A stretch of 64,000 bases of DNA, taken from the NCBI GenBank assembly GCA_903922605.1, contig CAIXUG010000061.1, positions 1 to 64,000 on the forward strand, written 5' to 3'. Origin of the DNA: an uncultured Verrucomicrobiota bacterium (GTDB taxonomy: Bacteria; Verrucomicrobiota; Verrucomicrobiia; Limisphaerales; UBA9464). The notes below the pieces were generated by a model. The model was not told the origin of the DNA. It saw nothing but the letters and a program-made list of their open reading frames with translations, and searched no databases. The position numbers and the translations under genes were made by a program. Within the stretch, counting starts at the first letter, position 1, and each line of letters opens with the position of its first letter. Shown here one piece after another: positions 1 to 64,000 of the stretch.

Positions 1-192
1 CAGTTCCCGAAAAGAAACGGTACATTGGTAGGGATGGCGCGCTGCGCCGTCCCCGTCGCCGAGCGCAGCGTCAGGCGACGGAACGAACGCCCACGGCGTC
101 CGCACGTTTCCTCCGCCCCTTCAGGGCGGGGACGGCGCAGCAGCGCACCGTCCCTACCGATTCGCCCGATTATCATCGGGAAATGGTATGAG
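1..192. repeat. MITE-like palindromic element, copy 1 (left end cut by window)
   Basis: The right edge reads CATCGGGAAATGGTATGAGG and the left edge CAGTTCCCGAAAAGAAACGG. Reverse-complementing the right edge gives a sequence similar to the left edge (ATACCA-TTCCCGA against CAGTTCCCGA), so the ends are terminal inverted repeats. Inside, GGGATGGCGCGCTGCGCCGTCCCC and a later GGGGACGGCGCAGCAGCGCACCGTCCC can pair. The same ends occur at 14919-15154 around a different GC-rich core. No transposase is inside. It looks like a small non-autonomous element; the class is inferred. Confidence 0.6.
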
Positions 193-373
193 GTAGCCCG
201 GCTCGCGGGGACGCTCGCCTCATCAGGTTTTCCTTCGTCCGCCTACGGTAGCTTCGCCGGGTCCGCACAGGTTTGCTGGAAGCGCTAACCACGGTGAAAA
301 GATGCGGCCCCGGCTGACCGCCCGGACAAACGCGGCTTGTAATTTCGGCCGTCCGCCCTTGAGCTTTCGGACC
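193..373. other. Upstream region of the HtrA-like gene; contains a dispersed 23-bp motif
   Basis: No gene is supported here. Positions 197-219 carry a GC-rich 23-mer (CCCGGCTCGCGGGG followed by ACGCTCGCC) whose reverse complement forms the left arm of the hairpin at 25906-25982, so it is a half-copy of a dispersed palindromic repeat. The rest, up to the protease start, presumably holds its promoter, but I see no clear -35/-10 pair or strong ribosome binding site. Confidence 0.5.
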
Positions 374-1957
374 ATGCACATGCGCTCACTCCGCCACGGG
401 ATTGCCCCGATCATGCTGATGGCCGGCCTGCTGCTTGGTCCGGCCTCCGGCCTGGGAGCCGGGGCCCCATCGGCCGAGGAGAACAAGAAGAGCGGGGACA
501 CTTCGGCAGCGCCGGCCGATACCGGCAAATCCGCCGAGGCGTCGGTGGTGAAAATCTTCTCGACCGCTCGGTATCCGGACTTTTCCAAGCCCTGGACCAA
601 GCAGTCACCCAGCGAGTCGACGGGCAGCGGCGTGGTCATCGAGGGACACCGCATCCTCTCCAACGCCCACGTGGTGGGCTATGCCAGCCAGGTGCAGGTG
701 CAGGCCAGCCAGTCGGGTGAGAAAATTTCCGCGACCGTGGAGGCGATCGCTTACGGCATTGACCTTGCGGTCCTCAAGCTCGACGACGAGTCCTTCTTTG
801 ACTCGCATCCGCCGCTGTCGCGGGCGACGGCGCTGCCGGCGATCAAGGATGCGGTGATGGCCTACGGCTTCCCCAAGGGGGGCAATACCCTGTCCATCAC
901 CCGCGGGATCGTCTCGCGCATCGAGTTCACCGCCTATAATTTCCCGGTCAGCGGGTTGAGGATTCAGATCGACGCTGCCATCAACCCCGGCAACAGCGGC
1001 GGCCCCGCAATCGCCGGTGACAAGATGATCGGCCTGGTCTTCAGCCGCCTCGGCGGATCGGAAAACATCGGCTATATCATCCCCTGCGAGGAAATTGAGC
1101 TGTTCCTCCAAGACATCCGCGATGGGCACTACGACGGCAAACCCGCCGTCTTTGACGAGCTCCAGACGCTGGAAAACCCGGCCCTGCGCCCGTTCCTCAA
1201 GCTCGACAAGAAGGTGGAGGGGATGATCGTCAACCGGCCCCAGTACGACCGCGCCGCCTATCCCCTCAAAAAGTGGGATGTCATCACCAAGATCGGCGAC
1301 ATGCCCATCGATGTGCAGGGCATGGTCAATGTGGGTTCCGATCTGCGTGTCCGGTTTCAGTACCTGGTCCAAAAACTGGCAAAAGACGGGAACCTGCCGC
1401 TCACGATCGTGCGCGCGGGCCAGACACTCCAAATCGAACTGCCCGTCGCGCCCCGGCGGCCCACGCCGTTTTTGGAACTCGACGGGGCCTATCCGCCGTT
1501 CTTCGTCTTCGGGCCGCTGGTGTTCTCCCCCGCCTCGGTCGAACTGCTTCATACGATCGGTGAAAACTCGCGCCTCGAAAGCATGCTCGGCGCATTGAAA
1601 AGCCCGCTGCTCACGCGCAGCCAGGACGAGCCGGCCTTCCCGGATGAGATGCTGGTCGTGGTATCGTCCCCGTTCTTCCCCCACCGGCTTTCCAAGGGCT
1701 ATTCCAATCCGATCCTGCGCACCCTGAAATCCGTCAATGGCACCGCCATCAGGAATCTCGCGCACCTCGTCCAGGTGCTGCGGGATTCCCGCGACGAATT
1801 CGTCACCTTCGAGTTTCAGGGCCGGGGCGAAACCATCGTCTTCCCGCGGCAGGAAATGATCAATGCGACGGACGACATCCTCACCGACAACGGGGTCCGC
1901 ACCCAGGGTTCGCCGGAACTGATGGCCATTTGGAAAGCAAAAGGCGGAGGCCAGTGA
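374..1957 (+). CDS. HtrA/DegP-like periplasmic serine protease with PDZ-like tail
   Basis: This is a trypsin-fold serine protease of the Do/HtrA type, expected to degrade or chaperone misfolded proteins in the periplasm. I start at 374 (MHMRSL...), which is followed by a basic stretch and a hydrophobic segment (about residues 9-26) ending in Ala/Gly, a likely signal peptide. The 527-residue product shows the triad in order: His99 in SNAHVV, Asp130 in GIDLAVLKL, Ser208 in NPGNSGGPAI. Two segments after residue 250 resemble divergent PDZ domains (KKWDVITKIGDMPID and a later VNGTAIRNLAHLVQVL). A frame-compatible upstream start at 302 would give a 24-residue extension before the signal peptide and is less likely; ATG at 380 is an alternative. 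It is longer than typical DegP (about 450-475). Family call is firm; substrate unknown. Confidence 0.87.
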   Translation: MHMRSLRHGIAPIMLMAGLLLGPASGLGAGAPSAEENKKSGDTSAAPADTGKSAEASVVKIFSTARYPDFSKPWTKQSPSESTGSGVVIEGHRILSNAHVVGYASQVQVQASQSGEKISATVEAIAYGIDLAVLKLDDESFFDSHPPLSRATALPAIKDAVMAYGFPKGGNTLSITRGIVSRIEFTAYNFPVSGLRIQIDAAINPGNSGGPAIAGDKMIGLVFSRLGGSENIGYIIPCEEIELFLQDIRDGHYDGKPAVFDELQTLENPALRPFLKLDKKVEGMIVNRPQYDRAAYPLKKWDVITKIGDMPIDVQGMVNVGSDLRVRFQYLVQKLAKDGNLPLTIVRAGQTLQIELPVAPRRPTPFLELDGAYPPFFVFGPLVFSPASVELLHTIGENSRLESMLGALKSPLLTRSQDEPAFPDEMLVVVSSPFFPHRLSKGYSNPILRTLKSVNGTAIRNLAHLVQVLRDSRDEFVTFEFQGRGETIVFPRQEMINATDDILTDNGVRTQGSPELMAIWKAKGGGQ

Positions 1958-2125
1958 TCCGCTCCTGCCCGGCGGAGTGCCGGCTTCGCATCCTTTCCTG
2001 ACGCGCCGGCCCGCACTCCCAAACGCGTAAGGGCCACCGTACCGGTCAGCCTGCCGCTCAAGTTCTACCGCCTGAACAAACCCTGATTCCCGATCGCGCC
2101 CTTGGGGCTGCCGGCAGATGGACGG

Positions 2126-3640
2126 TTACACGGTGGCGTAACCGAAGATGCGGCAGTAATTCTCCAGCGCCGGCAGGATCGGCGCCAGATGGCGCTCGTA
2201 CGCGCGCCAGCGTGCGACGGATCGGGAATAGACCGGCCGGGTGACATCCTGATAGGTCGGGGAATAGAGCTGTTTCTTGCTGCTCTTCTCGTAAAAGCGG
2301 GCCTGCTCCTCGTGCCAGGTCAGTCCGAGAAACTCCGTGACCCGGCGCCCCTCCCGCTCCATGTCGGCGACGGTGTCCTCGTAGCGCGTCTCCAGCCAGG
2401 CGAAGCCCGACCACTCACGGACTGCGAGCCAGATGTCCATCAGGTCGGCATAGTGCTTGGCGAGCCGTTCGAGGCTGAGGAAGTTCACATTGGTCGCGTT
2501 CAGCGGGATGTTCTGGAAATAACAGCTCAGCACCACATCCCGCGGGTCACGCAGCGCGATGATGACCTTCAGCTCGGGAAACACGCGCAGCCAGACCGGC
2601 AACCGGGCCGTGGGCGAGGGATTTTTATCCACCAGCAGCTTGCCCTCCGCAGTCGGCCCGAGCTCGTGGCGGAGCGTCTGCACGTACATCTGCCGTAGCG
2701 AGTTCAGCCGAGGGCTGCTCAGCTCCCCCGATTTGAAAAAGGCGGGTTGGAGGACATCCTGGAAGGCGGTCGGCTCGTCCAATGCGGCGATGCCCGTATG
2801 GGCGTCGAGGATCTGCTCCACCAGCGTCGTGCCGCTGCGGGGATGCCCGCCCAGGAAGGCCAACCGGGGAATCGCCTCGCGTTTCACCTCCGGGAAAAAG
2901 CCAGCCCATTTGGAAAGAATGTCGGCGGGCTGGCTCCGGGTGAAGCGGCGCGCGCCGTCCGCATCCTTGTCGTAGGCGCGGCAGAGCAGGTCGGTGTCAG
3001 TCAGCGTGCGCACGATGTCCTTGGCCTCGCCGAGCAGCCGCATGGCTTCATCGAAGCGGTCCGTGCGGTCCAACACCTGCGCCAGCTCGTAACGGGCGGC
3101 GTAGCGCACGAAAGGATGCCGCGGCTGGGAGGCGACCAGGTCGCGCAGCCGCTGTTCGGCCAGCTCCAGCTGGTTCTCCCGCCGGTCGAGCACGGCCTGG
3201 AAATAGCGGGCCTGGTCGTCACGCGGATCGATCGCGAGGCATTGTCCGACCGTCGCGCGCGCCTCCGCCAGCAGGTGATTCTTCTCCTGCAGCACGGCCA
3301 GGCTGATGCGCGGGTTGATGCCGCGCGGATCGGCGACGGCGGCCTGGGCAAAGCACGCGCGCGCCTTTTCGGGCAGACGCAGGCCCTGGTACTGGTGGCC
3401 GATCAGGCCGATCAGCTCGGCATTGCCGGGGGCATGGGCCACCGCCTTGGACCAGGCCTGGTCGGCCAGATCGAAAGCGCGCGCGCCCGCTGCGGCATTG
3501 CCATATTCGAACCACAGCACCGCCACCGTGGGGTTCTGCCGCGTCAGCCGCTCGTAAGCTTGCAGGGCCTGGGCGAAGCGGTGCGAATGCAGCAGCTCAC
3601 GGGCTTCCTTGAGTCCTTTTTGGAAATCGGCGGGCAACAT
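2126..3640 (-). CDS. TPR-repeat sulfotransferase (PAPS-dependent, tyrosylprotein-sulfotransferase-like)
   Basis: The 504-residue product has a TPR-type helical N-terminal half (about 1-235) and a sulfotransferase domain (about 255-490). The 5'-phosphosulfate-binding loop is visible as GGHPRSGTTLVE (264-275), and the 3'-phosphate-binding stretch as LRDPRDVVLS (363-372). These bind PAPS and transfer its sulfuryl group to a hydroxyl acceptor. Bacterial TPR-sulfotransferases of this layout are common in PVC and cyanobacterial genomes and often act on peptides or glycans; the acceptor here is not known. No signal peptide is seen, so it is probably cytoplasmic. A gene for PAPS synthesis (APS kinase) lies about 2.2 kb away at 5887 on the other strand. 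Start ATG at 3640 gives a plausible charged N-terminus. Confidence 0.88.
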   Translation of the reverse strand: MLPADFQKGLKEARELLHSHRFAQALQAYERLTRQNPTVAVLWFEYGNAAAGARAFDLADQAWSKAVAHAPGNAELIGLIGHQYQGLRLPEKARACFAQAAVADPRGINPRISLAVLQEKNHLLAEARATVGQCLAIDPRDDQARYFQAVLDRRENQLELAEQRLRDLVASQPRHPFVRYAARYELAQVLDRTDRFDEAMRLLGEAKDIVRTLTDTDLLCRAYDKDADGARRFTRSQPADILSKWAGFFPEVKREAIPRLAFLGGHPRSGTTLVEQILDAHTGIAALDEPTAFQDVLQPAFFKSGELSSPRLNSLRQMYVQTLRHELGPTAEGKLLVDKNPSPTARLPVWLRVFPELKVIIALRDPRDVVLSCYFQNIPLNATNVNFLSLERLAKHYADLMDIWLAVREWSGFAWLETRYEDTVADMEREGRRVTEFLGLTWHEEQARFYEKSSKKQLYSPTYQDVTRPVYSRSVARWRAYERHLAPILPALENYCRIFGYATV

Positions 3641-3856
3641 GCGCGGCCGATATCCTTAACGACGCTCGCGGACGATGCCCATGGCGAAATGAAAAAGCTG
3701 AGTTGACTTCTGGGAGCCCTCGGCAGACAGGCTAGCGCCCCTAAGTAAGGCGTCTCGACCTGACTATATCGCCCAATAGACAATCCCCCCAACGCCCCTG
3801 AAAGAGACGCCTTTTGCCGGTACCGTCCTGCTCCCCAGTTGGTTGCAATTGAAATT

Positions 3857-5761
3857 ATGAAAACTCCACGTCCCAACTCCCGGTCGCCCCATGGCCGGGT
3901 GGCCTGCACTGTTTCGGCGGCCGCCCTCATGCTCGGCGTCAGCCAGGCTGCCACGATCGGCATCAACTTTCAGTGTGCCTACTCCGGTGGCGCCATCAAT
4001 TCGTATAGCGGTTCGCCCATCACGGCCACGGCCTTCGGCGTTTCGCCCAGTGGTTGGGAAAGCCTGACCCCGATGCCGACCGGTTATGGTGACCCGGCTG
4101 GTCCCTACTCCTTTACCGAGGTGATCGACACCACCACTTCCACCAACGGGTTGCACGCGCTCCCGAAAGGCGCGCTCACCATCAACTGGTCGGCTCTCTG
4201 CGCCAATGTCAGCGGCTATCACGGCAATGACACCGCCTACGGCGGGAACAGCTACCACAGCGGCGAACAGCAGGTGTTCTGGGGCTTTATGCGTGACGGT
4301 GTCACCTTCGGTCCCGGCGCCACCGCCGGCGACAACAACCAGGCGGGCTACAGCGTGGACATTGCCGGCTTGAAGAGCCTCTTCACCGGCTCCGGCTATG
4401 TCGTCCAGACCATCGCCGCGACCGATTCCGGCTTTGGCATCACCAACGTCTTCCTGATCGACCCCAGCACGCACAGCACCAACTCGATCGCCTACCCCAA
4501 TATCGCCCCGCCCGACCACCTGGTGGGTGACGTCGCCTTCCCACGCGGGATCATGGGTGGCATCAGCGAGGCCAGCGTGGCGCTGTCCGCCGACCATCTC
4601 CAGGTCATCGGCAACCGGGCCGCGCACGGCGACGGCTTCAACAATTCCAGCACACTTTCCGGGATCATCATCACCGACCAGCCGCTGATCGAGTACGGGC
4701 CGCAGACGCCGGCCGCACCGTTCAACACCGGTGACAGCACCACGCTAAGCGTCCAGGCAATCGGTGTGCCGCCGCTGGCCTACCAGTGGCGCAAGAATGG
4801 CGTCGCCATCCCCGGTGCAACCGGTGCGACCTACGATGTCAGCAGCGTCAGTGCGGCCAATTCCGGCAACTACGACGTCGTGGTCTCCAACAGCTTCGGC
4901 TCCGCCACCAGCAAGCCGGCCATTGTGAGCGACCAGGTGCTGATCTCCGCACGCACCGGCATCATCGTCGATTCCAAGGGGATTCTCACTCCTTACAATG
5001 GCAATGACTTCGGAACTGGATGGCTCGCCACCAGCGTCGGTCACACCGGTGTCGCCGACTTCACGGCGGCGGCTCCCAGCCACATCACCCTGCCCGCTGG
5101 AACGACGAACCTGGATTCCCCTGTGGGAACGATCTCATTCTGGATCCGTTCTCCCGGGTTGGACAACAGCGACGGATTCGGCAAGAGCGCCTCGCTTTTC
5201 AATCGGCGTGAGGGCGCTGGTCTCGACATCCTCCAGAACGACGACGGTACACTGTCGGTCCAGGTGGACGGTGCCAACAACTCCTTCACCTCGACCGGAA
5301 CCGTGTCGGACAATAACTGGCATCTGATCACGGTCACCTATGACCAGTCGGATACCGGCTTCGTCTCGTTGTACATCGATGGCATCGCCGACAGCGGCAA
5401 TGTTACCAACGGCAACCCGTGGACCTGGCCGGCCGGGCAACCGGTCTGGCTCGGCGCCTCGCGTCGCGGCCTCTGGCGGGCCTTCGTGGGTCAGCTGGAC
5501 GACTTTAGGCTTTACAGCCGCATCCTGTCGGATGCCGACATCCTGCTGCTCTCCACACCGGCCGGTCTTACGAGCAACGCCAGGTTGGAGGTGCAGTTCA
5601 ACTTCGACACCGCCCCCGCTTCCGGCCTCTCCGTGGGCTGGCTGAATGGCAGCCTGCAATCGCCGGTCGGTCTCACCGGGCCTTTCGTCGATGTGCCCGT
5701 TTTGTCGCCTTACGCCGTGTTGCCCACGGAAGACTCGAAGTTCTACGGCGTCAGGCCCTGA
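3857..5761 (+). CDS. Secreted Ig-like and LamG (concanavalin-fold) protein
   Basis: This is a 634-residue secreted protein, probably for binding or adhesion. I start at 3857 (MKTPRPNS), giving a basic N-region, a hydrophobic core and an Ala-Ala-Thr cleavage region near residue 32; the in-frame ATG at 3839 adds only six residues. An unassigned N-terminal region (35-280) is followed by an immunoglobulin-like domain (about 285-370, with the signature LAYQWRKNGVAIPGATG) and a LamG/concanavalin-like domain (about 410-570, with WHLITVTYDQ and LYIDG). The C-terminus ends in KFYGVRP, matching a tail seen in other large secreted proteins of this window. A strong intrinsic terminator follows at 5815. 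No enzyme motif is visible, so catalytic function is not claimed. Confidence 0.82.
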   Translation: MKTPRPNSRSPHGRVACTVSAAALMLGVSQAATIGINFQCAYSGGAINSYSGSPITATAFGVSPSGWESLTPMPTGYGDPAGPYSFTEVIDTTTSTNGLHALPKGALTINWSALCANVSGYHGNDTAYGGNSYHSGEQQVFWGFMRDGVTFGPGATAGDNNQAGYSVDIAGLKSLFTGSGYVVQTIAATDSGFGITNVFLIDPSTHSTNSIAYPNIAPPDHLVGDVAFPRGIMGGISEASVALSADHLQVIGNRAAHGDGFNNSSTLSGIIITDQPLIEYGPQTPAAPFNTGDSTTLSVQAIGVPPLAYQWRKNGVAIPGATGATYDVSSVSAANSGNYDVVVSNSFGSATSKPAIVSDQVLISARTGIIVDSKGILTPYNGNDFGTGWLATSVGHTGVADFTAAAPSHITLPAGTTNLDSPVGTISFWIRSPGLDNSDGFGKSASLFNRREGAGLDILQNDDGTLSVQVDGANNSFTSTGTVSDNNWHLITVTYDQSDTGFVSLYIDGIADSGNVTNGNPWTWPAGQPVWLGASRRGLWRAFVGQLDDFRLYSRILSDADILLLSTPAGLTSNARLEVQFNFDTAPASGLSVGWLNGSLQSPVGLTGPFVDVPVLSPYAVLPTEDSKFYGVRP

Positions 5762-5814
5762 ACCGGGGTCCGGCGGCGCGTCTCCGGCAGACTGACCGCC
5801 GCTGAGCTTTACGA

Positions 5815-5849
5815 ATGCGGCCAAGTGTTCATCACTTGGCCGCATTTTT
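5815..5849 (+). terminator. Intrinsic terminator after the LamG/Ig gene
   Basis: A perfect 13-bp stem (ATGCGGCCAAGTG with CACTTGGCCGCAT), a 5-base loop and a following T-run form a textbook Rho-independent terminator 54 bases after the stop at 5761. It argues that the APS kinase gene at 5887 has its own promoter and that translation does not start at the in-frame ATG at 5815, which lies in this stem. Confidence 0.9.
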
Positions 5850-5886
5850 GTCGGCAACCGGTAATTTGCGACAGGTACGGAAACTT

Positions 5887-6333
5887 ATGATCTACTGGTT
5901 CATCGGGCAGCCAGGCGCGGGAAAAACCACGCTTGCCCTCGCCTTGAAATCAGCCCTTCAAGGGCACGGACAGCCGGTCATCCATCTCGACGGCGAGTTC
6001 GTGCGGGAGGTGACGGACAACCAGGATTTCTCGGAAGCCGGCCGCATCCGGAACATCCGCACCGGCCAGCGGCTCGCCGCGAAGCTTCATGCCGACGGCA
6101 TCACCGTGGTGGCCTCGTTTGTGTCCCCCTATCGTTCGCTGCGCGAGGAGTTCAAGCGCAACGGAAACGTCACGGAGATCTACGTCCACACCACGGAAAT
6201 CCGGGGCAAGGAAGCGCGCTTCGCCCCGAACTTCGAGCCGCCCCAGGACGGCTTCGTGGACATGGACACCACCGGTATCCCCGTCGCGAACTGCGTGGCC
6301 AAGATTTTGCGGCTGAGCCAAAAGCCAGCCTGA
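5887..6333 (+). CDS. cysC: Adenylyl-sulfate (APS) kinase, short form
   Basis: It phosphorylates APS with ATP to give PAPS, the sulfate donor for sulfotransferases. The 148-residue product begins with the P-loop GQPGAGKTT (7-15), then LDGEFVR (34-40), the counterpart of the APS-kinase LDGD-x-VR motif, and an R-x-R-NIR segment (about 53-58) followed by VVASFVSPYRSLREEFK. Typical CysC proteins are about 170-200 residues, so this is a compact version lacking the usual N-terminal extension. I chose ATG 5887 because it leads directly into the P-loop strand and because the in-frame upstream ATG falls inside a terminator stem. A TPR-sulfotransferase is encoded nearby. No ATP sulfurylase genes are in the window, so a role in sulfation rather than sulfate assimilation is inference. 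Confidence 0.85.
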   Translation: MIYWFIGQPGAGKTTLALALKSALQGHGQPVIHLDGEFVREVTDNQDFSEAGRIRNIRTGQRLAAKLHADGITVVASFVSPYRSLREEFKRNGNVTEIYVHTTEIRGKEARFAPNFEPPQDGFVDMDTTGIPVANCVAKILRLSQKPA

Positions 6334-6451
6334 AGGATTTTCACTCCGGACTGGGTCGCGGTATGAAAGCCCCGCTTTCCGACTGGATTCCGGCACGCTG
6401 ACACCGCCAATTTACCACCTTGGTTTCAACCCCGCATAGGAGTCACCCCAG

Positions 6452-9400
6452 ATGATTCGAGTTTGCCTTCTATTGACGGCGTCTGTCTGGGCATGGTGGG
6501 GGAGTATTGCCCGTCAGGTTGGTATCGCCCTCAGCCTGATTGGCCTGCTGGTGCTGCCCGCTTTCACCGGTCATGGGCAGGGAGTCCAATCGCAGATTCC
6601 GGCCTCAGAATACCAGGCATTGCTGGATTTCTACCAAGCCACAGGGGGAACCAACTGGAACACCCAGGATGGATGGCTCGATCCGCAGGCTTCATCCTGG
6701 TACGGCGTTCACATTGATGAGAACGGCTCGGTCGATGAGCTGGGGCTGTGGCAGAACAATCTGACCGGGTCGATTCCGGGCAGCCTGAGCGCTCTCCTCC
6801 ACCTGAAGGGGCTCACACTCTATGGGAATCTGCTGACCGGTGATATTCCGGCAGAACTTGGGGGTTTCAGCCAACTGGAGACGCTCTTCTTGTCCGACAA
6901 CCGGCTGACGGGAAACATACCGGCCAGTCTCGGCAATCTCAGCCGGCTGCAATCTCTCGGCCTCAACGGGAATCAGCTCAACGGAACCATTCCCGCCAGC
7001 CTTGGCCAGCTCACCACGCTGACCTTTCTCAGCCTCAGTGGAAATCAACTGAGCGGCGACGTGCCGAATTTTACCGCCTTCCATGGCGTTGTCATGGACG
7101 TGTCCCGAAACCGGCTGGATCTGACAGCCGGCTCGCAATCCATGTCGAACATCGCGGCAATGATCGCTGCTGGAAACGACGTGCGCATCGACATGGTCGC
7201 CCAAATTCCGCCTTCCGAATATGAGGCGCTGGCCGACTTTTACCAAGCCAACCAGGGCCAGGATTGGCTGAAGGAAATGGGCTGGCTTGATCCCCAGGCA
7301 CCGAGTTGGTCGGGTGTATGGGTCACTTCCGGCCATGTAGCGTCGCTCTACCTTCCGTATTACTCGGCGTGGCACAGCCTTCCCCCCGGCCGCAGCATCA
7401 CCCCGGGACTCACCAACCTGACCCAGCTGCAAGCCCTCCAGATGTCAGGCTGCCGTTTGCAGGGAGGCATCCCCGACAGCCTGGGAAACCTGCCGCAGTT
7501 GGAAATCTTGGGCTTGGGCGGCAATGAGCTCACTGGCGGCATTCCGGACAGCCTGGGCAGCCTTCCGAAATTGAAATTCCTGAGCCTGAGCGGTAACCGG
7601 CTGACCGGCAGCATCCCGCAGAGCCTGACCGGCCTCGTCCATCTGGAGCGGCTTTATCTGGGAGGGAACGAATTCACGGGCAGCATCCCGGCCAGTCTGG
7701 GCAGCCTGGCGCAGTTGCAAACCTTGGACCTCAGCAGCAACGGCCTTAGCGGCAGCATACCCGGCAACCTGGGCAGTCTGACGCAATTGCAGACCCTGAA
7801 TCTTAGCAGCAACCGCCTGACCGGCAGCATACCCGGCGGCCTGGGCCGGCTGGTTCATGCGACCACATTCGATCTCTCCTACAACCAGCTGAGCGGGGTG
7901 GTGCCTAGCTTGCAGGATTTCCGTTTCGCCTCGCTCCACCTGCAGGAGAACCAACTGGATCTGGCCAGCTCAACAACCGCCACCCGCCTCAGGGACCTGG
8001 AGGCCGTGGGAAATTCCGTTGAGGTGGGCCTGCAGGGGCAGATCCCAGCGCTGGAATACAAGGCGCTGACCAACTTCTATAACGCCACGGGAGGCACCAA
8101 CTGGACTGTCAGCCAAGGCTGGTTCACCCAGGCGTCCTCCTGGTACGGCGTTTACGTCTCTCCCTCGCCCGACGGCAGGCATGTAACCCGGCTTGATTTG
8201 TCCGGCAATCATCTTCAGGGGAACCTGCCGGTCACGATGTCTTTGTTCTCCCAGTTGCAGACGCTGAACCTGTCGAGCAACCGGCTCGGCGGAGACATCC
8301 CCTCTTCACTCGACCGGCTGCCCCTGCTGAAATCGTTGAACCTTTCCAGCAACGAACTCACCGGCGTGCCTAACCTGGGCGATTTAAACGGCACCGTCAT
8401 CGACCTGTCGTTGAATCCATTGGACCTCACACCGGGATCCGTGACCCGCTCGAACATCACCGCCACCACCGCCGCCGGAAACCAGGTCCGGGCGGGCCTT
8501 TATTTGGACATCGTTCCCGAAGAATATCAGGTGTTGTTGGATTTCTATGACGCAACCGGCGGCACAAACTGGCTGTCCCAGAAAGGCTGGCTAAACCCCA
8601 ACGCCTCCAGTTGGGAAGGGATCCAACTGACGGAGGGTCACGTCACTAGCCTGAATCGTGTCGGTCAGGGCATAACCGGCAGCCTGCCCGCCAGTCTCAC
8701 CCAGCTGAGCCACTTGGAGTTTCTGTATCTCTCGAGAAACCGGTTGACCGGTGAAATTCCGGACGCTTTCACCAATCTGGTCCGGCTGAGGTACCTGGGG
8801 CTGGCCGAAAACCGACTGGAGGGCAGCCTGCCCGACGGCATCGGAAACCTGACCAATCTGACGCGGCTCGAAGCCAGCAACAACCGGCTGAAAGGTCCGC
8901 TTCCCGAAAGTCTTGGCCGGCTGGGCTCACTTAATTTTCTGGAGCTGGCGGGCAACCAGTTCAGCGGCAGCATTCCCCCAGGCCTGTCCAATCTGACCAA
9001 CCTCTACACGCTCGACCTTTCCTACAACCAGCTCGGCGGAACCATTCCCGAGAGCCTGGGACAACTGCCCCTGCTCGAAGACTTGGTCCTCTCCCATAAT
9101 CAGCTGATCGGAGGCATCCCGGATGCATTGGGCCGCCTACCTCGGCTGTGGGACCTTTCACTTTCCTATAACCAGCTGGCGGGGGGAATCCCGGAAGGTT
9201 TCGGCCCGCATTCCCCGGTGTACAGTCTCGCCTTGGATCACAATCATCTGGGTGGGGATCTGCCGGACTTGCATGTCGATTATCCCCGTTCGCGCCTGAT
9301 CGACATCAGCTTCAACGATTTCAACCTGGCACCGGGCTCGCCTTCGCTGACGAATGTCGTCACCGCCATCGCGACGACCAACTACATCGTTTTTTCCCCT

Positions 9401-9643
9401 CAAAATGGCGACAGTCCGCCCATCCTGATGCTCAGCTCAATGGCGGATCAGGTCACTTTTTCGTGGCCCATGGCCGCCGCCGATTTCGCGCTCGAAACCA
9501 GTGCGACACTTGATGACAACGCGGAATGGACGCAGCTCACCTATCCCAATGACATGAGTTTGCTCAACCGGCTGATTTTGCGGTTTGAATACGTTCTCAT
9601 AGGACCGGAGGCAGGCACATTTTTCCGGTTGCGCGAGCGTTGA
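6452..9643 (+). CDS. Secreted leucine-rich-repeat protein with four repeated modules
   Basis: This 1063-residue protein has an N-terminal hydrophobic signal segment (about 20-40) and a good ribosome binding site (AGGAG before ATG 6452). Its body is made of plant-type LRRs of the pattern GxIPxxLGxLxxLxxLxLxxNxLTG. They are arranged in four modules, each opened by the same cap: I(P/V)xxEYxALxxFYxATGGTNW near residues 49, 250, 529 and 685, followed by GW(L)-P-A-SSWxG. Modules end with an ID-S-N-x-D-L-PGS motif. The last about 60 residues form a tail ending TFFRLRER that resembles the ends of other secreted proteins here. LRR arrays bind proteins or glycans; the ligand is unknown. No membrane anchor or sorting signal beyond the tail is visible. 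Internal repeats make recombination-driven length variation likely. Confidence 0.88.
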   Translation: MIRVCLLLTASVWAWWGSIARQVGIALSLIGLLVLPAFTGHGQGVQSQIPASEYQALLDFYQATGGTNWNTQDGWLDPQASSWYGVHIDENGSVDELGLWQNNLTGSIPGSLSALLHLKGLTLYGNLLTGDIPAELGGFSQLETLFLSDNRLTGNIPASLGNLSRLQSLGLNGNQLNGTIPASLGQLTTLTFLSLSGNQLSGDVPNFTAFHGVVMDVSRNRLDLTAGSQSMSNIAAMIAAGNDVRIDMVAQIPPSEYEALADFYQANQGQDWLKEMGWLDPQAPSWSGVWVTSGHVASLYLPYYSAWHSLPPGRSITPGLTNLTQLQALQMSGCRLQGGIPDSLGNLPQLEILGLGGNELTGGIPDSLGSLPKLKFLSLSGNRLTGSIPQSLTGLVHLERLYLGGNEFTGSIPASLGSLAQLQTLDLSSNGLSGSIPGNLGSLTQLQTLNLSSNRLTGSIPGGLGRLVHATTFDLSYNQLSGVVPSLQDFRFASLHLQENQLDLASSTTATRLRDLEAVGNSVEVGLQGQIPALEYKALTNFYNATGGTNWTVSQGWFTQASSWYGVYVSPSPDGRHVTRLDLSGNHLQGNLPVTMSLFSQLQTLNLSSNRLGGDIPSSLDRLPLLKSLNLSSNELTGVPNLGDLNGTVIDLSLNPLDLTPGSVTRSNITATTAAGNQVRAGLYLDIVPEEYQVLLDFYDATGGTNWLSQKGWLNPNASSWEGIQLTEGHVTSLNRVGQGITGSLPASLTQLSHLEFLYLSRNRLTGEIPDAFTNLVRLRYLGLAENRLEGSLPDGIGNLTNLTRLEASNNRLKGPLPESLGRLGSLNFLELAGNQFSGSIPPGLSNLTNLYTLDLSYNQLGGTIPESLGQLPLLEDLVLSHNQLIGGIPDALGRLPRLWDLSLSYNQLAGGIPEGFGPHSPVYSLALDHNHLGGDLPDLHVDYPRSRLIDISFNDFNLAPGSPSLTNVVTAIATTNYIVFSPQNGDSPPILMLSSMADQVTFSWPMAAADFALETSATLDDNAEWTQLTYPNDMSLLNRLILRFEYVLIGPEAGTFFRLRER

Positions 9644-9673
9644 AACGCCGACCGAAACGGGCATTCTCCGGGC

Positions 9674-10813
9674 GTGCCCCCTTCCCCGTCCCGCGCCGCC
9701 TGGGTGGACAACCTGCGGACCGCCATTGTGATGCTGGTGGTGAACATGCACGCCTGCGTGACCTACAGCCACGTGGGCAGCTGGTATGTGAACGAGCCGC
9801 CCGAACCCGGCCTGTCCGTGAAGCTCCCTTTCCTCTACTGGCAGGGGCACCTGCAGGCGTTCTTCATGGGGCTGATGTTCTTCCTCGCGGGCGCGTTTGC
9901 CCACGGGGCGTGCGCGCGGCGTGGGCCGGGTGGCTTCGTGCGTGAACGACTGCTGCGGCTGGGCGTGCCGGCGCTGCTCTACATGGGGTTTCTGCATCCG
10001 TTCATGGTGTACGTGCTGCTGCGCCAGCCGGATTGGCCGCCCTCCTCGGAGCTTTACGTGCGCTACCTCACCAGCACGCGGGTGCTGAGCGGCAGCGGAC
10101 CGCTGTGGTTCGCGATCGCGCTGCTGCTGTTCAGCGCGGTGTTCGCCGCGTGGCGGAAATTGCGACCGCAAGCGCCAGGCACCGATACCAAGGCGGCTCC
10201 AAAAGCAGGAGCGGTGATCGCATTCGGCCTGATCCTCGTCGGGACGACGTTTGCCATCCGGCTCTGGTGGCCAATCGACACCAACTTCGTGAACATGCAG
10301 CTCTGCTTCTTCCCGCAGTACATCGCGGCCTTTGCCGTGGGTGTTTATGCGGGGCGCCATCGCTGGCTCGACGCCCTGGCCTCGTCACGGCTCGCAGCTA
10401 CAGCCGGCGGACTGGCGCTGGTGGGCGGTCCGCTGCTGCTGACCGCCGTCATTGCGCTCGGCGGCGTGAAGGAAACCGGGGATTTCAACCCCTACAAAGG
10501 TGGCTGGGACTGGCCGGCCCTCGGCCTGGCTGCGTGGGAACAGCTTTCCGGCCTGGGGCTGGGACTGGGTGCGATGGCGCTGTTCCGACGTCGCTTCAAT
10601 GACGATGGCGCCGTCGCGCGCTGGCTGGCGCAGCATTCCTTCGCGGTCTATGCGCTGCACGCACCGGTGCTCGTGGCGCTGACACCCCTGCTGCGACCGC
10701 TGCCTGGAGGCCCCTTCGTTAAGGTGCCGCTGCTCACGGTGCTGGGATTGGTGGCCAGCTACGGCGTGGCGTGGCTGGCGCGGCGGCTTCCCGGCCTGCG
10801 AAACATCCTGTGA
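9674..10813 (+). CDS. Membrane acyltransferase, acyltransferase-3 family (OpgC-like)
   Basis: An integral membrane protein of 379 residues with about ten hydrophobic helices. The first contains a conserved His (VVNMHACVTY, His26), as in acyltransferase-3 proteins that transfer acyl or succinyl groups to extracytoplasmic carbohydrate. Later features (FMGLMFFLAGAF, SGPLWFAIALLLF, HSFAVYALHAPVLV) match this superfamily. Start is GTG at 9674, only 30 bases after the LRR stop, so the two could be co-transcribed; no terminator is seen between them. The substrate cannot be inferred. A second, differently organised acyltransferase of the same superfamily lies at 32570. Confidence 0.8.
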   Translation: MPPSPSRAAWVDNLRTAIVMLVVNMHACVTYSHVGSWYVNEPPEPGLSVKLPFLYWQGHLQAFFMGLMFFLAGAFAHGACARRGPGGFVRERLLRLGVPALLYMGFLHPFMVYVLLRQPDWPPSSELYVRYLTSTRVLSGSGPLWFAIALLLFSAVFAAWRKLRPQAPGTDTKAAPKAGAVIAFGLILVGTTFAIRLWWPIDTNFVNMQLCFFPQYIAAFAVGVYAGRHRWLDALASSRLAATAGGLALVGGPLLLTAVIALGGVKETGDFNPYKGGWDWPALGLAAWEQLSGLGLGLGAMALFRRRFNDDGAVARWLAQHSFAVYALHAPVLVALTPLLRPLPGGPFVKVPLLTVLGLVASYGVAWLARRLPGLRNIL

Positions 10814-10824
10814 GGCGTGTCCGG

Positions 10825-11082
10825 TTATGCCGGCTTCGCTGCCTTTAAGGCGTGATGAAGCTCGTCCTTCAGGTGCGCGCGACGGTGCTTTAGCTCGGAT
10901 ATCCGGGCGTCACCGGCGGGATCAATCTCCTCCTCGATTCTCACGATGGAGCGGTCCACCTCGTGATATTCGTCGAACAGCCGACGGAAATGGGCGTCGT
11001 GCGTTTTGAGCTGATGGATGGCGTCGCGCAGTTCGGGAAACTCCAGGACGAGCGGGTGATGAAGGTCGAGTGCTTGTGGCAT
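10825..11082 (-). CDS. Small DUF465/YdcH-like coiled-coil protein
   Basis: The 85-residue product starts at 11082 (MPQALDLHHP) and reads LRDAIHQLKTHDAHFRRLFDEY followed by a second helix with IEEEIDPAGD and LKHRRAHLKDEL. That is the two-helix pattern of DUF465 (YdcH) proteins, including the characteristic H-x-x-L-K-x-H/K-x-H-F start and the HRRxxLKDE end. These are small cytoplasmic proteins of unknown function that probably form a helical hairpin. It converges on the acyltransferase (12-base gap). Frame-compatible sequence extends upstream, but the ATG at 11082 is the natural start for the family. Confidence 0.8.
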   Translation of the reverse strand: MPQALDLHHPLVLEFPELRDAIHQLKTHDAHFRRLFDEYHEVDRSIVRIEEEIDPAGDARISELKHRRAHLKDELHHALKAAKPA

Positions 11083-11245
11083 AATGAACTTAATTTGAAG
11101 TGACGCCAGCAACCTAGAAGACACCAGCCGACGCGCCAACCGACCTTTGCCGTAAGCGGTGCGAAAATTGCGACTGCCAGGTGATTTTCCGGCTCGGCCA
11201 TTCACCCGCCTTGAAGCCCGCCCGCTTTCGCTGCGTCTGCCAGAC

Positions 11246-12550
11246 GTGTTCCGCATCATTTGTTCCCTGCTCTTCGCCGCCCTGCTGCTGTCTGGCCGCG
11301 TCGGCGCCGCCGAACCGGCCTCCCGCTACTCGTGGCCGTTCCCGCAGATCACCGCCAAGAAGGGCCTGCAAATCCAGATGGTGGATGACGCCATCGCGCT
11401 CGGGATGAAGCACGCGGGCGTCAACATCAACCTCACCGGCCTAGTGGACCTCGCGGGCGACACCAACAACCCCGCCTGGGAATCCGGCGGGCGCACGTTC
11501 CGTTTCCAGCGCGGCTATCTCGCCGGCCTGGATGACCAGGTAAAGCGCCTCACCGACGCGGGCGCGGTCGTCACCGCCATCATCCTCACCTACGCCAGCG
11601 GCCGGCCCGAACTCGACGCGGTGATGCTGCATCCCAACTACAGCACGAACTGCCCGAACCACCTCGGGCAGTTCAACAATCGCACGCCCGAGGGCCGGGC
11701 TTGGTTCACGGCCAGCATGGAGTTCCTGGCCGAACGATGGTCGCGCCCCAACCAGGAGCACGGGCGCGTCGCCAACTGGGTCATCGGCAACGAGGTGAAC
11801 TCCCACTGGTTCTGGGCCAACTGCGGCCGGGTGACCATGGAGCAGTTCGCCGACGACTACGTCCAGGTGATGCGCCTCGCGCACGACGCGGTGCGGCGCG
11901 AATCGGCCAGCTCACGGGTCTATGTCTCGCTGGAGCATCATTGGAACATCCACTACCCCGGCGGTGACGATCGGCAGACCTTCGCCGGCCGGCCCTTCCT
12001 CGATTACTTCGCCCAGAAAGCCCGCGAAGGCGGGGACTTCGGCTGGAACGTGGCGTTCCATCCGTATCCCGAGAACCTGTTCGAGCCGCGCACGTGGCTC
12101 GACAAATCCGCGACCACGAACGTCGAGACCACGCCGCGCATCACCTTCAAGAACCTGGAGCTGCTGCCGGCCTACCTCCACCGCCCCGAGCTGCTGTATC
12201 AGGGCAAGCCGCGCCACATTATCCTCAGCGAGCAGGGCTTTCACACGCCCGACGGCCCGGACGGCGAGACGCTCCAGGCCGCAGCCTACTGCTACGCCAT
12301 GCGCAAGATCGCCACCCTGCCCGAGGTGGACTCGATGATCATGAACCGCCACGTGGACCACCGCGACGAGGGCGGCCTGCGCCTCGGCGTCTGGCGGCGC
12401 AACGAAGCCAGCACCAGCCCCTGCGAACCCAGTGCGAAGAAAAAGCTCTACGAGATCTTCCGCGTCACTGACACGCCGGAATGGGAGAAGGCCTACGCGT
12501 TCGCCCTGCCGATCATCGGGATCAAGAGCTGGGATGAGCTGCAGCGTTAG
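11246..12550 (+). CDS. Secreted glycosidase-like protein, DUF5722 type
   Basis: The product (434 residues from GTG 11246) has a clean signal peptide (hydrophobic segment after FRII, cleavage near GAAEP). A GTG at 11159 would add 29 residues before the signal, so I prefer 11246. The fold signature is a TIM-barrel glycoside hydrolase of clan-A type: a conserved acid/base-like Glu in WVIGNEVN (Glu183) and a nucleophile-like Glu in IILSEQGF (Glu329), with NVAFHPYPENLF between them. This matches proteins annotated DUF5722. Catalysis is therefore likely but not demonstrated, and the sugar substrate is unknown. Its stop overlaps the stop of the convergent small gene at 12547 by four bases. Confidence 0.72.
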   Translation: MFRIICSLLFAALLLSGRVGAAEPASRYSWPFPQITAKKGLQIQMVDDAIALGMKHAGVNINLTGLVDLAGDTNNPAWESGGRTFRFQRGYLAGLDDQVKRLTDAGAVVTAIILTYASGRPELDAVMLHPNYSTNCPNHLGQFNNRTPEGRAWFTASMEFLAERWSRPNQEHGRVANWVIGNEVNSHWFWANCGRVTMEQFADDYVQVMRLAHDAVRRESASSRVYVSLEHHWNIHYPGGDDRQTFAGRPFLDYFAQKAREGGDFGWNVAFHPYPENLFEPRTWLDKSATTNVETTPRITFKNLELLPAYLHRPELLYQGKPRHIILSEQGFHTPDGPDGETLQAAAYCYAMRKIATLPEVDSMIMNRHVDHRDEGGLRLGVWRRNEASTSPCEPSAKKKLYEIFRVTDTPEWEKAYAFALPIIGIKSWDELQR

Positions 12551-12813
12551 CCCGACTTGAGCAGATCCTCGATATAGCCGGCGATTATCCGATGCTGACG
12601 ATTTCGATAACCGTCGTCCTTGGCGCGTATGTCGGCATCAATGATGAAATGCCGCACCTCATGCGGGAATTCCAACTCGGGAAACTTCTGCGCCATCACA
12701 GTTTCCAGCTTTGCTGACTCTTCATACCATGCCTCCAACTCGGCATCGTTGGTCAGCGGCAATGCCATCAGCCGCTGCAATGCCGGCGCAAAAAAGGCTT
12801 CGGCTTCGCTCAT
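12547..12813 (-). CDS. Small hypothetical protein (88 aa)
   Basis: I do not recognise this 88-residue acidic, predominantly helical protein (MSEAEAFFAPALQRLM...). It ends with HRIIAGYIEDLLKSG and has no signal peptide, membrane segment or metal motif. It lies 9 bases downstream of the FAH-family gene (stop to start, same strand) and is probably its operon partner. Its codon use and GC content match the neighbours and it has a clear ATG, so I take it as real. Confidence 0.6.
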   Translation of the reverse strand: MSEAEAFFAPALQRLMALPLTNDAELEAWYEESAKLETVMAQKFPELEFPHEVRHFIIDADIRAKDDGYRNRQHRIIAGYIEDLLKSG

Positions 12814-12822
12814 GCGAACGAT

Positions 12823-13683
12823 TCACACCACCGCCACGGTGTTCACCAGTTCGCCGATACCCGAAATCGCGATGCGCACCACGTCGCCGGCGGCGAGGGT
12901 GAACTCGTTCGCCGGGACCACACCCGTTCCGGTAAGTAGCACCGCGCCGTGCGGGAATTCCTGGCTCCGGAAGAGATAGCCCGCGAGTTCTGGAAAGCTG
13001 CGCTTGATTTGGTCCACTCCAGTCTGGCCGGCAAACACCTCTTCACCACCGCGCTCGATCTTCACGGAGATCGTCCACTGGCGCGCCTCTGCCTCGGAGG
13101 CGGCGATGGTGATGAACGGCCCCAGCGCGCAGGACGCGCGATAGACCTTGGCCTGCGGCAGGTAGAGCAGGTTCTCACCCTCGATATCGCGCGAGCTCAT
13201 GTCGTTGCCAATCGTATAGCCCACGACCTCGCCACGTGAACTGAGCACCAGCGCCAGCTCCGGCTCCGGCACGTTCCACTTCGCGTCCGCCCGGATGCCG
13301 ACCTCCGCGTTTGTGGCGACGACTTTCTCGGGCACCGATTTGAAGAAGATTTCCGGGCGCGCCGCTTCATACACGCGGTCATAGGCGGAGGCGCTGAAAT
13401 CGGATTCCTCCATGCGCGCCTTCTTGCTGCGCAGGTAGGTGACACCGGCGGCCCAGACTTCCTGCCGCTCCACCGGCGCGAGCAAGGTGGCCTCGGCAAG
13501 GGGCACGCGACGCAGGCTGCGCTGGGAGAGTTCGGTCACGCGGGCGACAAGATCGGAGGCCTCAAGCAGGGTCGAGAGGCAGGTGACGCCCGCACCGGTG
13601 AGATCGAGCAGAGTCGCGTCATCGACAAGCAGACCGACGGCAGCCCAGGGCGTGGACGGGGAGCGGAAGCGGCAGAGTTTCAT
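12823..13683 (-). CDS. Fumarylacetoacetate hydrolase (FAH) family enzyme
   Basis: A 286-residue member of the FAH superfamily, which cleaves or dehydrates beta-keto or 2-keto-3-deoxy acids with a divalent metal. The metal-binding set is visible: PEPELALVL (Glu140, Glu142) and GNDMSSRDIEGEN (Asp166 region), with GPFITIA and the late HGAVLLTGTGVVP typical of the fold. The AAGVTYLRSKKARMEES segment is characteristic of the branch annotated as 2-dehydro-3-deoxy-D-arabinonate or pentonate dehydratase-like. The exact substrate remains open. It is cytoplasmic (no signal). The small gene at 12547 follows closely on the same strand. Confidence 0.82.
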   Translation of the reverse strand: MKLCRFRSPSTPWAAVGLLVDDATLLDLTGAGVTCLSTLLEASDLVARVTELSQRSLRRVPLAEATLLAPVERQEVWAAGVTYLRSKKARMEESDFSASAYDRVYEAARPEIFFKSVPEKVVATNAEVGIRADAKWNVPEPELALVLSSRGEVVGYTIGNDMSSRDIEGENLLYLPQAKVYRASCALGPFITIAASEAEARQWTISVKIERGGEEVFAGQTGVDQIKRSFPELAGYLFRSQEFPHGAVLLTGTGVVPANEFTLAAGDVVRIAISGIGELVNTVAVV

Positions 13684-13746
13684 GTGCCGACAGCGTGCCG
13701 GAGGCGTCGGGCAAGCTCAAGCCGGGAGCGGATAGGTCAGCATCTC

Positions 13747-13832
13747 GATCTTCATCATCATCTTCCTCGTAATCGTGATCGCACAAAGCGCGGTGATTAC
13801 GATTAGGATTAAGATTACGATTAGGACCAAGA
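13747..13832. repeat. Hairpin of hexamer 'word' repeats
   Basis: The right arm is a run of 6-bp variants (GATTAC, GATTAG, GATTAA, GATTAC, GATTAG) ending near 13832. The left arm from 13747 carries degenerate complements (ATCTTC/ATCATC/CTCGTAATCGTGATCGC). The arms can pair around a short ACAAA loop near 13790. It sits between the VOC gene and the FAH gene (both on the minus strand), upstream of FAH. No open reading frame is supported. Confidence 0.65.
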
Positions 13833-13851
13833 CACCGACGGAAAGGCAGTC

Positions 13852-14259
13852 TCAGCCGGCGCAGCTGCCGACTTTGGCCGCTGGATCGGGCTGCATCATT
13901 CCAAAAATATTGCCCTCGGGATCCTTCGCGTAGGCCAGCCAGCCGACGCCGGGGATGGGCATCTTCGGCACTGCAATCACCGCACCCAGTGACGTCGCCT
14001 TGGCCAGCGAGGCGTCGAGGTCCGCGGTGTCCACCGTGCAGACGAAGGCATTCACCGCCGCCATCTCGGCCGGCGCATCGCATTGCCGGGGCAGCAGGCC
14101 GCCGTTGATGCCGCGCTCGGAGTCCGGCCCGGTGAAGATCAGCCAGTAGGGCATCGGCCCCTCCCATTTGTTGAACTGCCAGCCGAACAGGCCGGTGTAA
14201 AATGCGATGGCGCGCTCAGGTTGCGCGGCATGAATCTCGAAATGGATGGGGCGTGACAT
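13852..14259 (-). CDS. VOC (glyoxalase/bleomycin-resistance fold) family protein
   Basis: A 135-residue single-subunit VOC protein starting at 14259 (MSRPIHFEIHAA). It shows the beta-alpha-beta-beta-beta pattern with IHFEIHAAQPERAIAFYTGLFGW at the N-terminus and GVGWLAYAKDPEGNIFGMMQ at the C-terminus. The DPEGN-IFG motif and N-terminal His/Glu positions are typical of the group annotated as glyoxalase-like or extradiol-dioxygenase-like small proteins. The chemistry is not predictable from this family. The frame is open further upstream, but that extension overlaps the next gene's frame and lacks similarity to the family. Confidence 0.8.
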   Translation of the reverse strand: MSRPIHFEIHAAQPERAIAFYTGLFGWQFNKWEGPMPYWLIFTGPDSERGINGGLLPRQCDAPAEMAAVNAFVCTVDTADLDASLAKATSLGAVIAVPKMPIPGVGWLAYAKDPEGNIFGMMQPDPAAKVGSCAG

Positions 14260-14359
14260 AAGCGGTATGAATTGGGGATTTCGGCGCACCAAGCATGTCC
14301 CGAAAGCGGACGCCCAAGCAAGTCCCTCACCGCACCGATGGCCAATCTTCACCGAACAG

Positions 14360-14887
14360 TCACCGTTTTTCGGCGGCTTCCATCTTGTCGGCGGCGGTCT
14401 GCAGTTCTGCGCGGTAGGTGGGAATGAGCTCCACTTCCAGCCATGGAAACTTGTCCTGCGTGACCGGTGCCCACACCAGATGCCCGCCGCGACGCCAGGC
14501 GTCCAGGACAAGGCCGTTGGTGAAGGACTGGCCAACCCCGGTCAGCACCACGCAGCTATGCTCATGCCGGGTGTCCATGTGGGCGACCCCCCGGTGCAGC
14601 ACCAGGCTGCGCAGATGCAATGTCATCAGCTTCACCGTCAGATCGTCGGCCCACTGGAAACACAGGCCGCGACTGTGGATGCCGAGGTTGATGAGCACAT
14701 TGTTGAAAGAGGCGGCCGGCGGGATGGCGTGGAAGTCCCGGCCCAGCTTCCGGGAATAGTCGATCGCGGTGTGGGCCGTCAGCGCCGCCTCGCCGGAGTT
14801 CACGGCGGGCGAGAGCGCACGCAGCCGGTCCGCCAGCATCTCCGGGCTCCCGGTGGTGCAGCCGGAGCCCAGGATCAGGACCGCCAT
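14360..14887 (-). CDS. Putative lipoprotein, unknown function; 5' end abuts a mobile repeat
   Basis: The supported part (175 residues from ATG 14887) starts MAVLILGSGCTTGSPEML, with a lipobox-like LGSGC. The mature part contains LGIHSRGLCFQWADDL and several His residues (HLRSLVLHRGVAHMDTRHEHSC), followed by VVLTGVGQSF and GLVLDAWRRGGHLVWAPV. This resembles a papain/NlpC-like layout with Cys and His, but I cannot assign a family. The reading frame stays open upstream to 15175 straight through the palindromic element at 14919-15154, so the element may have replaced the native start and promoter. The basic n-region expected of a lipoprotein signal (RSHWLRLLAA) lies just upstream of 14887, which suggests the true start is near 14920 or is now lost. 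Confidence 0.6.
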   Translation of the reverse strand: MAVLILGSGCTTGSPEMLADRLRALSPAVNSGEAALTAHTAIDYSRKLGRDFHAIPPAASFNNVLINLGIHSRGLCFQWADDLTVKLMTLHLRSLVLHRGVAHMDTRHEHSCVVLTGVGQSFTNGLVLDAWRRGGHLVWAPVTQDKFPWLEVELIPTYRAELQTAADKMEAAEKR

Positions 14888-14918
14888 CGCCGCCAGCAGG
14901 CGGAGCCAGTGCGACCTG

Positions 14919-15154
14919 ATACCAGTTCCCTGAAAGAAACGGTACGTTGGCAGAGGCTCGCGCGCGGGGCGGCGGCTCTGCCAGTAGGCCGGGCCGCCGG
15001 CCCGACACGGTACGAGGGGCTGCCAGCCCGTCGGGTGCTGGCCTGACTTTTCGGCGGGCTGGCAGCCCGTCGTACGTGCCGGGCTGGCAGCCCGGCCTAC
15101 TATGGAACCCCAAGCCATTCCAACCCACCAGTTGTCATCGGGAAATGATATGAT
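14919..15154. repeat. MITE-like palindromic element, copy 2 (complete)
   Basis: About 236 bp bounded by ATACCAGTTCCCTGAAAGAA at the left and CATCGGGAAATGATATGAT at the right; the right end reverse-complemented (ATCATATCATTTCCCGATG) resembles the left. Just inside are long pairing arms: GTAGGCCGGGCCGCCGGCCC near 14984 and GCCGGGCTGGCAGCCCGGCC near 15078. Several copies of GGCTGGCAGCCCG occur between. The core differs from copy 1 at 1-192 but the ends agree. No coding capacity of its own is supported. Confidence 0.7.
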
Positions 15155-15218
15155 TCTGGGCAAGGGCGCATTCATGTCATCCCCTGCGGAATGATAAAGG
15201 GAGCGTCATCGGGCCGCC

Positions 15219-16382
15219 TCAGTAGACGTTGGTGCTTTCCTCGGCACTGATCGATGACTTCAGCGCGTCCGAGGCCAGCCGGAACACGGTGTGCCCATCG
15301 CCGGACTTCACGCCCTTGGCCACCACGGTGTACGAATGAAATTCCTTCGGCCCGAGCCGGGGCAGGAGCGGCAGCGTCACGGTCTGCCCGTCAATGGCCC
15401 CTTCGGAGCTGTTCAGGGGCACCAACTGCGGCGCCACGATGACGGTCACCTGGACGTTCCCGACATCGGTTGTGCCCTGGTTGGTGACCTTGACCGTGAA
15501 CGTCGTGGTGTCACCGACGGCCACAGGATCGGGATCGTCGGCCTTCTCCAGCAGCAGACCGGGAATGCCATAGATGCGCGTCGAGCAACTGCTCCGGACC
15601 GCTCCAGAAACGGCGCCGACCGCCGTCGACTCCAGCGGCAATTGTCCGAGTTGTGCGCCAGTAAAGGCCAGACAGACCTCACGGCTGGCTCCCGCGGCCA
15701 GGCTGTCGATGCTCCAATGAACACCATCCGCACTGATGACCCCGCCGCCGGTGGCGCTGACGGGAACGACGACTGCCGTGAGGGGCAGTGTGACGGAGAG
15801 GTTGGATTCGGCGGCGTTGCCAGTGTTGACCAGGGTGAGGCAAACCTTCCCGCGGCGTCCGAGCGGAACCTCCTCGTTGGCCGTGCAGCTCAGGGCCAGC
15901 GCCGGCTTCGGTTCCGCGCCCTGATCCACGAGGTAGAAGTTGCTGCACGCCTTGGGCACCACGCAGCGGTAATGGTGTCCCTTGGAATTGAACTCGAACG
16001 CGAACGCGGAAATGGGCTCGGTCCCGGCCCAGGTCACGTTGCGCAGGCAGAGGGGGCGGCCATTCACCCGGGATGACATGAACGGCAGCACGGCCCCCAC
16101 CGGAATCGAGACCTCGGTGATTTCGGCAGTCAGCGCGGCGCTGAACAGATCGTCCGGCACCCCTGCCCAGCCCAATTTTCCGAGCACCGTGACCATGTCC
16201 TTCCGCAAGGCCGGATCACGGAAACGCCAGCGCATGTCCTTGTCGGAGACCACGGGATCGGCGAACCGGTGCGCCGGATCGCCCAGGCGCGTGGCACGGT
16301 GCTCCTCGGCCAGGCAGGGGAGGCGGAGCCCGAGCAGTCCCAGCAGGACGAGCAGAGGCAGGCAACTGTTCCGGGCTTTCAT
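15219..16382 (-). CDS. DUF11-repeat envelope protein (OmcB-like group), paralog 1
   Basis: This product (387 residues from ATG 16382; an ATG three codons upstream is possible) has a signal peptide (hydrophobic LLVLLGLLGL core, cleavage near CLAEE). A unique N-terminal domain (to about 165) is followed by two DUF11-type beta-sandwich repeats. The first carries VNTGNAAESNLSVTLPL; the second begins LLLEKADDPDPVAVGDTTTF and ends ISAEESTNVY. Paired Cys residues flank the first repeat. The last about 105 residues are nearly identical in layout to the C-terminus of the neighbour at 16484 (LLLEKADDPDPVAIGDSTTY...ISAEESTHVY), so the two are tandem paralogs. DUF11 proteins with Cys occur in the cysteine-rich envelope of Chlamydia (OmcB); a structural envelope role is inference. 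A terminator at 16434 separates it from the upstream paralog. Confidence 0.75.
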   Translation of the reverse strand: MKARNSCLPLLVLLGLLGLRLPCLAEEHRATRLGDPAHRFADPVVSDKDMRWRFRDPALRKDMVTVLGKLGWAGVPDDLFSAALTAEITEVSIPVGAVLPFMSSRVNGRPLCLRNVTWAGTEPISAFAFEFNSKGHHYRCVVPKACSNFYLVDQGAEPKPALALSCTANEEVPLGRRGKVCLTLVNTGNAAESNLSVTLPLTAVVVPVSATGGGVISADGVHWSIDSLAAGASREVCLAFTGAQLGQLPLESTAVGAVSGAVRSSCSTRIYGIPGLLLEKADDPDPVAVGDTTTFTVKVTNQGTTDVGNVQVTVIVAPQLVPLNSSEGAIDGQTVTLPLLPRLGPKEFHSYTVVAKGVKSGDGHTVFRLASDALKSSISAEESTNVY

Positions 16383-16433
16383 GGGTGTCATCGTTCGCGG
16401 TGGCGGGCTGCGTGCACTGGGAGAGAGGTGCCG

Positions 16434-16467
16434 AAAGAAAAAGGGCCGCCGGATTTCTCCGGCGGCC
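16434..16467 (-). terminator. Intrinsic terminator after DUF11 lipoprotein gene
   Basis: On the minus strand a perfect 10-bp stem (GGCCGCCGGA with TCCGGCGGCC, loop of 4) is followed by a T-rich tract (CTTTTTCTTT). It lies 17 bases downstream of the stop at 16484 and upstream of the paralog starting at 16382, so the two paralogs are probably separate transcripts or read through only partly. Confidence 0.85.
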
Positions 16468-16483
16468 TCGTGATCCGATCGGA

Positions 16484-17968
16484 TCAGTAAACGTGCGTGC
16501 TTTCCTCGGCGCTGATCGGCGAGCTGAGCACCTCGGAGGACAGTTTGAACAGCGTGTGACCGTCGCCGACCTTCACGCCCTTGGCCACGATCTTGTAAGA
16601 TACGAAGGCCTTCGAGGCGAGATCAGGCACGACCGGGAAGGTCACCGTCTGACCGTCGATGGTGCCGCCCTCGGCCGTAACCGGCACGAGTTCCGGAGCG
16701 ATGACCACGATGACCTGGACATTGTGGTCGGTGGCGTTGCCCTGGTTGGTGACCTTCACCGTGTAGGTGGTCGAGTCGCCAATCGCAACGGGGTCTGGAT
16801 CATCCGCCTTCTCCAGCAGGATCGCCGACTGGCCGACGACCTTCGTGCTGCAGGTGGTGGAGACCGCCGTCGCGCAGCTGCCCTTGGCAGTGCCGGTGAA
16901 GTCGAAGGAACCCGCAGCGGCGGCGATGAAGCTCACACAGGCATCCTGCGAGGCGCCGGCAGCGATGCTGCCGAGGTCGAAGGTGACCGCGCCATCCTTG
17001 ACCGTGCCGGTGGTCGAGCTGACGGTCACGCCAGCGGGGATCGGGACGGTGAGCGTGGAGCCGGCGGCGGGGGCGTCGCCGGTGTTGTTGACGACGTAGC
17101 AGACGTCAAACTTGCGGCCCCAGAACTGGCGTTCGGTGGCCTTGCAGGTGATCGCCAGCACGGGCTGGTGGACCATGGTGGCGGCCGTGGTGGTAGCCGT
17201 CACGCCCTGGGTGGAGGTGACCTTGGCGGTGTTCTCATACTTGCCCGGTCCGGTGACCGTGGCGTTGTACTTCAGATCCTTGCTTTCACCCGGGGCGAGG
17301 TTGCCGACGTCAAACGTCAGGCTGCTCTTGCCATCGCTGACCATGCCGCTCGGCAGGGTGTCGGTGACCTGCACGCCCGTCAGCGCGCTGCTGCCGCTGT
17401 TCTTGACGGTCAGAGTCACCGGGATGGTATCGCACACCAGCGCATCGGACTGCTCGGTCTTGACTATGGCGATGTTCGCCTTCACCACGCGGATATCCTG
17501 GCAGGCCACCGGATTATAGGTGGCCCAGCCGCAGGTGTTCACCACGCCCTCTTCGGCGGTGCTGCCGTTGACGGTGATGGTCTTGCTCTCCTTGGGTCCG
17601 AGGGTGCCGAGATTCCAGACCGCGATGCCGCCGGTGGTGCTGGCGGCTTTCGGGTCAGAATCGGTCGCGGCGAAATTGCTGCTCACGCGGTCCGTGACCA
17701 TGACGTTCTCCAAGCTCCCATCGGTCAGGTTGCTGACCTTGTAGGAATACTGGTAGGGCATACCCGCCAGCACCTCGGCCGGCGCGGTCTTCTCCAGGAG
17801 CAGTCCACTGCCTTCGGCCCTTCCGCTCGGGAAGTAGGCCATGACGCTGCCGTTTTTCGGCGCCGCGGGGCCCGGCTTGTATTTGTGCTGCTGCTGCTGC
17901 TGCGCGCAGCCTGCCAGCAACAAGGCGCAGGCGACTACGGACACGGTTTTCTGGAACGTTAATTTCAT
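16484..17968 (-). CDS. DUF11-repeat lipoprotein (OmcB-like), paralog 2
   Basis: Start at 17968 (MKLTFQKTVSVVACALLLAGC) gives a classic lipoprotein signal with lipobox LLAGC followed by a Gln-rich stretch. The 494-residue protein contains about four DUF11 beta-sandwich repeats: LLLEKTAPAEVLAGMPYQYSYKV (about 55-150), VKTEQSDALVCDTIPV (about 175-270), a CKATERQFWGRKFDVCYVV unit (about 285-385) and the C-terminal LLLEKADDPDPVAIGD unit (about 390-494). Cysteines recur at repeat boundaries. It is expected on the outer membrane or periplasmic face as a structural, disulfide-linked protein, by analogy to chlamydial OmcB. It has its own terminator at 16434. The upstream region to 18441 is long and non-coding. 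Confidence 0.8.
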   Translation of the reverse strand: MKLTFQKTVSVVACALLLAGCAQQQQQHKYKPGPAAPKNGSVMAYFPSGRAEGSGLLLEKTAPAEVLAGMPYQYSYKVSNLTDGSLENVMVTDRVSSNFAATDSDPKAASTTGGIAVWNLGTLGPKESKTITVNGSTAEEGVVNTCGWATYNPVACQDIRVVKANIAIVKTEQSDALVCDTIPVTLTVKNSGSSALTGVQVTDTLPSGMVSDGKSSLTFDVGNLAPGESKDLKYNATVTGPGKYENTAKVTSTQGVTATTTAATMVHQPVLAITCKATERQFWGRKFDVCYVVNNTGDAPAAGSTLTVPIPAGVTVSSTTGTVKDGAVTFDLGSIAAGASQDACVSFIAAAAGSFDFTGTAKGSCATAVSTTCSTKVVGQSAILLEKADDPDPVAIGDSTTYTVKVTNQGNATDHNVQVIVVIAPELVPVTAEGGTIDGQTVTFPVVPDLASKAFVSYKIVAKGVKVGDGHTLFKLSSEVLSSPISAEESTHVY

Positions 17969-18441
17969 TGTGAGGCTTTTTTGGGGGTTGCCTATGGTGC
18001 GGGGATCGGGTTTCGGCACACCGCAATTCAAAACAACAGGCAAGGCTTTAGCCATACCGGGGGCAGGAAGCAAGCCCCTTCCGGAGACGATCCGGACACG
18101 GCCGCCCCGGAGACCGGCATCTTGCCCGCAAGCAAAGCCATCTGACCGCGTCCACCAAGAAGGGCGGAGCATCGCCTTAGATCTGATGCCCCGCCTGTCG
18201 AACCCGTTGAAATAGAAGGAGCTGACGCGCTTGAACCGCGCGGCATGCGCCACAAAAGGGATGCAAGTGGCCGGGCTTGATTCGCGTCAAGGCGGTCACG
18301 GTTCGGAGGAACATCGACAACCTGCCCAACCGGCTGGCCAAGGCAAGCCGGTTCTACGTTACAGTCTCGCGGCGGGCTCTCCCGCTGAGGCAGGCGATTC
18401 ACCAGTTGTTTCCATTCGGTCCCGGCGCTATTCCTCGGCAC
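17969..18441. other. Divergent intergenic region (473 bp)
   Basis: It separates the minus-strand DUF11 lipoprotein from the plus-strand TIM-barrel gene and must contain both promoters. Open frames crossing it are extensions or shadows of the flanking genes. I see no strong hairpin, tandem repeat or clear sigma-70 hexamers. Composition is similar to the coding regions. Confidence 0.45.
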
Positions 18442-19398
18442 ATGCCATACGAAACAGAGCCGAGCCATTCCCTGTCCCGTCGCCACTTCCTCGCCTACGC
18501 CAGCGCGGTGCCGGCGGTGTTCGTGGCGCATTCGGTCCTGAATCCCGGGCTCGGCAGCTCGGCCCTGGCCGCCGACGCCATTGCCTCTGCGCCTGTCCCC
18601 GCTCCAAAGAAGCGCCCCATTGGGCTCGAGCTCTACTCGGTCCGGGGCGAGCTGATGCGGAACCCGTTTGCCACCCTCCGCGAAGTCGCCAAGATCGGCT
18701 ACGAGGCGGTCGAGTTTTACGCTCCCTACTTCAGCTGGTCGCTGCCGCAGGCGAAGGACATCAAGTCGCTCATGGACGACGTCGGCCTCCGCTGCTACTC
18801 GACGCACAACCCTTTTAACGCATTCGGGCCGGGCGAGGACAAGATGGGCAAGGCCATCGAGCTGAACCAGATTCTCGGGGCGCGGCACATCATACTTTCC
18901 TCGGCTCCCGGCGGCACAAAAACCCTGGAGGACTGGAAGGCGCTCGGCGGCAAGCTCAGCACCGCAGTGGAGCAGCTCAGGCCGCACGGACTGGCGGCCG
19001 GCTACCACAATCACGGATCCGAATGGGCCCCCCTCGATGGCGGACAGCGCATCATGGATGTGCTTGCGGCCGGCACACCACCCGAATTTGTGCTGCAGTT
19101 CGACGTCGGCACCTGCATGGAAGCGGGCGCGGACCCCATCGCGTGGATCAAGGCAAATCCCGGCCGCATCCGCAGCCTGCACCTCAAGGACTGGGCTCCC
19201 GGCGCGGCCAGCGCGGAAAAGGGCTATCGCGTGCTGTTCGGTGAAGGCGTGACCCCTTGGAAGGCGATCCTCGCGGCGGCGGAATCCGTCGGCGGGGCAG
19301 AATTTTACCTGATGGAACAGGAAGGCAGCCGCTTCTCGGAATACGAAACCGCGCAGCGCTGCCTCGACTCGTGGAAGAAGCTGCGGAGTGGTGCCTAG
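18442..19398 (+). CDS. Tat-exported sugar phosphate isomerase/epimerase-like TIM-barrel protein
   Basis: From ATG 18442 the 318-residue product begins with a twin-arginine signal (SHSLSRRHFLAYAS, then a hydrophobic stretch and SSALAADA), so it should be folded with its metal in the cytoplasm and exported by Tat. The mature part is a xylose-isomerase-like TIM barrel: RPIGLELYSVRGEL, EVAKIGYEAVEFYAPYFSW, LAAGYHNHGSEWAPL, EFVLQFDVGTCMEAGADP, LHLKDWAPG and a late FYLMEQEGSRF. The His/Asp/Glu positions in YHNHGSEW, QFDVGT, LHLKDW and EQEG are the expected metal ligands. Proteins of this group are very abundant in Planctomycetes and Verrucomicrobia and act on sugars; the substrate is not predictable. 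An attC-like palindrome begins right after its stop. Confidence 0.85.
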   Translation: MPYETEPSHSLSRRHFLAYASAVPAVFVAHSVLNPGLGSSALAADAIASAPVPAPKKRPIGLELYSVRGELMRNPFATLREVAKIGYEAVEFYAPYFSWSLPQAKDIKSLMDDVGLRCYSTHNPFNAFGPGEDKMGKAIELNQILGARHIILSSAPGGTKTLEDWKALGGKLSTAVEQLRPHGLAAGYHNHGSEWAPLDGGQRIMDVLAAGTPPEFVLQFDVGTCMEAGADPIAWIKANPGRIRSLHLKDWAPGAASAEKGYRVLFGEGVTPWKAILAAAESVGGAEFYLMEQEGSRFSEYETAQRCLDSWKKLRSGA

Positions 19399-19399
19399 G

Positions 19400-19500
19400 C
19401 GCGAACCAGGCGCCGGAGCCAACCGCCGGGAGGCGCTGCAGTTCCGCATTCGCGGGTTGCGCCTGGAGTCGGCGGTGGCCCATCTTTGGACGTTAGGCGC
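19400..19500 (+). other. Integron attC-like palindrome
   Basis: An imperfect palindrome of about 100 bp starts two bases after the stop at 19398. It ends in CGTTAGGCGC (19491-19500), where GTTAGGC fits the R' core-site consensus GTTRRRY. The opposite end GCGCGAACC is a degenerate R''. Inner arms pair (GAGCCAACCGCCGGGAGGCGC near 19416-19436 with GCGCCTGGAGTCGGCGGTGGCC near 19460-19481) around a central variable loop. The next gene begins 8 bases after GTTAGGC ends, as expected for the next cassette. There is no integron integrase in the window. The R'' box is weak, so this could be a decayed site or another palindrome. Confidence 0.5.
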
Positions 19501-19507
19501 ATCCACC

Positions 19508-20026
19508 ATGCGAACATTTCAACGCCGGTTTCTAGGATTATGTCTGCTGCCCATTTTGATGATGTGCTTGGATGATGGGTTTACCCTGCTCCAACAGCCA
19601 GCAGTGTATTGGTCAGGCGACTACTCGAAGGCTCAGGAAGGCGATGCGTGGTTCTATCACTTGATGGCCATCCATCCTGCGGCATTTATTTCGTGGAGGG
19701 CAGCAACAGCTCTTGTCAGTGTTGCCATGATTTTATTCATGCCACAGACGCTCGCGTTGATCATCAGCTTTGCATACACCTTGGGCCATTTTGTTGGCGC
19801 GTCCACATGGCTGCTGTATGGCGGCTATTTTCGTTATGGTCACAAGATGTTTGCCGGCCTATGTCTGCTGACGGCTGTGTTAATGGCCGTTGCAATTCGT
19901 TGGGGCTGGCGAGCAGAGCCACAGTCAGATTCACCGGTCGGAGTTCGTTGGCATATCGGATTGCGCTGGGCGTTGATTTTGCTGCTCTCGGTCACTGCTG
20001 CTTGGATGAATCTATGGAAGGAATGA
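19508..20026 (+). CDS. Hypothetical integral membrane protein (possible gene cassette)
   Basis: The 172-residue product has four to five hydrophobic helices (LCLLPILMMCL; ATALVSVAMILFM; ALIISFAYTLGHFVG; MFAGLCLLTAVLMAVAI; WALILLLSVTAAWM) with short polar loops. I do not recognise the family. The gene is noticeably less GC-rich than its surroundings (many TTG, TTT, ATT and CAT codons), and it starts 8 bases after an attC-like site, so it looks acquired. Its last 15 bases overlap an IS110 remnant on the other strand, which may have removed the cassette's own downstream attC. Start ATG 19508 is the first in frame after the palindrome. Confidence 0.65.
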   Translation: MRTFQRRFLGLCLLPILMMCLDDGFTLLQQPAVYWSGDYSKAQEGDAWFYHLMAIHPAAFISWRAATALVSVAMILFMPQTLALIISFAYTLGHFVGASTWLLYGGYFRYGHKMFAGLCLLTAVLMAVAIRWGWRAEPQSDSPVGVRWHIGLRWALILLLSVTAAWMNLWKE

Positions 20027-20638
20027 GGCATCCGCCTCCTGAGAAGCCAGCCCTATAAGTTCATATAGTTGAACGAGTCTGTAGTTGAGTGAGGAGGCGA
20101 GGGATTGGAAGCGGTTTAGTTTGCGGTGCTGGAATTTTTGTTCCTCGAGTTTGAAGATTTCGGGATTGAAGAGTTCTTTGAACTTCAGCATGTGCCAGAA
20201 AACCCGGGCGAGTTTGTGGGCCATGGCGATAATCGCCTTGGGGCTGCCGAGTCTCGCCTTCCAGCGGCGGCAGAGTTCGCCGAAGTAGTTCTTGGCCCGC
20301 CAGAGACTCTGGGCGGCGAGGCGGAGAGCTTCGGCAATGCGACTCTTCACGTGTCGCGTGCGAACGCTGTTGATCTTGCCCCCGGTGATTCGGTTGTCGG
20401 GACAGAGTCCGAGCCAACTTCCGAAGTGTTTGGCGGTTTTGAAACTTTCGGCAAAGTCGGGGCCGGGTTCGGCGAGGAGCACGAGCACGGTGTTGGAGGC
20501 AAAGCCTGGTACCGCCGTGAGATCGACCCCGAAGATTCGGTAGCATTCCTCCCGGGCGGCAACTGTGGGTCGTTGCGCTGGGGTTTCTTGTAGGTGGTGG
20601 AGGGCTTTCCGAATCCTGAGGAGTCCGGTGCCTTGGAA
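20012..20638 (-). pseudogene. IS110-family transposase, C-terminal fragment
   Basis: Reading on the minus strand from a TGA at 20639-20641, about 208 codons translate to IRKALHHLQETPAQR, then CYRIFGVDLTAVPGFASN, LLAEPGPDF, FGSWLGLCPDNRITGGK and RIAEALRLAAQSLWRAK, then AIIAMAHKLARVFWHMLK. This matches the C-terminal (Transposase_20-type) domain of IS110/IS1111 transposases, which contains the catalytic Ser region. The N-terminal DEDD/RuvC-like domain is absent and there is no start codon at the expected place (only an internal GTG near 20488). The element is therefore a truncated, inactive remnant. No terminal inverted repeats are expected for IS110 and none were seen. It abuts and slightly overlaps the membrane-protein gene. 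Confidence 0.85.
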
Positions 20639-20774
20639 TCAAAGTCGCGGAGCATGCGGGCGAACTGTAGCCATCCGCGGCGGCGAACGGCGCTGTGCCG
20701 TCACCGTTGGAATCAACCGCCTCGTCGTCGCTGTCGCTGAGCCGGAGGCATCAGGCCGGTTTCGTTCGGCCAGT

Positions 20775-22667
20775 TCAGCCGGCGGGGAGTTCGGCACGCG
20801 CCTGTTGCAGCCATTGCACCTGTGGCGGAAAGAGGTGGCGCACGTCGATCAGTTCGGCGGCCGCCTTGGCCGCGGCAACCCGGCCACCCTGACGGTAGTA
20901 CTGGAACCACACAAACTGCAGCACGCTCCGCGTTGGGCCGGTCAGCTCGTCCAGAGGGACCGTTTCCAGCAGCTGCTCACCTTCCTCCAGCCGTCCGTTC
21001 TGCACGAGCGCGAGCGCGTGGTTGACCCGGGCGACCAGGGACTGCGGGGCATGGCTGTAGAGCTGCAGGGTCAGCTGCACCGCCTCGGACGGGCGTTCCC
21101 GCATCATCAGCAGCGCCGCCGCGAAGTTGGTGGCGCTCGCGTCGTCCGGCTGGAGCTGGTAAACTTTCTCACTGGCCGCCAGCAGCTGTTCTGCCTGCCG
21201 CCCCTCGAACGCGGTCAGCTGCAGCTGGCGCCAGAACGTGAGGTCGTTGCCGGCCACCTTTTCCAGTTCATGCAGCACGATCCCCGCCGGTCCGGGATAG
21301 CCGAGCCGCGTGAGCAGGACCGCCGACTGAAAGGTGATGGCAGGGTCTTTGGGCACTTCCTTGGCGAACTCGTTGAACGCTTCCTCCGCCTCCTGCGGCC
21401 GGCCGAGCCCGTGGTTGGCCACGCCCTCCAAGAACAGCGTGTAATTGCCCAGCGCCTCCTTCAGCCGGAAATTCGCCCGCAAGGCCACGGCCAGGGCGCG
21501 CAAATCATCCCAGCGCTTCCCGGCGGTGAGCAGCTCGCCCGCCCGCACCCAGATGACCGGCCCGTACGAAAAGGCGGCCATCTGCTTGCTGATGAAATCG
21601 GCCCCCTCATCGTACAGGCCCAGCCGCATCCAGGCGGCCAGCAGCTGCTCGGCTTCGCCCGCCGACTGGGGCAGAGTGGTCCCGGCCCGGGCCAGGCGGA
21701 TGGCGCGGTCCCGCTGCCCCGAGAGTTCCAGCAGCAACCAGTGGGCAATGCTGTCCTTCAGGGTGTCGGCATGCAGGTCGGTCAGCTCGGCCAGCCGCCG
21801 TTCATAGGAGGCGAGATCCAGCTTTTTGTAATGCACCCGCAGCAGCAGCGAGAGCGCGAGCGGTCGCAGGGCCGGCTCGGCCACGGCTGCCTCCAGCCGG
21901 ACCTGGCCGGCGGTGGCCTCGCCCGATGGGCCCCATCCGGCCTGCCAGGCCGCGTGATACAGCGCGGATTCCGGCTGGCTGGCCACGGTGGTGCCACGCT
22001 GCTGCCAGACGGCCTCAAATATTTGCATCTGCCCGGATTGGAACAGTGCCCGCAGCAGGGCAGCCGTGAAGGCCGGGCTGGTTGGTGGGCCAGAGTCAAG
22101 CAGCCGGCTGGAGACCCAATCATACTGTTCGTAACGCTGGTGGAAACTTACCGCGAGTTCCAGGTCGGCCAGATTCGTGTGCGTGAGCCGCAGGAGACTG
22201 GCGGCCGCATACTGGCCGATTCCCGCCAAGGCACGGTCCGGCCGGGGCTGGCTCGCGAGCGAGCTCAGCAGGCCGCGCAGGTTTTGCGGGTCCGCCGCGT
22301 TGTTGGCCATCGCCGAAGTCCACGCCTGGATTGCGGACGGAATCCGTCCGGCCGCCACGTCCCGTTCCGCGCTGCGGCGCAGCGACCAGGCCTGCAGCAG
22401 GTCCAATCCCCGGACCTTGATCTGGGGAGAGTAGTCCTCCGGCGAGGTGACCCAGATTCGCGGCAGGAGCAGTCCCAGGGCGAGAACCACCAGCATCGTG
22501 GCAATCAACGCCCAGCGAAACCAGCCGTCATAGAAAAGGAGGCGCAGGAGGGGATTCCTCCGGACCACCTGCCGGATGCGCCGCCGGATGGGGATTGACG
22601 AGACGTCCCGAGAGTCGGGCGAATTCGTCCGGCTGGGCGAGGGCGGCTGATCAGTGGTGGAATCCAT
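20775..22667 (-). CDS. Membrane-anchored TPR-repeat protein
   Basis: From ATG 22667 the 630-residue product has a Ser/Pro-rich cytoplasmic start, basic residues (IRRRIRQVVRR), one transmembrane helix (about 55-75, WALIATMLVVLALGLLLP) and then a long alpha-helical TPR-like array (about 95-620; for example AAGRIPSAIQAWTSAMANN, LGRPQEAEEAFNEFAKEVP, RERPSEAVQLTLQLYSHAP). It is anchored with the repeats outside the cytoplasm and probably scaffolds an envelope complex; the partner is unknown. An open frame continues upstream to 22853 but passes through a 21-bp tandem repeat, so the later ATG is preferred. It is divergent from rapA, sharing a 281-bp intergenic region. Confidence 0.78.
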   Translation of the reverse strand: MDSTTDQPPSPSRTNSPDSRDVSSIPIRRRIRQVVRRNPLLRLLFYDGWFRWALIATMLVVLALGLLLPRIWVTSPEDYSPQIKVRGLDLLQAWSLRRSAERDVAAGRIPSAIQAWTSAMANNAADPQNLRGLLSSLASQPRPDRALAGIGQYAAASLLRLTHTNLADLELAVSFHQRYEQYDWVSSRLLDSGPPTSPAFTAALLRALFQSGQMQIFEAVWQQRGTTVASQPESALYHAAWQAGWGPSGEATAGQVRLEAAVAEPALRPLALSLLLRVHYKKLDLASYERRLAELTDLHADTLKDSIAHWLLLELSGQRDRAIRLARAGTTLPQSAGEAEQLLAAWMRLGLYDEGADFISKQMAAFSYGPVIWVRAGELLTAGKRWDDLRALAVALRANFRLKEALGNYTLFLEGVANHGLGRPQEAEEAFNEFAKEVPKDPAITFQSAVLLTRLGYPGPAGIVLHELEKVAGNDLTFWRQLQLTAFEGRQAEQLLAASEKVYQLQPDDASATNFAAALLMMRERPSEAVQLTLQLYSHAPQSLVARVNHALALVQNGRLEEGEQLLETVPLDELTGPTRSVLQFVWFQYYRQGGRVAAAKAAAELIDVRHLFPPQVQWLQQARAELPAG

Positions 22668-22703
22668 GCGGGGCAGCAAGGAGGTTAAGCGTCCGGCCCA
22701 CAC

Positions 22704-22772
22704 CGCAAAGTGACGACTCTGCGGCGAACTGTGACGAATTCGCGCCTCAAAGTGACGGATTCCCGCCTTGCC
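22704..22772. repeat. Three 21-bp direct repeats in a divergent promoter region
   Basis: GTGACG occurs at 22710, 22731 and 22752, exactly 21 bp apart. Each is followed by a related sequence (ACTCTGCGGCGAACT, AATTCGCGCCTCAAA, GATTCCCGCCTTGCC). Two helical turns of spacing on one face is the layout expected of a multi-site operator. Alternatively it is a small tandem repeat. It lies between the starts of the TPR gene (22667) and rapA (22949). Confidence 0.6.
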
Positions 22773-22867
22773 CTGTGCCCACACGGCAAACCGGATCAGT
22801 TGGCCGACCGTCCAGAGCCGGCTCATGGGGCGCTTGCGTGGGCGGAAGCCCACGAAAGCTGGCGATG

Positions 22868-22903
22868 CCTTTTTCCTTTTTCCTTTTGCCTTTTACCATT
22901 TGC
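22868..22903. repeat. Pyrimidine-rich 7-bp tandem array upstream of rapA
   Basis: Units of seven bases with single changes (TCCTTTT, TCCTTTT, GCCTTTT, ACCATTT) run for about 36 bp, ending 45 bases before the rapA start. It is a single-arm member of the heptad-array class found elsewhere in this window; no complementary arm is nearby. Confidence 0.6.
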
Positions 22904-22948
22904 CTTCGCGCCCCGGGCACTGCCCGACCGTTCCGTTTCGTACCCTTC

Positions 22949-25807
22949 ATGCAAATCAGTTTCCATCCCGGCCAGCGCTGGATCAGTGACAGTGAGCCCG
23001 AACTCGGGCTGGGCTCGGTGCTGCGGCTGAGCGCCCAGACTGTCACGATCGTCTTCCCCGCGAGCGGGGAGACCCGGCAGTACGCCAGCGACAATGCTCC
23101 CCTGCGCCGCGTGCGCTTCCGCGTCGGCGACGCGATCCAGAGCCATGATGGCACTTCGCTGATGGTCCTGGCCGTCACCGAGCGGGCGGGGCTCCTGCAC
23201 TACCGCCACGACCAGGGTGAGCTGTGCGAGACGCTCCTGAGCGACGCGATCAGCTTCAACAAGCCGGAGGACCGGCTGCTCGCGGGGCAGCATGATCCCA
23301 CGGAAGTTTTCGACCTGCGGCTGGCGGCCCTGCAACATCAGCACCAGCGGCGGCGCTCGGCGGTGCGGGGATTTGTGGGCGGGCGCATCGAGCTCATTCC
23401 GCACCAGCTCCACATCGCCGCCGAAGTCTCCGGCCGCCTCGAGCCGCGCGTGCTGCTGGCCGACGAGGTCGGTCTCGGCAAGACCATCGAGGCGTGTCTC
23501 GTGCTGCACCGGCTGATCCTCACCGGGCGCGTGCAACGGGTGCTGATCCTGGTGCCGGATTCGCTCGTCCATCAGTGGTTTGTCGAGCTGCTGCGCCGCT
23601 TCAATCTGTGGTTCAACATCTTTGACGAGGAACGCTGCGCCGCGATCCAGGCCTCAAATCCGGAAGCCAATCCGTTCCTTGATGACCAGCTCGTGCTGGC
23701 CAGCCGCCGCCTCTTCACGGCGAGCGAGACCCGCCTGCAACAGGCGCTCGCCGCCGGCTGGGACATGCTCGTCGTCGATGAGGCGCACCACCTCGGCTGG
23801 TCGCCGGACAGCGTCAGCCGCGACTACGCCGTGGTGGAGGCGTTGGGCGGCAAATCTGCCGGCCTGCTGCTGCTGACAGCCACCCCGGAACAGCTCGGTG
23901 TGGCCAGCCACTTCGCGCGCCTGCGCCTGCTCGACCCGGCGCGGTTCCACGATCTCGGGGAATTCATCCGCGAGACCGAGAGCTATCGCGAAGTGGCACG
24001 GCTCGCCGACAAGCTCATCGGTTCGCAAGCCCTCTCGGGCGAAGAGCTGGCCGCGCTCCGGCGCATCCTGGGCCAGGCCGCGACCGAACCGACGGCCCCC
24101 ACCACCCTCACAGCGGCGGAGCGCACCACCCTGCTGGCCGACCTGCTGGATCGCCACGGCACCGGTCGCGTGATGTTCCGCAACACCCGGAGCACGATCA
24201 CCGGATTTCCCCGCCGCATCGCCCAGCTCCATCCCCTGCCCGTCCCGGCCAATCCGCCCGACCTGCTCGATCTGCTGGCTGAGGAATTCACCGCCGACAC
24301 CGACGCGGGTGCGGTGGATTTTTTCGATCCCGATTTCGACAAGGATCCCCGGACGGACTGGCTGGCCGACCTGCTCCGCAGCCTGGGCGAGGACAAGGTG
24401 CTCCTGATCTGCCGCACGCAGGCCAAGGTCGAGGAGCTCGAAGGCTCCCTGCGCCGTCGGATCAATGTGAAGCTGGCCGCCTTTCACGAGGGGCTCACGC
24501 TCGTGCAGCGCGACCGGCAGGCCGCGTGGTTCGCGGAGGCCGATGGCGCGCGGCTGCTCATCTGCTCGGAGATCGGCAGCGAGGGCCGCAACTTCCAGTT
24601 CGCGCACCACCTCGTGCTCTTCGATCTGCCACTCGATCCCGAACTGCTGGAGCAGCGCATCGGCCGGCTCGACCGCATCGGCCAGACCTCGGAGATCCAG
24701 GTGCATGTGCCCTTTGTCAGCGGCAGTGCGCAGGAGGTGCTGGCACGGTGGTTCCATGAGGGACTGAACTCCTTCCAAAAAAACCTTCACGGCGGCCGTG
24801 AGCTGCTGGAGCAGTTCGGCGCGCAGGTTCACGACCTGGCCCTTGAATTCCATGAGCCGGCTGCCTCCGGTAACGGGGAGGAAAAGCGAAAGCTCCTCCG
24901 CGCGCTCATCGCCACCACGGTCACCGCCAGACAGGCCCTGACTGAGCGCCTCGAACAGGGCCGCGACCGGCTGCTCGAGCTGAACTCCTTCCGCCCCGAA
25001 TCTGCCGCCCAGCTCGTCGCCCAGATCGCGGAGCGCGACGACGATCCCGAACTGGAGGACTTCATGATCGAGGTCTTCGACCACTACTCGATCCACGTCG
25101 AGGAGCTGTCGAATCGCGCCTACCAGCTCGGTTCGGCCGGCGTCTTTGCCGAGTCGTTTCCCGGCCTGCCGGCCGAGGGCATGACCATCACCTGCGACCG
25201 CCAGCGGGCGCTGTCGCGCGAGGACGTGCAGTTCCTCACTTGGGATCATCCGCTCGTCACCGGCGCGCTCGATCTCCTGCTCGGCTCCGAGAAGGGCAAC
25301 AGCTGCTTCGCCAAATGGCCGGACCCGAAGACGCCCGGCCTCTACGTCGAGGCCGTGTACGTGCTCGAATGCATCGCGCCGCCGCCGCTGCATGTGGACC
25401 GCTTTCTGCCGCCCACGCCCCTGCGCGTGCTGGTAGATCATCGCGGCAACGACGTGGGCGCCGCACATCCCGCCGGCTCGCTGGTCCGGCAGCTGAAGAA
25501 TGGCCAGCACCCCGCCCTGCTCGATCAAGCGGAGTTCCGCGAAGACCTCCTACCCGAGCTGCTCGCGAAAACCAGCCAGCTCGCCACCCAGAAAGTTCCC
25601 GCCCTCGTCGCCCAGGCCCGCAAAGAGGCCGCCGCGCAGCTCGGCCACGAGATCAGCCGCTTGCAGGAGCTGGCCAAGGTGAACCGCAGCGTCCGCCCCG
25701 AGGAAATCGCCCTGCTCACCCGGCAGAAGGCCGCCCTCGACCAGCACCTGGCCGCCGCCCGGTTGCGCCTGGATACCATTCGCGTGATCCAACGGGGGCC
25801 GGGATGA
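22949..25807 (+). CDS. rapA: RNA polymerase-associated SWI2/SNF2 ATPase RapA (HepA)
   Basis: The 952-residue product is close to E. coli RapA in length (968) and start: MQISFHPGQRWISDSEPELGLG matches the RapA N-terminal Tudor-like domain, and GDAIQSHDG continues it. Motor motifs follow: Walker A DEVGLGKT (172-179), DEAH (277-280), TATPEQ (310-315) and, in the second RecA lobe, a RLDRIGQ motif (about 573-579). A long C-terminal region (about 640-950) matches RapA's polymerase-binding extension. RapA binds RNA polymerase core and promotes its recycling. ATG 22949 is chosen because family similarity starts there; the open frame upstream is a continuation through repeats. RapA is best known in Gammaproteobacteria, so its presence in this genome type is worth noting. 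Confidence 0.9.
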   Translation: MQISFHPGQRWISDSEPELGLGSVLRLSAQTVTIVFPASGETRQYASDNAPLRRVRFRVGDAIQSHDGTSLMVLAVTERAGLLHYRHDQGELCETLLSDAISFNKPEDRLLAGQHDPTEVFDLRLAALQHQHQRRRSAVRGFVGGRIELIPHQLHIAAEVSGRLEPRVLLADEVGLGKTIEACLVLHRLILTGRVQRVLILVPDSLVHQWFVELLRRFNLWFNIFDEERCAAIQASNPEANPFLDDQLVLASRRLFTASETRLQQALAAGWDMLVVDEAHHLGWSPDSVSRDYAVVEALGGKSAGLLLLTATPEQLGVASHFARLRLLDPARFHDLGEFIRETESYREVARLADKLIGSQALSGEELAALRRILGQAATEPTAPTTLTAAERTTLLADLLDRHGTGRVMFRNTRSTITGFPRRIAQLHPLPVPANPPDLLDLLAEEFTADTDAGAVDFFDPDFDKDPRTDWLADLLRSLGEDKVLLICRTQAKVEELEGSLRRRINVKLAAFHEGLTLVQRDRQAAWFAEADGARLLICSEIGSEGRNFQFAHHLVLFDLPLDPELLEQRIGRLDRIGQTSEIQVHVPFVSGSAQEVLARWFHEGLNSFQKNLHGGRELLEQFGAQVHDLALEFHEPAASGNGEEKRKLLRALIATTVTARQALTERLEQGRDRLLELNSFRPESAAQLVAQIAERDDDPELEDFMIEVFDHYSIHVEELSNRAYQLGSAGVFAESFPGLPAEGMTITCDRQRALSREDVQFLTWDHPLVTGALDLLLGSEKGNSCFAKWPDPKTPGLYVEAVYVLECIAPPPLHVDRFLPPTPLRVLVDHRGNDVGAAHPAGSLVRQLKNGQHPALLDQAEFREDLLPELLAKTSQLATQKVPALVAQARKEAAAQLGHEISRLQELAKVNRSVRPEEIALLTRQKAALDQHLAAARLRLDTIRVIQRGPG

Positions 25808-25905
25808 CAGAGGCAGAATCCCTTAGCTTATTGGAGAAGAGGGTTATCTGCGCCTTAACGGACAACACCTCGCAATTCGCGCAGAACGTTGAAAACCGGG
25901 CACTT

Positions 25906-25982
25906 GGTGGGGCGAGCGTCCCCGCGAGCCGGGGCAACTTGCGTCTGAGGCAGCCTGGCTCGTGCGGACGCTCGCCCCACCG
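25906..25982. repeat. Dispersed palindromic hairpin between rapA and carB
   Basis: Left arm GGTGGGGCGAGCGTCCCCGC with the following GAGCCGGG, and right arm CTGGCTCGTGCGGACGCTCG followed by CCCCACCG, pair over about 28 bp with few mismatches around a 20-base loop. The left-arm core is the reverse complement of 197-219, showing the unit is dispersed. It sits in the 297-bp gap before carB; the rest of this gap shows no gene. Confidence 0.7.
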
Positions 25983-26104
25983 TGTTTTTTTTCGCTGTTC
26001 GCTGGGTTTCAGAAGCCAGGTCGTGGGGCCCGACCATTTCTCCCGCGAACAAGTTGCTGACAACCGCAACCCCTTCCCTTTGACTCCCGACACTTTTTTC
26101 GACC

Positions 26105-27610
<1,506 letters not shown>

Positions 27611-27660
27611 AGAAACAGATCTCCTTTATTTTTTCTTCTGCTGAACTAGATTATCCCACG

Positions 27661-28305
27661 ATGTTCGTCGTCCGAAACCAGAGCCTGTCTGCGACGATGG
27701 AGTTGAGTTTTCAGACTCCCGCTCCTTTTGAGAAAGACGTCCTCAAAGGCATTGCAAACACCTCACTAGGCGCCTTCGAAAAATTCGGGTTGCGCGGCAG
27801 CCTGATCCTCCAACGGGTTGGTGACGCCCTCTTTGACTACGACCTGTCGTTCAGCCTGTTCAATGGGCAGGCAACCTTTCGCATCGGCGCCGAAAAAGCC
27901 TTTGTCAACGTGCAGAATGCGCGGGGCCGCAAAGATTTGGAAATTGTAGCTCAGTGCATGGCGTCTGCCTTGGACTGTTTTCAAGTCCGACCTGCTTCAC
28001 GAATCGCGATACATGGGAACTGTCATGCGCTCTTCGAGCAGGCGGAAGACTGCGAAGCGTTTTTTAAAACGTTCGCAGACCCGGCGGCCAATATTGTCGA
28101 TGGTGGCCGAATCAGCTTCGTCCAAGAAACGGGGTGGCCAAGCCCGGTTCGGGTTTTGGTGGAACGCTCGCTCTCGTCTAAGAACGCCGCATTTGTTACC
28201 TGGTCAACCGAATGGCCTGAGGCCAATCTTGAAAACCTGCGTAAGATCGCCGATTGTTGTGGCAAGGCGACCGATAAAATCGGGCTCCATCTTGAGTTTG
28301 AATGA
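27661..28305 (+). CDS. Hypothetical protein (214 aa), first gene of an acquired three-gene unit
   Basis: I do not recognise this 214-residue protein. It starts at ATG 27661 (MFVVRNQSLSATMELSF), just after an AT-rich stretch (27611-27660) that may hold the promoter. It has alternating beta-strand-like and helical segments and conserved-looking aromatic and Asp residues (DALFDYDLSFSLFNG, GGRISFVQETGWPSP, SRIAIHGNCHALF) but no signal peptide, membrane helix or catalytic motif that I can name. The gene is less GC-rich than carB upstream. It overlaps the next gene by four bases (ATGA), indicating translational coupling. Confidence 0.65.
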   Translation: MFVVRNQSLSATMELSFQTPAPFEKDVLKGIANTSLGAFEKFGLRGSLILQRVGDALFDYDLSFSLFNGQATFRIGAEKAFVNVQNARGRKDLEIVAQCMASALDCFQVRPASRIAIHGNCHALFEQAEDCEAFFKTFADPAANIVDGGRISFVQETGWPSPVRVLVERSLSSKNAAFVTWSTEWPEANLENLRKIADCCGKATDKIGLHLEFE

Positions 28306-28679
28306 ACAATCTTGAACAAATCAACAGGCTCTCGGCTTCGTATCCGAGCTCTATTGCTTTGTTTCAGCCAAGCCGCTTCCAAGGGCGACTGCAATCGGAT
28401 GAGAGACAAACCGTTCCCGGGCAAATCGGAAGCCCATTTGTTTCTGGGCAAGGTTTTTTTGCGCTCTCGGAGAAACGATTTCAGGCGGTTTCAATCCCAT
28501 TTTATTTCCATCTGCCAGATGGAGGCCTGAACAGGAGGCACTTCGGCTCCCGTGAGTTCGATGAAGAGCATTTTCCGGATCGGTCAGGTTCGCCCTACTT
28601 CAAAAACGGCATTCTCGTTCATCGCGCGGGAAAGACGATCACGTCCAAAGATGTCGAAGACGCGCTTAACGACGAATGA
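28302..28679 (+). CDS. Hypothetical protein (125 aa), possible antitoxin partner
   Basis: The ATG sits in the ATGA overlap with the preceding gene. The 125-residue product has no recognisable domain; it contains FYFHLPDGGLNRRHFGSREFD and a C-terminal basic stretch (HRAGKTITSKDVEDALNDE). It precedes the PIN-domain gene by three bases and is therefore positioned like a VapB-type antitoxin, but it is longer than usual and shows no obvious AbrB, RHH or Phd DNA-binding signature. Alternatively it is an accessory protein of the unit. GC content is low relative to the window. Confidence 0.6.
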   Translation: MNNLEQINRLSASYPSSIALFQPSRFQGRLQSDERQTVPGQIGSPFVSGQGFFALSEKRFQAVSIPFYFHLPDGGLNRRHFGSREFDEEHFPDRSGSPYFKNGILVHRAGKTITSKDVEDALNDE

Positions 28680-28682
28680 CCA

Positions 28683-29108
28683 GTGCATCTTTTGGACGTC
28701 AATACACTGATCGCCCTTGCTTGGGAAGGGCATGAGCATCACGCGGCTGCTCACGTTTGGTTCAGAACCAACGCCAGCGCGGGCTTCGCCACCTGTCATG
28801 TCACTCAGAGTGGATTTGTCCGACTAAGTCTTAATCGTAAGGTCGTTGGCCGTGCCATTTCCTGTTCGGAGATTTTGCAGAAATTGAACAGTTTCACGAA
28901 CAATCCCAGCCATGTTTTTTGGGAGGACCGTCCACTAGAGGTCTCGGACACAATATGGGCCTCGGTGACTGGCCACAACCAAGTTACCGACACAAATTTG
29001 TTTCTGATCGCCAAGCGAAATCAAGGAAAGCTCATCACATTTGACGGAGCGATCCGTAACCGAGTTGCTCAAGACGAGCAGAACTGGGTTGAAGTGCTTG
29101 GCGGCTAA
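28683..29108 (+). CDS. PIN-domain ribonuclease, VapC-like toxin
   Basis: The 141-residue product (GTG start at 28683) is a PIN-domain protein. Conserved acidic residues are Asp5 in LLDVNTLIAL, Asp103 in VTDTNLFLIAK and Asp121 in ITFDGAI; the TQSGFVRL segment (41-48) matches the PIN subfamily in which this position is T-Q-x-G-F-x-R. These form a Mg-dependent RNase active site, used in toxin-antitoxin systems to cut tRNA or rRNA. It is the last of three closely packed genes. The antitoxin would be one or both upstream proteins, which is unusual. Transferred origin is suggested by lower GC. PIN assignment is firm; toxin role is inference. Confidence 0.8.
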   Translation: MHLLDVNTLIALAWEGHEHHAAAHVWFRTNASAGFATCHVTQSGFVRLSLNRKVVGRAISCSEILQKLNSFTNNPSHVFWEDRPLEVSDTIWASVTGHNQVTDTNLFLIAKRNQGKLITFDGAIRNRVAQDEQNWVEVLGG

Positions 29109-29138
29109 ATTGCTGGGCTCTATAGCGCACCAAGCGCC

Positions 29139-29216
29139 TCACAGCAGCGCCAAGATGATCAGGCCGGAGCCGAGGGCCAGGGCGAGTCGTAGGAACAGGA
29201 TTTTGTGAGGGAGCAT
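29139..29216 (-). CDS. Possible 25-residue membrane peptide
   Basis: Minus-strand ATG 29216 opens a 25-codon frame coding MLPHKILFLRLALALGSGLI plus ILALL: two basic residues, then one hydrophobic helix. It lies directly downstream of the ClC channel gene (38 bases after its stop) on the same strand. It could be a short inner-membrane peptide or chance; no homolog comes to mind. Confidence 0.3.
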   Translation of the reverse strand: MLPHKILFLRLALALGSGLIILALL

Positions 29217-29253
29217 GTTAGTAAAATGAGGTGCCCGTGACGGGCGGTTAAAG

Positions 29254-31059
29254 TTAAAGTTTCTCGCGGAGGTTTTCCTCCTCGTGGCGCCGCGATAGGG
29301 CGGAAAGGATCGCTGCCCGGCCCAGGTATCCAATCGCCCGCGTCGGGTCTTCGCGGTTGACGACCGGGAGCCGGCCAAGGTTTCGCCGCAGCATCCGCGC
29401 CAGGGCGGCCTGCAGCGGTTCGTCCGGATGGGTGACCTCCAGCCGGGATGAGCCCAGCTCGGCCACGGTCCGGGATTCCAAGCCGCCCTTCGCCAAAGCG
29501 CGGACGATGTCGCCCCGGGTGATGATGCCGGTCAGGCGTTGCTGGCTGTCCACCAGCAGGATGCCCTGCCGGCGATTGAGCGCGGCATCGCCGCCTGCGA
29601 GGCGTTCGGACAGCTCGGCGAGGGTCGTCGTGGCGGGAACGGTCGGAACTTCCCGGTCCATCACCTCGCCCACCCGCGTGAACTCGAAAGGATCCGTGCT
29701 GTATTCGCGGGTGATGTGGTGACCACGGCGAGCCAGCCGTTCGGTAAGGATCGACCGGCGCATCAGGAGCACGGTCACCGCCAGGGCGGCCACCGAGCCG
29801 ACCATCAGCGCCGGAAACAGGTTGAAATCCCGGGTCAGCTCGACAGCGAAGACCATGGCGGTCAGCGGTGAGCGCATCGTACCGCCTATCATCGCGGCCA
29901 TGCCGATCGTGGCCCAGAGTCCGGCATCACCGCCGGGAATCCAGTGCGCTGCAAACGCCCCCAAGGCCCCGCCCATGATCAGCAGGGGCGCCAGCACGCC
30001 GCCGGAGGTTCCGGAGCCCAATGCCACCGCCCAGACCACGGCTTTGGCGACCAGCAGCCCCAGAACCATCGTCCCGATCATCTCCCCGCGCAGCAGGCTG
30101 TGGATGGTGTCGTAACCGACCCCGAGCACGCGCGGTTCGATAATCCCGCCCACCCCGACAACGAGCGCCCCGATGGCCGGCCACCACATCCAGTGCAGCG
30201 GCAGTTTCTGAAACAGATCCTCAAAGGCGTAGACCAGCAGCGTGAGCAGCCCCGAGCCGCAACCGGCCAGCACCCCGACACCCGCCGCGAACAGCAGCAT
30301 TTCGCCCGACTGCACCGCATGCACTGCCACGGGGAAGATTGGTCCCGGGCCCAGCAAAGGCACGCGCAGCACAGACGCCACCAAAGCTGCGACCGCCACG
30401 GGGATAAAACTGCGCGGCTTCCACTCGAACAGCAGGAGTTCCACCGCCAGCAGCACCGCCGCGACCGGTGTGGCGAACACCGCCGACATGCCAGCCGCCG
30501 CTCCCGCCACCAGCAGCGTCTTCCGCTCGGCGGCACTGAGGTGAAACCGCTGCGCGAAGAGCGACCCGAACGCACCGCCAGTCATGATGATCGGGCCTTC
30601 CGCCCCGAACGGCCCGCCGGTGCCGATCGAGATGGCGGCCGAGATGGGCTTGAGGAGGGCGACCTTGAGTTGGATGCGGCTCTTCCCGAGCAGAATGGCC
30701 TCCAGCGCCTCGGGAATCCCATGGCCCCGGATCTTCTCCGAGCCAAACCGTGCCATCAGGCCGATTATCAGCGCGCCCGTGACCGGCACGGCGACCACCC
30801 ACCAGCCCAGCGCATGGCCCTGCGGGACCGCCGGCTGCGCCGAGAACCGGTGGTAGAAGGCCAGGTTGGTGACCGCCGCGATCAGCCAGAGGAGCGCGTA
30901 TGCCAGCAGCGAACTGACCGCGCCCAGCACGACCGCCATGGCGGACAGCAGAAGCACCCGCCGGTCCGTGCTAAAGTCGGAGAGCCCGGAGCCATGGCCG
31001 GCCTCAGGCACCGCCTTTCCGGCACCTGCCGGCGATACCCGCGCAAGGATGTGTTCCAT
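29254..31059 (-). CDS. ClC-family chloride channel/transporter with C-terminal CBS pair
   Basis: The 601-residue product has the ClC core of about ten or more hydrophobic helices with the pore signatures GSEKIRGHGIPEALEAI (counterpart of GxGIP), GTGGPFGAEGPIIMTGGAFGS (GREGP-like) and GSGTSGGVLAPLLIMGGALG (GxFxP-like). It is followed by a cytoplasmic pair of CBS domains (about 470-590, with REVPTVPATTTLAELSERL and ILLVDSQQRLTGIITRGDIV). The family exchanges Cl- for H+ or conducts Cl-, and CBS pairs usually bind adenine nucleotides. I start at ATG 31059 (MEHILARV); a TTG at 31098 would overlap the divergent regulator. A MarR gene is transcribed divergently with a palindrome between. Confidence 0.88.
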   Translation of the reverse strand: MEHILARVSPAGAGKAVPEAGHGSGLSDFSTDRRVLLLSAMAVVLGAVSSLLAYALLWLIAAVTNLAFYHRFSAQPAVPQGHALGWWVVAVPVTGALIIGLMARFGSEKIRGHGIPEALEAILLGKSRIQLKVALLKPISAAISIGTGGPFGAEGPIIMTGGAFGSLFAQRFHLSAAERKTLLVAGAAAGMSAVFATPVAAVLLAVELLLFEWKPRSFIPVAVAALVASVLRVPLLGPGPIFPVAVHAVQSGEMLLFAAGVGVLAGCGSGLLTLLVYAFEDLFQKLPLHWMWWPAIGALVVGVGGIIEPRVLGVGYDTIHSLLRGEMIGTMVLGLLVAKAVVWAVALGSGTSGGVLAPLLIMGGALGAFAAHWIPGGDAGLWATIGMAAMIGGTMRSPLTAMVFAVELTRDFNLFPALMVGSVAALAVTVLLMRRSILTERLARRGHHITREYSTDPFEFTRVGEVMDREVPTVPATTTLAELSERLAGGDAALNRRQGILLVDSQQRLTGIITRGDIVRALAKGGLESRTVAELGSSRLEVTHPDEPLQAALARMLRRNLGRLPVVNREDPTRAIGYLGRAAILSALSRRHEEENLREKL

Positions 31060-31075
31060 TCTTGGCAGGAGAATG

Positions 31076-31090
31076 TATCGTTTCACGATA
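31076..31090. promoter_or_regulatory. Candidate MarR operator between clc-like and marR genes
   Basis: TATCGT-TTC-ACGATA is a perfect 6-bp inverted repeat with a 3-base spacer, in the short divergent region between the ClC start (31059) and the MarR start (31092). MarR-type dimers bind palindromes of this size and commonly autoregulate. That this palindrome is the site, and that it controls both genes, is inference. Confidence 0.5.
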
Positions 31091-31091
31091 T

Positions 31092-31583
31092 ATGTCAAAT
31101 CGGAGTGGCACCCGTGGGCGGAGCGGTGCGAGAATTCGCCCTGTGGCAGCGCGCAACAGGCTTAAAAGGCTTTCCAAGGCCCAGTACGAGAACCTCGCCG
31201 CGTTTCGCTACGCGCTGCGGCAGTTCCTGCGCTTCAGCGAGGAGGCGGCGCAGGGCGCTGGCGTCATGCCGCAGCAGCATCAGGCGCTGCTGGCGATCAA
31301 GGGATTTCCCGGCCGGGACGCCGTGACCGTCGGCGAACTGGCCGAGCGGTTGCAGCTCCGCCACCACAGCACCGTGGAACTCGTGGACCGGCTGGTGGAT
31401 CTGCAGCTCGCCCAGCGGGAGCCGTCGCTCACCGACCGCCGGCAGGTGCATGTGCGGCTTACGGACCGGGGCGAGGACATTCTCGCCGGCCTGGCCTCGG
31501 CACACGAGGAAGAGTTGCGCCGCATCGGGCCGTCCCTCAGCAACCTGCTGGAGCGGCTGGGACGAGTGACGAGTGACGAGTGA
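31092..31583 (+). CDS. MarR-family transcriptional regulator
   Basis: From ATG 31092 the product is 163 residues (GTG 31143 would give 146, nearer the usual 140-150). The winged-helix pattern is clear: LRQFLRFSEEAAQ, PQQHQALLAIKGFPGRDAVTVGELAERLQLRHHSTVELVDRL, then the wing QREPSLTDRRQVHVRLTDRGEDIL. It should be a dimeric repressor sensing small molecules or oxidation. It is divergent from the ClC gene with a 15-bp palindrome just before the start. The coding end is built from the heptad array at 31561 (LGRVTSDE is encoded by GACGAGT units), so the C-terminus may vary among strains. Confidence 0.85.
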   Translation: MSNRSGTRGRSGARIRPVAARNRLKRLSKAQYENLAAFRYALRQFLRFSEEAAQGAGVMPQQHQALLAIKGFPGRDAVTVGELAERLQLRHHSTVELVDRLVDLQLAQREPSLTDRRQVHVRLTDRGEDILAGLASAHEEELRRIGPSLSNLLERLGRVTSDE

Positions 31584-31609
31584 CGAGTTGCGAACTGTGA
31601 ACCGCGAAT
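31561..31609. repeat. Seven-unit heptad array at the 3' end of marR
   Basis: Seven consecutive 7-mers: GACGAGT four times, then TGCGAAC, TGTGAAC and CGCGAAT. The first 23 bases are inside the marR coding region and the rest follow its stop. The variant units have the same layout as those at 40836-40868 (reverse complement), 51210 and 52368. Confidence 0.8.
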
Positions 31610-31652
31610 ACCCCGCTCGCCCATCGAACCGGTTCTCGCCACACTGGGCGCG

Positions 31653-32345
31653 ATGAAGCAGGGGCTGGTTCTCGACAAGGTGGTGCTCCTCGGGCGCACG
31701 CTCGACGAGTACCGCCGCTATTTCGACCTCGCCCTCGAAGGGCTGCGGGACAAGGCCATCCTGGATGTGGCTTCTGGTGTCAGTTCCTTCTGTGCCGAGG
31801 CCAACCGGGCCGGATTGCGGGTCACGGCCTGCGACCCCATCTATAAACTTCCCGGCGAGGATATCCGACAACGTTGCGGTCCGGACCTCGATCTGGTGCT
31901 GGGGGCTGTCCGGAACCTGAAGACCTATCGCTGGGATTTCTACCGCACGCCGGAGCATCTGCGCGGCTTCCGGGAGCGGGCCTACCGCACGTTTCTTGAC
32001 GACTATCAGGAGCACGGCGCCGACCGATACCGGACCGGGCGACTGCCCACCCTGCCCTTTGCGGATGGCCAGTTCGACGTCACGCTCGTGTCGTATCTGC
32101 TGTTCGCCTACGAGGATCAGCTGGACTACGAGCTCCACAAGCGCTCGGTGTTGGAGCTGATGCGGGTGACCCGGAAGGAGGTTCGCATTTATCCCACCGT
32201 CACTTTCGAAGCCGTGCGCTCGGGACATCTGGACCGTCTGCAACAGGACCCGGAACTGCGGCACCTCGGCCTTGAACTGGTGCCCACCGACTTTGAGTTC
32301 CTCGTCGGCTCCAACAACTACCTGCGGGTGTTCCGGTGCCAATGA
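31653..32345 (+). CDS. SAM-dependent methyltransferase-like protein
   Basis: The 230-residue product has a class I methyltransferase layout: motif I-like ILDVASGVSSFCAEANRAG (about 36-54), an acidic end of strand 2 (VTACDPIYK), and motif IV-like LPFADGQFDVTLVSYLLF (about 133-150), followed by ELMRVTRKEVRIYP. It binds S-adenosylmethionine; the methyl acceptor is unknown. No signal peptide is present. Start ATG 31653 is the natural first codon. It follows marR by 69 bases on the same strand and could share a transcript. Confidence 0.78.
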   Translation: MKQGLVLDKVVLLGRTLDEYRRYFDLALEGLRDKAILDVASGVSSFCAEANRAGLRVTACDPIYKLPGEDIRQRCGPDLDLVLGAVRNLKTYRWDFYRTPEHLRGFRERAYRTFLDDYQEHGADRYRTGRLPTLPFADGQFDVTLVSYLLFAYEDQLDYELHKRSVLELMRVTRKEVRIYPTVTFEAVRSGHLDRLQQDPELRHLGLELVPTDFEFLVGSNNYLRVFRCQ

Positions 32346-32569
32346 TTGCGCCCGGGGCTTGATCGCCGGGCCGCCCCTTTTCCGCAGCTGTCCGCAGCAG
32401 TGGCGCCACCGGCAACCCAGACGCCGCCGCCCCCCGACACACGCGGCGACGATTGACCATCGGTTCGCACCTGCGCCAACCTCTGGCCGATGTCTGCAAT
32501 CCACTCCGGCCGCAAAGTCGGGACCACCCGCGTTGCCCACCCGTGACCGCTGGCACTTCCCTCACGCCC

Positions 32570-33688
32570 GTGACGGACCACCCGGCCAAAACCCGGTTTC
32601 CCCAACTGGATGGCATCCGGGGCCTGGCCATTCTGATGGTCCTTTGCTGGCACTATTTCAACTCGCAGATCAACTTCGATGGGCCGGTGCCGCAGTGGGT
32701 GAAAATCGCGGCGCATGGGTCTTCGCTCTTCTGGTCGGGGGTGGACCTGTTCTTCGTCCTGAGCGGTTTTCTGATCACGGGAATCCTGTTGGACGAGCTG
32801 AAGGCAAAAAACTTTCTGACCGTTTTTTACATCCGGAGGGCGGCCCGGATTTTGCCGCTGTACTTCCTCGTCCTCGGAGCCGCCGCAATCTGTGTGGCGC
32901 TCGTCGGCAACAACCCCCGATTTGCCGCCCACTTCGCCCGGTTTCCACCCGCGTGGAGTTTTCTGACCTTCACGCAAAACATCATGATGGCGAGGCAGGG
33001 CCAGTTTGCCGGACGGTTTCTCGGCATGACCTGGTCGCTGGCGGTGGAGGAGCAGTTCTACCTGTTCTGGCCCTGGGTCGTGCTCCTCTTCGCCCGAAGC
33101 CGGCGGGCGCTGTTCGCCCTCACCCTCTTGCTCTGCCTGCTCGCCCCCTGCCTGCGCTCTCAGGTCTCCAGCTTTACCGCATTCGTGAACACCCCGTTCC
33201 GCATGGACTCGCTGCTGTTCGGGGCCATCGCCGCCATCGTTTTCCGCAATCCCGTGATGCTGGGCTTTCTCCAGGCGCGCCGGACACTCTTCTACCTGGC
33301 CTTCGCCGGTTTGACCCCGCTGGTGGCCCTGCTGCTGTATCGCAGCGGCTCGCTGGGCGTATGGAACCACTTCGTCCTGGGCGCCCTCTTCGGCTGCATG
33401 CTGCTCTACAGCCTCCTGTTTTCGGAAAGCGCCCTCGCCAAAGGGTTTTCGATGGGATGGCTGCGGTGGGTCGGCTCCGTATCCTACGCCATTTACATGT
33501 TCCATGAACCCATCAGCGGCTCCTTGAACACGATCCTGCTGGGGCCCCGATTCTCGATCGTCACCCTTCCCGGCCTGGCGGTCACCCTGCTGAGCCTGGT
33601 CCTTACTTTCGTCGCGGCGACGCTGTCCGGGCGCTATTTCGAAGCCTATTTTTTACGGCTTGGGAAGCGGTTCAAGTACGTCTTCTGA
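32570..33688 (+). CDS. Membrane acyltransferase, acyltransferase-3 family (OafA-like)
   Basis: About 372 residues from GTG 32570 (another GTG at 32543 adds nine). The first helix carries the family hallmark RFPQLDGIRGLAILMVLCWHYF with the conserved R and H, followed by GVDLFFVLSGFLITGIL and FYIRRAARILPLY, all signatures of OafA/NodX-type O-acyltransferases. Eight to ten hydrophobic helices follow, ending with YAIYMFHEPI. These enzymes O-acetylate or acylate surface polysaccharides, lipids or antibiotics. No signal or SGNH domain is attached. The substrate is unknown. It is transcribed in the same direction as the methyltransferase 224 bases upstream. Confidence 0.85.
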   Translation: MTDHPAKTRFPQLDGIRGLAILMVLCWHYFNSQINFDGPVPQWVKIAAHGSSLFWSGVDLFFVLSGFLITGILLDELKAKNFLTVFYIRRAARILPLYFLVLGAAAICVALVGNNPRFAAHFARFPPAWSFLTFTQNIMMARQGQFAGRFLGMTWSLAVEEQFYLFWPWVVLLFARSRRALFALTLLLCLLAPCLRSQVSSFTAFVNTPFRMDSLLFGAIAAIVFRNPVMLGFLQARRTLFYLAFAGLTPLVALLLYRSGSLGVWNHFVLGALFGCMLLYSLLFSESALAKGFSMGWLRWVGSVSYAIYMFHEPISGSLNTILLGPRFSIVTLPGLAVTLLSLVLTFVAATLSGRYFEAYFLRLGKRFKYVF

Positions 33689-33877
33689 ACTTCCGCCGGG
33701 CAGGTGTTCCGGGCCGAAGGCATTCCCGCAGGCCGCACCGAATCCAACGCCATTGGAGACGGCCAACCCCACTGCCTCGCCGGCTCCTTGTCGTTCCCTG
33801 TAAGTTTTACCCGCATCGTCCGACTTGTCGGATACACGGCGTCACGTATTGTACCGGAGCGCCGAAACAGAAAGCCT

Positions 33878-34999
33878 ATGCAACAGTCCAAAATTGCCGG
33901 TTTCGCCGCCGCCCTGCTACTGGCGGCCGGCCTCATTGCGGTAACCTACGGCACCGGCCGTGCGCCCGCCGGCGAACCGGCCACAATTCCCCCAGCAAGC
34001 ACCATGAGCGATTTCAAGAAACCCGACCCGACGGAGCTGAAGAAGAAGCTCACCGCGCAACAGTTTGCCGTCACCCAGCAGTGCGGCACCGAGCCCCCGT
34101 TCCGCAATGCCTATTGGGATAACCACGAACCGGGCCTTTACGTGGACGTGGTCTCGGGCGAACCGCTGTTCAGCTCGCTCGACAAGTTCGACTCGGGCAC
34201 GGGCTGGCCCAGTTTCACGCGCACCGCAACCACCAACGGCGTGGTCGAAAAGGCGGACCGCGAGTTCGGCATGGTGCGGACGGAGGTGCGGTCGAAGCTG
34301 GGGGATTCGCACCTCGGCCACCTGTTTGACGACGGCCCGGCGCCGACCGGGCAGCGCTATTGCATCAACTCCGCGTCACTGCGCTTCGTCCCCCTCGCGA
34401 AGATGCAGGCGGAAGGGTTTGGCGCGTATCTCGGCCCGTTCGTGAAGGCGGGCCTGATCAAGGCCGACGCCGCCACCGCCGCCACCGCTGCACCGGCGAC
34501 TACGGCGACGGCGAAACGTGAGACCGCGATTCTGGCCGGTGGGTGCTTCTGGGGCGTGGAGGAGATTCTGCGGAAGATTCCGGGCGTGCTCGAGACGTCG
34601 GTGGGCTACACCGGCGGCACCACGAAGAACCCGAGCTACGAGGAAGTCTGCACCGGACGCACCGGCCACGCCGAGGGCCTGCAAATCGTCTTTGATCCGT
34701 CGAAACTCAGTTACGAGGAGCTGCTGAAGGTTTTCTTCCGCATGCATGACCCGACGACACGGAACCGCCAGCATAACGATGTGGGCACGCAGTACCGGTC
34801 GGCCATCTTCTACACCAGCGACGAGCAGCGGCAGACCGCCGAGCGCGTGGTCGCGCAGACCGACAAGTCCGGCCGGTTCAAGCGCCCCATCGTGACCGAG
34901 ATCACCAAGGCGTCAGAATTTTATCCCGCGGAGGATTACCACCAGAAGTACCTCATCAAAAATCCGGGCGGCTACAATTGCCACGTGCTGCTGGACTGA
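33878..34999 (+). CDS. Secreted MsrB-MsrA fusion, methionine sulfoxide reductase
   Basis: This 373-residue protein reduces both diastereomers of methionine sulfoxide. It has an N-terminal signal or anchor helix (about 6-24, followed by Ala/Pro-rich linker), an MsrB domain (about 45-190; [15 protein letters not shown] and catalytic Cys162 in [11 protein letters not shown]) and an MsrA domain (about 213-370; Cys223 in [48 protein letters not shown]). The order B-A is the reverse of the more common A-B. The MsrB part lacks the zinc-binding CxxC pairs. Start 33878 gives the signal peptide; the open frame from 33704 adds 58 non-conserved residues. It protects exported proteins from oxidation. Confidence 0.9.
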
Positions 35000-35019
35000 G
35001 CCAGGCGCGGAAATTGGAC

Positions 35020-35068
35020 TGAGGGCGGGCGTGGTCGTGCAAAAAATGTGACGGCCCGCCCGCCCTCA
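35020..35068. repeat. Strong stem-loop between msrBA and the OYE gene
   Basis: TGAGGGCGGGC (35020-35030) and GCCCGCCCTCA (35058-35068) form a perfect 11-bp stem with a 27-base loop containing AAAAAA. It lies 21 bases after the msrBA stop. It has no T-tract, so it is not a classic terminator; it may be a palindromic repeat or an mRNA-end stabiliser. Confidence 0.6.
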
Positions 35069-35148
35069 ACTATTTCATCCACGACGATCGCGTAGCGCGA
35101 ATCCGTACGCGCATTCGTCACTCTGTAGACCGTGCATTCCCAACGCCC

Positions 35149-36228
35149 ATGAGCCAGCCCGCACACCTCTTTTCACCCCTGACCGTCCGGTCCGTCACGC
35201 TTCGCAACCGCATCGGCGTTTCACCGATGTGCCAGTATTCGTCCGAGGACGGCCTCGCCAACGATTGGCATTTCGTCCACCTCGGCTCCCGGGCCGTGGG
35301 CGGAGCCGGGCTGGTCATTGCCGAAGCCACCGCCGTTTCACCCGAGGGCCGCATCACGCCCGGTTGCGCCGGGCTGTGGGCGGAAAAGCACATCGAGCCG
35401 CTCGCCCGCATCAACCGCTTCATCAAGGAGCATGGGGCGGTGCCGGGCATTCAGATCGCCCACGCCGGCCGCAAGTCCTCTGCCGCACTGCCGTGGAATG
35501 GTGGCGCCAGCCTCAGCGATGAAGCGGGCGGTTGGACAACCTTCGCTCCCAGCGCGGTGGCCTTCGGCGGCGAGCTGCCCAAGGTGCCGCACGCGCTGAC
35601 CGAAGACGGCATCGCGCGCGTGCAACAGGACTTTGTCAGCACCACCCGGCGGGCGCTGGCCGCCGGCTATGAATGGCTCGAACTGCACTTTGCCCACGGC
35701 TATCTCGCCCACGAATTCCTTTCCCCGCTCGCCAACCAACGCACGGACCGTTACGGCGGCAGCTTCGAAAACCGGACCCGCTTCGCCGTGGAAACGGCCC
35801 GCGCCGTCCGCGCAGCCTGGCCCGATCACCTGCCCCTGGCAGCCCGGCTCTCCTGCACTGACTGGGTGCCGGGCGGTTGGGATATCGAGCAGAGTGTCGA
35901 GTTGTCGCGCCTGCTCAAGACCGCGGGCGTGGACCTGATCGATTGCAGCTCCGGCGCGCTCGTGCCGGACGCCAAGATTCCGGTCGCACCCGGCTTTCAG
36001 GTGCCCTTCGCCGAACGCATCCGGCGCGAAGCTGGCGTGGCCACTGCGGCCGTGGGCCTCATCACCGAGCCCGCCCAGGCCGACGCCATCGTGCGGCAGG
36101 GACAGGCCGACCTGGTGCTGCTCGCGCGGCAATTCCTGCGTGATCCCTACTGGCCGCGTCATGCCGCGCGCGCCTTGGGTAACGCCGCCGCGGTGACGCC
36201 TCCGGCACAGTATGGACGGGGTTGGTAA
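35149..36228 (+). CDS. namA: NADPH dehydrogenase of the Old Yellow Enzyme family (YqjM/NamA-like)
   Basis: The 359-residue product is an FMN-dependent TIM-barrel ene-reductase of the YqjM class, reducing activated C=C bonds of enals, enones and similar electrophiles. Visible features are the start LFSPLTVRSVTLRNRIGVSPMCQYSSEDG (Cys of SPMCQY, the redox-tuning Cys of this class), IQIAHAGRKSS (catalytic HxGR), HFAHGYLAHEFLSPLANQRTDRYGGSFENR and late AVGLITEPAQAD. Start ATG 35149 is well placed. It follows the MsrBA fusion in the same direction, so both belong to the oxidative or electrophile-stress group of this window, though a stem-loop separates them. NamA is a family-based symbol. Confidence 0.88.
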   Translation: MSQPAHLFSPLTVRSVTLRNRIGVSPMCQYSSEDGLANDWHFVHLGSRAVGGAGLVIAEATAVSPEGRITPGCAGLWAEKHIEPLARINRFIKEHGAVPGIQIAHAGRKSSAALPWNGGASLSDEAGGWTTFAPSAVAFGGELPKVPHALTEDGIARVQQDFVSTTRRALAAGYEWLELHFAHGYLAHEFLSPLANQRTDRYGGSFENRTRFAVETARAVRAAWPDHLPLAARLSCTDWVPGGWDIEQSVELSRLLKTAGVDLIDCSSGALVPDAKIPVAPGFQVPFAERIRREAGVATAAVGLITEPAQADAIVRQGQADLVLLARQFLRDPYWPRHAARALGNAAAVTPPAQYGRGW

Positions 36229-36283
36229 ATTCGCCCTCCTCTTCTGGCCACGCGATGGATGGGACACCGTAAGAGTGATGCGC

Positions 36284-38497
36284 TCAGTGTGGTGCGGCGG
36301 AATCTGGATTGGATGGCAGTTGGGAAATCCATTCGGCAAGAGCCGTGACCGCAGAGCTGTCCACCACGTTGCGGGGATGCTGGAACTGGCCAGCGGCGTG
36401 CCAATTCGACCATCCCACGAGGGCCCGCCACCACCCTGCCGGTGGCAGTGGGAACAGTTCGCATCAAGATAGGAGCGCACCCGCGTCTCCAGGCTGGCGG
36501 TACGATTGGTCACCGAAACCAGGTGGGCGTAACCGGCAATGTCAGCCTCGTTGAGTGGGGGGGAAAGAGCCCGATGTGATTCCAGGCCCGGAGCTGGTTA
36601 TCAGTGACTCCGTTCGTATAGACATTGTCACAGTTGCTCTGGGTTGTTTTCACCTCGAGCACACCGTGAGCGACCATGGAATGGCAGAGGAGACATTCGC
36701 CGCGGCTCGGATAATGCCAGGTCTGCACATGGAAACCACTGGCCGTCCGGATGACGATTTCCTCGTCCAGCTTGTTGGTAAGCAGTTCGGCATCGGTGTT
36801 ATCCGGCTTCCACTTGTAGGTCGCCCCAAAGACCGTGCCATTCGTGCCACATACCAGCAGTCGTGTCTCCAGACGACGAGGCGGTGTCGCCGGATTGGTC
36901 TCGTCCACCGCCAGTTCGAAGTGCTTCACCCAAACACTGCCAACCGGAAAGCTCCACTCGCCGGTCGGACTGAAATGGATAGCCGTGTGGGTGGGAATGG
37001 ACATCCACCGGCTCTTCATCGCGTTGTCCGACCAGAGTGGCGAATTGACCATGTAAGGGATAAGCGCCGGGGATGGGGTGAGAGTGGCAGTGTCGGTGAA
37101 GGCACCCGTCTGCGAGCGCAGGGGCGGAAAATCACGTGAGGGCGGTGGGGGCCGGTGTGTTTTAGCCGGTAAATCTGTCCGCCCTGGCTGCTCATCTGGC
37201 AGAGATAGATCTCCTTCGCGGCGTCGGTGCCAAACGAGGACAGGCCGACGTAACCGGCGCCGGCACTGGGTCCGGAACCTTCCGGCATGAAGCAGAGCAG
37301 TCGCTTGGACACGGGCACGGCAGTTTCGTCGAGCACCCAGACTGCGCGTTGCACGTTGTCGCCGAAAATATAACGCCCACCCAGCTCCGCCGCGAATTCC
37401 CGCCCACGATACACGTAGCCGCCGATGACGGCCTGCCCCTCATCACGCCCATAATCAAGGAGGGGCCGCCGGCTCACTCCGACGAAGGGGGCGGTGAGGT
37501 CACCATAGAGACCTTCGATTCGGTTCCACTGGAAATTGAGGCCGGGCGTATCCGTCGGTTCAATCACATCGATTTCCTCCCGCGAAACGTCGCCGACATC
37601 GCCGATAAAGATGCGGCCGCTTTCCGCATCCAACGTCATGCGATGGGGACTGCGCAGCCCCAATGCGTAAAACTCCTCCAGCACTCCGGCGTGGCCGACG
37701 AAAGGATTGCCATTGGGAATGTAGTAGTTTGCGGTCTTGCCGTTGACCGGTTGCCGGGGAATCGGATGGCTGATGCTGCCTCCGCGCTGATCGACATCGA
37801 TGCGAAAGACGCCGGAGAGCAGGTTCTGGTTGATGATCTGGGTCGGGCCACGCTCGTCATCCCCATCCGTCCAATACAAAAAGCCGTTCTCCGGATGGAA
37901 GAAAAGCCCGCCTCCATTGTGCCACACACTGTCGGTGGTCTGGTCCACCAGCACCAGTTCGGAGTCCGGGACCGCCACTCCGGAGGCGTCGAGGGTGAAG
38001 CGGGAAAGCCGATCATGGTACTTGCCCGGTACGTGTTCCGGCGGGCGGTTGGTTGGGCTGCCTGCCACCGTACCCGGCGCCACCCAGGTGTAGTAAGCGA
38101 ATACGAAGTGGTTCGTGTCGAATCCCGGATGGAATGCCAACCCGAGCAGACCCGAATCATCCCACCCCTGACAGTGATCCGCGATATCCAGGATCAGCGT
38201 CTTGTGGGATGCGGTGGGATTGTTCTCAAACGACCATACGCGGCCTTCTCGCTCCCAGACCACCGATTTGCTGGTACCCGGCACAACGGTGAATCCCACG
38301 GCATTCGTGAAGCGCAGGTTCGGAAAGGCCGGTACCGCCGACCAGTCTCCCGGGAACACGGGGGCAGTCGATGGCAGGGCTCCGTCCAGGAATGCCTCCA
38401 CAACCGGACGCCGGGTCAGTCCGTAAGGCGTATCGGCGGCCATTGGAGCAGGCGCCAGAGCGAAAAGCGTCACGCCGAGGCCAAAAAATTTCTTCAT
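36284..38497 (-). pseudogene. Frameshifted PQQ-type sugar dehydrogenase propeller fused to c-type cytochrome (SO2930-like group)
   Basis: The minus-strand gene starts at 38497 (MKKFFGLGVTLFALAPAPMA, signal peptide). It encodes a six-bladed glucose/sorbosone-dehydrogenase-like propeller (NGGGLFFHPENGFLYWTDGDD, LGLRSPHRMTLD, IFIGDVGDVSREEIDVI, GGYVYRG) and then a cytochrome-c-like part with two haem motifs, CLLCH and CSHCH. The frame breaks three times: near 37147-37151, 36557-36563 and about 36373-36376. Each break can be repaired by adding one C to a C-run on the coding strand (G-run on plus). The restored text reads PPLRSQTGAFTDTATL, then PPLNEADIAGYAHLV, then NVVDSSAVTALAEWISQLP, ending at 36284. 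The C-terminal part also looks shortened. A genuine pseudogene is likelier than sequencing error because other long genes here are intact, but reads should be checked. Confidence 0.8.
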
Positions 38498-38659
38498 AAT
38501 GAACGGTCCCACCCAACGGCCTAGCTGGTGCCGTTCCAAGGCCATTTGCACTACTATTCACTTTGCCTTCCTTGGAAGACCTGACCTGTGAAAGGCGGTC
38601 GGGCACCGCTCGGATTGATTCCGATTGTCCTCTGAAATGGCTTGGCTAGGCTTGTGCCC

Positions 38660-39394
38660 ATGCAACGCCCTCTATTCTCCGCCTTATTGTCTCTTGCCGC
38701 ATCCGCTGCCCTGCTCCTTCAGGCGGCCGACAGCCCGGCCCCCAATACCCTCACCGCCAAGGAAACCGCGGCCGGCTGGAAGCTGCTCTTCGACGGCACG
38801 ACCTTCAGCGGCTGGCACAACTTCAAGAAGGAAGGGGTCCAACCGGGCTGGCAGATCAAGGACGGCACCCTGGCCTGCATCGATCCGCATCACGCGGGTG
38901 ATCTCGTCACGCCGGACGATTTCACCTGGTTCGAGCTGCAGCTCGATTACAACATCTCCGAGGGCGGCAACAGTGGCATCATGTTCCATGTGACCGAGGA
39001 CGGCGGTTCTGCGTGGCAGACCGGCCCGGAATTCCAGCTCGAGGACAATGCCAAGGCCGCCGATCCGCAACGTTGCGGCTGGCTCTACGCGCTCTACCAG
39101 CCCCCGATTGACCCCAAGACGGGCAAGACCCTTGATGCCACCAAGCCGGCTGGCGAATGGAACCACGTCCGCCTGATCATCAGCCCGACCAAGTGCGAGC
39201 ACATCATCAACGGGGTGTCGTACTTCACCTATGTGCTGGGCAGCGAGGACTTCAATGCACGAGTTGCAAAAAGCAAGTTCGCCACGATGCCGAAGTTCGC
39301 CAAGACCGGTCACGGTCACATTGCGCTGCAGGGTGACCACGGCCAGGTGTCCTTCCGGAACATCAAGATCCGCGCGCTGCCGGCGGCCAAGTAA
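38660..39394 (+). CDS. DUF1080 (3-keto-disaccharide hydrolase-like) secreted protein
   Basis: The 244-residue product starts at 38660 with a signal peptide (hydrophobic Leu/Ala core, cleavage near LLLQAAD). The mature domain is the concanavalin-like DUF1080: GWKLLFDGTTFSGWHNFK, DGTLACIDPHHAGDLVT, FELQLDYNISEGGNSGIMF, WQTGPEFQLEDN, AGEWNHVRLIISPTKCEHIINGV and GHIALQGDHGQVSFRNIKIR at the end. Family members in Verrucomicrobia, Planctomycetes and Bacteroidetes cleave or bind 3-keto-glucosides. The motif set looks complete. A clear terminator follows at 39413. It is divergent from the decayed PQQ/cytochrome gene. Confidence 0.88.
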   Translation: MQRPLFSALLSLAASAALLLQAADSPAPNTLTAKETAAGWKLLFDGTTFSGWHNFKKEGVQPGWQIKDGTLACIDPHHAGDLVTPDDFTWFELQLDYNISEGGNSGIMFHVTEDGGSAWQTGPEFQLEDNAKAADPQRCGWLYALYQPPIDPKTGKTLDATKPAGEWNHVRLIISPTKCEHIINGVSYFTYVLGSEDFNARVAKSKFATMPKFAKTGHGHIALQGDHGQVSFRNIKIRALPAAK

Positions 39395-39412
39395 TCCGCC
39401 ACGAGAACTAAG

Positions 39413-39450
39413 CCGGGAAGCTGGAATCATCCGCTTCCCGGTTTTGGTTT
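39413..39450 (+). terminator. Intrinsic terminator after the DUF1080 gene
   Basis: CCGGGAAGC (39413-39421) pairs with GCTTCCCGG (39433-39441) around an 11-base loop and is followed by TTTTGGTTT. It lies 18 bases beyond the stop at 39394, on the same strand. Confidence 0.8.
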
Positions 39451-39465
39451 CTAACGGCCCTTACC

Positions 39466-40053
39466 TCAGCGCAGGCGGACCACGATCTCGGTGAATCCGG
39501 CGGCGTGGCCCAGGGCATACAGTTGGAGCTGCGTCCGTTCTGCCGCATCCTTCAGGATGCCCGAAGCGCGCGCCGCCAGGCGGATTTCCTCCAGGGCCTG
39601 GCGCCGCGCGTCCTGCTCCATCTGCTGGTCGAAATCCCGCAGGAGACCGGTTGAACGTTCGATGACCTCGGTCTTGTTTTCATCGAGATAGACGTCGAGC
39701 AAGGTTGGCTTGGGTAACGTGAGCGTGAGCGTGCCGCCGTTAATCTCGACATCCCCGGGCTTCACCTTCTGAAGATCGACACCCGCCTTGGCCACGCCGT
39801 GGGCGACCATCAGCAGGCGGTTCTGGCCGTACCATTTCACATCGTCGAGCCGGACCACCTTCTCGAACACGTACTTCACGGTAACCAGTTGGGAGAGCGC
39901 CTGGATCTGCGTCACCACCGTCGCGGTGCTGGCAATATGCGGGCGTTCCGAGGGTCCGAAAAAGCGCCCGGCGAGCAATCCCGCCGCCAGGCCCAGGCCG
40001 AGAATCAGGAGGCACAGCGCGAAAATCGCGACCAGCACAAGCCGCTGCTTCAT
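39466..40053 (-). CDS. DUF4230 membrane-anchored protein
   Basis: From ATG 40053 (MKQRLVLVAIF) the product is 195 residues. It has one N-terminal transmembrane helix (about 5-28) followed by a domain matching DUF4230: VVTQIQALSQLVTVKYVFEKVV, then GQNRLLMVAHGVAKAGVDL, LPKPTLLDVYLDENKTEVIER and a C-terminal helical stretch DARRQALEEIRLAARASGIL. Such proteins occur in many bacteria with unknown function, anchored in the membrane with the domain outside. It converges on the DUF1080 gene and is 55 bases from the PEP-CTERM gene on the same strand. Confidence 0.82.
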   Translation of the reverse strand: MKQRLVLVAIFALCLLILGLGLAAGLLAGRFFGPSERPHIASTATVVTQIQALSQLVTVKYVFEKVVRLDDVKWYGQNRLLMVAHGVAKAGVDLQKVKPGDVEINGGTLTLTLPKPTLLDVYLDENKTEVIERSTGLLRDFDQQMEQDARRQALEEIRLAARASGILKDAAERTQLQLYALGHAAGFTEIVVRLR

Positions 40054-40108
40054 GGGCGAAACCATAGCCGTCCGGGCGGCCGTGCCCAGCCTTTCGCGCC
40101 CCCGAAGC

Positions 40109-40789
40109 TCAGCGGGTTGTACGAACGCGACGGAACAAGGCCATCGCGAGGGCGGCCAGGCCGGCCGCCGCCGCCGTTACCGCCGGTTCCGGCACGGTGG
40201 TGCCGACGCCGTCGATGCTCCACCCGTTGAGCTTCGCCAGGTTCCCGCTCCCCAGGTCGGCCACCAGCAGCGTCCAGGCCCCGTTCGGGTTCGTTCCCAG
40301 CAGTCCCGCCAAGGCCGAGCCCCGCGTGTCCCCCAGCGCGTCCGCCCGCCCATCCGACTGCCATGTCCCGGTAAGCTGGCCGGACCCGTTCAGCGTGTAG
40401 CTCACCGTCTGGTACTGGTGGATGTCGTTCGCCGCCCCGTCGTTGATCGTCACGCTGAAGCCCGCATCACCGTACCCATCCCCATTGAGCGGGGTGAGGC
40501 CCGTCCGGTTGATCAGCACCGCCAACGCCCCGCTCGGGCTGCTCAACTGCACGTACAGGTCGCTGTTCCACGCCGTGTTCCCGTCGGCACTGCCGATGTC
40601 CAGCGTGATGCTCAGGTCCGTCAGCGTCAGCACCGGCGTGCTGACGGTCAGCACCCGGGCCAGGCCCGGATCGGTCGGATCATTGATCGTGTTGCCGCTA
40701 CCCAGGGTCTCGCTGACCGAGAACACGGCGGCGTGCGTGAACGGCAGAGCCAGGACGGAGGCGGCAAGAAGTGCAAAGTGGGGCTTCAT
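40109..40789 (-). CDS. PEP-CTERM-sorted protein with proprotein-convertase P-like domain
   Basis: The 226-residue product has a signal peptide (MKPHFALLAASVLALPFTHA), a beta-rich domain (about 25-195) with SADGNTAWNSDLYVQLSSPSG and GTNPNGAWTLLVADLGSG, typical of P/Homo-B-like jelly-roll domains. It ends with a PEP-CTERM sorting tag: VPEP followed by a hydrophobic helix (AVTAAAAGLAALAMALF) and basic RRVRTTR. Such tags are processed by exosortase/EpsH and anchor or release the protein at the cell surface, so an exosortase gene must exist elsewhere. It is upstream of the DUF4230 gene on the same strand. Confidence 0.85.
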   Translation of the reverse strand: MKPHFALLAASVLALPFTHAAVFSVSETLGSGNTINDPTDPGLARVLTVSTPVLTLTDLSITLDIGSADGNTAWNSDLYVQLSSPSGALAVLINRTGLTPLNGDGYGDAGFSVTINDGAANDIHQYQTVSYTLNGSGQLTGTWQSDGRADALGDTRGSALAGLLGTNPNGAWTLLVADLGSGNLAKLNGWSIDGVGTTVPEPAVTAAAAGLAALAMALFRRVRTTR

Positions 40790-40795
40790 GGCAAG

Positions 40796-40868
40796 AGTAA
40801 TCAGTGATCAGTAATCAGTGGGTCGGCATTCTCCGTTCATAACTCGCAACTCGTAACTCGTAACTTCC
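40796..40868. repeat. Two heptad arrays upstream of the PEP-CTERM gene
   Basis: AATCAGTG, ATCAGTA, ATCAGTG units occupy about 40799-40820. After a spacer, AACTCGC, AACTCGT, AACTCGT and AACTTCC occupy about 40841-40868. The reverse complement of the second array (ACGAGTT, GCGAGTT, ATGAACG, GAGAATG) lines up unit for unit with that at the end of marR (31582-31610). It fills the gap between the PEP-CTERM gene start (40789) and the next gene's end (40870). Confidence 0.75.
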
Positions 40869-40869
40869 T

Positions 40870-43800
40870 TCACGGGACGGTGACGGTGCGCCAGTAGGAG
40901 GGGCTGGGCGGGCTGGGGTCGGTGTAGGTGGCGAAGCCGCTCGCGTCGGCGGTCACGGTCGTCAGCGTGGTCCACGTCACCGGCGGGGTCAGGCCGCCGG
41001 AGCGCTGCACCTGGTAGTGGGTCCCGGGGATGCCCGCGAACTTCAGCACCACATCGGGGCCCACCATGGTGACCGACACCAGCGCGGTGCCGTTGCCGGA
41101 GGTGCTGCCCACCGTCACCGTCACGATCCCGGTGATGATGTTCACGCCGTCGCTGATCCTCACCTCGAAGCTGTCATCGCCGACATAGCCCGCCGGCGGC
41201 GTGTAGCTGATCGTCTTGGGCGGCCCGCTCAGCAGGGCCACCGTGCCGCCCTGCAGGCTCACGCTGTCCACCGACGTCACGACTCGGGTGGTGCCTTCCG
41301 GATCACTCGTCTTCGCGATGATCTTCGACACCAGCACCGACACAGAGGTGTTCGCCGGGCAGTTGAACCCGTAGCCACTGTAGGCCGGCGGCTCGTTGAC
41401 GTTGCCTATGGCGATGGTCAATGCCTTCTCAAAGGTCAGCCCGCCCACATCCGTCACCCGCACGCGGATGGAGTAGCTGTTCTTCGTCTCGTAATCGAAC
41501 ACCGCCGCCGTCTGCACCGTGTTGCCCAGGATGCTGAAGCTGGAGTTGTCCGTATCCCCGGTACCCGTCACCAGGCTGAAGCTCGCCGTGTCGCCCAGGG
41601 CCGCATCCGGGTCAGGGGCTGTCAGGGTTCCCACCGTCGTCCCCACCGCCTGGTTCTCCAGCACCGTGGCCGGGCTCAGGCTGATGTCCGTCGGGGCCGA
41701 GGTGTCCGGGGCCGTCGTAAACATCAGGTCGCCCCCATCGGTGATTCCGGCGGTGTTGTTGCCCACGGCATGGAAGTGATAGGTCGTGTTGGGCGTTAAC
41801 CCCGTGAGCGTCGCGCTCACCGCCTGGTCCCCGCTGCCGCTGACGGGTGATTGCGTGGCCGTGACGACGGTGCCGTAGGCCGGGGTCAATCCGTATTCAA
41901 AGGTGACCGTCATGCTGGTGCCGTTCGGGTTCACCGAGCCGTTCAGCACCGCGCCCGTGAGCGTGGCTCCGCTGGCGGCGGTGGTGGTGACCGTGGCGAC
42001 GGAGTAACTCTGCTGCTGCTCCACAATGCCGGTTGATCCGCCGTATTGCCCGCCCTTCGTCGTGCCTTGTGCCCGCACGATGCCGGTGTTCGGCAGGCTC
42101 AGACCGGAAAGTGCCCAGCCACCGGTCACGCGGGCGCCGGTCCCCAACGGAGTCCAGTTCGTCCCACTGTCCGTGCTCAAGGAGAAACTCACCGTGTTGA
42201 CTTCCGGTGCGCTTCCGCCGCGCTGCCACGTGACCTGGCCGCTGGTCGGCACCGCGACGGTCTGCGTCGCCGGGTCATTGCCCAACCGGACCAGCAGGCT
42301 TTGGGGGAAGTCACTGAATTCGTTGAAAGTCCCGCCCACCAGCACTTCGCCGTCGCTTTGCAAGGCCACGCCAAAGACATCGCCGAAGGCACCGGTGCCC
42401 ACCGCGAAAGTGCCGTCAAAGCTGCCGTTGGCATTGAGCCGGGCCACGCCGTTGCCACCCTGTCCGTCGATGTCGGTGAACGAACCGCCCACCACGACCT
42501 TGCCGTCGGCCTGCAGGGCCGCACTGTAGACGATCGAACCGTTCGGCGTGCCGGCATTGAAGGTCGAATCTGGCGTGCCATCCGCGTTCACCCGCGCAAT
42601 GAGCCGCTCGGCGGAGGTGTTCACGTTGGCAAAGCTGCCCACGAGGATGACCTTGCCATCGCTTTGCAGCGCCATCGCGTTCACGTCGCTGTCGGCACCG
42701 GCACCGCCCGGGTTGAAGGTCGTGTCAAACACCCCGTCCGCGCTGAGATGCGCATAGTAACCGACGGCCATGCCGTTGAATTGGTAGAAGCCGCCTCCGA
42801 TCAGGATCGAGTCGTCCGGCTCCACCAGCACACTCAGGAGATAGGAATTCGCCCCGGTTCCTGCATTCGTCGTAAAGGCGCTGTCCAACGATCCGTCCGT
42901 GTTGAGCCGGGCGAGGTTGTTCACCGTCACGAAGTTGTTTCCGGGGGTTTCGATGTAGTTGAAATGTCCGCCGAGCACGATCTGGCCATTGCTCTGCAAG
43001 CCGATGCTGTTGACGTCATCGTCCGGCCCGAGGGTCGCCCCGGTGAGGAAGGAGCCATCCGTGGAGCCGTCGGCATTGAGGCGCGCGACATGGTTGATGA
43101 GCGCGCCGTTCACCGTGGTGAAACTCCCCCCCAACAGAATCTTGCCATCGGGCTGCACCGCCACGCAAAAGACATAGCTGTCCGCCGTCGCGGAGAACGA
43201 CGTGTCCAGCGTGCCGTCCGCGTTCAGGCGGGCGATGTTCTCCTCCGTCGTCCCATCAATCGAAATGATCGTGCCCGCGACGATGATTTTCCCATCCGGC
43301 TGCACCGCCAGCGCGTTGATGGCGGCGCTCCCCGCATAATCCGTGACGAAATTCGGATCCACCACACCCGGCCCAAACGGCACCAGGGTGGCGATCTGCA
43401 CCGGCGGGCCGCTGGAGACACCGTCGGTTGTAACCCCAGCTCTCAGGATGCCGAGCCTCGTCGGGGCCGTGGTGACCTGCACCGTGAGCGTGGTCGCGGT
43501 CGCCGCCGTGACCGTGCCCGCCATCCCCTCGTTGAAAACGACCGTGTTGTTCGCCGCCGTCGGGTCAAAGTGCGATCCGGTGATCGTGAGCTTTTGGAGG
43601 GTATTGGCGAGGTTCACGGTCGAGCTTTGCACGCTTGGCACCACGTCAAAGGTCATGCTGGGGCCAGCCGACGAGGCGAGGTTGCCGACCGTGTCGCTGG
43701 CGGTGCCGGCGGCAACACTGATCCCCAGGGTGCCCACGCCACTCAGGCTGGAGAGGGTCACCGTCCGGGTGCTGCCCGTGCCCGTGACCGCGACCGAGCC

Positions 43801-46419
43801 CGCGTCGGCGTTGCCGGTCTTGTTGAGCGTGATGTCGCCGTTGCCCAAGGTGATGCTGTTCTCCCCGCTGTAGGTCACCGTGTACGTCACCGGGCCGGTT
43901 GTCGTCGTGCTGACCGACGGGGCACTAATCGCAATGCCCGGGGCCGTGTTGTCCACGGTGAAGGTGGCGCTCGGACCGGCCGCCGCGGAGAAGTTGCCCG
44001 CCGTGTCGCTCGCGGTGCCGCCGGCGATGCTGATGCCCAGCGTGCCATCACCCGTGATGCCCGACAGCGTCACCGTGCGCGTGCTGCCAGTACCGCTCAC
44101 ACCCACCGTGGCATTCGCGTTGCCCGTCGTGTTCAGCGTGACGTTCCCATTCGCCAGGGTGATGTTGTTCTCCCCGCTGTAGGTCACCGTGTACGTCACC
44201 GGCCCGCCCGACGTGAGACTCGCCGAGGGCGAGCCGATGGAGATCCCCGGGGCCGTGTTGTCCACGGTGAAGGTCGTGCTCGGACCGGCCGCCGCCGCCG
44301 AGTTACCTGCCGTGTCGCTCGCCGTGCCGCTGGCGATGCTGATGCCCAGCGTGCCATCACCCGTAATGCCCGACAGCGTCACTGTACGCGAGCTCCCCGT
44401 ACCGCTCACACCCACCGTCGCATTCGCGTTCCCCGTCGTGTTCAGGGTGACGTTCCCGTTCGCCAGGGTGATGTTGTTTTCCCCGCTGTAGGTCACCGTG
44501 TACATCACTGGCCCAACGGTCGTCAGGCTCGCCGAAGGCGCACCGATCGATATCGTCGGCGCGGTCGTATCCACGAACACGGAAGTCGTGGTCGGCGGTG
44601 TGAAGGTCAGCGTCGCGTCCGTGCCGCCGCCGCTCTTGATGGTGCCGCTATTCAGCACCAGCGGTGACGATGACGCGATGCCGTCGGCGTCCGTGTCACC
44701 CGCCTGCACCGTGTAGGTGAAGACCAACGCCGTGCCGCCGCTGCCCGAGGCATAGTTCGCGTGCACCGGGGAGCCCCCAACATTTACGGCCAGATAGGGC
44801 GTGCCCGTCACCGTCACCGCCGCGCTGAAGTTCGCGGTGAAGCTCAGCGCCTGCCCGGCCCGGTAGCTCCCGTTCGCCGGACCCGTGACGCTGCTGATCG
44901 TCGGCGCAGCGGCCAGGGTCGTGAAGTTGATGTCGCTGCCGTAGCTCGTGCCCACGCTGTTGATCGCATAGGCGCGGACGTGGATGAGAGTGTTCGCAGG
45001 CAGGCTGGAGACCGTGGCGCTGAAGCTGCCCGTGCCCGAGCCGTTGGCCACCTTGGTGTCGCTCGTCGTGGGATTCGACGTGGTCGCCCACACGATGCCC
45101 CGATCCGTTACCGTCGCCCCGCCATCGCTCGTCACGTTGCCCCCCAGTGTCGCGCTGGATGAGGTCACGCTCGACTGCGTCGCCGTCGTGACCGTCGGGG
45201 CGGTGGACGGAGTGGTACCGAAGAATCTCGCCATGTGGCCGTAGGTTGTGCCGCCGCTGCCAGCTTTGACGAAGTTTCCGCTGACGAGAATCCGGCCGCT
45301 GCTGTCCAGCGCCAGGCCGTTCGCCGCGCCGGCGGTTGCGCCGGTTGAATCGGTCAGATTCGGATTGGCGAAAGCTGTGTCCACAGTGCCATCGGTATTG
45401 AGCCGCGCGAGGGAGTAGTAGGTCAGGCTGCTGGGGCCGGCGGCGGTGAAGGCGCCGCTTGCGATGATCTTGCCGTTGGTGTCCAAGACTATCCGGAGCA
45501 CATTGACGTTGAGGTTCGGGTCGGCAAAACTCGTATCGAGCGTGCCGTCGCTGTTGAAGCGGGCGAGGCACCCGCGGGCAAGGCTGGCGGTGCCGGCCGT
45601 CGTGAAATTTCCCCCGACCACGACTTTGCCATTGGCATCCTCGAGGACACAGCGCGCGTTACCGCCCGAAAGAGTAAGGTTGGGATCTTGAAACGTGGTG
45701 TCCAGCGAGCCATCCGAGTTCAACCGGGCGAGGAAATGGCGGGCAGTGCTTGCGACGGTGCTAAAGCCGCCCGCGATGTAAATCTTACCGGAGCTGGCCA
45801 CTGCCGCATACTGGAAGGAAACGTCCGCCGTCGGGGGGGTGAAGCTGCTGTCCACCGAGCCGTCGCTGTTCAGGCGGGCAATTTTGGCATACGCGGTGTT
45901 GCCACCGAACAGGGCGGTAAACGAGCCGTAGATGATGATCTTTCCGTTCGCATCCACGGCGGCTCCGAATATGGTCCCGGTGGCGTTGACATTGGAGAAG
46001 GTGGTGTCGAGCGTGCCGTCGGAATTGATGCGGGCGAGTCTGGTGTAGGCCGTGCCGTTCACAGTCGTGAAGTTGCCGGCGACCAGAATCTTGCCCGTAG
46101 AGAGAACGGTCACCGTGCACTGGCTGCTGCCGGCCCCGCTGAGTTTGGCGTTTGCAAACGTGGTGTCGAGCGTGCCGTCGGCATTGATTCGGGCGAGGTG
46201 ACCGTAGGTGGTGTTGCCGCTGCCCGCCGTCGTGAACGCCCCGATCGCCACAATTTTTCCGTTGGCGTCGATTGCAAGGTTGCCGGGGGTGCCGCTGAAG
46301 TTCGGATCGGCGAAGCTGGTGTCGAGCGTGCCGGGCGAACCGGCGTGCAAGGCGAAGGCGGTCAGGAACGCCAGGCAAAAAGCCCATGCGCGGGCGGTCA
46401 TCGTCAGGTTGGTTTTCAT
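40870..46419 (-). CDS. Giant secreted protein: delta-60 propeller repeats, Ig-like repeats, cadherin-like domain
   Basis: The 1849-residue product starts at 46419 with a signal peptide (MTARAWAFCLAFLTAFALHAG). Layout, by approximate residue: first block of delta-60 repeats (30-430, recurrent LARLNSDGSLDTTF and GKIVV/ILVAGNF), a fibronectin-like segment (435-540), an Ig-like unit (545-640), three nearly identical Ig-like repeats of 103 residues (640-950), an IPT-like segment (960-1020), a second delta-60 block (1020-1380), FN3-like repeats, a cadherin-like unit (LENQAVGTTVGTLTAPDPDA) and a C-terminal tail ending YWRTVTVP. Delta-60 repeats form propeller-like binding modules. It is probably an adhesin or matrix-binding protein. 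No cell-wall anchor or PEP-CTERM is visible. A start at 46542 is possible but adds 41 Lys/Pro-rich residues encoded by an A/T run. Confidence 0.85.
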   Translation of the reverse strand: MKTNLTMTARAWAFCLAFLTAFALHAGSPGTLDTSFADPNFSGTPGNLAIDANGKIVAIGAFTTAGSGNTTYGHLARINADGTLDTTFANAKLSGAGSSQCTVTVLSTGKILVAGNFTTVNGTAYTRLARINSDGTLDTTFSNVNATGTIFGAAVDANGKIIIYGSFTALFGGNTAYAKIARLNSDGSVDSSFTPPTADVSFQYAAVASSGKIYIAGGFSTVASTARHFLARLNSDGSLDTTFQDPNLTLSGGNARCVLEDANGKVVVGGNFTTAGTASLARGCLARFNSDGTLDTSFADPNLNVNVLRIVLDTNGKIIASGAFTAAGPSSLTYYSLARLNTDGTVDTAFANPNLTDSTGATAGAANGLALDSSGRILVSGNFVKAGSGGTTYGHMARFFGTTPSTAPTVTTATQSSVTSSSATLGGNVTSDGGATVTDRGIVWATTSNPTTSDTKVANGSGTGSFSATVSSLPANTLIHVRAYAINSVGTSYGSDINFTTLAAAPTISSVTGPANGSYRAGQALSFTANFSAAVTVTGTPYLAVNVGGSPVHANYASGSGGTALVFTYTVQAGDTDADGIASSSPLVLNSGTIKSGGGTDATLTFTPPTTTSVFVDTTAPTISIGAPSASLTTVGPVMYTVTYSGENNITLANGNVTLNTTGNANATVGVSGTGSSRTVTLSGITGDGTLGISIASGTASDTAGNSAAAAGPSTTFTVDNTAPGISIGSPSASLTSGGPVTYTVTYSGENNITLANGNVTLNTTGNANATVGVSGTGSTRTVTLSGITGDGTLGISIAGGTASDTAGNFSAAAGPSATFTVDNTAPGIAISAPSVSTTTTGPVTYTVTYSGENSITLGNGDITLNKTGNADAGSVAVTGTGSTRTVTLSSLSGVGTLGISVAAGTASDTVGNLASSAGPSMTFDVVPSVQSSTVNLANTLQKLTITGSHFDPTAANNTVVFNEGMAGTVTAATATTLTVQVTTAPTRLGILRAGVTTDGVSSGPPVQIATLVPFGPGVVDPNFVTDYAGSAAINALAVQPDGKIIVAGTIISIDGTTEENIARLNADGTLDTSFSATADSYVFCVAVQPDGKILLGGSFTTVNGALINHVARLNADGSTDGSFLTGATLGPDDDVNSIGLQSNGQIVLGGHFNYIETPGNNFVTVNNLARLNTDGSLDSAFTTNAGTGANSYLLSVLVEPDDSILIGGGFYQFNGMAVGYYAHLSADGVFDTTFNPGGAGADSDVNAMALQSDGKVILVGSFANVNTSAERLIARVNADGTPDSTFNAGTPNGSIVYSAALQADGKVVVGGSFTDIDGQGGNGVARLNANGSFDGTFAVGTGAFGDVFGVALQSDGEVLVGGTFNEFSDFPQSLLVRLGNDPATQTVAVPTSGQVTWQRGGSAPEVNTVSFSLSTDSGTNWTPLGTGARVTGGWALSGLSLPNTGIVRAQGTTKGGQYGGSTGIVEQQQSYSVATVTTTAASGATLTGAVLNGSVNPNGTSMTVTFEYGLTPAYGTVVTATQSPVSGSGDQAVSATLTGLTPNTTYHFHAVGNNTAGITDGGDLMFTTAPDTSAPTDISLSPATVLENQAVGTTVGTLTAPDPDAALGDTASFSLVTGTGDTDNSSFSILGNTVQTAAVFDYETKNSYSIRVRVTDVGGLTFEKALTIAIGNVNEPPAYSGYGFNCPANTSVSVLVSKIIAKTSDPEGTTRVVTSVDSVSLQGGTVALLSGPPKTISYTPPAGYVGDDSFEVRISDGVNIITGIVTVTVGSTSGNGTALVSVTMVGPDVVLKFAGIPGTHYQVQRSGGLTPPVTWTTLTTVTADASGFATYTDPSPPSPSYWRTVTVP
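43640..44566 (-). repeat. Three tandem 309-bp coding repeats
   Basis: Within the giant gene the segment YTVTYSGENNITLANGNVTL recurs with a period of 309 bp (103 codons; boundaries at about 43880, 44189 and 44498). Two copies are almost identical in nucleotide sequence and the third is more diverged. Near-identity at DNA level indicates recent duplication or gene conversion and predicts repeat-number variation between strains. Confidence 0.8.
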
Positions 46420-46874
46420 AAGGTTCGGCAGGAGATTTCCGCGCTCCATCCCGGTCTGAAACGGGCTGGATAGGTGCGCTGACCCCAGACGGGCTTTGGG
46501 CTTAGGTACTAAAACTGGCATTTTTTTTTTTGGCGAGGGCAAGGCTTAACGGCCTCCCTGCAGGTTTAATTTGAACAAGTCACCCCCTCGTAACCCGGGC
46601 CGGGTGGCAGCCGGCGGGAATTATTGGCTGCCACGGCTTCGGAACGCGACCACACCGGGCAGGCATGGGCTGAAAGGAAGACCGCCAAGTTGGGCAGGCC
46701 CCGCCTTTCGCACCGCTGAGGCTAGTGCGAGACGCCAGCGCGAATGGCTGGACGGCCCGGCTAGGCAGCTACCGGAACACTTGTTCCGGTGACCGGTGTC
46801 CTGTTCCGTTGTCCACGACAGCGTCCTCAAAGCCACCCCTTGGCGAAACGCCTTAACCCGGCCAGATTCGGGGC
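46420..46874. other. Divergent intergenic region (455 bp)
   Basis: It lies between the start of the giant minus-strand gene and the hydroxylase-like gene. It holds an 11-T run (46521-46531), equivalent to an A-tract on the giant gene's strand and possibly part of its promoter, and a cluster of GGAAC/GTTCC palindromes at about 46771-46806 (GGAACACTTGTTCC, a perfect 5-bp inverted repeat). The open frames here look random, and I see no supported gene. Confidence 0.45.
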
Positions 46875-47684
46875 GTGGAAAAGTTCTTTCACGCCGATGA
46901 CTGGCTGGGCTGGGTGCGGATCGCCCTCCGCAGCGCGGCCTCCGACGGCACGACCTACCTGATCTTCGCCGGCACGGGCTGGGTGCTCGGGTATCTGCTC
47001 TTCCGGCGGCTGCTGGCCCGGCGCAAGATCATCGCCGCGTATCCGGCGCGCGCCGAAATGCTCCGCGAGCTGGCTCTCTCGTTGCAGACGGTGCTGATCT
47101 ACGGCGTGGTGGGCGCAACGACCTTTTGGGCCAGCGGCCAGGGTTGGACGCAGCTTTACTGGAAGCTCACCGACCACAGCCGCGCGTGGTTCTGGGCCAG
47201 CATCGGCCTCACCATCGTGCTGCATGACACGTGGTTCTACTGGACCCACCGGCTCATGCATCACCCGGCACTCTTTCGCTGGTTCCACCGCGCCCACCAC
47301 CGTTCGCACAATCCCTCGCCCTGGGCCGCCTATGCCTTCAGCCCGCTGGAGGCGGCCATGCAGGCGGCGATTTTCCCGCTCGCAGTCCTGCTGTACCCGG
47401 TGCACCCGGCCGCGTTCGGATTGTTCATGCTCTGGCAGATCACCCACAACGTGCTCGGCCATACCGGCTACGAGATCTACCCGCGCTGGCTCATGGACAC
47501 CTGGCTGGGCAAGGTGCTGAACACCCCGACGAACCACGTGATGCATCACGAATTCATCCGGGGAAACTACGGCCTGTATTTCAACGTCTGGGACCGGCTC
47601 ATGGGCACCAACCACGCACGGTACGAGGAGCGTTTCCGCGCGGTGACTGCCGGCAAACGGCAGCCGGCCAACGCTCCGACCTGA
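46875..47684 (+). CDS. Fatty acid hydroxylase superfamily (sterol desaturase-like) membrane protein
   Basis: The 269-residue product (GTG start 46875) is an integral membrane diiron enzyme of the fatty acid hydroxylase/ERG3 type. Three transmembrane helices are followed by the histidine clusters HDTWFYWTHRLMHH (about 116-130), HRAHHRSHNPSPW (about 139-151) and a late NHVMHHEFIRGNYG (about 215-228), the expected eight-His ligand set. It probably hydroxylates or desaturates a lipid; the substrate is unknown. The next gene follows after 10 bases in the same direction, so they likely form an operon. Confidence 0.85.
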   Translation: MEKFFHADDWLGWVRIALRSAASDGTTYLIFAGTGWVLGYLLFRRLLARRKIIAAYPARAEMLRELALSLQTVLIYGVVGATTFWASGQGWTQLYWKLTDHSRAWFWASIGLTIVLHDTWFYWTHRLMHHPALFRWFHRAHHRSHNPSPWAAYAFSPLEAAMQAAIFPLAVLLYPVHPAAFGLFMLWQITHNVLGHTGYEIYPRWLMDTWLGKVLNTPTNHVMHHEFIRGNYGLYFNVWDRLMGTNHARYEERFRAVTAGKRQPANAPT

Positions 47685-47694
47685 CCTTCACGCC

Positions 47695-48312
47695 ATGGAT
47701 GTCAGCCGCGCCCGCACCCGCGATCCGGCCGAATGGCTGGAGACGTGCCCGGACTTTTCGTGGCCGCTGGCGGAGAAGGTTCACGATTGGCTTCTGACGT
47801 GGGAGCCGGACCTCACCGAATCCATTAAGTGGAACATGCTGTGCTTTTCCGGGCGCAAGCTGGTGTGCGGCCTGAGCGCATGTCAGGCACATCTCGGCAT
47901 CTCATTTTTCCGCGGCACCGAGCTGGCCGACCCCGCGAGGCTTTTCATCCCGAATCCGACCAGCACCAACATTCTCAGCGTGCGCCTGACGGCGCTCGAA
48001 GGATTCCATCGCGAGGCGCTGCGCCGGCTCCTGCATGCGGCGGTCGCCCTGGATTCAGATCCGGCCGTGCCGCCCGCGCCCAAGGCGGTCCGCACGCCGT
48101 GGCCGATGCCGGACTTTTTCAAGCAGGCCCTCGCCCAGAAGCAAAACCGCGCCGCCGCCGAAGGCTTCCGCCGGCTGGCCGTGACCTATCAGCGCGAATA
48201 CCTGGTGTGGCTGAGCACGGCCAAGCGCCCGGAAACCCGGCAGCAGCGGCTCACCGACACGCTGAAAGCGCTCGCCGCCGGGCGGAAATGGGCGCAGCGC
48301 AAACTGGCTTAG
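47695..48312 (+). CDS. DUF1801/YdhG-like protein with YdeI/OmdA-like C-terminus
   Basis: The 205-residue protein opens with WPLAEKVHDWLLTWEPDLTESIKWNMLCFS, typical of DUF1801 (YdhG-like) alpha/beta small-molecule-binding domains. Its C-terminal third contains EGFRRLAVTYQREYLVWLSTAKRPETRQQRL, characteristic of YdeI/OmdA-like proteins. The function of this family is unknown; some members are linked to metabolite or drug binding. No signal peptide. It is probably co-transcribed with the hydroxylase gene 10 bases upstream. Confidence 0.78.
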   Translation: MDVSRARTRDPAEWLETCPDFSWPLAEKVHDWLLTWEPDLTESIKWNMLCFSGRKLVCGLSACQAHLGISFFRGTELADPARLFIPNPTSTNILSVRLTALEGFHREALRRLLHAAVALDSDPAVPPAPKAVRTPWPMPDFFKQALAQKQNRAAAEGFRRLAVTYQREYLVWLSTAKRPETRQQRLTDTLKALAAGRKWAQRKLA

Positions 48313-48397
48313 GACCAACGGCCAGAAACCATTGCGGCGTGTCCGACGGCGCATGACGGTTGTCGGCGGGGAGTTTCTTCGCCTATCGTTCGCCCGC

Positions 48398-49696
48398 ATG
48401 AATTTCCCGCGGTTTTTGTTTCCGTTGGTGGTGGCCATCACCCTCCCGGCCCTTGCCGATGACACCAACTGGCCGCAATTTCGCGGACCTACCGGCGACG
48501 GCATCTCCACCGCCACCGGCCTTCCGCTGGAGTGGAGCGAGACCAATCACATCGCCTGGAAGACGCCGGTTCACGGCAAGGCCTGGTCTTCGCCCGTCGT
48601 ATGGGGAAACCAGATCTGGTTCACGACCGCCAGCGAGGATGGCCGCGAGCTGTTCGCCGTCTGCGTGGACCGCGCCACGGGCAAGATTCTCCGCGACCAG
48701 AAGCTCTTCGACATCGAGAAGCCGCAGTTCGCCCACAAGTTCAACAGCTACGGCTCGCCGACCCCGGTCATTGAGGAGGGCCGCGTGTACCTCACCTTCG
48801 GCTCGCCCGGCACCGCGTGTCTCGACACGGTCACCGGCCAGGTGCTGTGGGAGCGGCGCGACTTCGTGTGCAACCACTATCGCGGCGCCGGTTCGTCGCC
48901 GATCCTTTACGGCAACCTGATCTTCATGAATTTCGACGGCAGTGACCACCAGTTCGTCGTCGCGCTCGACAAACGCACCGGCAAGACCGTGTGGCGCGAC
49001 GAACGTTCGCTCGACTACAAGGATCTTGGCCCCGACGGCAAACCCGAGTCCGACGGCGACTGGCGCAAGGCCTTCGCCACCTGCCAAGTCGCAACGCTCG
49101 ACGGCCAGCCCACCCTGCTGAGCCAGGGAGCAAAAGCCTTCTACGGCTATGTGCCGGAGACAGGCGAAGAGCTGTGGCGCATCGAGGAACGCACCAGCCA
49201 TTCCGGCGGGACACGCCCGGTGGCCGGACACGGGCTGGTGTTCTTCCCGACCGGCTGGTCGCAGGGACAGATCCTGGCGATCAAACCCGGCAAGAAGGGC
49301 GACGTGCTTGACGTCAACGCCACCACACCGTCCGACGGCCAGCTGCAAGTCGCGTGGCGCACCAAACGCAACGTCCCCAAGAAGCCTTCGCTGCTGCTGG
49401 TGGGCGACCTGCTCTACACCATCGACGACAACGGGGTCGCCACCTGTCTGGAGGCCGAAACCGGCAAAGTCGTCTGGAACGAGCGCATCGGCGGCAACTA
49501 TTCCGCCGCCCCGATTGCCGCCGATGGCCGCCTCTACTTCTGCAGCGAGGAAGGCAAGACGACGGTGGTCGCGCTGGGACGCGAGTTCAAAAAGCTCGCC
49601 GAAAACACTCTCGACGACGGCTTCATGGCTTCGCCTGCCGTCAGCGGCAAGTCACTGGTGCTGCGGACGAAGACGAGCCTTTACCGGGTGGAGTAG
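48398..49696 (+). CDS. Secreted PQQ-repeat beta-propeller protein (BamB-like)
   Basis: From ATG 48398 (MNFPRFLFPLVVAITLPALA) the 432-residue product has a signal peptide and about eight propeller blades with PQQ-like W-box motifs (WPQFRGPTGDGIST, GQVLWERRDF, GKTVWRDERS, GEELWRIEER, GKVVWNERIGG). The N-terminal W-P-QFRGP-x-GDGIS signature is the hallmark of the abundant Verrucomicrobia/Planctomycetes group annotated 'PQQ-binding-like beta-propeller' or 'outer membrane protein assembly factor BamB'. Despite the name, no PQQ-binding residues are evident. It acts outside the cytoplasm, perhaps in protein-protein contacts; BamB function is not supported. The earlier in-frame ATG at 48332 adds 22 residues before the signal. 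Confidence 0.85.
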   Translation: MNFPRFLFPLVVAITLPALADDTNWPQFRGPTGDGISTATGLPLEWSETNHIAWKTPVHGKAWSSPVVWGNQIWFTTASEDGRELFAVCVDRATGKILRDQKLFDIEKPQFAHKFNSYGSPTPVIEEGRVYLTFGSPGTACLDTVTGQVLWERRDFVCNHYRGAGSSPILYGNLIFMNFDGSDHQFVVALDKRTGKTVWRDERSLDYKDLGPDGKPESDGDWRKAFATCQVATLDGQPTLLSQGAKAFYGYVPETGEELWRIEERTSHSGGTRPVAGHGLVFFPTGWSQGQILAIKPGKKGDVLDVNATTPSDGQLQVAWRTKRNVPKKPSLLLVGDLLYTIDDNGVATCLEAETGKVVWNERIGGNYSAAPIAADGRLYFCSEEGKTTVVALGREFKKLAENTLDDGFMASPAVSGKSLVLRTKTSLYRVE

Positions 49697-49741
49697 TCGT
49701 TGCACCTATCAATCAGTAACGTCCCCGAAACCTAACTGACA

Positions 49742-50074
49742 ATGGCCACGATACTTCAATGGTCCGCTTGGGAAGGCGGCAGTTCGATGGGGTTTAAGGT
49801 TCCAAAGAATGATCGCGACGAATTCTTTAGAAGGGAATGGAGGACAGTTCGTTTGCAGTTTCCAAATGGCGAGGAAATCCAAGTCAATATCGATAAGGAC
49901 AGTTTTTGGAATGACACCTGTCGCGAACTTATCGACAAACGAATCAAGCACTGGCTCAAGTCGAGCGGGCGCGCACCTTGGCCAATACAACAGCCACCCA
50001 AAGTGTTGATTGAACCTCTCGTGCCTGGAGTGTTCGCCCTTCAAGGCTTCTGCTCCGAAGCGCGAGGTTTGTAG
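49742..50074 (+). CDS. Hypothetical protein (110 aa)
   Basis: A small protein, MATILQWSAWEGGSSMGF, with charged residues and segment EEIQVNIDKDSFWNDTCRELIDKRIKHWLK. No known domain. The gene is lower in GC than its neighbours, which fits an acquired gene. It ends 40 bases before a large palindromic repeat (50115), and its last codons look non-conserved (CSEARGL), so the 3' end may be altered. Moderately supported by length, ATG start and composition. Confidence 0.5.
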   Translation: MATILQWSAWEGGSSMGFKVPKNDRDEFFRREWRTVRLQFPNGEEIQVNIDKDSFWNDTCRELIDKRIKHWLKSSGRAPWPIQQPPKVLIEPLVPGVFALQGFCSEARGL

Positions 50075-50114
50075 AGGACACCAGTTAGCGACCCGGATTT
50101 TCGAGGCCCTGCCT

Positions 50115-50346
50115 CCAGCACCCCTCCGGGGTGCGAGGAGTTTACGCACGGGTTCCGGGGGCGTTGCCCCCGGCTAATTTCCGGAGCACCTCCGGTGCAA
50201 AGAGGGTCACGTTCAGACCTGCTGGAGTTCTCGCGGCCGATTCGGATCCACTCGCCTCCGGCCCGGAGGGCCAACGGAAATTAGCCCGGGGCAACGCCCC
50301 GGGTTCGGCCACACCATTTTTGTTCGCACCCTGAAGGGGTGCTGGA
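50115..50346. repeat. Large palindromic repeat (GGGGCGTTGCCCC type)
   Basis: The left arm from 50115 (CCAGCACCCCTCCGGGGTGC ... GGGGGCGTTGCCCCCGGCTA, to about 50183) and the right arm from about 50275 (TTAGCCCGGGGCAACGCCCC ... CACCCTGAAGGGGTGCTGG, to 50346) pair over about 70 bp with a 90-base interior. Each arm contains its own small hairpin. It has no coding potential. Similar GC-palindromes recur in PVC genomes in my recollection; I cannot confirm copy number here. Confidence 0.75.
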
Positions 50347-50466
50347 ACCCACTCTGACATCAAGCATATCGCTTAGGACCAGTGACGGACACTCGCCCTG
50401 GCAAGAATGCCGCGCTTGATTTCGCGGACGTCGTGAAGGGCCTGAGCCGTCAGGCGGAATGCACGG

Positions 50467-51159
50467 TTACGGCCGGATCGCCTGATAGACCGTCTTGGCC
50501 ATCAGCGCGGCGCCTTTGGCATCCGGGTGGATCTTGTCGGGGAACATTTCCGGGTGGCCGGTCAGCGCGTCATTGAGATCGATCAGGGGCACCTTGGACT
50601 TGTCGCAGGCTTCCTGCGTCGCCTCGATGACCTCGTCCAACGTCTTTGCATTGATGCCCCACTGGTCGCCATAGACGGGCACCGGCAGGCAGGCCCACAG
50701 CTTGGGCTTCGACTTGAGGCCTTTGAAATGGTCCACCAGAGCGCGGTAATCCTCGATGAACTTCTTCTTGCCCTTCCAGTTCTGCGGCTTGGTGTCGTTC
50801 GTGCCGAGCTTGATGATCACGACATCGGGCTGGAACTCCGTGGCGCCCTTGAACTCGTCAGTCGTCCAGTACGGCAGATCGCCGGCCTTGAGCAGGGTCG
50901 CCCCGCTGCGGCCGAAATTCCGCACGTCAAACCGGCTCCCCAGCATCTGGGCGAGCTGCGCCGGGTAGCTGTTGGTCTCGCGTCCCTCGATGCCTGCGCC
51001 GTAGGTGATGCTGTCACCCACGCAGGCAATGCGGATGACCGGATCACCGTTGCCCCGCTTCTGCTGGTAATCCTCAACCCGGATGTGTGGCAGTTCCTTG
51101 GTGCGGCAGCCGACGAGGAGCGCAAACAGGGCGAAAAGGACGAAAAGACGACGGTTCAT
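50467..51159 (-). CDS. SGNH/GDSL hydrolase lipoprotein
   Basis: Start ATG 51159 gives MNRRLFVLFALFALLVGC, a lipoprotein signal with Cys18. The 230-residue product has the SGNH blocks in order: block I CVGDSITYG (Ser50), block III LGTNDTKP (Asn121), and block V DKIHPD (Asp208, His211). It therefore likely cleaves an ester, such as an acetyl group on a polysaccharide, at the outer membrane or periplasm. GRSGATLL (about 83-90) supplies block II Gly. The exact substrate is open. A heptad hairpin begins 50 bases upstream of its start. Confidence 0.86.
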   Translation of the reverse strand: MNRRLFVLFALFALLVGCRTKELPHIRVEDYQQKRGNGDPVIRIACVGDSITYGAGIEGRETNSYPAQLAQMLGSRFDVRNFGRSGATLLKAGDLPYWTTDEFKGATEFQPDVVIIKLGTNDTKPQNWKGKKKFIEDYRALVDHFKGLKSKPKLWACLPVPVYGDQWGINAKTLDEVIEATQEACDKSKVPLIDLNDALTGHPEMFPDKIHPDAKGAALMAKTVYQAIRP

Positions 51160-51209
51160 GCGATAAATGTGAGGAACACTGTGGCGGAGGCGCAAGCGAA
51201 GGGAAACAA

Positions 51210-51310
51210 GGAAACTGCGAACGCCAAACAGCGAACAGCGCGCCCTCGAAACTTCGGATGCATTCGTCGATACACGGCTCGCTGTTCGCCGTTCTCAGTT
51301 CGCCGTTTCC
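51210..51310. repeat. Heptad-arm hairpin f (3' side of the alcohol dehydrogenase)
   Basis: Arm 51210-51240 is built of 7-mers GGAAACT, GCGAACG, CCAAACA, GCGAACA, GCG. The opposite arm 51280-51310 is its near reverse complement (GGAAACGGCGAACTGAGAAC when reverse-complemented). The 39-base loop, reverse-complemented, aligns with the loop of the hairpin at 52368 (shared GCCGTG and CCGAAG cores). The right arm overlaps the last codons and stop of the alcohol dehydrogenase. Confidence 0.85.
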
Positions 51311-52353
51311 CTCACGTCCACAAACGTCTTCACCGCCCGGTTGCCGGCGGCCATGGCGCGGAAAAGGTCCGGCAGTTCAGACAAGCTCGCCTCGCCATCC
51401 ACAAAGTCGGCCGCCCGGATCAGCCCGGTCTCGATCAGCTCCAGCGCCCGGCGGATCGTGCGCGGGGTGTGATGGAAACTCGCCCGCAGGATGAGGTTGG
51501 AATAGTGGATCAGCGTCGTGTCGAGCGACACGCTCGTGCCGCCGGGGCAGCCGCCGAAGAAGTTCACCCGCCCACCCTTGCGGACCAATGCCACCGCCGC
51601 CTCCCAGGCGGACGGCTTGCCCACCGCCTCGAACACAACGTCGAACTGCGCCGCCGGCAGGGACGCCTTCACCGCCGCCCCCAAATCCTCCCGCCCGGCC
51701 ATGTCCACGACCTGGGTGGCCCCCAGCCGCTGCGCCAACGCCAGCCGGGTGTCGCCGCGTCCTGCCACCGCCACCTCGCAGCCGGCATGTTTCGCCAGCG
51801 CGATGGCAAACAGGCCGATCGGCCCCGCCCCGAGCACCAACACCCGTTCACCCGCCACCAGCGCCAGGTCTTCGATGCCCTGAACCACACACGCGAGCGG
51901 CTCCGTCAAAGCGGCATCGCGGAAAGCGGTCGTCGGCTTCAGCCGCAGCAGGTTCTTTGTGGCGATCCGGGCCGGGATGACAATGGATTCTGCATAGGCG
52001 CCATTCAAAAAGAGCAGATCGTCGCAGAGATTGGACTGGTCGTGCCGGCAGTAAAAACATTCGCCGCACGGGGCCGAATTCGCCGCCACCACGCGATCCC
52101 CGACCGCCCATTCCTCGCTCCGCGCTCCCCGCTCCCCGCTCCGCACTTCCGTGATCACTCCGGCCAGTTCGTGCCCAAAGACGCAGGGGGGCGTGAGCAT
52201 CTTGGCGTGGTAGCCGCGCTTGAACACCTTGAGGTCCGTGCCGCAGGTCAGCGCCGCCTCGATGCGCACCCGTACTTCGCCCGGTACGAGCGGACGCTCG
52301 GCGACTTCCTCGACGCGGACATCTTCCCGACCGTGTAACACTGCGGCTTTCAC
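51295..52353 (-). CDS. Zinc-dependent medium-chain alcohol dehydrogenase
   Basis: The 352-residue product (GTG start 52353) is an MDR-family NAD(P)-dependent dehydrogenase, probably for a polyol or sugar alcohol. Zinc ligands are visible: catalytic Cys37 and His61 (CVFGHELAGVI), structural Cys96, Cys99, Cys102 and Cys110 (APCGECFYCRHDQSNLC). The nucleotide-binding VLVLGAGPIGLFAIALA follows. Residues 71-82 (RSGERGARSEE) form an insertion where relatives have a short loop, and it is encoded by a 7-bp repeat array at 52116-52150. The frame is preserved, so the enzyme may be functional. Upstream and downstream ends lie in hairpins at 52356 and 51210. A longer frame upstream (to 52539) runs through repeats and is rejected. 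Confidence 0.85.
   Translation of the reverse strand: MKAAVLHGREDVRVEEVAERPLVPGEVRVRIEAALTCGTDLKVFKRGYHAKMLTPPCVFGHELAGVITEVRSGERGARSEEWAVGDRVVAANSAPCGECFYCRHDQSNLCDDLLFLNGAYAESIVIPARIATKNLLRLKPTTAFRDAALTEPLACVVQGIEDLALVAGERVLVLGAGPIGLFAIALAKHAGCEVAVAGRGDTRLALAQRLGATQVVDMAGREDLGAAVKASLPAAQFDVVFEAVGKPSAWEAAVALVRKGGRVNFFGGCPGGTSVSLDTTLIHYSNLILRASFHHTPRTIRRALELIETGLIRAADFVDGEASLSELPDLFRAMAAGNRAVKTFVDVRETAN
52116..52150 (-). repeat. Intragenic heptad array in the alcohol dehydrogenase gene
   Basis: On the plus strand CGCTCCG, CGCTCCC, CGCTCCC, CGCTCCG run at 52116-52143, then a degenerate CACTTCC. In the coding direction these are GCGNGGA-type units and they encode the inserted residues near 69-81 of the dehydrogenase without breaking the frame. 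Confidence 0.75.
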
Positions 52354-52355
52354 GC

Positions 52356-52510
52356 GCGAACTGTGGAGGAAACCGCGAACGGAGAACAGCGAACAGCGTG
52401 CCGTGAATGAAAGGGCGGCCCCGAAGCACGGGATGCGCGCTGTTCGCTGTTCTCTGTTCGAAGTTCGCCATGCGCTGTTCGCTGTTCGCCGTTCGCGGTT
52501 TCTGTTTTCC
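52356..52510. repeat. Heptad-arm hairpin g (5' side of the alcohol dehydrogenase)
   Basis: Arm 52368-52398 (GGAAACC, GCGAACG, GAGAACA, GCGAACA, GCG) pairs almost perfectly with the distal right arm 52473-52510, whose reverse complement reads GAAACCGCGAACGGCGAACA. A second partial right arm (52437-52471) precedes it. The loop shares core words with the hairpin at 51210, in the opposite orientation. It occupies the gap between the dehydrogenase start (52353) and dedA (52522). Confidence 0.85.
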
Positions 52511-52521
52511 TGTCGGCGGCA

Positions 52522-53175
52522 ATGGATTTTCTCAAGCAAGCCCTCGAATTCGTCCTACATCTGCAGGACCACCTGAACCAGCTCCTCCAAAGCTACGGCG
52601 GGTGGTTCTACGGCCTGCTCTTCCTCGTCATCTTCGCCGAGACGGGACTCGTGGTGACGCCCTTTCTGCCGGGCGATTCGCTGCTCTTCGCGATCGGGGC
52701 GCTCGCCGCCGACAAGGCCAGCGGCCTCAGTCTCGCCACCTGCGCCGTCGTGATCGCAGCGGCCGCCTTCCTGGGCGACAACGTGAACTACTGGGTGGGT
52801 AAGCTCGCGGGCAAAGCCCTCGTGAAGCGCTTCCCCAATCTTATCAAGCCGGCGCATCTCGACCGCACGCACGCCTTCTTCGAACGCTACGGCGGCAAGA
52901 CCATCCTCATGGCGCGCTTCGTGCCGATCGTGCGGACGTTCACCCCGTTTGTGGCCGGCATGGGCGCGATGAACTATGGGCGCTTCCTCGGCTACAGCGT
53001 CACCGCCACGCTGCTGTGGGTCGGTCTCGTGCTGCCGGCGGGTTACTTCTTCGGCAACATCCCGGCCATCAAGAAGCACTTCGAGTTGGTCGTGCTCGGC
53101 ATCATCTTCGTGTCGTGCCTGCCGATGGTGATCGAACTGTGGCGGGCGAAGCGGGCGGTTGGGAAGCGCGGTTGA
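52522..53175 (+). CDS. DedA-family membrane protein
   Basis: The 217-residue product has the DedA (SNARE-associated) signature: FAETGLVVTPFLPGDSLLFAIGAL at residues 40-63, then GDNVNYWVGKLAGK, and the conserved GGKTILMARFVPIVRTFTPFVAGMGAM (about 124-150) with the required Arg/Pro/Gly pattern. About four to five membrane-associated helices are present. DedA proteins are inner-membrane lipid scramblase or transporter-like proteins (undecaprenyl phosphate or PE recycling in characterised members) supporting envelope integrity. The stop at 53175 falls at the first base of hairpin h. Confidence 0.88.
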   Translation: MDFLKQALEFVLHLQDHLNQLLQSYGGWFYGLLFLVIFAETGLVVTPFLPGDSLLFAIGALAADKASGLSLATCAVVIAAAAFLGDNVNYWVGKLAGKALVKRFPNLIKPAHLDRTHAFFERYGGKTILMARFVPIVRTFTPFVAGMGAMNYGRFLGYSVTATLLWVGLVLPAGYFFGNIPAIKKHFELVVLGIIFVSCLPMVIELWRAKRAVGKRG

Positions 53176-53290
53176 ACAACAAAGGAACAAAGAAACAAAG
53201 GAAAACAGCGAGAACCCCAGTTAAGAAAGGACCTCCCGGTTAACCGTTCACCCTGCCAATCTTCCTTGGTTCCTTCGTTTCTTTGTTGTT
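53175..53290. repeat. Purine-rich hairpin h between dedA and the BCP peroxiredoxin
   Basis: Left arm AACAACAAAGGAACAAAGAA (53175-53203 region) is made of 7-8-base words such as AACAAAG and GAACAAAG. Right arm TTCCTTCGTTTCTTTGTTGT (53262-53290 region) is its near reverse complement. The roughly 58-base interior contains GGTTAACC. Same architecture as hairpins f and g but with different words. Confidence 0.8.
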
Positions 53291-53303
53291 ATTCCACTTT
53301 CTC

Positions 53304-53777
53304 ATGCCGAAAGAACCCACGCTCTCGTTGAAGCCGGGCGATCCCGCTCCGGACTTCAGTGCTACGGCCACCGATGGTTCGACCATCACGCTGGCCGCGC
53401 TGAAGGGAAAACCGGTCATCCTCTATTTCTACCCGCGCGACGACACTCCGGGCTGCACCAAGGAGGCCTGCGCCTTTCGCGATGCCTACGCCGACTTCCG
53501 CCAGAAAGGCGCGGTCGTGCTGGGAGTCAGCACGGACCCGGTGAAGGCTCATGTGAAGTTCACGGAGAAGTTCAAGCTCCCCTTCCCCCTGCTCGCCGAC
53601 GAGGACAAGGCGATCGTCACCGCCTACGGAGTGTATGGGGAAAAGAGCTTCATGGGGCGCAAGTTCATGGGCACCCATCGCGTCACCTTCCTCATCGGTG
53701 CGGACGGCCGGATCAAACATATCTGGCCCACAGTGAAACCGGAGGAGCATGCGGCGGAAGTGCTGGCGGCGGTTTGA
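53304..53777 (+). CDS. bcp: Peroxiredoxin, BCP/PrxQ type
   Basis: The 157-residue thioredoxin-fold protein reduces H2O2 and organic hydroperoxides. DFSATATDGSTITLAALKGKPVILYFYPRDDTPGCTKEAC carries peroxidatic Cys51 and Cys56 (two-Cys PrxQ spacing), preceded by the P-x-x-T-P-G-C-T motif. No signal peptide, so cytoplasmic. ATG 53304 lies 14 bases after hairpin h. A second peroxiredoxin of another subtype follows at 54258. Confidence 0.9.
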   Translation: MPKEPTLSLKPGDPAPDFSATATDGSTITLAALKGKPVILYFYPRDDTPGCTKEACAFRDAYADFRQKGAVVLGVSTDPVKAHVKFTEKFKLPFPLLADEDKAIVTAYGVYGEKSFMGRKFMGTHRVTFLIGADGRIKHIWPTVKPEEHAAEVLAAV

Positions 53778-53810
53778 ACGCTCGACCCGGCTAGAACAAC
53801 CGGCTAATCA

Positions 53811-54161
53811 ATGAAGGAAGTTATGGCTGGTCCAAACGACACGAAGTCAGTGCGTCTCGCCTGGTGGAAACGAATCCTGCTTCTGTTCCTCGGCGCCATT
53901 GCCGGTTTTCCCGCGAGTTGGGTAGCAGTTCAATCGTGGGCGGAGATGTTTCAGACCAGCGGGAGGAATTGCCCGGAAGGATGGCTTGGGGTCGCAATTG
54001 GCACCGGGCTCCTGATCACGGGAATCGCGTTTCAATTTGGAAGGGAATTGGAATACAAAGTATCCGGGGCACTATTGGCCGGATTTGGAACCGGATTTAT
54101 CCTGCCCGCCGGGTTCATGATATTCCTGACAAAGGTTATGTCTGCTTTGCCATCCTGCTGA
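53811..54161 (+). CDS. Hypothetical small membrane protein (116 aa)
   Basis: The product has three hydrophobic helices (RILLLFLGAIAGFPASWVA; GVAIGTGLLITGIAF; SGALLAGFGTGFILPAGFMIFL). I do not recognise the family. An AAGGAAG purine run lies in the first codons before an in-frame ATG at 53823, so 53823 may be the true start. Lower GC than the two flanking peroxiredoxin genes, so possibly an insertion. Confidence 0.5.
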   Translation: MKEVMAGPNDTKSVRLAWWKRILLLFLGAIAGFPASWVAVQSWAEMFQTSGRNCPEGWLGVAIGTGLLITGIAFQFGRELEYKVSGALLAGFGTGFILPAGFMIFLTKVMSALPSC

Positions 54162-54257
54162 TTGCCGAAATGTCCGAGGCACCCTCCGTTTGACAGTCTC
54201 CCGCCCGCACGCTAAGTCTCACGCGCTCGCGAACCGAAACATTTAACACGACACACC

Positions 54258-54737
54258 ATGCCCATCGCCGTTGGAACCAAAGCCCCCGATTTCACCCTCA
54301 AGTCCAAGTCCGCCGCCGGGCTGGCCGACGTGAAGCTCTCCGCCAATTTTGGCAGCAAGAACACCGTGCTGCTCTTCTTCCCGCTCGCCTTCACCGGCGT
54401 CTGCACGCAGGAGATGTGCGACATCACCTCCGGCCTCGGAGCCTACGCCGCGCTGAACGCCGACGTGATCGCCGTGAGCGTGGACAGCCCCTTCGCGCAG
54501 GAGGCCTGGGCCACCGCCAACAAGATCACGATCAAGATCGCCAGCGACCTGAACAAGACGGCGACCGACGCCTACGGCGTGCGCTTTCCGATGCTCGCCG
54601 GCGTGGGTGACACGGCCGCCCGGGCGGCCTTCGTCATCGACAAGGCCGGCACCGTGCAATACGCCGAGCAGACCCCGACCCCGAAGGACCTGCCCAACTT
54701 CGAGGCGATCAAGGCCGTGCTGGCCAAGCTGCAGTAA
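54258..54737 (+). CDS. Peroxiredoxin, AhpE/redoxin-like
   Basis: The 159-residue peroxiredoxin starts MPIAVGTKAPDFTLKSK and carries Cys49 in FFPLAFTGVCTQEMC with Cys54 five residues later. VCTQEMC is the atypical T-G-V-C-T motif seen in AhpE-like or 'redoxin' proteins. It reduces peroxides with a thiol partner. It is cytoplasmic and ends shortly before a strong terminator (54764). ATG 54258 follows an ACC context without a strong ribosome binding site. Confidence 0.87.
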   Translation: MPIAVGTKAPDFTLKSKSAAGLADVKLSANFGSKNTVLLFFPLAFTGVCTQEMCDITSGLGAYAALNADVIAVSVDSPFAQEAWATANKITIKIASDLNKTATDAYGVRFPMLAGVGDTAARAAFVIDKAGTVQYAEQTPTPKDLPNFEAIKAVLAKLQ

Positions 54738-54763
54738 TTTCCAGCCACCGTTTTTCTCAGATG

Positions 54764-54800
54764 CGGCGTGACGGATTAACCGTCACGCCGTTTTCTTTTT
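54764..54800 (+). terminator. Intrinsic terminator after the redoxin gene
   Basis: Perfect 11-bp stem CGGCGTGACGG/CCGTCACGCCG with loop ATTAA, followed by TTTTCTTTTT (54791-54800). It is 26 bases after the stop at 54737. Confidence 0.92.
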
Positions 54801-54826
54801 GCCCTGCCCCCTGACCGGTCTGGAAA

Positions 54827-54862
54827 CAAAAAACACCGCCATCCCTTGCCGGATGGCGGTGT
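54827..54862 (-). terminator. Intrinsic terminator of the 2050-residue gene
   Basis: On the minus strand a 12-bp stem (ACACCGCCATCC/GGATGGCGGTGT, 6-base loop) is followed by a T-tract (plus-strand A-run 54827-54833). It ends the convergent giant gene (stop 54893), back to back with the terminator at 54764. Confidence 0.88.
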
Positions 54863-54892
54863 CTGAAAAACTGCGGCGGTCACTGCCGAACG

Positions 54893-57800
54893 CTATGGCA
54901 GCTTGAGGTGGAAGTAGGCTGCGGACGCACTCAGAGGCAGCACCACGGTGTTCTGCCCATTGGCCACCGTCGGCGTCACCATCACCGCCGTCCAGCTGCC
55001 GCCCAGACTGTCCGTGGTCTCCAACGAGGCTCCCGTCAGGCTGGCCGGCCACGTCAGATCGATCGCCGGTCCATCGGGGGTGGTGACCGGCCGGACACTG
55101 ACCGTGGGTTCACCGGGCTCGCACTTGCCCTCGGCTCCGGCCAGATAAATGGCGGTGATCTCGGGGTCGCTCAGCGCCCGGGAATAGTAGCTGAATTCGT
55201 CAATCAGACCGTTGAAATAGTTCTGGTAAGGGAAGATCGGGGCGGTGCCGGTATATGCGAGCACCCCGAGCCTTAGCGGCTCGGCATTCAGCGCCGGCCC
55301 CGACGGGAGTCCCGTGATGCGACGTGTGACCATCCCATTGACGTAAACCGTCACGGTGTCGGCCGTCAGCGTGAGCGCAATGTGAGTCCACCGGTTCAGC
55401 GGAACCGCTGCGTTTCCGTCCATCCATGGCGCATATACATCGCCGCCGCTGTTGGTGGCGCCGAAGGCAAATGCCAGATTGCCCTGGGGAATGGCGGTGG
55501 CCGCAAAGTTGAGCGGCCCTTTGATCCCCAGGCTGAACTGGGCATAGGTGCTGTACGCAATGGTCGGCGCTCTACCTTCGATCTGTGTGGCAACCGTGAG
55601 GGTTTTGCTCGCAATCATGTCGATCACGTTGTGAAGGGAGGTGGGATACACCCAGGCTTCGACGGTCAAGTTGGTCCAGTCCAGGTCCGCCGAGTCGGGA
55701 ATGGCCACCATGCCGGCCCCATTGAAGCTGATCGCCTGTCCCACCCTTCCCGGCACGTACCCCACGCCCATGCTACTGGAGGAATGGCCCAAAGCATCAT
55801 CGGCGTTCCCCTCACCTCGCAACCACACTGACAGGCCATCCGGAGAAGCAACGCACGCCGGCGGCGTCACGCTGAACGACGCACCCTGCCACGATACGGG
55901 AAGCGGTTCCGCCAAGGAGCTCGCCACCTCCCGGACCACCGGAGCATCACCAAAGGCGAGAGCCGCCGAGGTGCCAACTCCCCCGATTGCAATAAACCGG
56001 AGCCGGGCAATCTCGACCGGACCGGCCGGGAATCTGGACCCCGCATTGAGGGCCACGACCACACCGGCCTTGCCCTCTTGTGCCGACCGGGCATTGGCCA
56101 GCACGCTGCCCTGCGGACCACCCGCCCCCATGACCGCACCGACAAACGAGAGTTCGGCCGGATTATATTCCACGCTGAAGCCGACCGCGTTTTCCTCGCC
56201 GGAAGCGGTGAACAGAACCGGGATTTCCCGAATCTCTCCCACTGCCAGGGTCGCCGCCCCCAGGCGGCTCACCCGCTCGGTTGACGGCGGTGCCGGCATG
56301 AACGTCAGCGGGACGGTCGGGCCTGCGGCCAGGCCGGGGAGGTCACGCCCCGCGGCAAAACGCATGGCCTGCACCCAGTCACTGACACTGAGCACGCCAT
56401 CGCCGGAAGTGCCCAACGGGGCACAGTCCGCCCGTTGGAAAATCAGGCCGGGTGAAAGGTCATCCAGGCCGGCCACATAGCGGCCCACCTGCGCCGCGTC
56501 CGCCCCGGCCACCAGTTGGTCCCCTCCCGGCAGCGGGATCACATCGCCTTCCAAAGCCGGAGCAGCAATCGCCACCAATCCATTGACCCAAGTGGCCGGA
56601 AGCGCACCACCGGCGAGGTCGGAAAGCTTTTGCGCCGTGGGGCTGCCGACGAAGGTGACCGAAGTTGTGAGACTCACCGTCACCGGGGCAGCGCCAAAAC
56701 GCAGTTTTAGCACCTCATTCGTCCCCTCGGCCAGGGTGGTGCCGACAGGGAGTGTCAGACTGATCCCGAGGACGCCTTGGGAGGCCTTGGTCGTGTCCAC
56801 CTGAATCTGGCCATTCGCCACATCCGTTCCCAGGCTGGTGTCAAGGTAGGTCAGTCGGTTGGTGTCGAACTGGAGGCTGAAATTGAGCGCATTTTCAAGG
56901 CCGCTGCAAATCAGCTGGATCGGAACCACGAGGTTTTGCTGAGCCTGGCCGCTCGCATTCACGACGGTCACAGTGGCCGGCAGCGGGATGACTTTCAGGT
57001 CGGCCGTGACGAACGGGGCACATCCCGCGACATTGCACACGGTCACCCCATAGGTGCCGGCATCGGCCAGATCTTGGGGAGATACGGTCAGCGTCGCGTT
57101 GGTGGCATCAGGAATGTCGGCGCCTTTGAATTTCCACTGGTACGTCAACGGGGCGGTTCCTGTCGCCGCCACGCTGAAAGTGGCGGCGGTTCCCACCTGG
57201 ACGGCCTGATTGGTGGGCGCAGCCAGGATGCTGGGAGGCACCGCCGGGATGCACTTGCCCGCCCCGCCGGCGTGATAGATGGAGGCGATCTCGGCATCCG
57301 TCAGCGCCCGGGAATAATAGCTGAACTCGTCGATATGGCCGTTAAAGCGGTCCTGAGGGGCGTCGACGATGTAGGCAGAGTCACGGGAGCCGATCCGCAA
57401 CGGCCCCGGGCTCATGATCGGCGATCTGGTGGAACTGTTGTGGAACGTCACCACGCCGTTCACGTAAACCCTGATGGTGCCACCGCCCAGAGTCAGCGCC
57501 ACATGCGACCACTGATTGAGCGGAATCGCCGCCTTCGCATCGGCGTAGCTGCCAAAGCTGGACGGCACTCCCGTTATTCCGCTGACAAAAAACATCAGAT
57601 TACCCAGAGGGATCGTGTTGGGGATGGAACTGAGCGGCCCTTTGATGCCCAGCAGGAACTGGATGTCGGTGGCACCGTGAGGATATGTTTCCTTGGTGAC
57701 AATGGTTTCCACCGAGCCGTCTAACACGGTTGGAAAAACCCACGCCTCGACCGTGAAGCTCACCTGGTCCAAGTCGGGCGAGTCGGGAATGGACACCTCG

Positions 57801-60800
57801 CTGGTTTTCCCGTCGAAATCGAACGCCTGATTCACCCGCCCGGGAACGTAGCCGGGGCCGCTGTAGGTGACGGAATGTGAGAGGAAATCATTGGTGTTCC
57901 CATCGCCAGGCAGCCATACGACCAGCCCGTCGGAGGGGATGGGGGCGCACGGACCGAGTATTTCGACGGACACTTCCGCCTGATTGTCCACCAGCAGCAG
58001 GTCGGCTCCCGTCCGGGTGATTTGACCGTCGAAGACCAGCGTTGCCAGGGTGTTGGCATGTCCCGTTACGGAAACCACGGCGGTGTCTCCCGGCAGCAGC
58101 GTGCCCAGACTGTTGGTCAGCGTGGTCTCCGTGAGGTTGTTTCCCCCCTGGGTGGCGGTGTTCCCAACCAAGGTCAGGCCGGCGGGCAGATTGGCGTTCA
58201 AAACCACATTCCGGGCCACGTCGAGACCGGCATTGAACACGGAATAGGTGACGGTGAAGTCCGCACAGGGAAGCACCGCCGGGGGAGCCTCCACTTCCAG
58301 GACAATGTTTTCCGCGCGCTTGCCGGCGTTTTGCGCCCCGTAGATCGCGCCAATCTCCGCACCGGAAAGAGCCCGCTGGTAGAGGCTGGCCTCGTCAATC
58401 AGGCCCCAGAAGGTATAATTGGCGCCTTCAAACGTCGTCCCCAGCGAACCGATGGCGAATGGGGTGGTGAACGTGAATGTGGCGTCGTAATTGGCCGAGC
58501 CGGCGGGGTTTCCATCCACGTAGAAGTTCACGTTGGCGCCCTGCCGGGTCACCGCCACGTGATGCCAGAGAGTGTCGGCCACCTTCGCGGTCGAGGACAC
58601 CTTGGAAACCCCCACTTTGCCAAAGGACAACTGGCCGGTCGACTCTAGGGCCAACGAGTAACTGCCGCTCGCACCCGCGAAAATCGCCCCCGCCGTCGTC
58701 CCCGATTGTGAAATCGCCGTGGCGTTGGCCCGTTTGACCCACGCCTCAATGGTCAGATCCTGCTGCTGAAAGATGGCCGGGCTGCCGACCCGAACGCCGA
58801 TCAGACTGCCTACAAAACTGAACGCCTGCCCGACAAAGCCGGGCACAAATGAGGCACCCGCAATATAGGTGCTGGGCGCATTGGTGATTCCATTCCGGAA
58901 AACATCCTGGTTGTCTCCCTCGGCCCGCCACCAGCCCACGATCCCGTCGGGCACGGCACTGCCGATCGACACCACCGTGGATACAGTCACTGGCGGGAAA
59001 TCAGACGCCGTCCCACCGTCCGGGGTGATCTGTCCCTGAAAGGTCAGGCTAGCCGGAGCGTTGCCATTGCCCGTCAGCGTGAGCGCCAGGGTGGCTCCGG
59101 GCGGCAGGCTCGCCACCGTGTTTTGGACCGTGCCCGCACCGGTGGTGACGGAACCGAACGAGGCGGTGCCGGAGACCAGATGGTAGTCGGAGGGCAGGCT
59201 GACCGTCAGCACCAGGTTCGTAGCCGGCTTGCTTCCCAGATTTTTCAAGGAGCAGACCACCTTGAAGTCGGTCCCCCCGGCCACGATTTGGGGCGCGGCA
59301 CTTTGATAGCCGCCCAGCAGGTTCTCCGGGCTTTTACCCGCGGCTCCAGCCTCGTAAATATCGGCGATTTCCAAGCCGAAAAGCGCGCGGTTGTAGAGCG
59401 TGAGTTCGTCGATCTCACCCCAGAACGTGGAACTGGCCCCGTCGCCGGAACCGAAGGGAGCGCCGAGCGAGCCCACGGCGAAAGGCGTTTCGAACGTGAA
59501 GGTCTCATTGTAGGAACCCGAACCAGCGTCGGCACCATCGATGAAGAAGTGCACATCCGACCCGTTCTTGGTGACCGCCACGTGATGCCAGCCCGTGTCG
59601 GTTACCCTGGCCGTGCTGGAGATCCTGCTCACCGCGACCTTGGAAAGCGAAAGCTGTCCGGCCCCCTCGAGCAGCAGGGCGTAACTGTAGACACCACCGC
59701 CGAAAATGGTCCCCACCGAAAACGGGTGCGACGCCGAATTCGTGCTATATCGCCGGATCCACGCCTCGATGGTGAAATTTTGGCGGCGAAACACCGGCGG
59801 ATTGCCAACCACCACACCGGGCAGATCATTCGTCAGTTCAAAGGCCTGTCCCACATGCCCCGGAGCAAAGCCAACTCCGGTGGCGGCGGCGGCACCCCCG
59901 TTGTCCGCAGAATCCAGATAGTTTCCCTCGGCCCGCCACCAGCCCACGATCCCCGCCGGAGTGCTCGTATCCGGCCTGAGTACGAAGACGGTCACCTCCA
60001 CCGAGCCGTCGTGGGGCTTGGGTTCCGCTCCGTTGCGGCTCACCTGACCATGAAAGAGCAGGGACGAAGGGGTATCGGCGTGCCCCGTGAGGGTAAGGGT
60101 GACAGTTTCACCAGCCGGGATGAGGGCCACCGTATGCTTCACCGAACCGGCACTGATGAGATCCGAGCCCGCGGAGGAGGTGTGGTTCACGAGCGTGTAG
60201 CCGGCCGGGAGGCTGACGTCGAACAGGACGTTCGTGGCCGGGTCAGAGTTCTCATTTCTGACGGAAAATCGCGTCATGAAATCCGCTCCGGCCCGTACCG
60301 CCGGCGGCGCAGCCACCTGCACCGTGGTAATTTCAGCCTTTTTCCCGGCCGCACCGGCCCCGTAAATCGCCCCGATTTCGGCACCGCTCAGCGCCCGGTT
60401 GTACAGGCCCACCTCGTCAATAAGACCCAAGAAAGTGTAGTAATATGGCAAAAACGGCGTGCCCAACGACCCGATGGCGAAAGGCGTGCCGAACTCGAAA
60501 ACGGCGGCGTAAGTGGCCGTGCCGGCCGCGGCGCCATCGAGGTAAAAGCTGACGTTCGCCCCCTCTCGGGTTACCGCCACATGATGCCAGTTGGTGTCCT
60601 TGACCGTGGTCGTGCTGTAAACATTGGACAGCGCCACCTTGCCGAAAACCAACTGTCCATTGGGCAGGATGGAGAGGGAATAGCTGCCGGCCCCGCCACC
60701 AAAGATTCCGGCTGCCGGCGAGCCCTGCGAAACTTGACTGGCATCGGCCCGCTTGATCCAGGCCTCAACCGTGAGGTTCTGAAGCTGGAAGGCTGTCGGG

Positions 60801-61045
60801 TTTCCCACTGAAACACCGGTCGCCGCGCCCGCGAAACTAAAGGCCTGACCCACAAAACCCGGCGCGAAGATGGCGCCGCCCGCAATGTCGGTGCGGCCAT
60901 TGCCCAACGCATCGGTGTTGTTCCCTTCCGCCCGCCACCAACCGACGACACCCGATGGAATCTGAACCCCTTCCGCCCGGCCCGCGATCATGCCAAAAAC
61001 CAGTGCAAGACCAATGCCCCAGAAGCTTCGAATTTTCCGTCTCAT
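54893..61045 (-). CDS. Giant secreted LamG/DUF11/Ig/cohesin-like protein (2050 aa)
   Basis: ATG 61045 (MRRKIRSFWGIGLALVFGMIAG) gives a signal peptide. Approximate layout: five LamG domains, the first three opened by G(I/V)VGWWRAEG near residues 32, 367 and 702, the fourth by DGLVVWLPGDGN near 1033, the fifth by DGLSVWLRGEGN near 1737. DUF11-like units (PAGYTLVNHTSSAGS and relatives) sit between LamG domains. An Ig-like domain with PLTYQWKFKGADIPDATNA is near 1255-1335. Two cohesin-like beta-sandwiches (about 1340-1475 and 1565-1700) flank a dockerin-like segment (about 1480-1560, QVGRYVAGLDDLS and DGVLSVSDWVQAMRFA). It ends YFHLKLP, a tail shared with other secreted proteins here. LamG-type modules suggest carbohydrate or matrix binding. 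No anchor is visible, and a terminator at 54827 follows. Confidence 0.87.
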   Translation of the reverse strand: MRRKIRSFWGIGLALVFGMIAGRAEGVQIPSGVVGWWRAEGNNTDALGNGRTDIAGGAIFAPGFVGQAFSFAGAATGVSVGNPTAFQLQNLTVEAWIKRADASQVSQGSPAAGIFGGGAGSYSLSILPNGQLVFGKVALSNVYSTTTVKDTNWHHVAVTREGANVSFYLDGAAAGTATYAAVFEFGTPFAIGSLGTPFLPYYYTFLGLIDEVGLYNRALSGAEIGAIYGAGAAGKKAEITTVQVAAPPAVRAGADFMTRFSVRNENSDPATNVLFDVSLPAGYTLVNHTSSAGSDLISAGSVKHTVALIPAGETVTLTLTGHADTPSSLLFHGQVSRNGAEPKPHDGSVEVTVFVLRPDTSTPAGIVGWWRAEGNYLDSADNGGAAAATGVGFAPGHVGQAFELTNDLPGVVVGNPPVFRRQNFTIEAWIRRYSTNSASHPFSVGTIFGGGVYSYALLLEGAGQLSLSKVAVSRISSTARVTDTGWHHVAVTKNGSDVHFFIDGADAGSGSYNETFTFETPFAVGSLGAPFGSGDGASSTFWGEIDELTLYNRALFGLEIADIYEAGAAGKSPENLLGGYQSAAPQIVAGGTDFKVVCSLKNLGSKPATNLVLTVSLPSDYHLVSGTASFGSVTTGAGTVQNTVASLPPGATLALTLTGNGNAPASLTFQGQITPDGGTASDFPPVTVSTVVSIGSAVPDGIVGWWRAEGDNQDVFRNGITNAPSTYIAGASFVPGFVGQAFSFVGSLIGVRVGSPAIFQQQDLTIEAWVKRANATAISQSGTTAGAIFAGASGSYSLALESTGQLSFGKVGVSKVSSTAKVADTLWHHVAVTRQGANVNFYVDGNPAGSANYDATFTFTTPFAIGSLGTTFEGANYTFWGLIDEASLYQRALSGAEIGAIYGAQNAGKRAENIVLEVEAPPAVLPCADFTVTYSVFNAGLDVARNVVLNANLPAGLTLVGNTATQGGNNLTETTLTNSLGTLLPGDTAVVSVTGHANTLATLVFDGQITRTGADLLLVDNQAEVSVEILGPCAPIPSDGLVVWLPGDGNTNDFLSHSVTYSGPGYVPGRVNQAFDFDGKTSEVSIPDSPDLDQVSFTVEAWVFPTVLDGSVETIVTKETYPHGATDIQFLLGIKGPLSSIPNTIPLGNLMFFVSGITGVPSSFGSYADAKAAIPLNQWSHVALTLGGGTIRVYVNGVVTFHNSSTRSPIMSPGPLRIGSRDSAYIVDAPQDRFNGHIDEFSYYSRALTDAEIASIYHAGGAGKCIPAVPPSILAAPTNQAVQVGTAATFSVAATGTAPLTYQWKFKGADIPDATNATLTVSPQDLADAGTYGVTVCNVAGCAPFVTADLKVIPLPATVTVVNASGQAQQNLVVPIQLICSGLENALNFSLQFDTNRLTYLDTSLGTDVANGQIQVDTTKASQGVLGISLTLPVGTTLAEGTNEVLKLRFGAAPVTVSLTTSVTFVGSPTAQKLSDLAGGALPATWVNGLVAIAAPALEGDVIPLPGGDQLVAGADAAQVGRYVAGLDDLSPGLIFQRADCAPLGTSGDGVLSVSDWVQAMRFAAGRDLPGLAAGPTVPLTFMPAPPSTERVSRLGAATLAVGEIREIPVLFTASGEENAVGFSVEYNPAELSFVGAVMGAGGPQGSVLANARSAQEGKAGVVVALNAGSRFPAGPVEIARLRFIAIGGVGTSAALAFGDAPVVREVASSLAEPLPVSWQGASFSVTPPACVASPDGLSVWLRGEGNADDALGHSSSSMGVGYVPGRVGQAISFNGAGMVAIPDSADLDWTNLTVEAWVYPTSLHNVIDMIASKTLTVATQIEGRAPTIAYSTYAQFSLGIKGPLNFAATAIPQGNLAFAFGATNSGGDVYAPWMDGNAAVPLNRWTHIALTLTADTVTVYVNGMVTRRITGLPSGPALNAEPLRLGVLAYTGTAPIFPYQNYFNGLIDEFSYYSRALSDPEITAIYLAGAEGKCEPGEPTVSVRPVTTPDGPAIDLTWPASLTGASLETTDSLGGSWTAVMVTPTVANGQNTVVLPLSASAAYFHLKLP

Positions 61046-61564
61046 AGGAGATTTCGTTAAATACCAGATATTCCGTCAGAGAACGGCACCCCACAGCTAT
61101 AGCGTCAGCCCATTGAACTGCAATTGATTGCAAGGCGTCCTCTCCATTGCGTCGCCTGGGAGCCTGACAATTCGGTTTCCCGATTCGTGCTCAAAATGGT
61201 CCGGGTTAAAACCGGTTTCAACAAACCCCTTGGCCACGCTGTTGTCGACTCGTTCCGGAAGCGCGATTTGAACTTCGAACTTGTCGTAATTGCGCAACGA
61301 ACGCCCATGAGGAACTCAACCTGCGGTTTAAATCGCATGCCGGCTCCCCGTAACTTGGCTAGTTCAAGCCGGAAAGTGGTCCGGTAGCATGTGCCTGCAA
61401 AATGAAAAGGGGCTGTCCTGGATAACCGGCCACTGAAGGCCAGCAAAACGAAACGGCCGGTCAAAGAAAGCGGGGCACGGTGATGTCATGGCTTTTCATG
61501 CTACCTCCTGCTTCGGAAATGAAGGCACGGGGTCACATGCTTTCTCGAAATCCCCGCGTCCCGC
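61046..61564. other. Intergenic region (519 bp), no supported gene
   Basis: It lies between the start of the 2050-residue gene and the end of the kinase gene (both minus strand). Short frames on either strand show no domain and no convincing start. The composition is lower in GC than the flanks. A TGCAATTGATTGCA palindrome is at about 61120-61133. The giant gene's promoter should be in its first 100 bases. Confidence 0.4.
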
Positions 61565-64000
61565 CTACTTCGCGACTGTCTCTTGCCGGCGGATTTCGTC
61601 CCAGGAAGGCGCGCGCCAGAGCATGTAGGGGCCGCTGTTGAACCTCTCCGCCACAATGCCTCCACCCGGGGAGATCTTGGGAAACTGGAGGAACCCGGCA
61701 GTTTTTCCGAGACTGAGGAGCAGTCGCTGGGAATCCAGGTCCATTACCCGGCCGCCAGACAGCCACAGACGGTGTTCTCCATTTAAGAAAGCGGAACCAT
61801 GGGATCCGGCGGCCTCCCGTGGCTGGGCCACCGTCTTTAGCGAGACCGCATCCAGCAGCCGGTTGTTTTCCCGGCCGTCGCAGAAGGCCCAACGTCCGTC
61901 GGGCGAGAAGGAGATGCGGCCGGCGTTCTGGTGGTCCAGATCCCGCCGGAAGCTCCGGCGGAGGCTGGGGTCGTAGCCGATCAGATGATCGGAGAAGACC
62001 TCGTACACGACGCCCTCATGCGCCGAGACGGAGAAGCTCCGGTCCAACGTGGGCAGCTGGACCTCCCAGACCCGTTCCTTCTTTCGCGGGTCCCAGAACT
62101 GCAGCACGCGGTTGCTGAAGGAACTCCCGCACCAGGCCACGAGCAGGCCGTGTTTTTCGAGCGCCTCCATGCGGATGACGCTCCCGGAGCCATTGTCCAG
62201 GGTGCCTTCCGGCGCGTAATCGGACAGCCGATGCAGGGTGATCTTCCCGGAGTTGCGGGCGATGGCCATGGGGCCCTCCGGACTGACGAGGAGGCAGCCT
62301 GCCGCGTCGTTCCCCAGCTGGGGCAGAGGCCGGATCACGAAGTCCGGCGCGAGGGCCTCATGGCAGCTTCCATCGGTGGAAACCGTCAGCAACCCCCGGT
62401 CTGCGGGCAACCACGCCACCTGGTCGATCGGCAGTTCCAGCCTGAGAGGAGACCGTGTCTGGGCGGGCGCCTGCAGATCCCAACGGAGAATTTCACCGGC
62501 AGTGGACGGGGTCAGATAACCCCGGCCATCTGCGGTGACAGCGGAAGCCGCAAACCCCTCATCCTGTCCTTCGAGCACATGCTCAAACGTGAACTCCGGC
62601 ACCCGCAGGACACCCAGGCCGGCAAACAACCGATGGCCACGGGCATCGAACTGCACCGCCCGGCAGCCGAAATCCAGTTCGTGAGCGAGCCGTCCCGTAC
62701 TCAGGTCCCAGACACGGAGCTGCGCCCGGTCAAACCCGCCCGACGCGGCCAGCCATCTGCCATCGGGAGAGATCCCGACACCCTGAACATAGTCCTGGCC
62801 CATGGGCAGCCAGAAGCGGTCGAGCCCCGTCGCGATCTCGACCACCCGAAGCCCGCCCCGACGTTCCAGGGTCAGTTCCTCCACCGTGACGGCGGATCCG
62901 TCCGGGGTGAAGACCAGGGAATTCCCGCCGGACCAGTCGGGTATGTATTTCGACCGGATGGACCGGAGCAGCGCGCCGCTCCCCACCTCGAAAACCAGCA
63001 CCCGGTTGTCTCCGCCCATCGTGCTGCAGGCCAGCAACCGGCCGTCGTGACTGACCGCGAGATGGCGGGGAATCCACGGAAGGGGCAGCGACCGCACGTT
63101 GGTGCGGGTCTTCGTGTCCCAGAGGCGCACGAAGGAGTTGGTCGGGGAGCGGCAGTCCGTATAGGCGAGCAGATCCGTGCCTGGCACGGCTGCCAGCCGG
63201 CAGGACACGATGTTTCCAAAGGCATGATTTTCATCCACGACCCGGTTGATGGCTTCCGGCAGCGAGTAGAGAAGCTTGCCAGTCCGGACATCCCACAGCT
63301 CGAAGCCGAGCTCCTCCCGCCCGACCGCCAGCTGCGTGCCATCCGACAGGAGCGCCATGGAGCGGATTCCCCCCGGGCGGAAACCGGCAAACACCGAGGC
63401 CACGGAACGGCTCGCCCCCCAGAGATAACGCCACTCCCAGCCGCGCAGGTCCGGCTCGCCCGGCGCGGGACGGGTGCGCGCCAGAACGCCTTGGATTGTC
63501 CGCCAGTCCTTCCGTTCAAGGGCCTGGTTGGCCACGGCCATTTCGGCCAGATAGGCGTTGCGGCGGGCGGCCAGCTCGTTGGCGCGGGCCTGTTTCGCGG
63601 CCCGCACCGCCAGGCGGTTTTGCCAGAGGATTCCGCTAACGCCCAGGACGACGGCCGAGGCGCAGGCGGCTGCCAGCGCCGCGATCATGGGCCGGCGCCG
63701 GACCCACTTCCACGCCCGTTCGCGAAGCGACAGCGGGCGGATGCTCAGAGGTTCCTGACGCAGCCAGCATTCGAGATCATCCGCCAGGGCGGCCGCGCTG
63801 GCGTAGCGACGGGAAGGGTCTTTCTCCAGGTACCGAAGACACACCGCTTCCAGATCACGGTCGAGTCCGGGCGCGAGCGAGCCGGGTCGCGGCGGTTCCG
63901 TGTCGGCCACCAGGCGGAGCACGTCCAGGCTGCTCCGGCCGAGGAACGGCGCGCGCCCGGTGAGGAGTTCAAACAGCACCGCGCCCAGCGAGTAGATGTC
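61565..64000 (-). CDS. Membrane-anchored Ser/Thr protein kinase with C-terminal propeller (5' end outside window)
   Basis: The frame is open to the right edge, so the N-terminal kinase lobe is missing. The visible start DIYSLGAVLFELLTGRAPF is the D-x-Y-S-L-G subdomain of a Hanks-type kinase. The C-lobe continues with LRYLEKDPSRRYASAAALADDLECWL. A basic patch (ERAWKWVRRRP) leads to one transmembrane helix (AALAAACASAVVLGVSGI). After a helical linker, about 600 residues of WD40/propeller-like repeats follow (FELWDVRTGKLLYS, VRLWDTKTRTNVRSL, LRVWDLSTGRLAHEL). This architecture is frequent in Planctomycetes and Verrucomicrobia, with the sensor outside the membrane. The ligand is unknown. Translation ends RRQETVAK at 61565. 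Confidence 0.87.
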   Translation of the reverse strand, partial: DIYSLGAVLFELLTGRAPFLGRSSLDVLRLVADTEPPRPGSLAPGLDRDLEAVCLRYLEKDPSRRYASAAALADDLECWLRQEPLSIRPLSLRERAWKWVRRRPMIAALAAACASAVVLGVSGILWQNRLAVRAAKQARANELAARRNAYLAEMAVANQALERKDWRTIQGVLARTRPAPGEPDLRGWEWRYLWGASRSVASVFAGFRPGGIRSMALLSDGTQLAVGREELGFELWDVRTGKLLYSLPEAINRVVDENHAFGNIVSCRLAAVPGTDLLAYTDCRSPTNSFVRLWDTKTRTNVRSLPLPWIPRHLAVSHDGRLLACSTMGGDNRVLVFEVGSGALLRSIRSKYIPDWSGGNSLVFTPDGSAVTVEELTLERRGGLRVVEIATGLDRFWLPMGQDYVQGVGISPDGRWLAASGGFDRAQLRVWDLSTGRLAHELDFGCRAVQFDARGHRLFAGLGVLRVPEFTFEHVLEGQDEGFAASAVTADGRGYLTPSTAGEILRWDLQAPAQTRSPLRLELPIDQVAWLPADRGLLTVSTDGSCHEALAPDFVIRPLPQLGNDAAGCLLVSPEGPMAIARNSGKITLHRLSDYAPEGTLDNGSGSVIRMEALEKHGLLVAWCGSSFSNRVLQFWDPRKKERVWEVQLPTLDRSFSVSAHEGVVYEVFSDHLIGYDPSLRRSFRRDLDHQNAGRISFSPDGRWAFCDGRENNRLLDAVSLKTVAQPREAAGSHGSAFLNGEHRLWLSGGRVMDLDSQRLLLSLGKTAGFLQFPKISPGGGIVAERFNSGPYMLWRAPSWDEIRRQETVAK

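Follow-up and report, generated by a model that had tools for sequence, protein, structure and literature searches.

What kind of system is encoded by three closely spaced genes that end in a PIN-domain gene and are flanked by the N-terminal half of carB on one side and by an oppositely oriented ClC channel gene on the other? We analyzed these genes, termed g1, g2 and g3, in a 64,000-nucleotide stretch of contig CAIXUG010000061.1 from an uncultured Verrucomicrobiota bacterium (the window, meaning this whole stretch) and in related genomes. An initial annotation of this DNA had suggested a new tripartite toxin–antitoxin or defense module. The three genes do form a conserved and acquired unit that includes a VapC-type PIN protein, but the unit is not of a wholly new kind. 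We propose that it is a variant of VapBC in which the antitoxin head has been replaced and a shared partner, g1, has been gained that probably guards the antitoxin and senses a trigger, a reading to which we assign an even chance of being right.

Organization and acquisition of the cassette

The three open reading frames of 214, 125 and 141 codons are all present as first annotated, with g1 and g2 overlapping by ATGA and with g2 and g3 separated by 3 bases (28680–28682) (Table 1). Their GC content is also lower than that of the flanking genes, as had been claimed, at 0.51–0.55 over positions 27500–29250 versus about 0.60–0.69 for carB and the ClC gene.

Table 1. Features of the cassette and its upstream flank in the window
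Feature	Position	Strand	Description
carB N-terminal half	26105..27610	+	Flank outside the unit
Acquired cassette	about 27612..29134	.	Missing from the sister genome G004, where both flanks are collinear with the window
g1	27661..28305	+	ORF; 214-aa protein of an uncharacterized Verrucomicrobiota family; proposed antitoxin partner/sensor
g2	28302..28679	+	125-aa VapB-type antitoxin, assigned by its tail; overlaps g1 by ATGA
g2 C-terminal tail	28590..28676	+	Residues 97–125, PYFKNGILVHRAGKTITSKDVEDALNDE; VapB-like toxin-binding tail
g3	28683..29108	+	141-aa PIN-domain RNase toxin, Mtu_PIN/VapC family (TIGR00028); GTG start

The view that the unit was acquired is supported by G004, a sister genome within the genus, which is collinear with the window on both sides and carries other genes between. 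The match ends at window position 27611, one base past the carB stop codon, and restarts at 29135, with nucleotide identities of 96% and 90% in the two flanks. The G004 interval between the flanks measures 2.96 kb and contains genes unrelated to the cassette. Therefore, the acquired block comprises just the three genes.

The carB gene of the window encodes the N-terminal half alone (501 aa) and ends inside the oligomerization domain, and the C-terminal half is located on another contig (G000:C1:137509-137580); the genus mates that were searched look alike in this split. In a genome from another family (G698), a g1 cassette of a different type, type (a) below, directly follows the same carB half (L039, G698:C35), which is 85% identical. 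Despite this common site, the two g1 proteins are merely 21% identical. The carB 3' end may be a preferred landing site or insertion hotspot. In G003, carB is intact, and a degenerate second copy of its 3' part (L190, 3016–3202) follows approximately 1.4 kb downstream, beyond another gene, perhaps as a trace of insertion at the carB 3' end. Elsewhere in the window, a long ORF at 33704–34999 looks by eye like a fused MsrB–MsrA methionine sulfoxide reductase.

Recurrence of the three-gene unit

A search for the three genes as a conserved neighborhood, proposed in the initial annotation, showed that their order recurs, which speaks against a chance arrangement. The genome G065, from another family of the same order, contains the same three genes in the same order with ATGA overlaps at both junctions (L006/L057), and its proteins are 42% (g1), 34% (g2) and 54% (PIN) identical to those of the window. 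Decayed versions are present in two further genomes: a broken g1, a 94-aa g2 and a frameshifted PIN gene in G826, and a partial g1 near the contig end together with a PIN remnant in G564. The unit is rare: among 320 genomes of the order, 10 contain g1, and at the level of the class the count is 15 of 384. Scans of genome contigs returned only the G065 contig, once more, with g1 and no match with g2 alone, and a search of viral contigs and plasmids yielded no relatives.

g3 belongs to the VapC family

The g3 protein matches the NCBIfam model TIGR00028 ('TA system VapC family ribonuclease toxin') with 101.1 bits, above the cut-off of 73.6, and its Pfam PIN match is under the Pfam cut-off. The G065 relative shares the conserved residues D5, D103 and D121, which agrees with the earlier recognition of a VapC-like PIN protein with its Asp residues conserved. 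The identity of g3 as a VapC-type PIN toxin is thus well supported at the level of sequence.

Mtu_PIN toxins occur in many genomes of the order (61 of 107). Outside G065, the PINs closest to that of the window share 41–47% identity with it and are paired with classical RHH VapBs; one of them, 45% identical, comes from the same genus (G002, L130). A 58-member PIN tree places the g1-linked PINs in two distinct, well-supported clades set among PINs that have other VapBs. The first clade contains the window and G065 (support 100/100). The second contains G826, whose row was read across the frameshift, and G564, whose row is a fragment, along with the PINs L150 and L161, which have other antitoxins (support 100/96). 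The presence of g1-linked PINs at two places in the tree requires at least two joinings, or one joining with several losses.

g2 carries a VapB-type tail behind a probably replaced head

An N-terminal DNA-binding domain is typical of antitoxins, although it is not universal. Neither g1 nor g2 has a Pfam, NCBIfam or PADLOC match, and PHROG matches are weak only. The libraries thus bore out the earlier statement that neither partner has a recognized DNA-binding domain. The description of both partners as unrecognized holds for g1, which is large as had been noted, but not for g2, which became recognizable by an approximately 30-residue VapB tail on comparison with the VapBs of relatives.

The upstream partners, read for about 80 Mtu_PIN genes, are mostly RHH or AbrB proteins of 75–100 aa, and many of them share a C-terminal pattern ending in T..x.V..L..E even though their heads differ. 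A tail profile was constructed from 37 classical VapB tails, selected by eye and with the g2 proteins left out, and was scored on 832 real ORF C-termini. The g2 tails of G065 (17.0 bits), the window (16.2 bits) and G826 (10.6 bits) ranked as the top three of the 832, followed by a next score of 7.2 bits. Their scores were reached by 0, 0 and 1 of 2000 shuffles, respectively, the G826 value being tied by the one shuffle. The assignment of g2 as an antitoxin, based on its VapB-type C-terminal residues, is well supported by these comparisons. Furthermore, the tail of the G826 g2, VITQGEIDDALDD, is similar to that of the VapB paired with the sister PIN L150, PITQEEIDDALDAD; the tail therefore appears to move together with the PIN, with only the head being replaced.

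The first ~95 residues of g2 have no Pfam or NCBIfam match to an RHH or AbrB domain, and the low-confidence AlphaFold model of this part lacks such a fold. Structure prediction of the two partners had been suggested as a check. The g1 model is confident, whereas the g2 model shows order only in the tail, with a short hairpin and a helix at residues 99–123, and is poor at residues 1–92 (pLDDT about 43). The g2 model was built from just three sequences, so its low confidence is no proof of disorder. FoldIndex is borderline for the N-terminal part, and disorder in this part is possible.

g1 adopts a predicted duplicated fold

The g1 family alignment consists of 19 members that are 18–42% identical to the window g1 and are named by no family library (Pfam, NCBIfam, PHROGs or PADLOC). 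A PDB sequence search with the g1 profile returned nothing. TIGR04255, considered as a possible relative, was rejected, with no TIGR04255 match in any g1 member and no paper found. The structural model of g1 (pLDDT 92, pTM 0.84) displays two similar halves of a strand-helix-strands-helix arrangement; an internal repeat is undetectable in the sequence by profile, although the model looks duplicated. This confident model predicts a duplicated alpha/beta fold that resembles TATA-binding protein (TBP) and AdoMetDC. The best PDB matches in Foldseek are AdoMetDC/prozyme (E 5e-6) and TBP (E 2.7e-5), and the Z-scores are 8.8 for guanido kinase C-domains, 8.2 for AdoMetDC and 7.5–7.6 for TBP, with low TM-scores and with Z near 8 possibly reflecting a common arrangement only. 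g1 has no sequence match to SecB, and SecB is absent among the fold matches listed, which does not exclude a SecB-like fold. An HTH or RHH match is likewise absent from g1.

Does g1 bind DNA? The resemblance to a DNA-binding protein such as TBP, the lack of a recognizable DNA-binding domain in g2, the first position of g1 in several operon types and a 7-base inverted repeat just upstream of the window g1 are what would be expected if g1 were the operon's own repressor, like PaaR or omega, doing the DNA binding lost by the antitoxin and leaving g2 alone to neutralize the toxin. However, a Z-score near 7.5 can mean a common arrangement only, and 18 of the 19 family members are acidic (pI 4.9–6.1, charge −2 to −11), unlike most DNA binders. 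Moreover, no shared upstream repeat is evident in the seven loci inspected. We consider a repressor function of g1 unlikely.

g1 precedes exchangeable effector genes

The genes behind g1 encode unrelated effectors and g1 keeps the first position, as a shared control module would be expected to do. In addition to the PIN units, three other operon types and a solitary form were observed. In type (a) operons (G654, G524 and G698), g1 is followed by an 'NWDG' protein, which matches the PADLOC model PDC-M32A in the C-terminal part of that model (E about 1e-8), and by a third protein that is weakly similar to the gene product behind PDC-M32A. In type (b) operons (G531 and G015; L038, L054), g1 is followed by a protein of 205–224 aa and then by an MBL-fold enzyme similar to LmuA/PDC-M48B, and this three-gene operon is possibly an undescribed defense system. 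The type (c) operon (G833) consists of g1, a PDC-M32A-like protein and a 181-aa protein. Finally, g1 has no evident partner in family f154 (L042–L051) and in G489, about ten genomes in total (type d). The occurrence of g1 alone in these genomes implies that g1 has some role without an antitoxin, and the solitary f154 g1, which is well conserved, suggests a role without a toxin.

A homology of g1 to the N-terminal module of PDC-M32A was rejected, since none was detectable (hhalign probability 0.8%). This different module also occurs before a PIN gene in the related genomes G595 and G522 (L196, L199). By eye, the module in these two genomes carries an antitoxin-type C-terminal tail, a parallel case of head replacement. 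The placement of g1 before varied genes, together with that of the PDC-M32A N-terminal module before a PIN gene, indicates that first modules and effectors have been exchanged in this lineage.

These arrangements could be explained if g1 were a phage-defense sensor or recognition protein that controls any effector behind it (PIN, PDC-M32-like or MBL) by direct contact and not as a chaperone, with g2 as a mere adaptor to the PIN. The PDC-M32A-like and MBL genes behind g1 match PADLOC defense-candidate models, the PDC-M32A N-terminal module likewise precedes PIN genes, and among viral folds g1 best matches an unnamed protein of 202 aa (E 6.5e-8, TM 0.54). However, the PADLOC systems concerned are unproven candidates, g1 lacks both a match in PADLOC and a detectable relation to the PDC-M32A N-terminal module, and a defense island around the window unit is not established. 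Direct sensing is thus rather unlikely in our judgment.

The solitary g1 genes, along with the fact that classical VapBC pairs function without a third gene, also fit a scenario in which g1 is an unrelated passenger and g2–g3 is an ordinary two-gene VapBC with a divergent antitoxin. This scenario is poorly reconciled with the ATGA overlap of g1 and g2 in both intact cassettes, the g1–PIN units in two PIN clades and the position of g1 at the head of other operons, and we regard it as highly improbable.

Proposed mechanism and implications

The initial annotation had named two observations that would refute a new module, a wide occurrence of the first two genes without the PIN gene and the pairing of the PIN gene with a classical VapB in relatives. 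Both are found in part: g1 is widespread without a PIN gene, and the nearest PINs outside G065 have RHH VapBs. Given these observations and the recognized g2 tail, the unit is interpreted as a VapBC variant with a replaced head and a shared extra gene.

In the mechanism that we favor, g3 would be the toxin, acting as a PIN-domain RNase, and g2 would neutralize it by occupying it with the C-terminal hairpin and helix as VapB tails do. The usual RHH or AbrB head of g2 would have been replaced by about 95 residues of other, poorly structured sequence. g1 most likely binds this N-terminal part and keeps the antitoxin folded or shielded from proteases. An encounter of g1 with a trigger, for example a phage protein during infection, would let the antitoxin go and free the PIN RNase. 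Two observations run against this mechanism in addition to the absence of a g1 sequence match to the toxin–antitoxin chaperone SecB. First, a common g1-binding site would predict a shared N-terminal motif in the second proteins, but none is detectable between g2 and the NWDG proteins. Second, g1 stands alone in about ten genomes. A defense role for the unit is plausible by analogy with the other g1 operons.

More broadly, and tentatively, g1 might found a new three-component class of toxin–antitoxin or defense control. Proteins of the g1 family, with their duplicated TBP/AdoMetDC-like fold, would act as the partner or sensor common to effectors as different as the PIN RNase, PDC-M32-like proteins and MBL-fold enzymes, and would have been joined to PINs more than once by VapB head replacement with the tail kept; we consider this wider claim somewhat doubtful. 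The g1 family is undescribed and seemingly constitutes a control module that is interchangeable among several toxic or defense-like effectors lying behind it. The cassette also points to a clear case of a VapB tail retained while the DNA-binding head is replaced, and tail profiles from local relatives can reveal more antitoxins that curated libraries miss. If g1 does guard the antitoxin and sense phage, the unit would exemplify chaperone-type toxin–antitoxin control without a recognizable SecB.

Comparison with known systems

VapBC systems with Mtu_PIN toxins (TIGR00028) share with the unit the toxin family, the kind of antitoxin tail and the antitoxin gene directly upstream of and adjacent to the toxin gene, an order kept in G065. 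The unit differs in the extra gene g1 in front and in g2, which is longer (125 versus about 75–100 aa) and has no recognizable RHH or AbrB head. Because g2 lacks a DNA-binding domain, the unit is filed as a VapBC variant and not as a canonical member.

PaaR–PaaA–ParE and omega–epsilon–zeta are three-gene systems with a separate small DNA-binding repressor. They resemble the unit in combining an antitoxin that lacks a DNA-binding domain with a third protein, but g1 is larger than these repressors, acidic and TBP-like in fold, with no HTH or RHH match. The PADLOC candidate PDC-M32 is connected to the g1 family through the operons that share a second gene like the PDC-M32A C-terminal part and a weakly similar third gene. 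In contrast, the window unit contains neither gene, its three genes have no PADLOC match, and no homology between g1 and the N-terminal module of PDC-M32A is detectable.

In the partner swapping of Panacea-type antitoxins, a shared antitoxin domain is combined with many different toxins (PMC10440598). The g1 family is similar to Panacea in pairing a shared module with many toxins, but here the common element is g1, a protein separate from the antitoxin, whose tail seems to accompany the toxin.

In toxin–antitoxin–chaperone (TAC) systems, including CmdTAC (PMC5105189, PMC6377645, PMC11618068), a chaperone resembling SecB shields the antitoxin (PMC5105189, PMC6377645), and TAC can defend against phage (PMC11618068). 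The unit resembles TAC in its three genes and in the proposed extra protein that tends the antitoxin. TAC antitoxins have a chaperone-addiction extension, and the extra ~95-residue N-terminal part of g2 may or may not be of this kind. It differs from TAC in the duplicated fold of g1, the putative nature of its chaperone role and the gene order of partner, antitoxin and toxin. We do not claim TAC membership because g1 has no SecB sequence match; TAC is nevertheless the closest working model for the unit.
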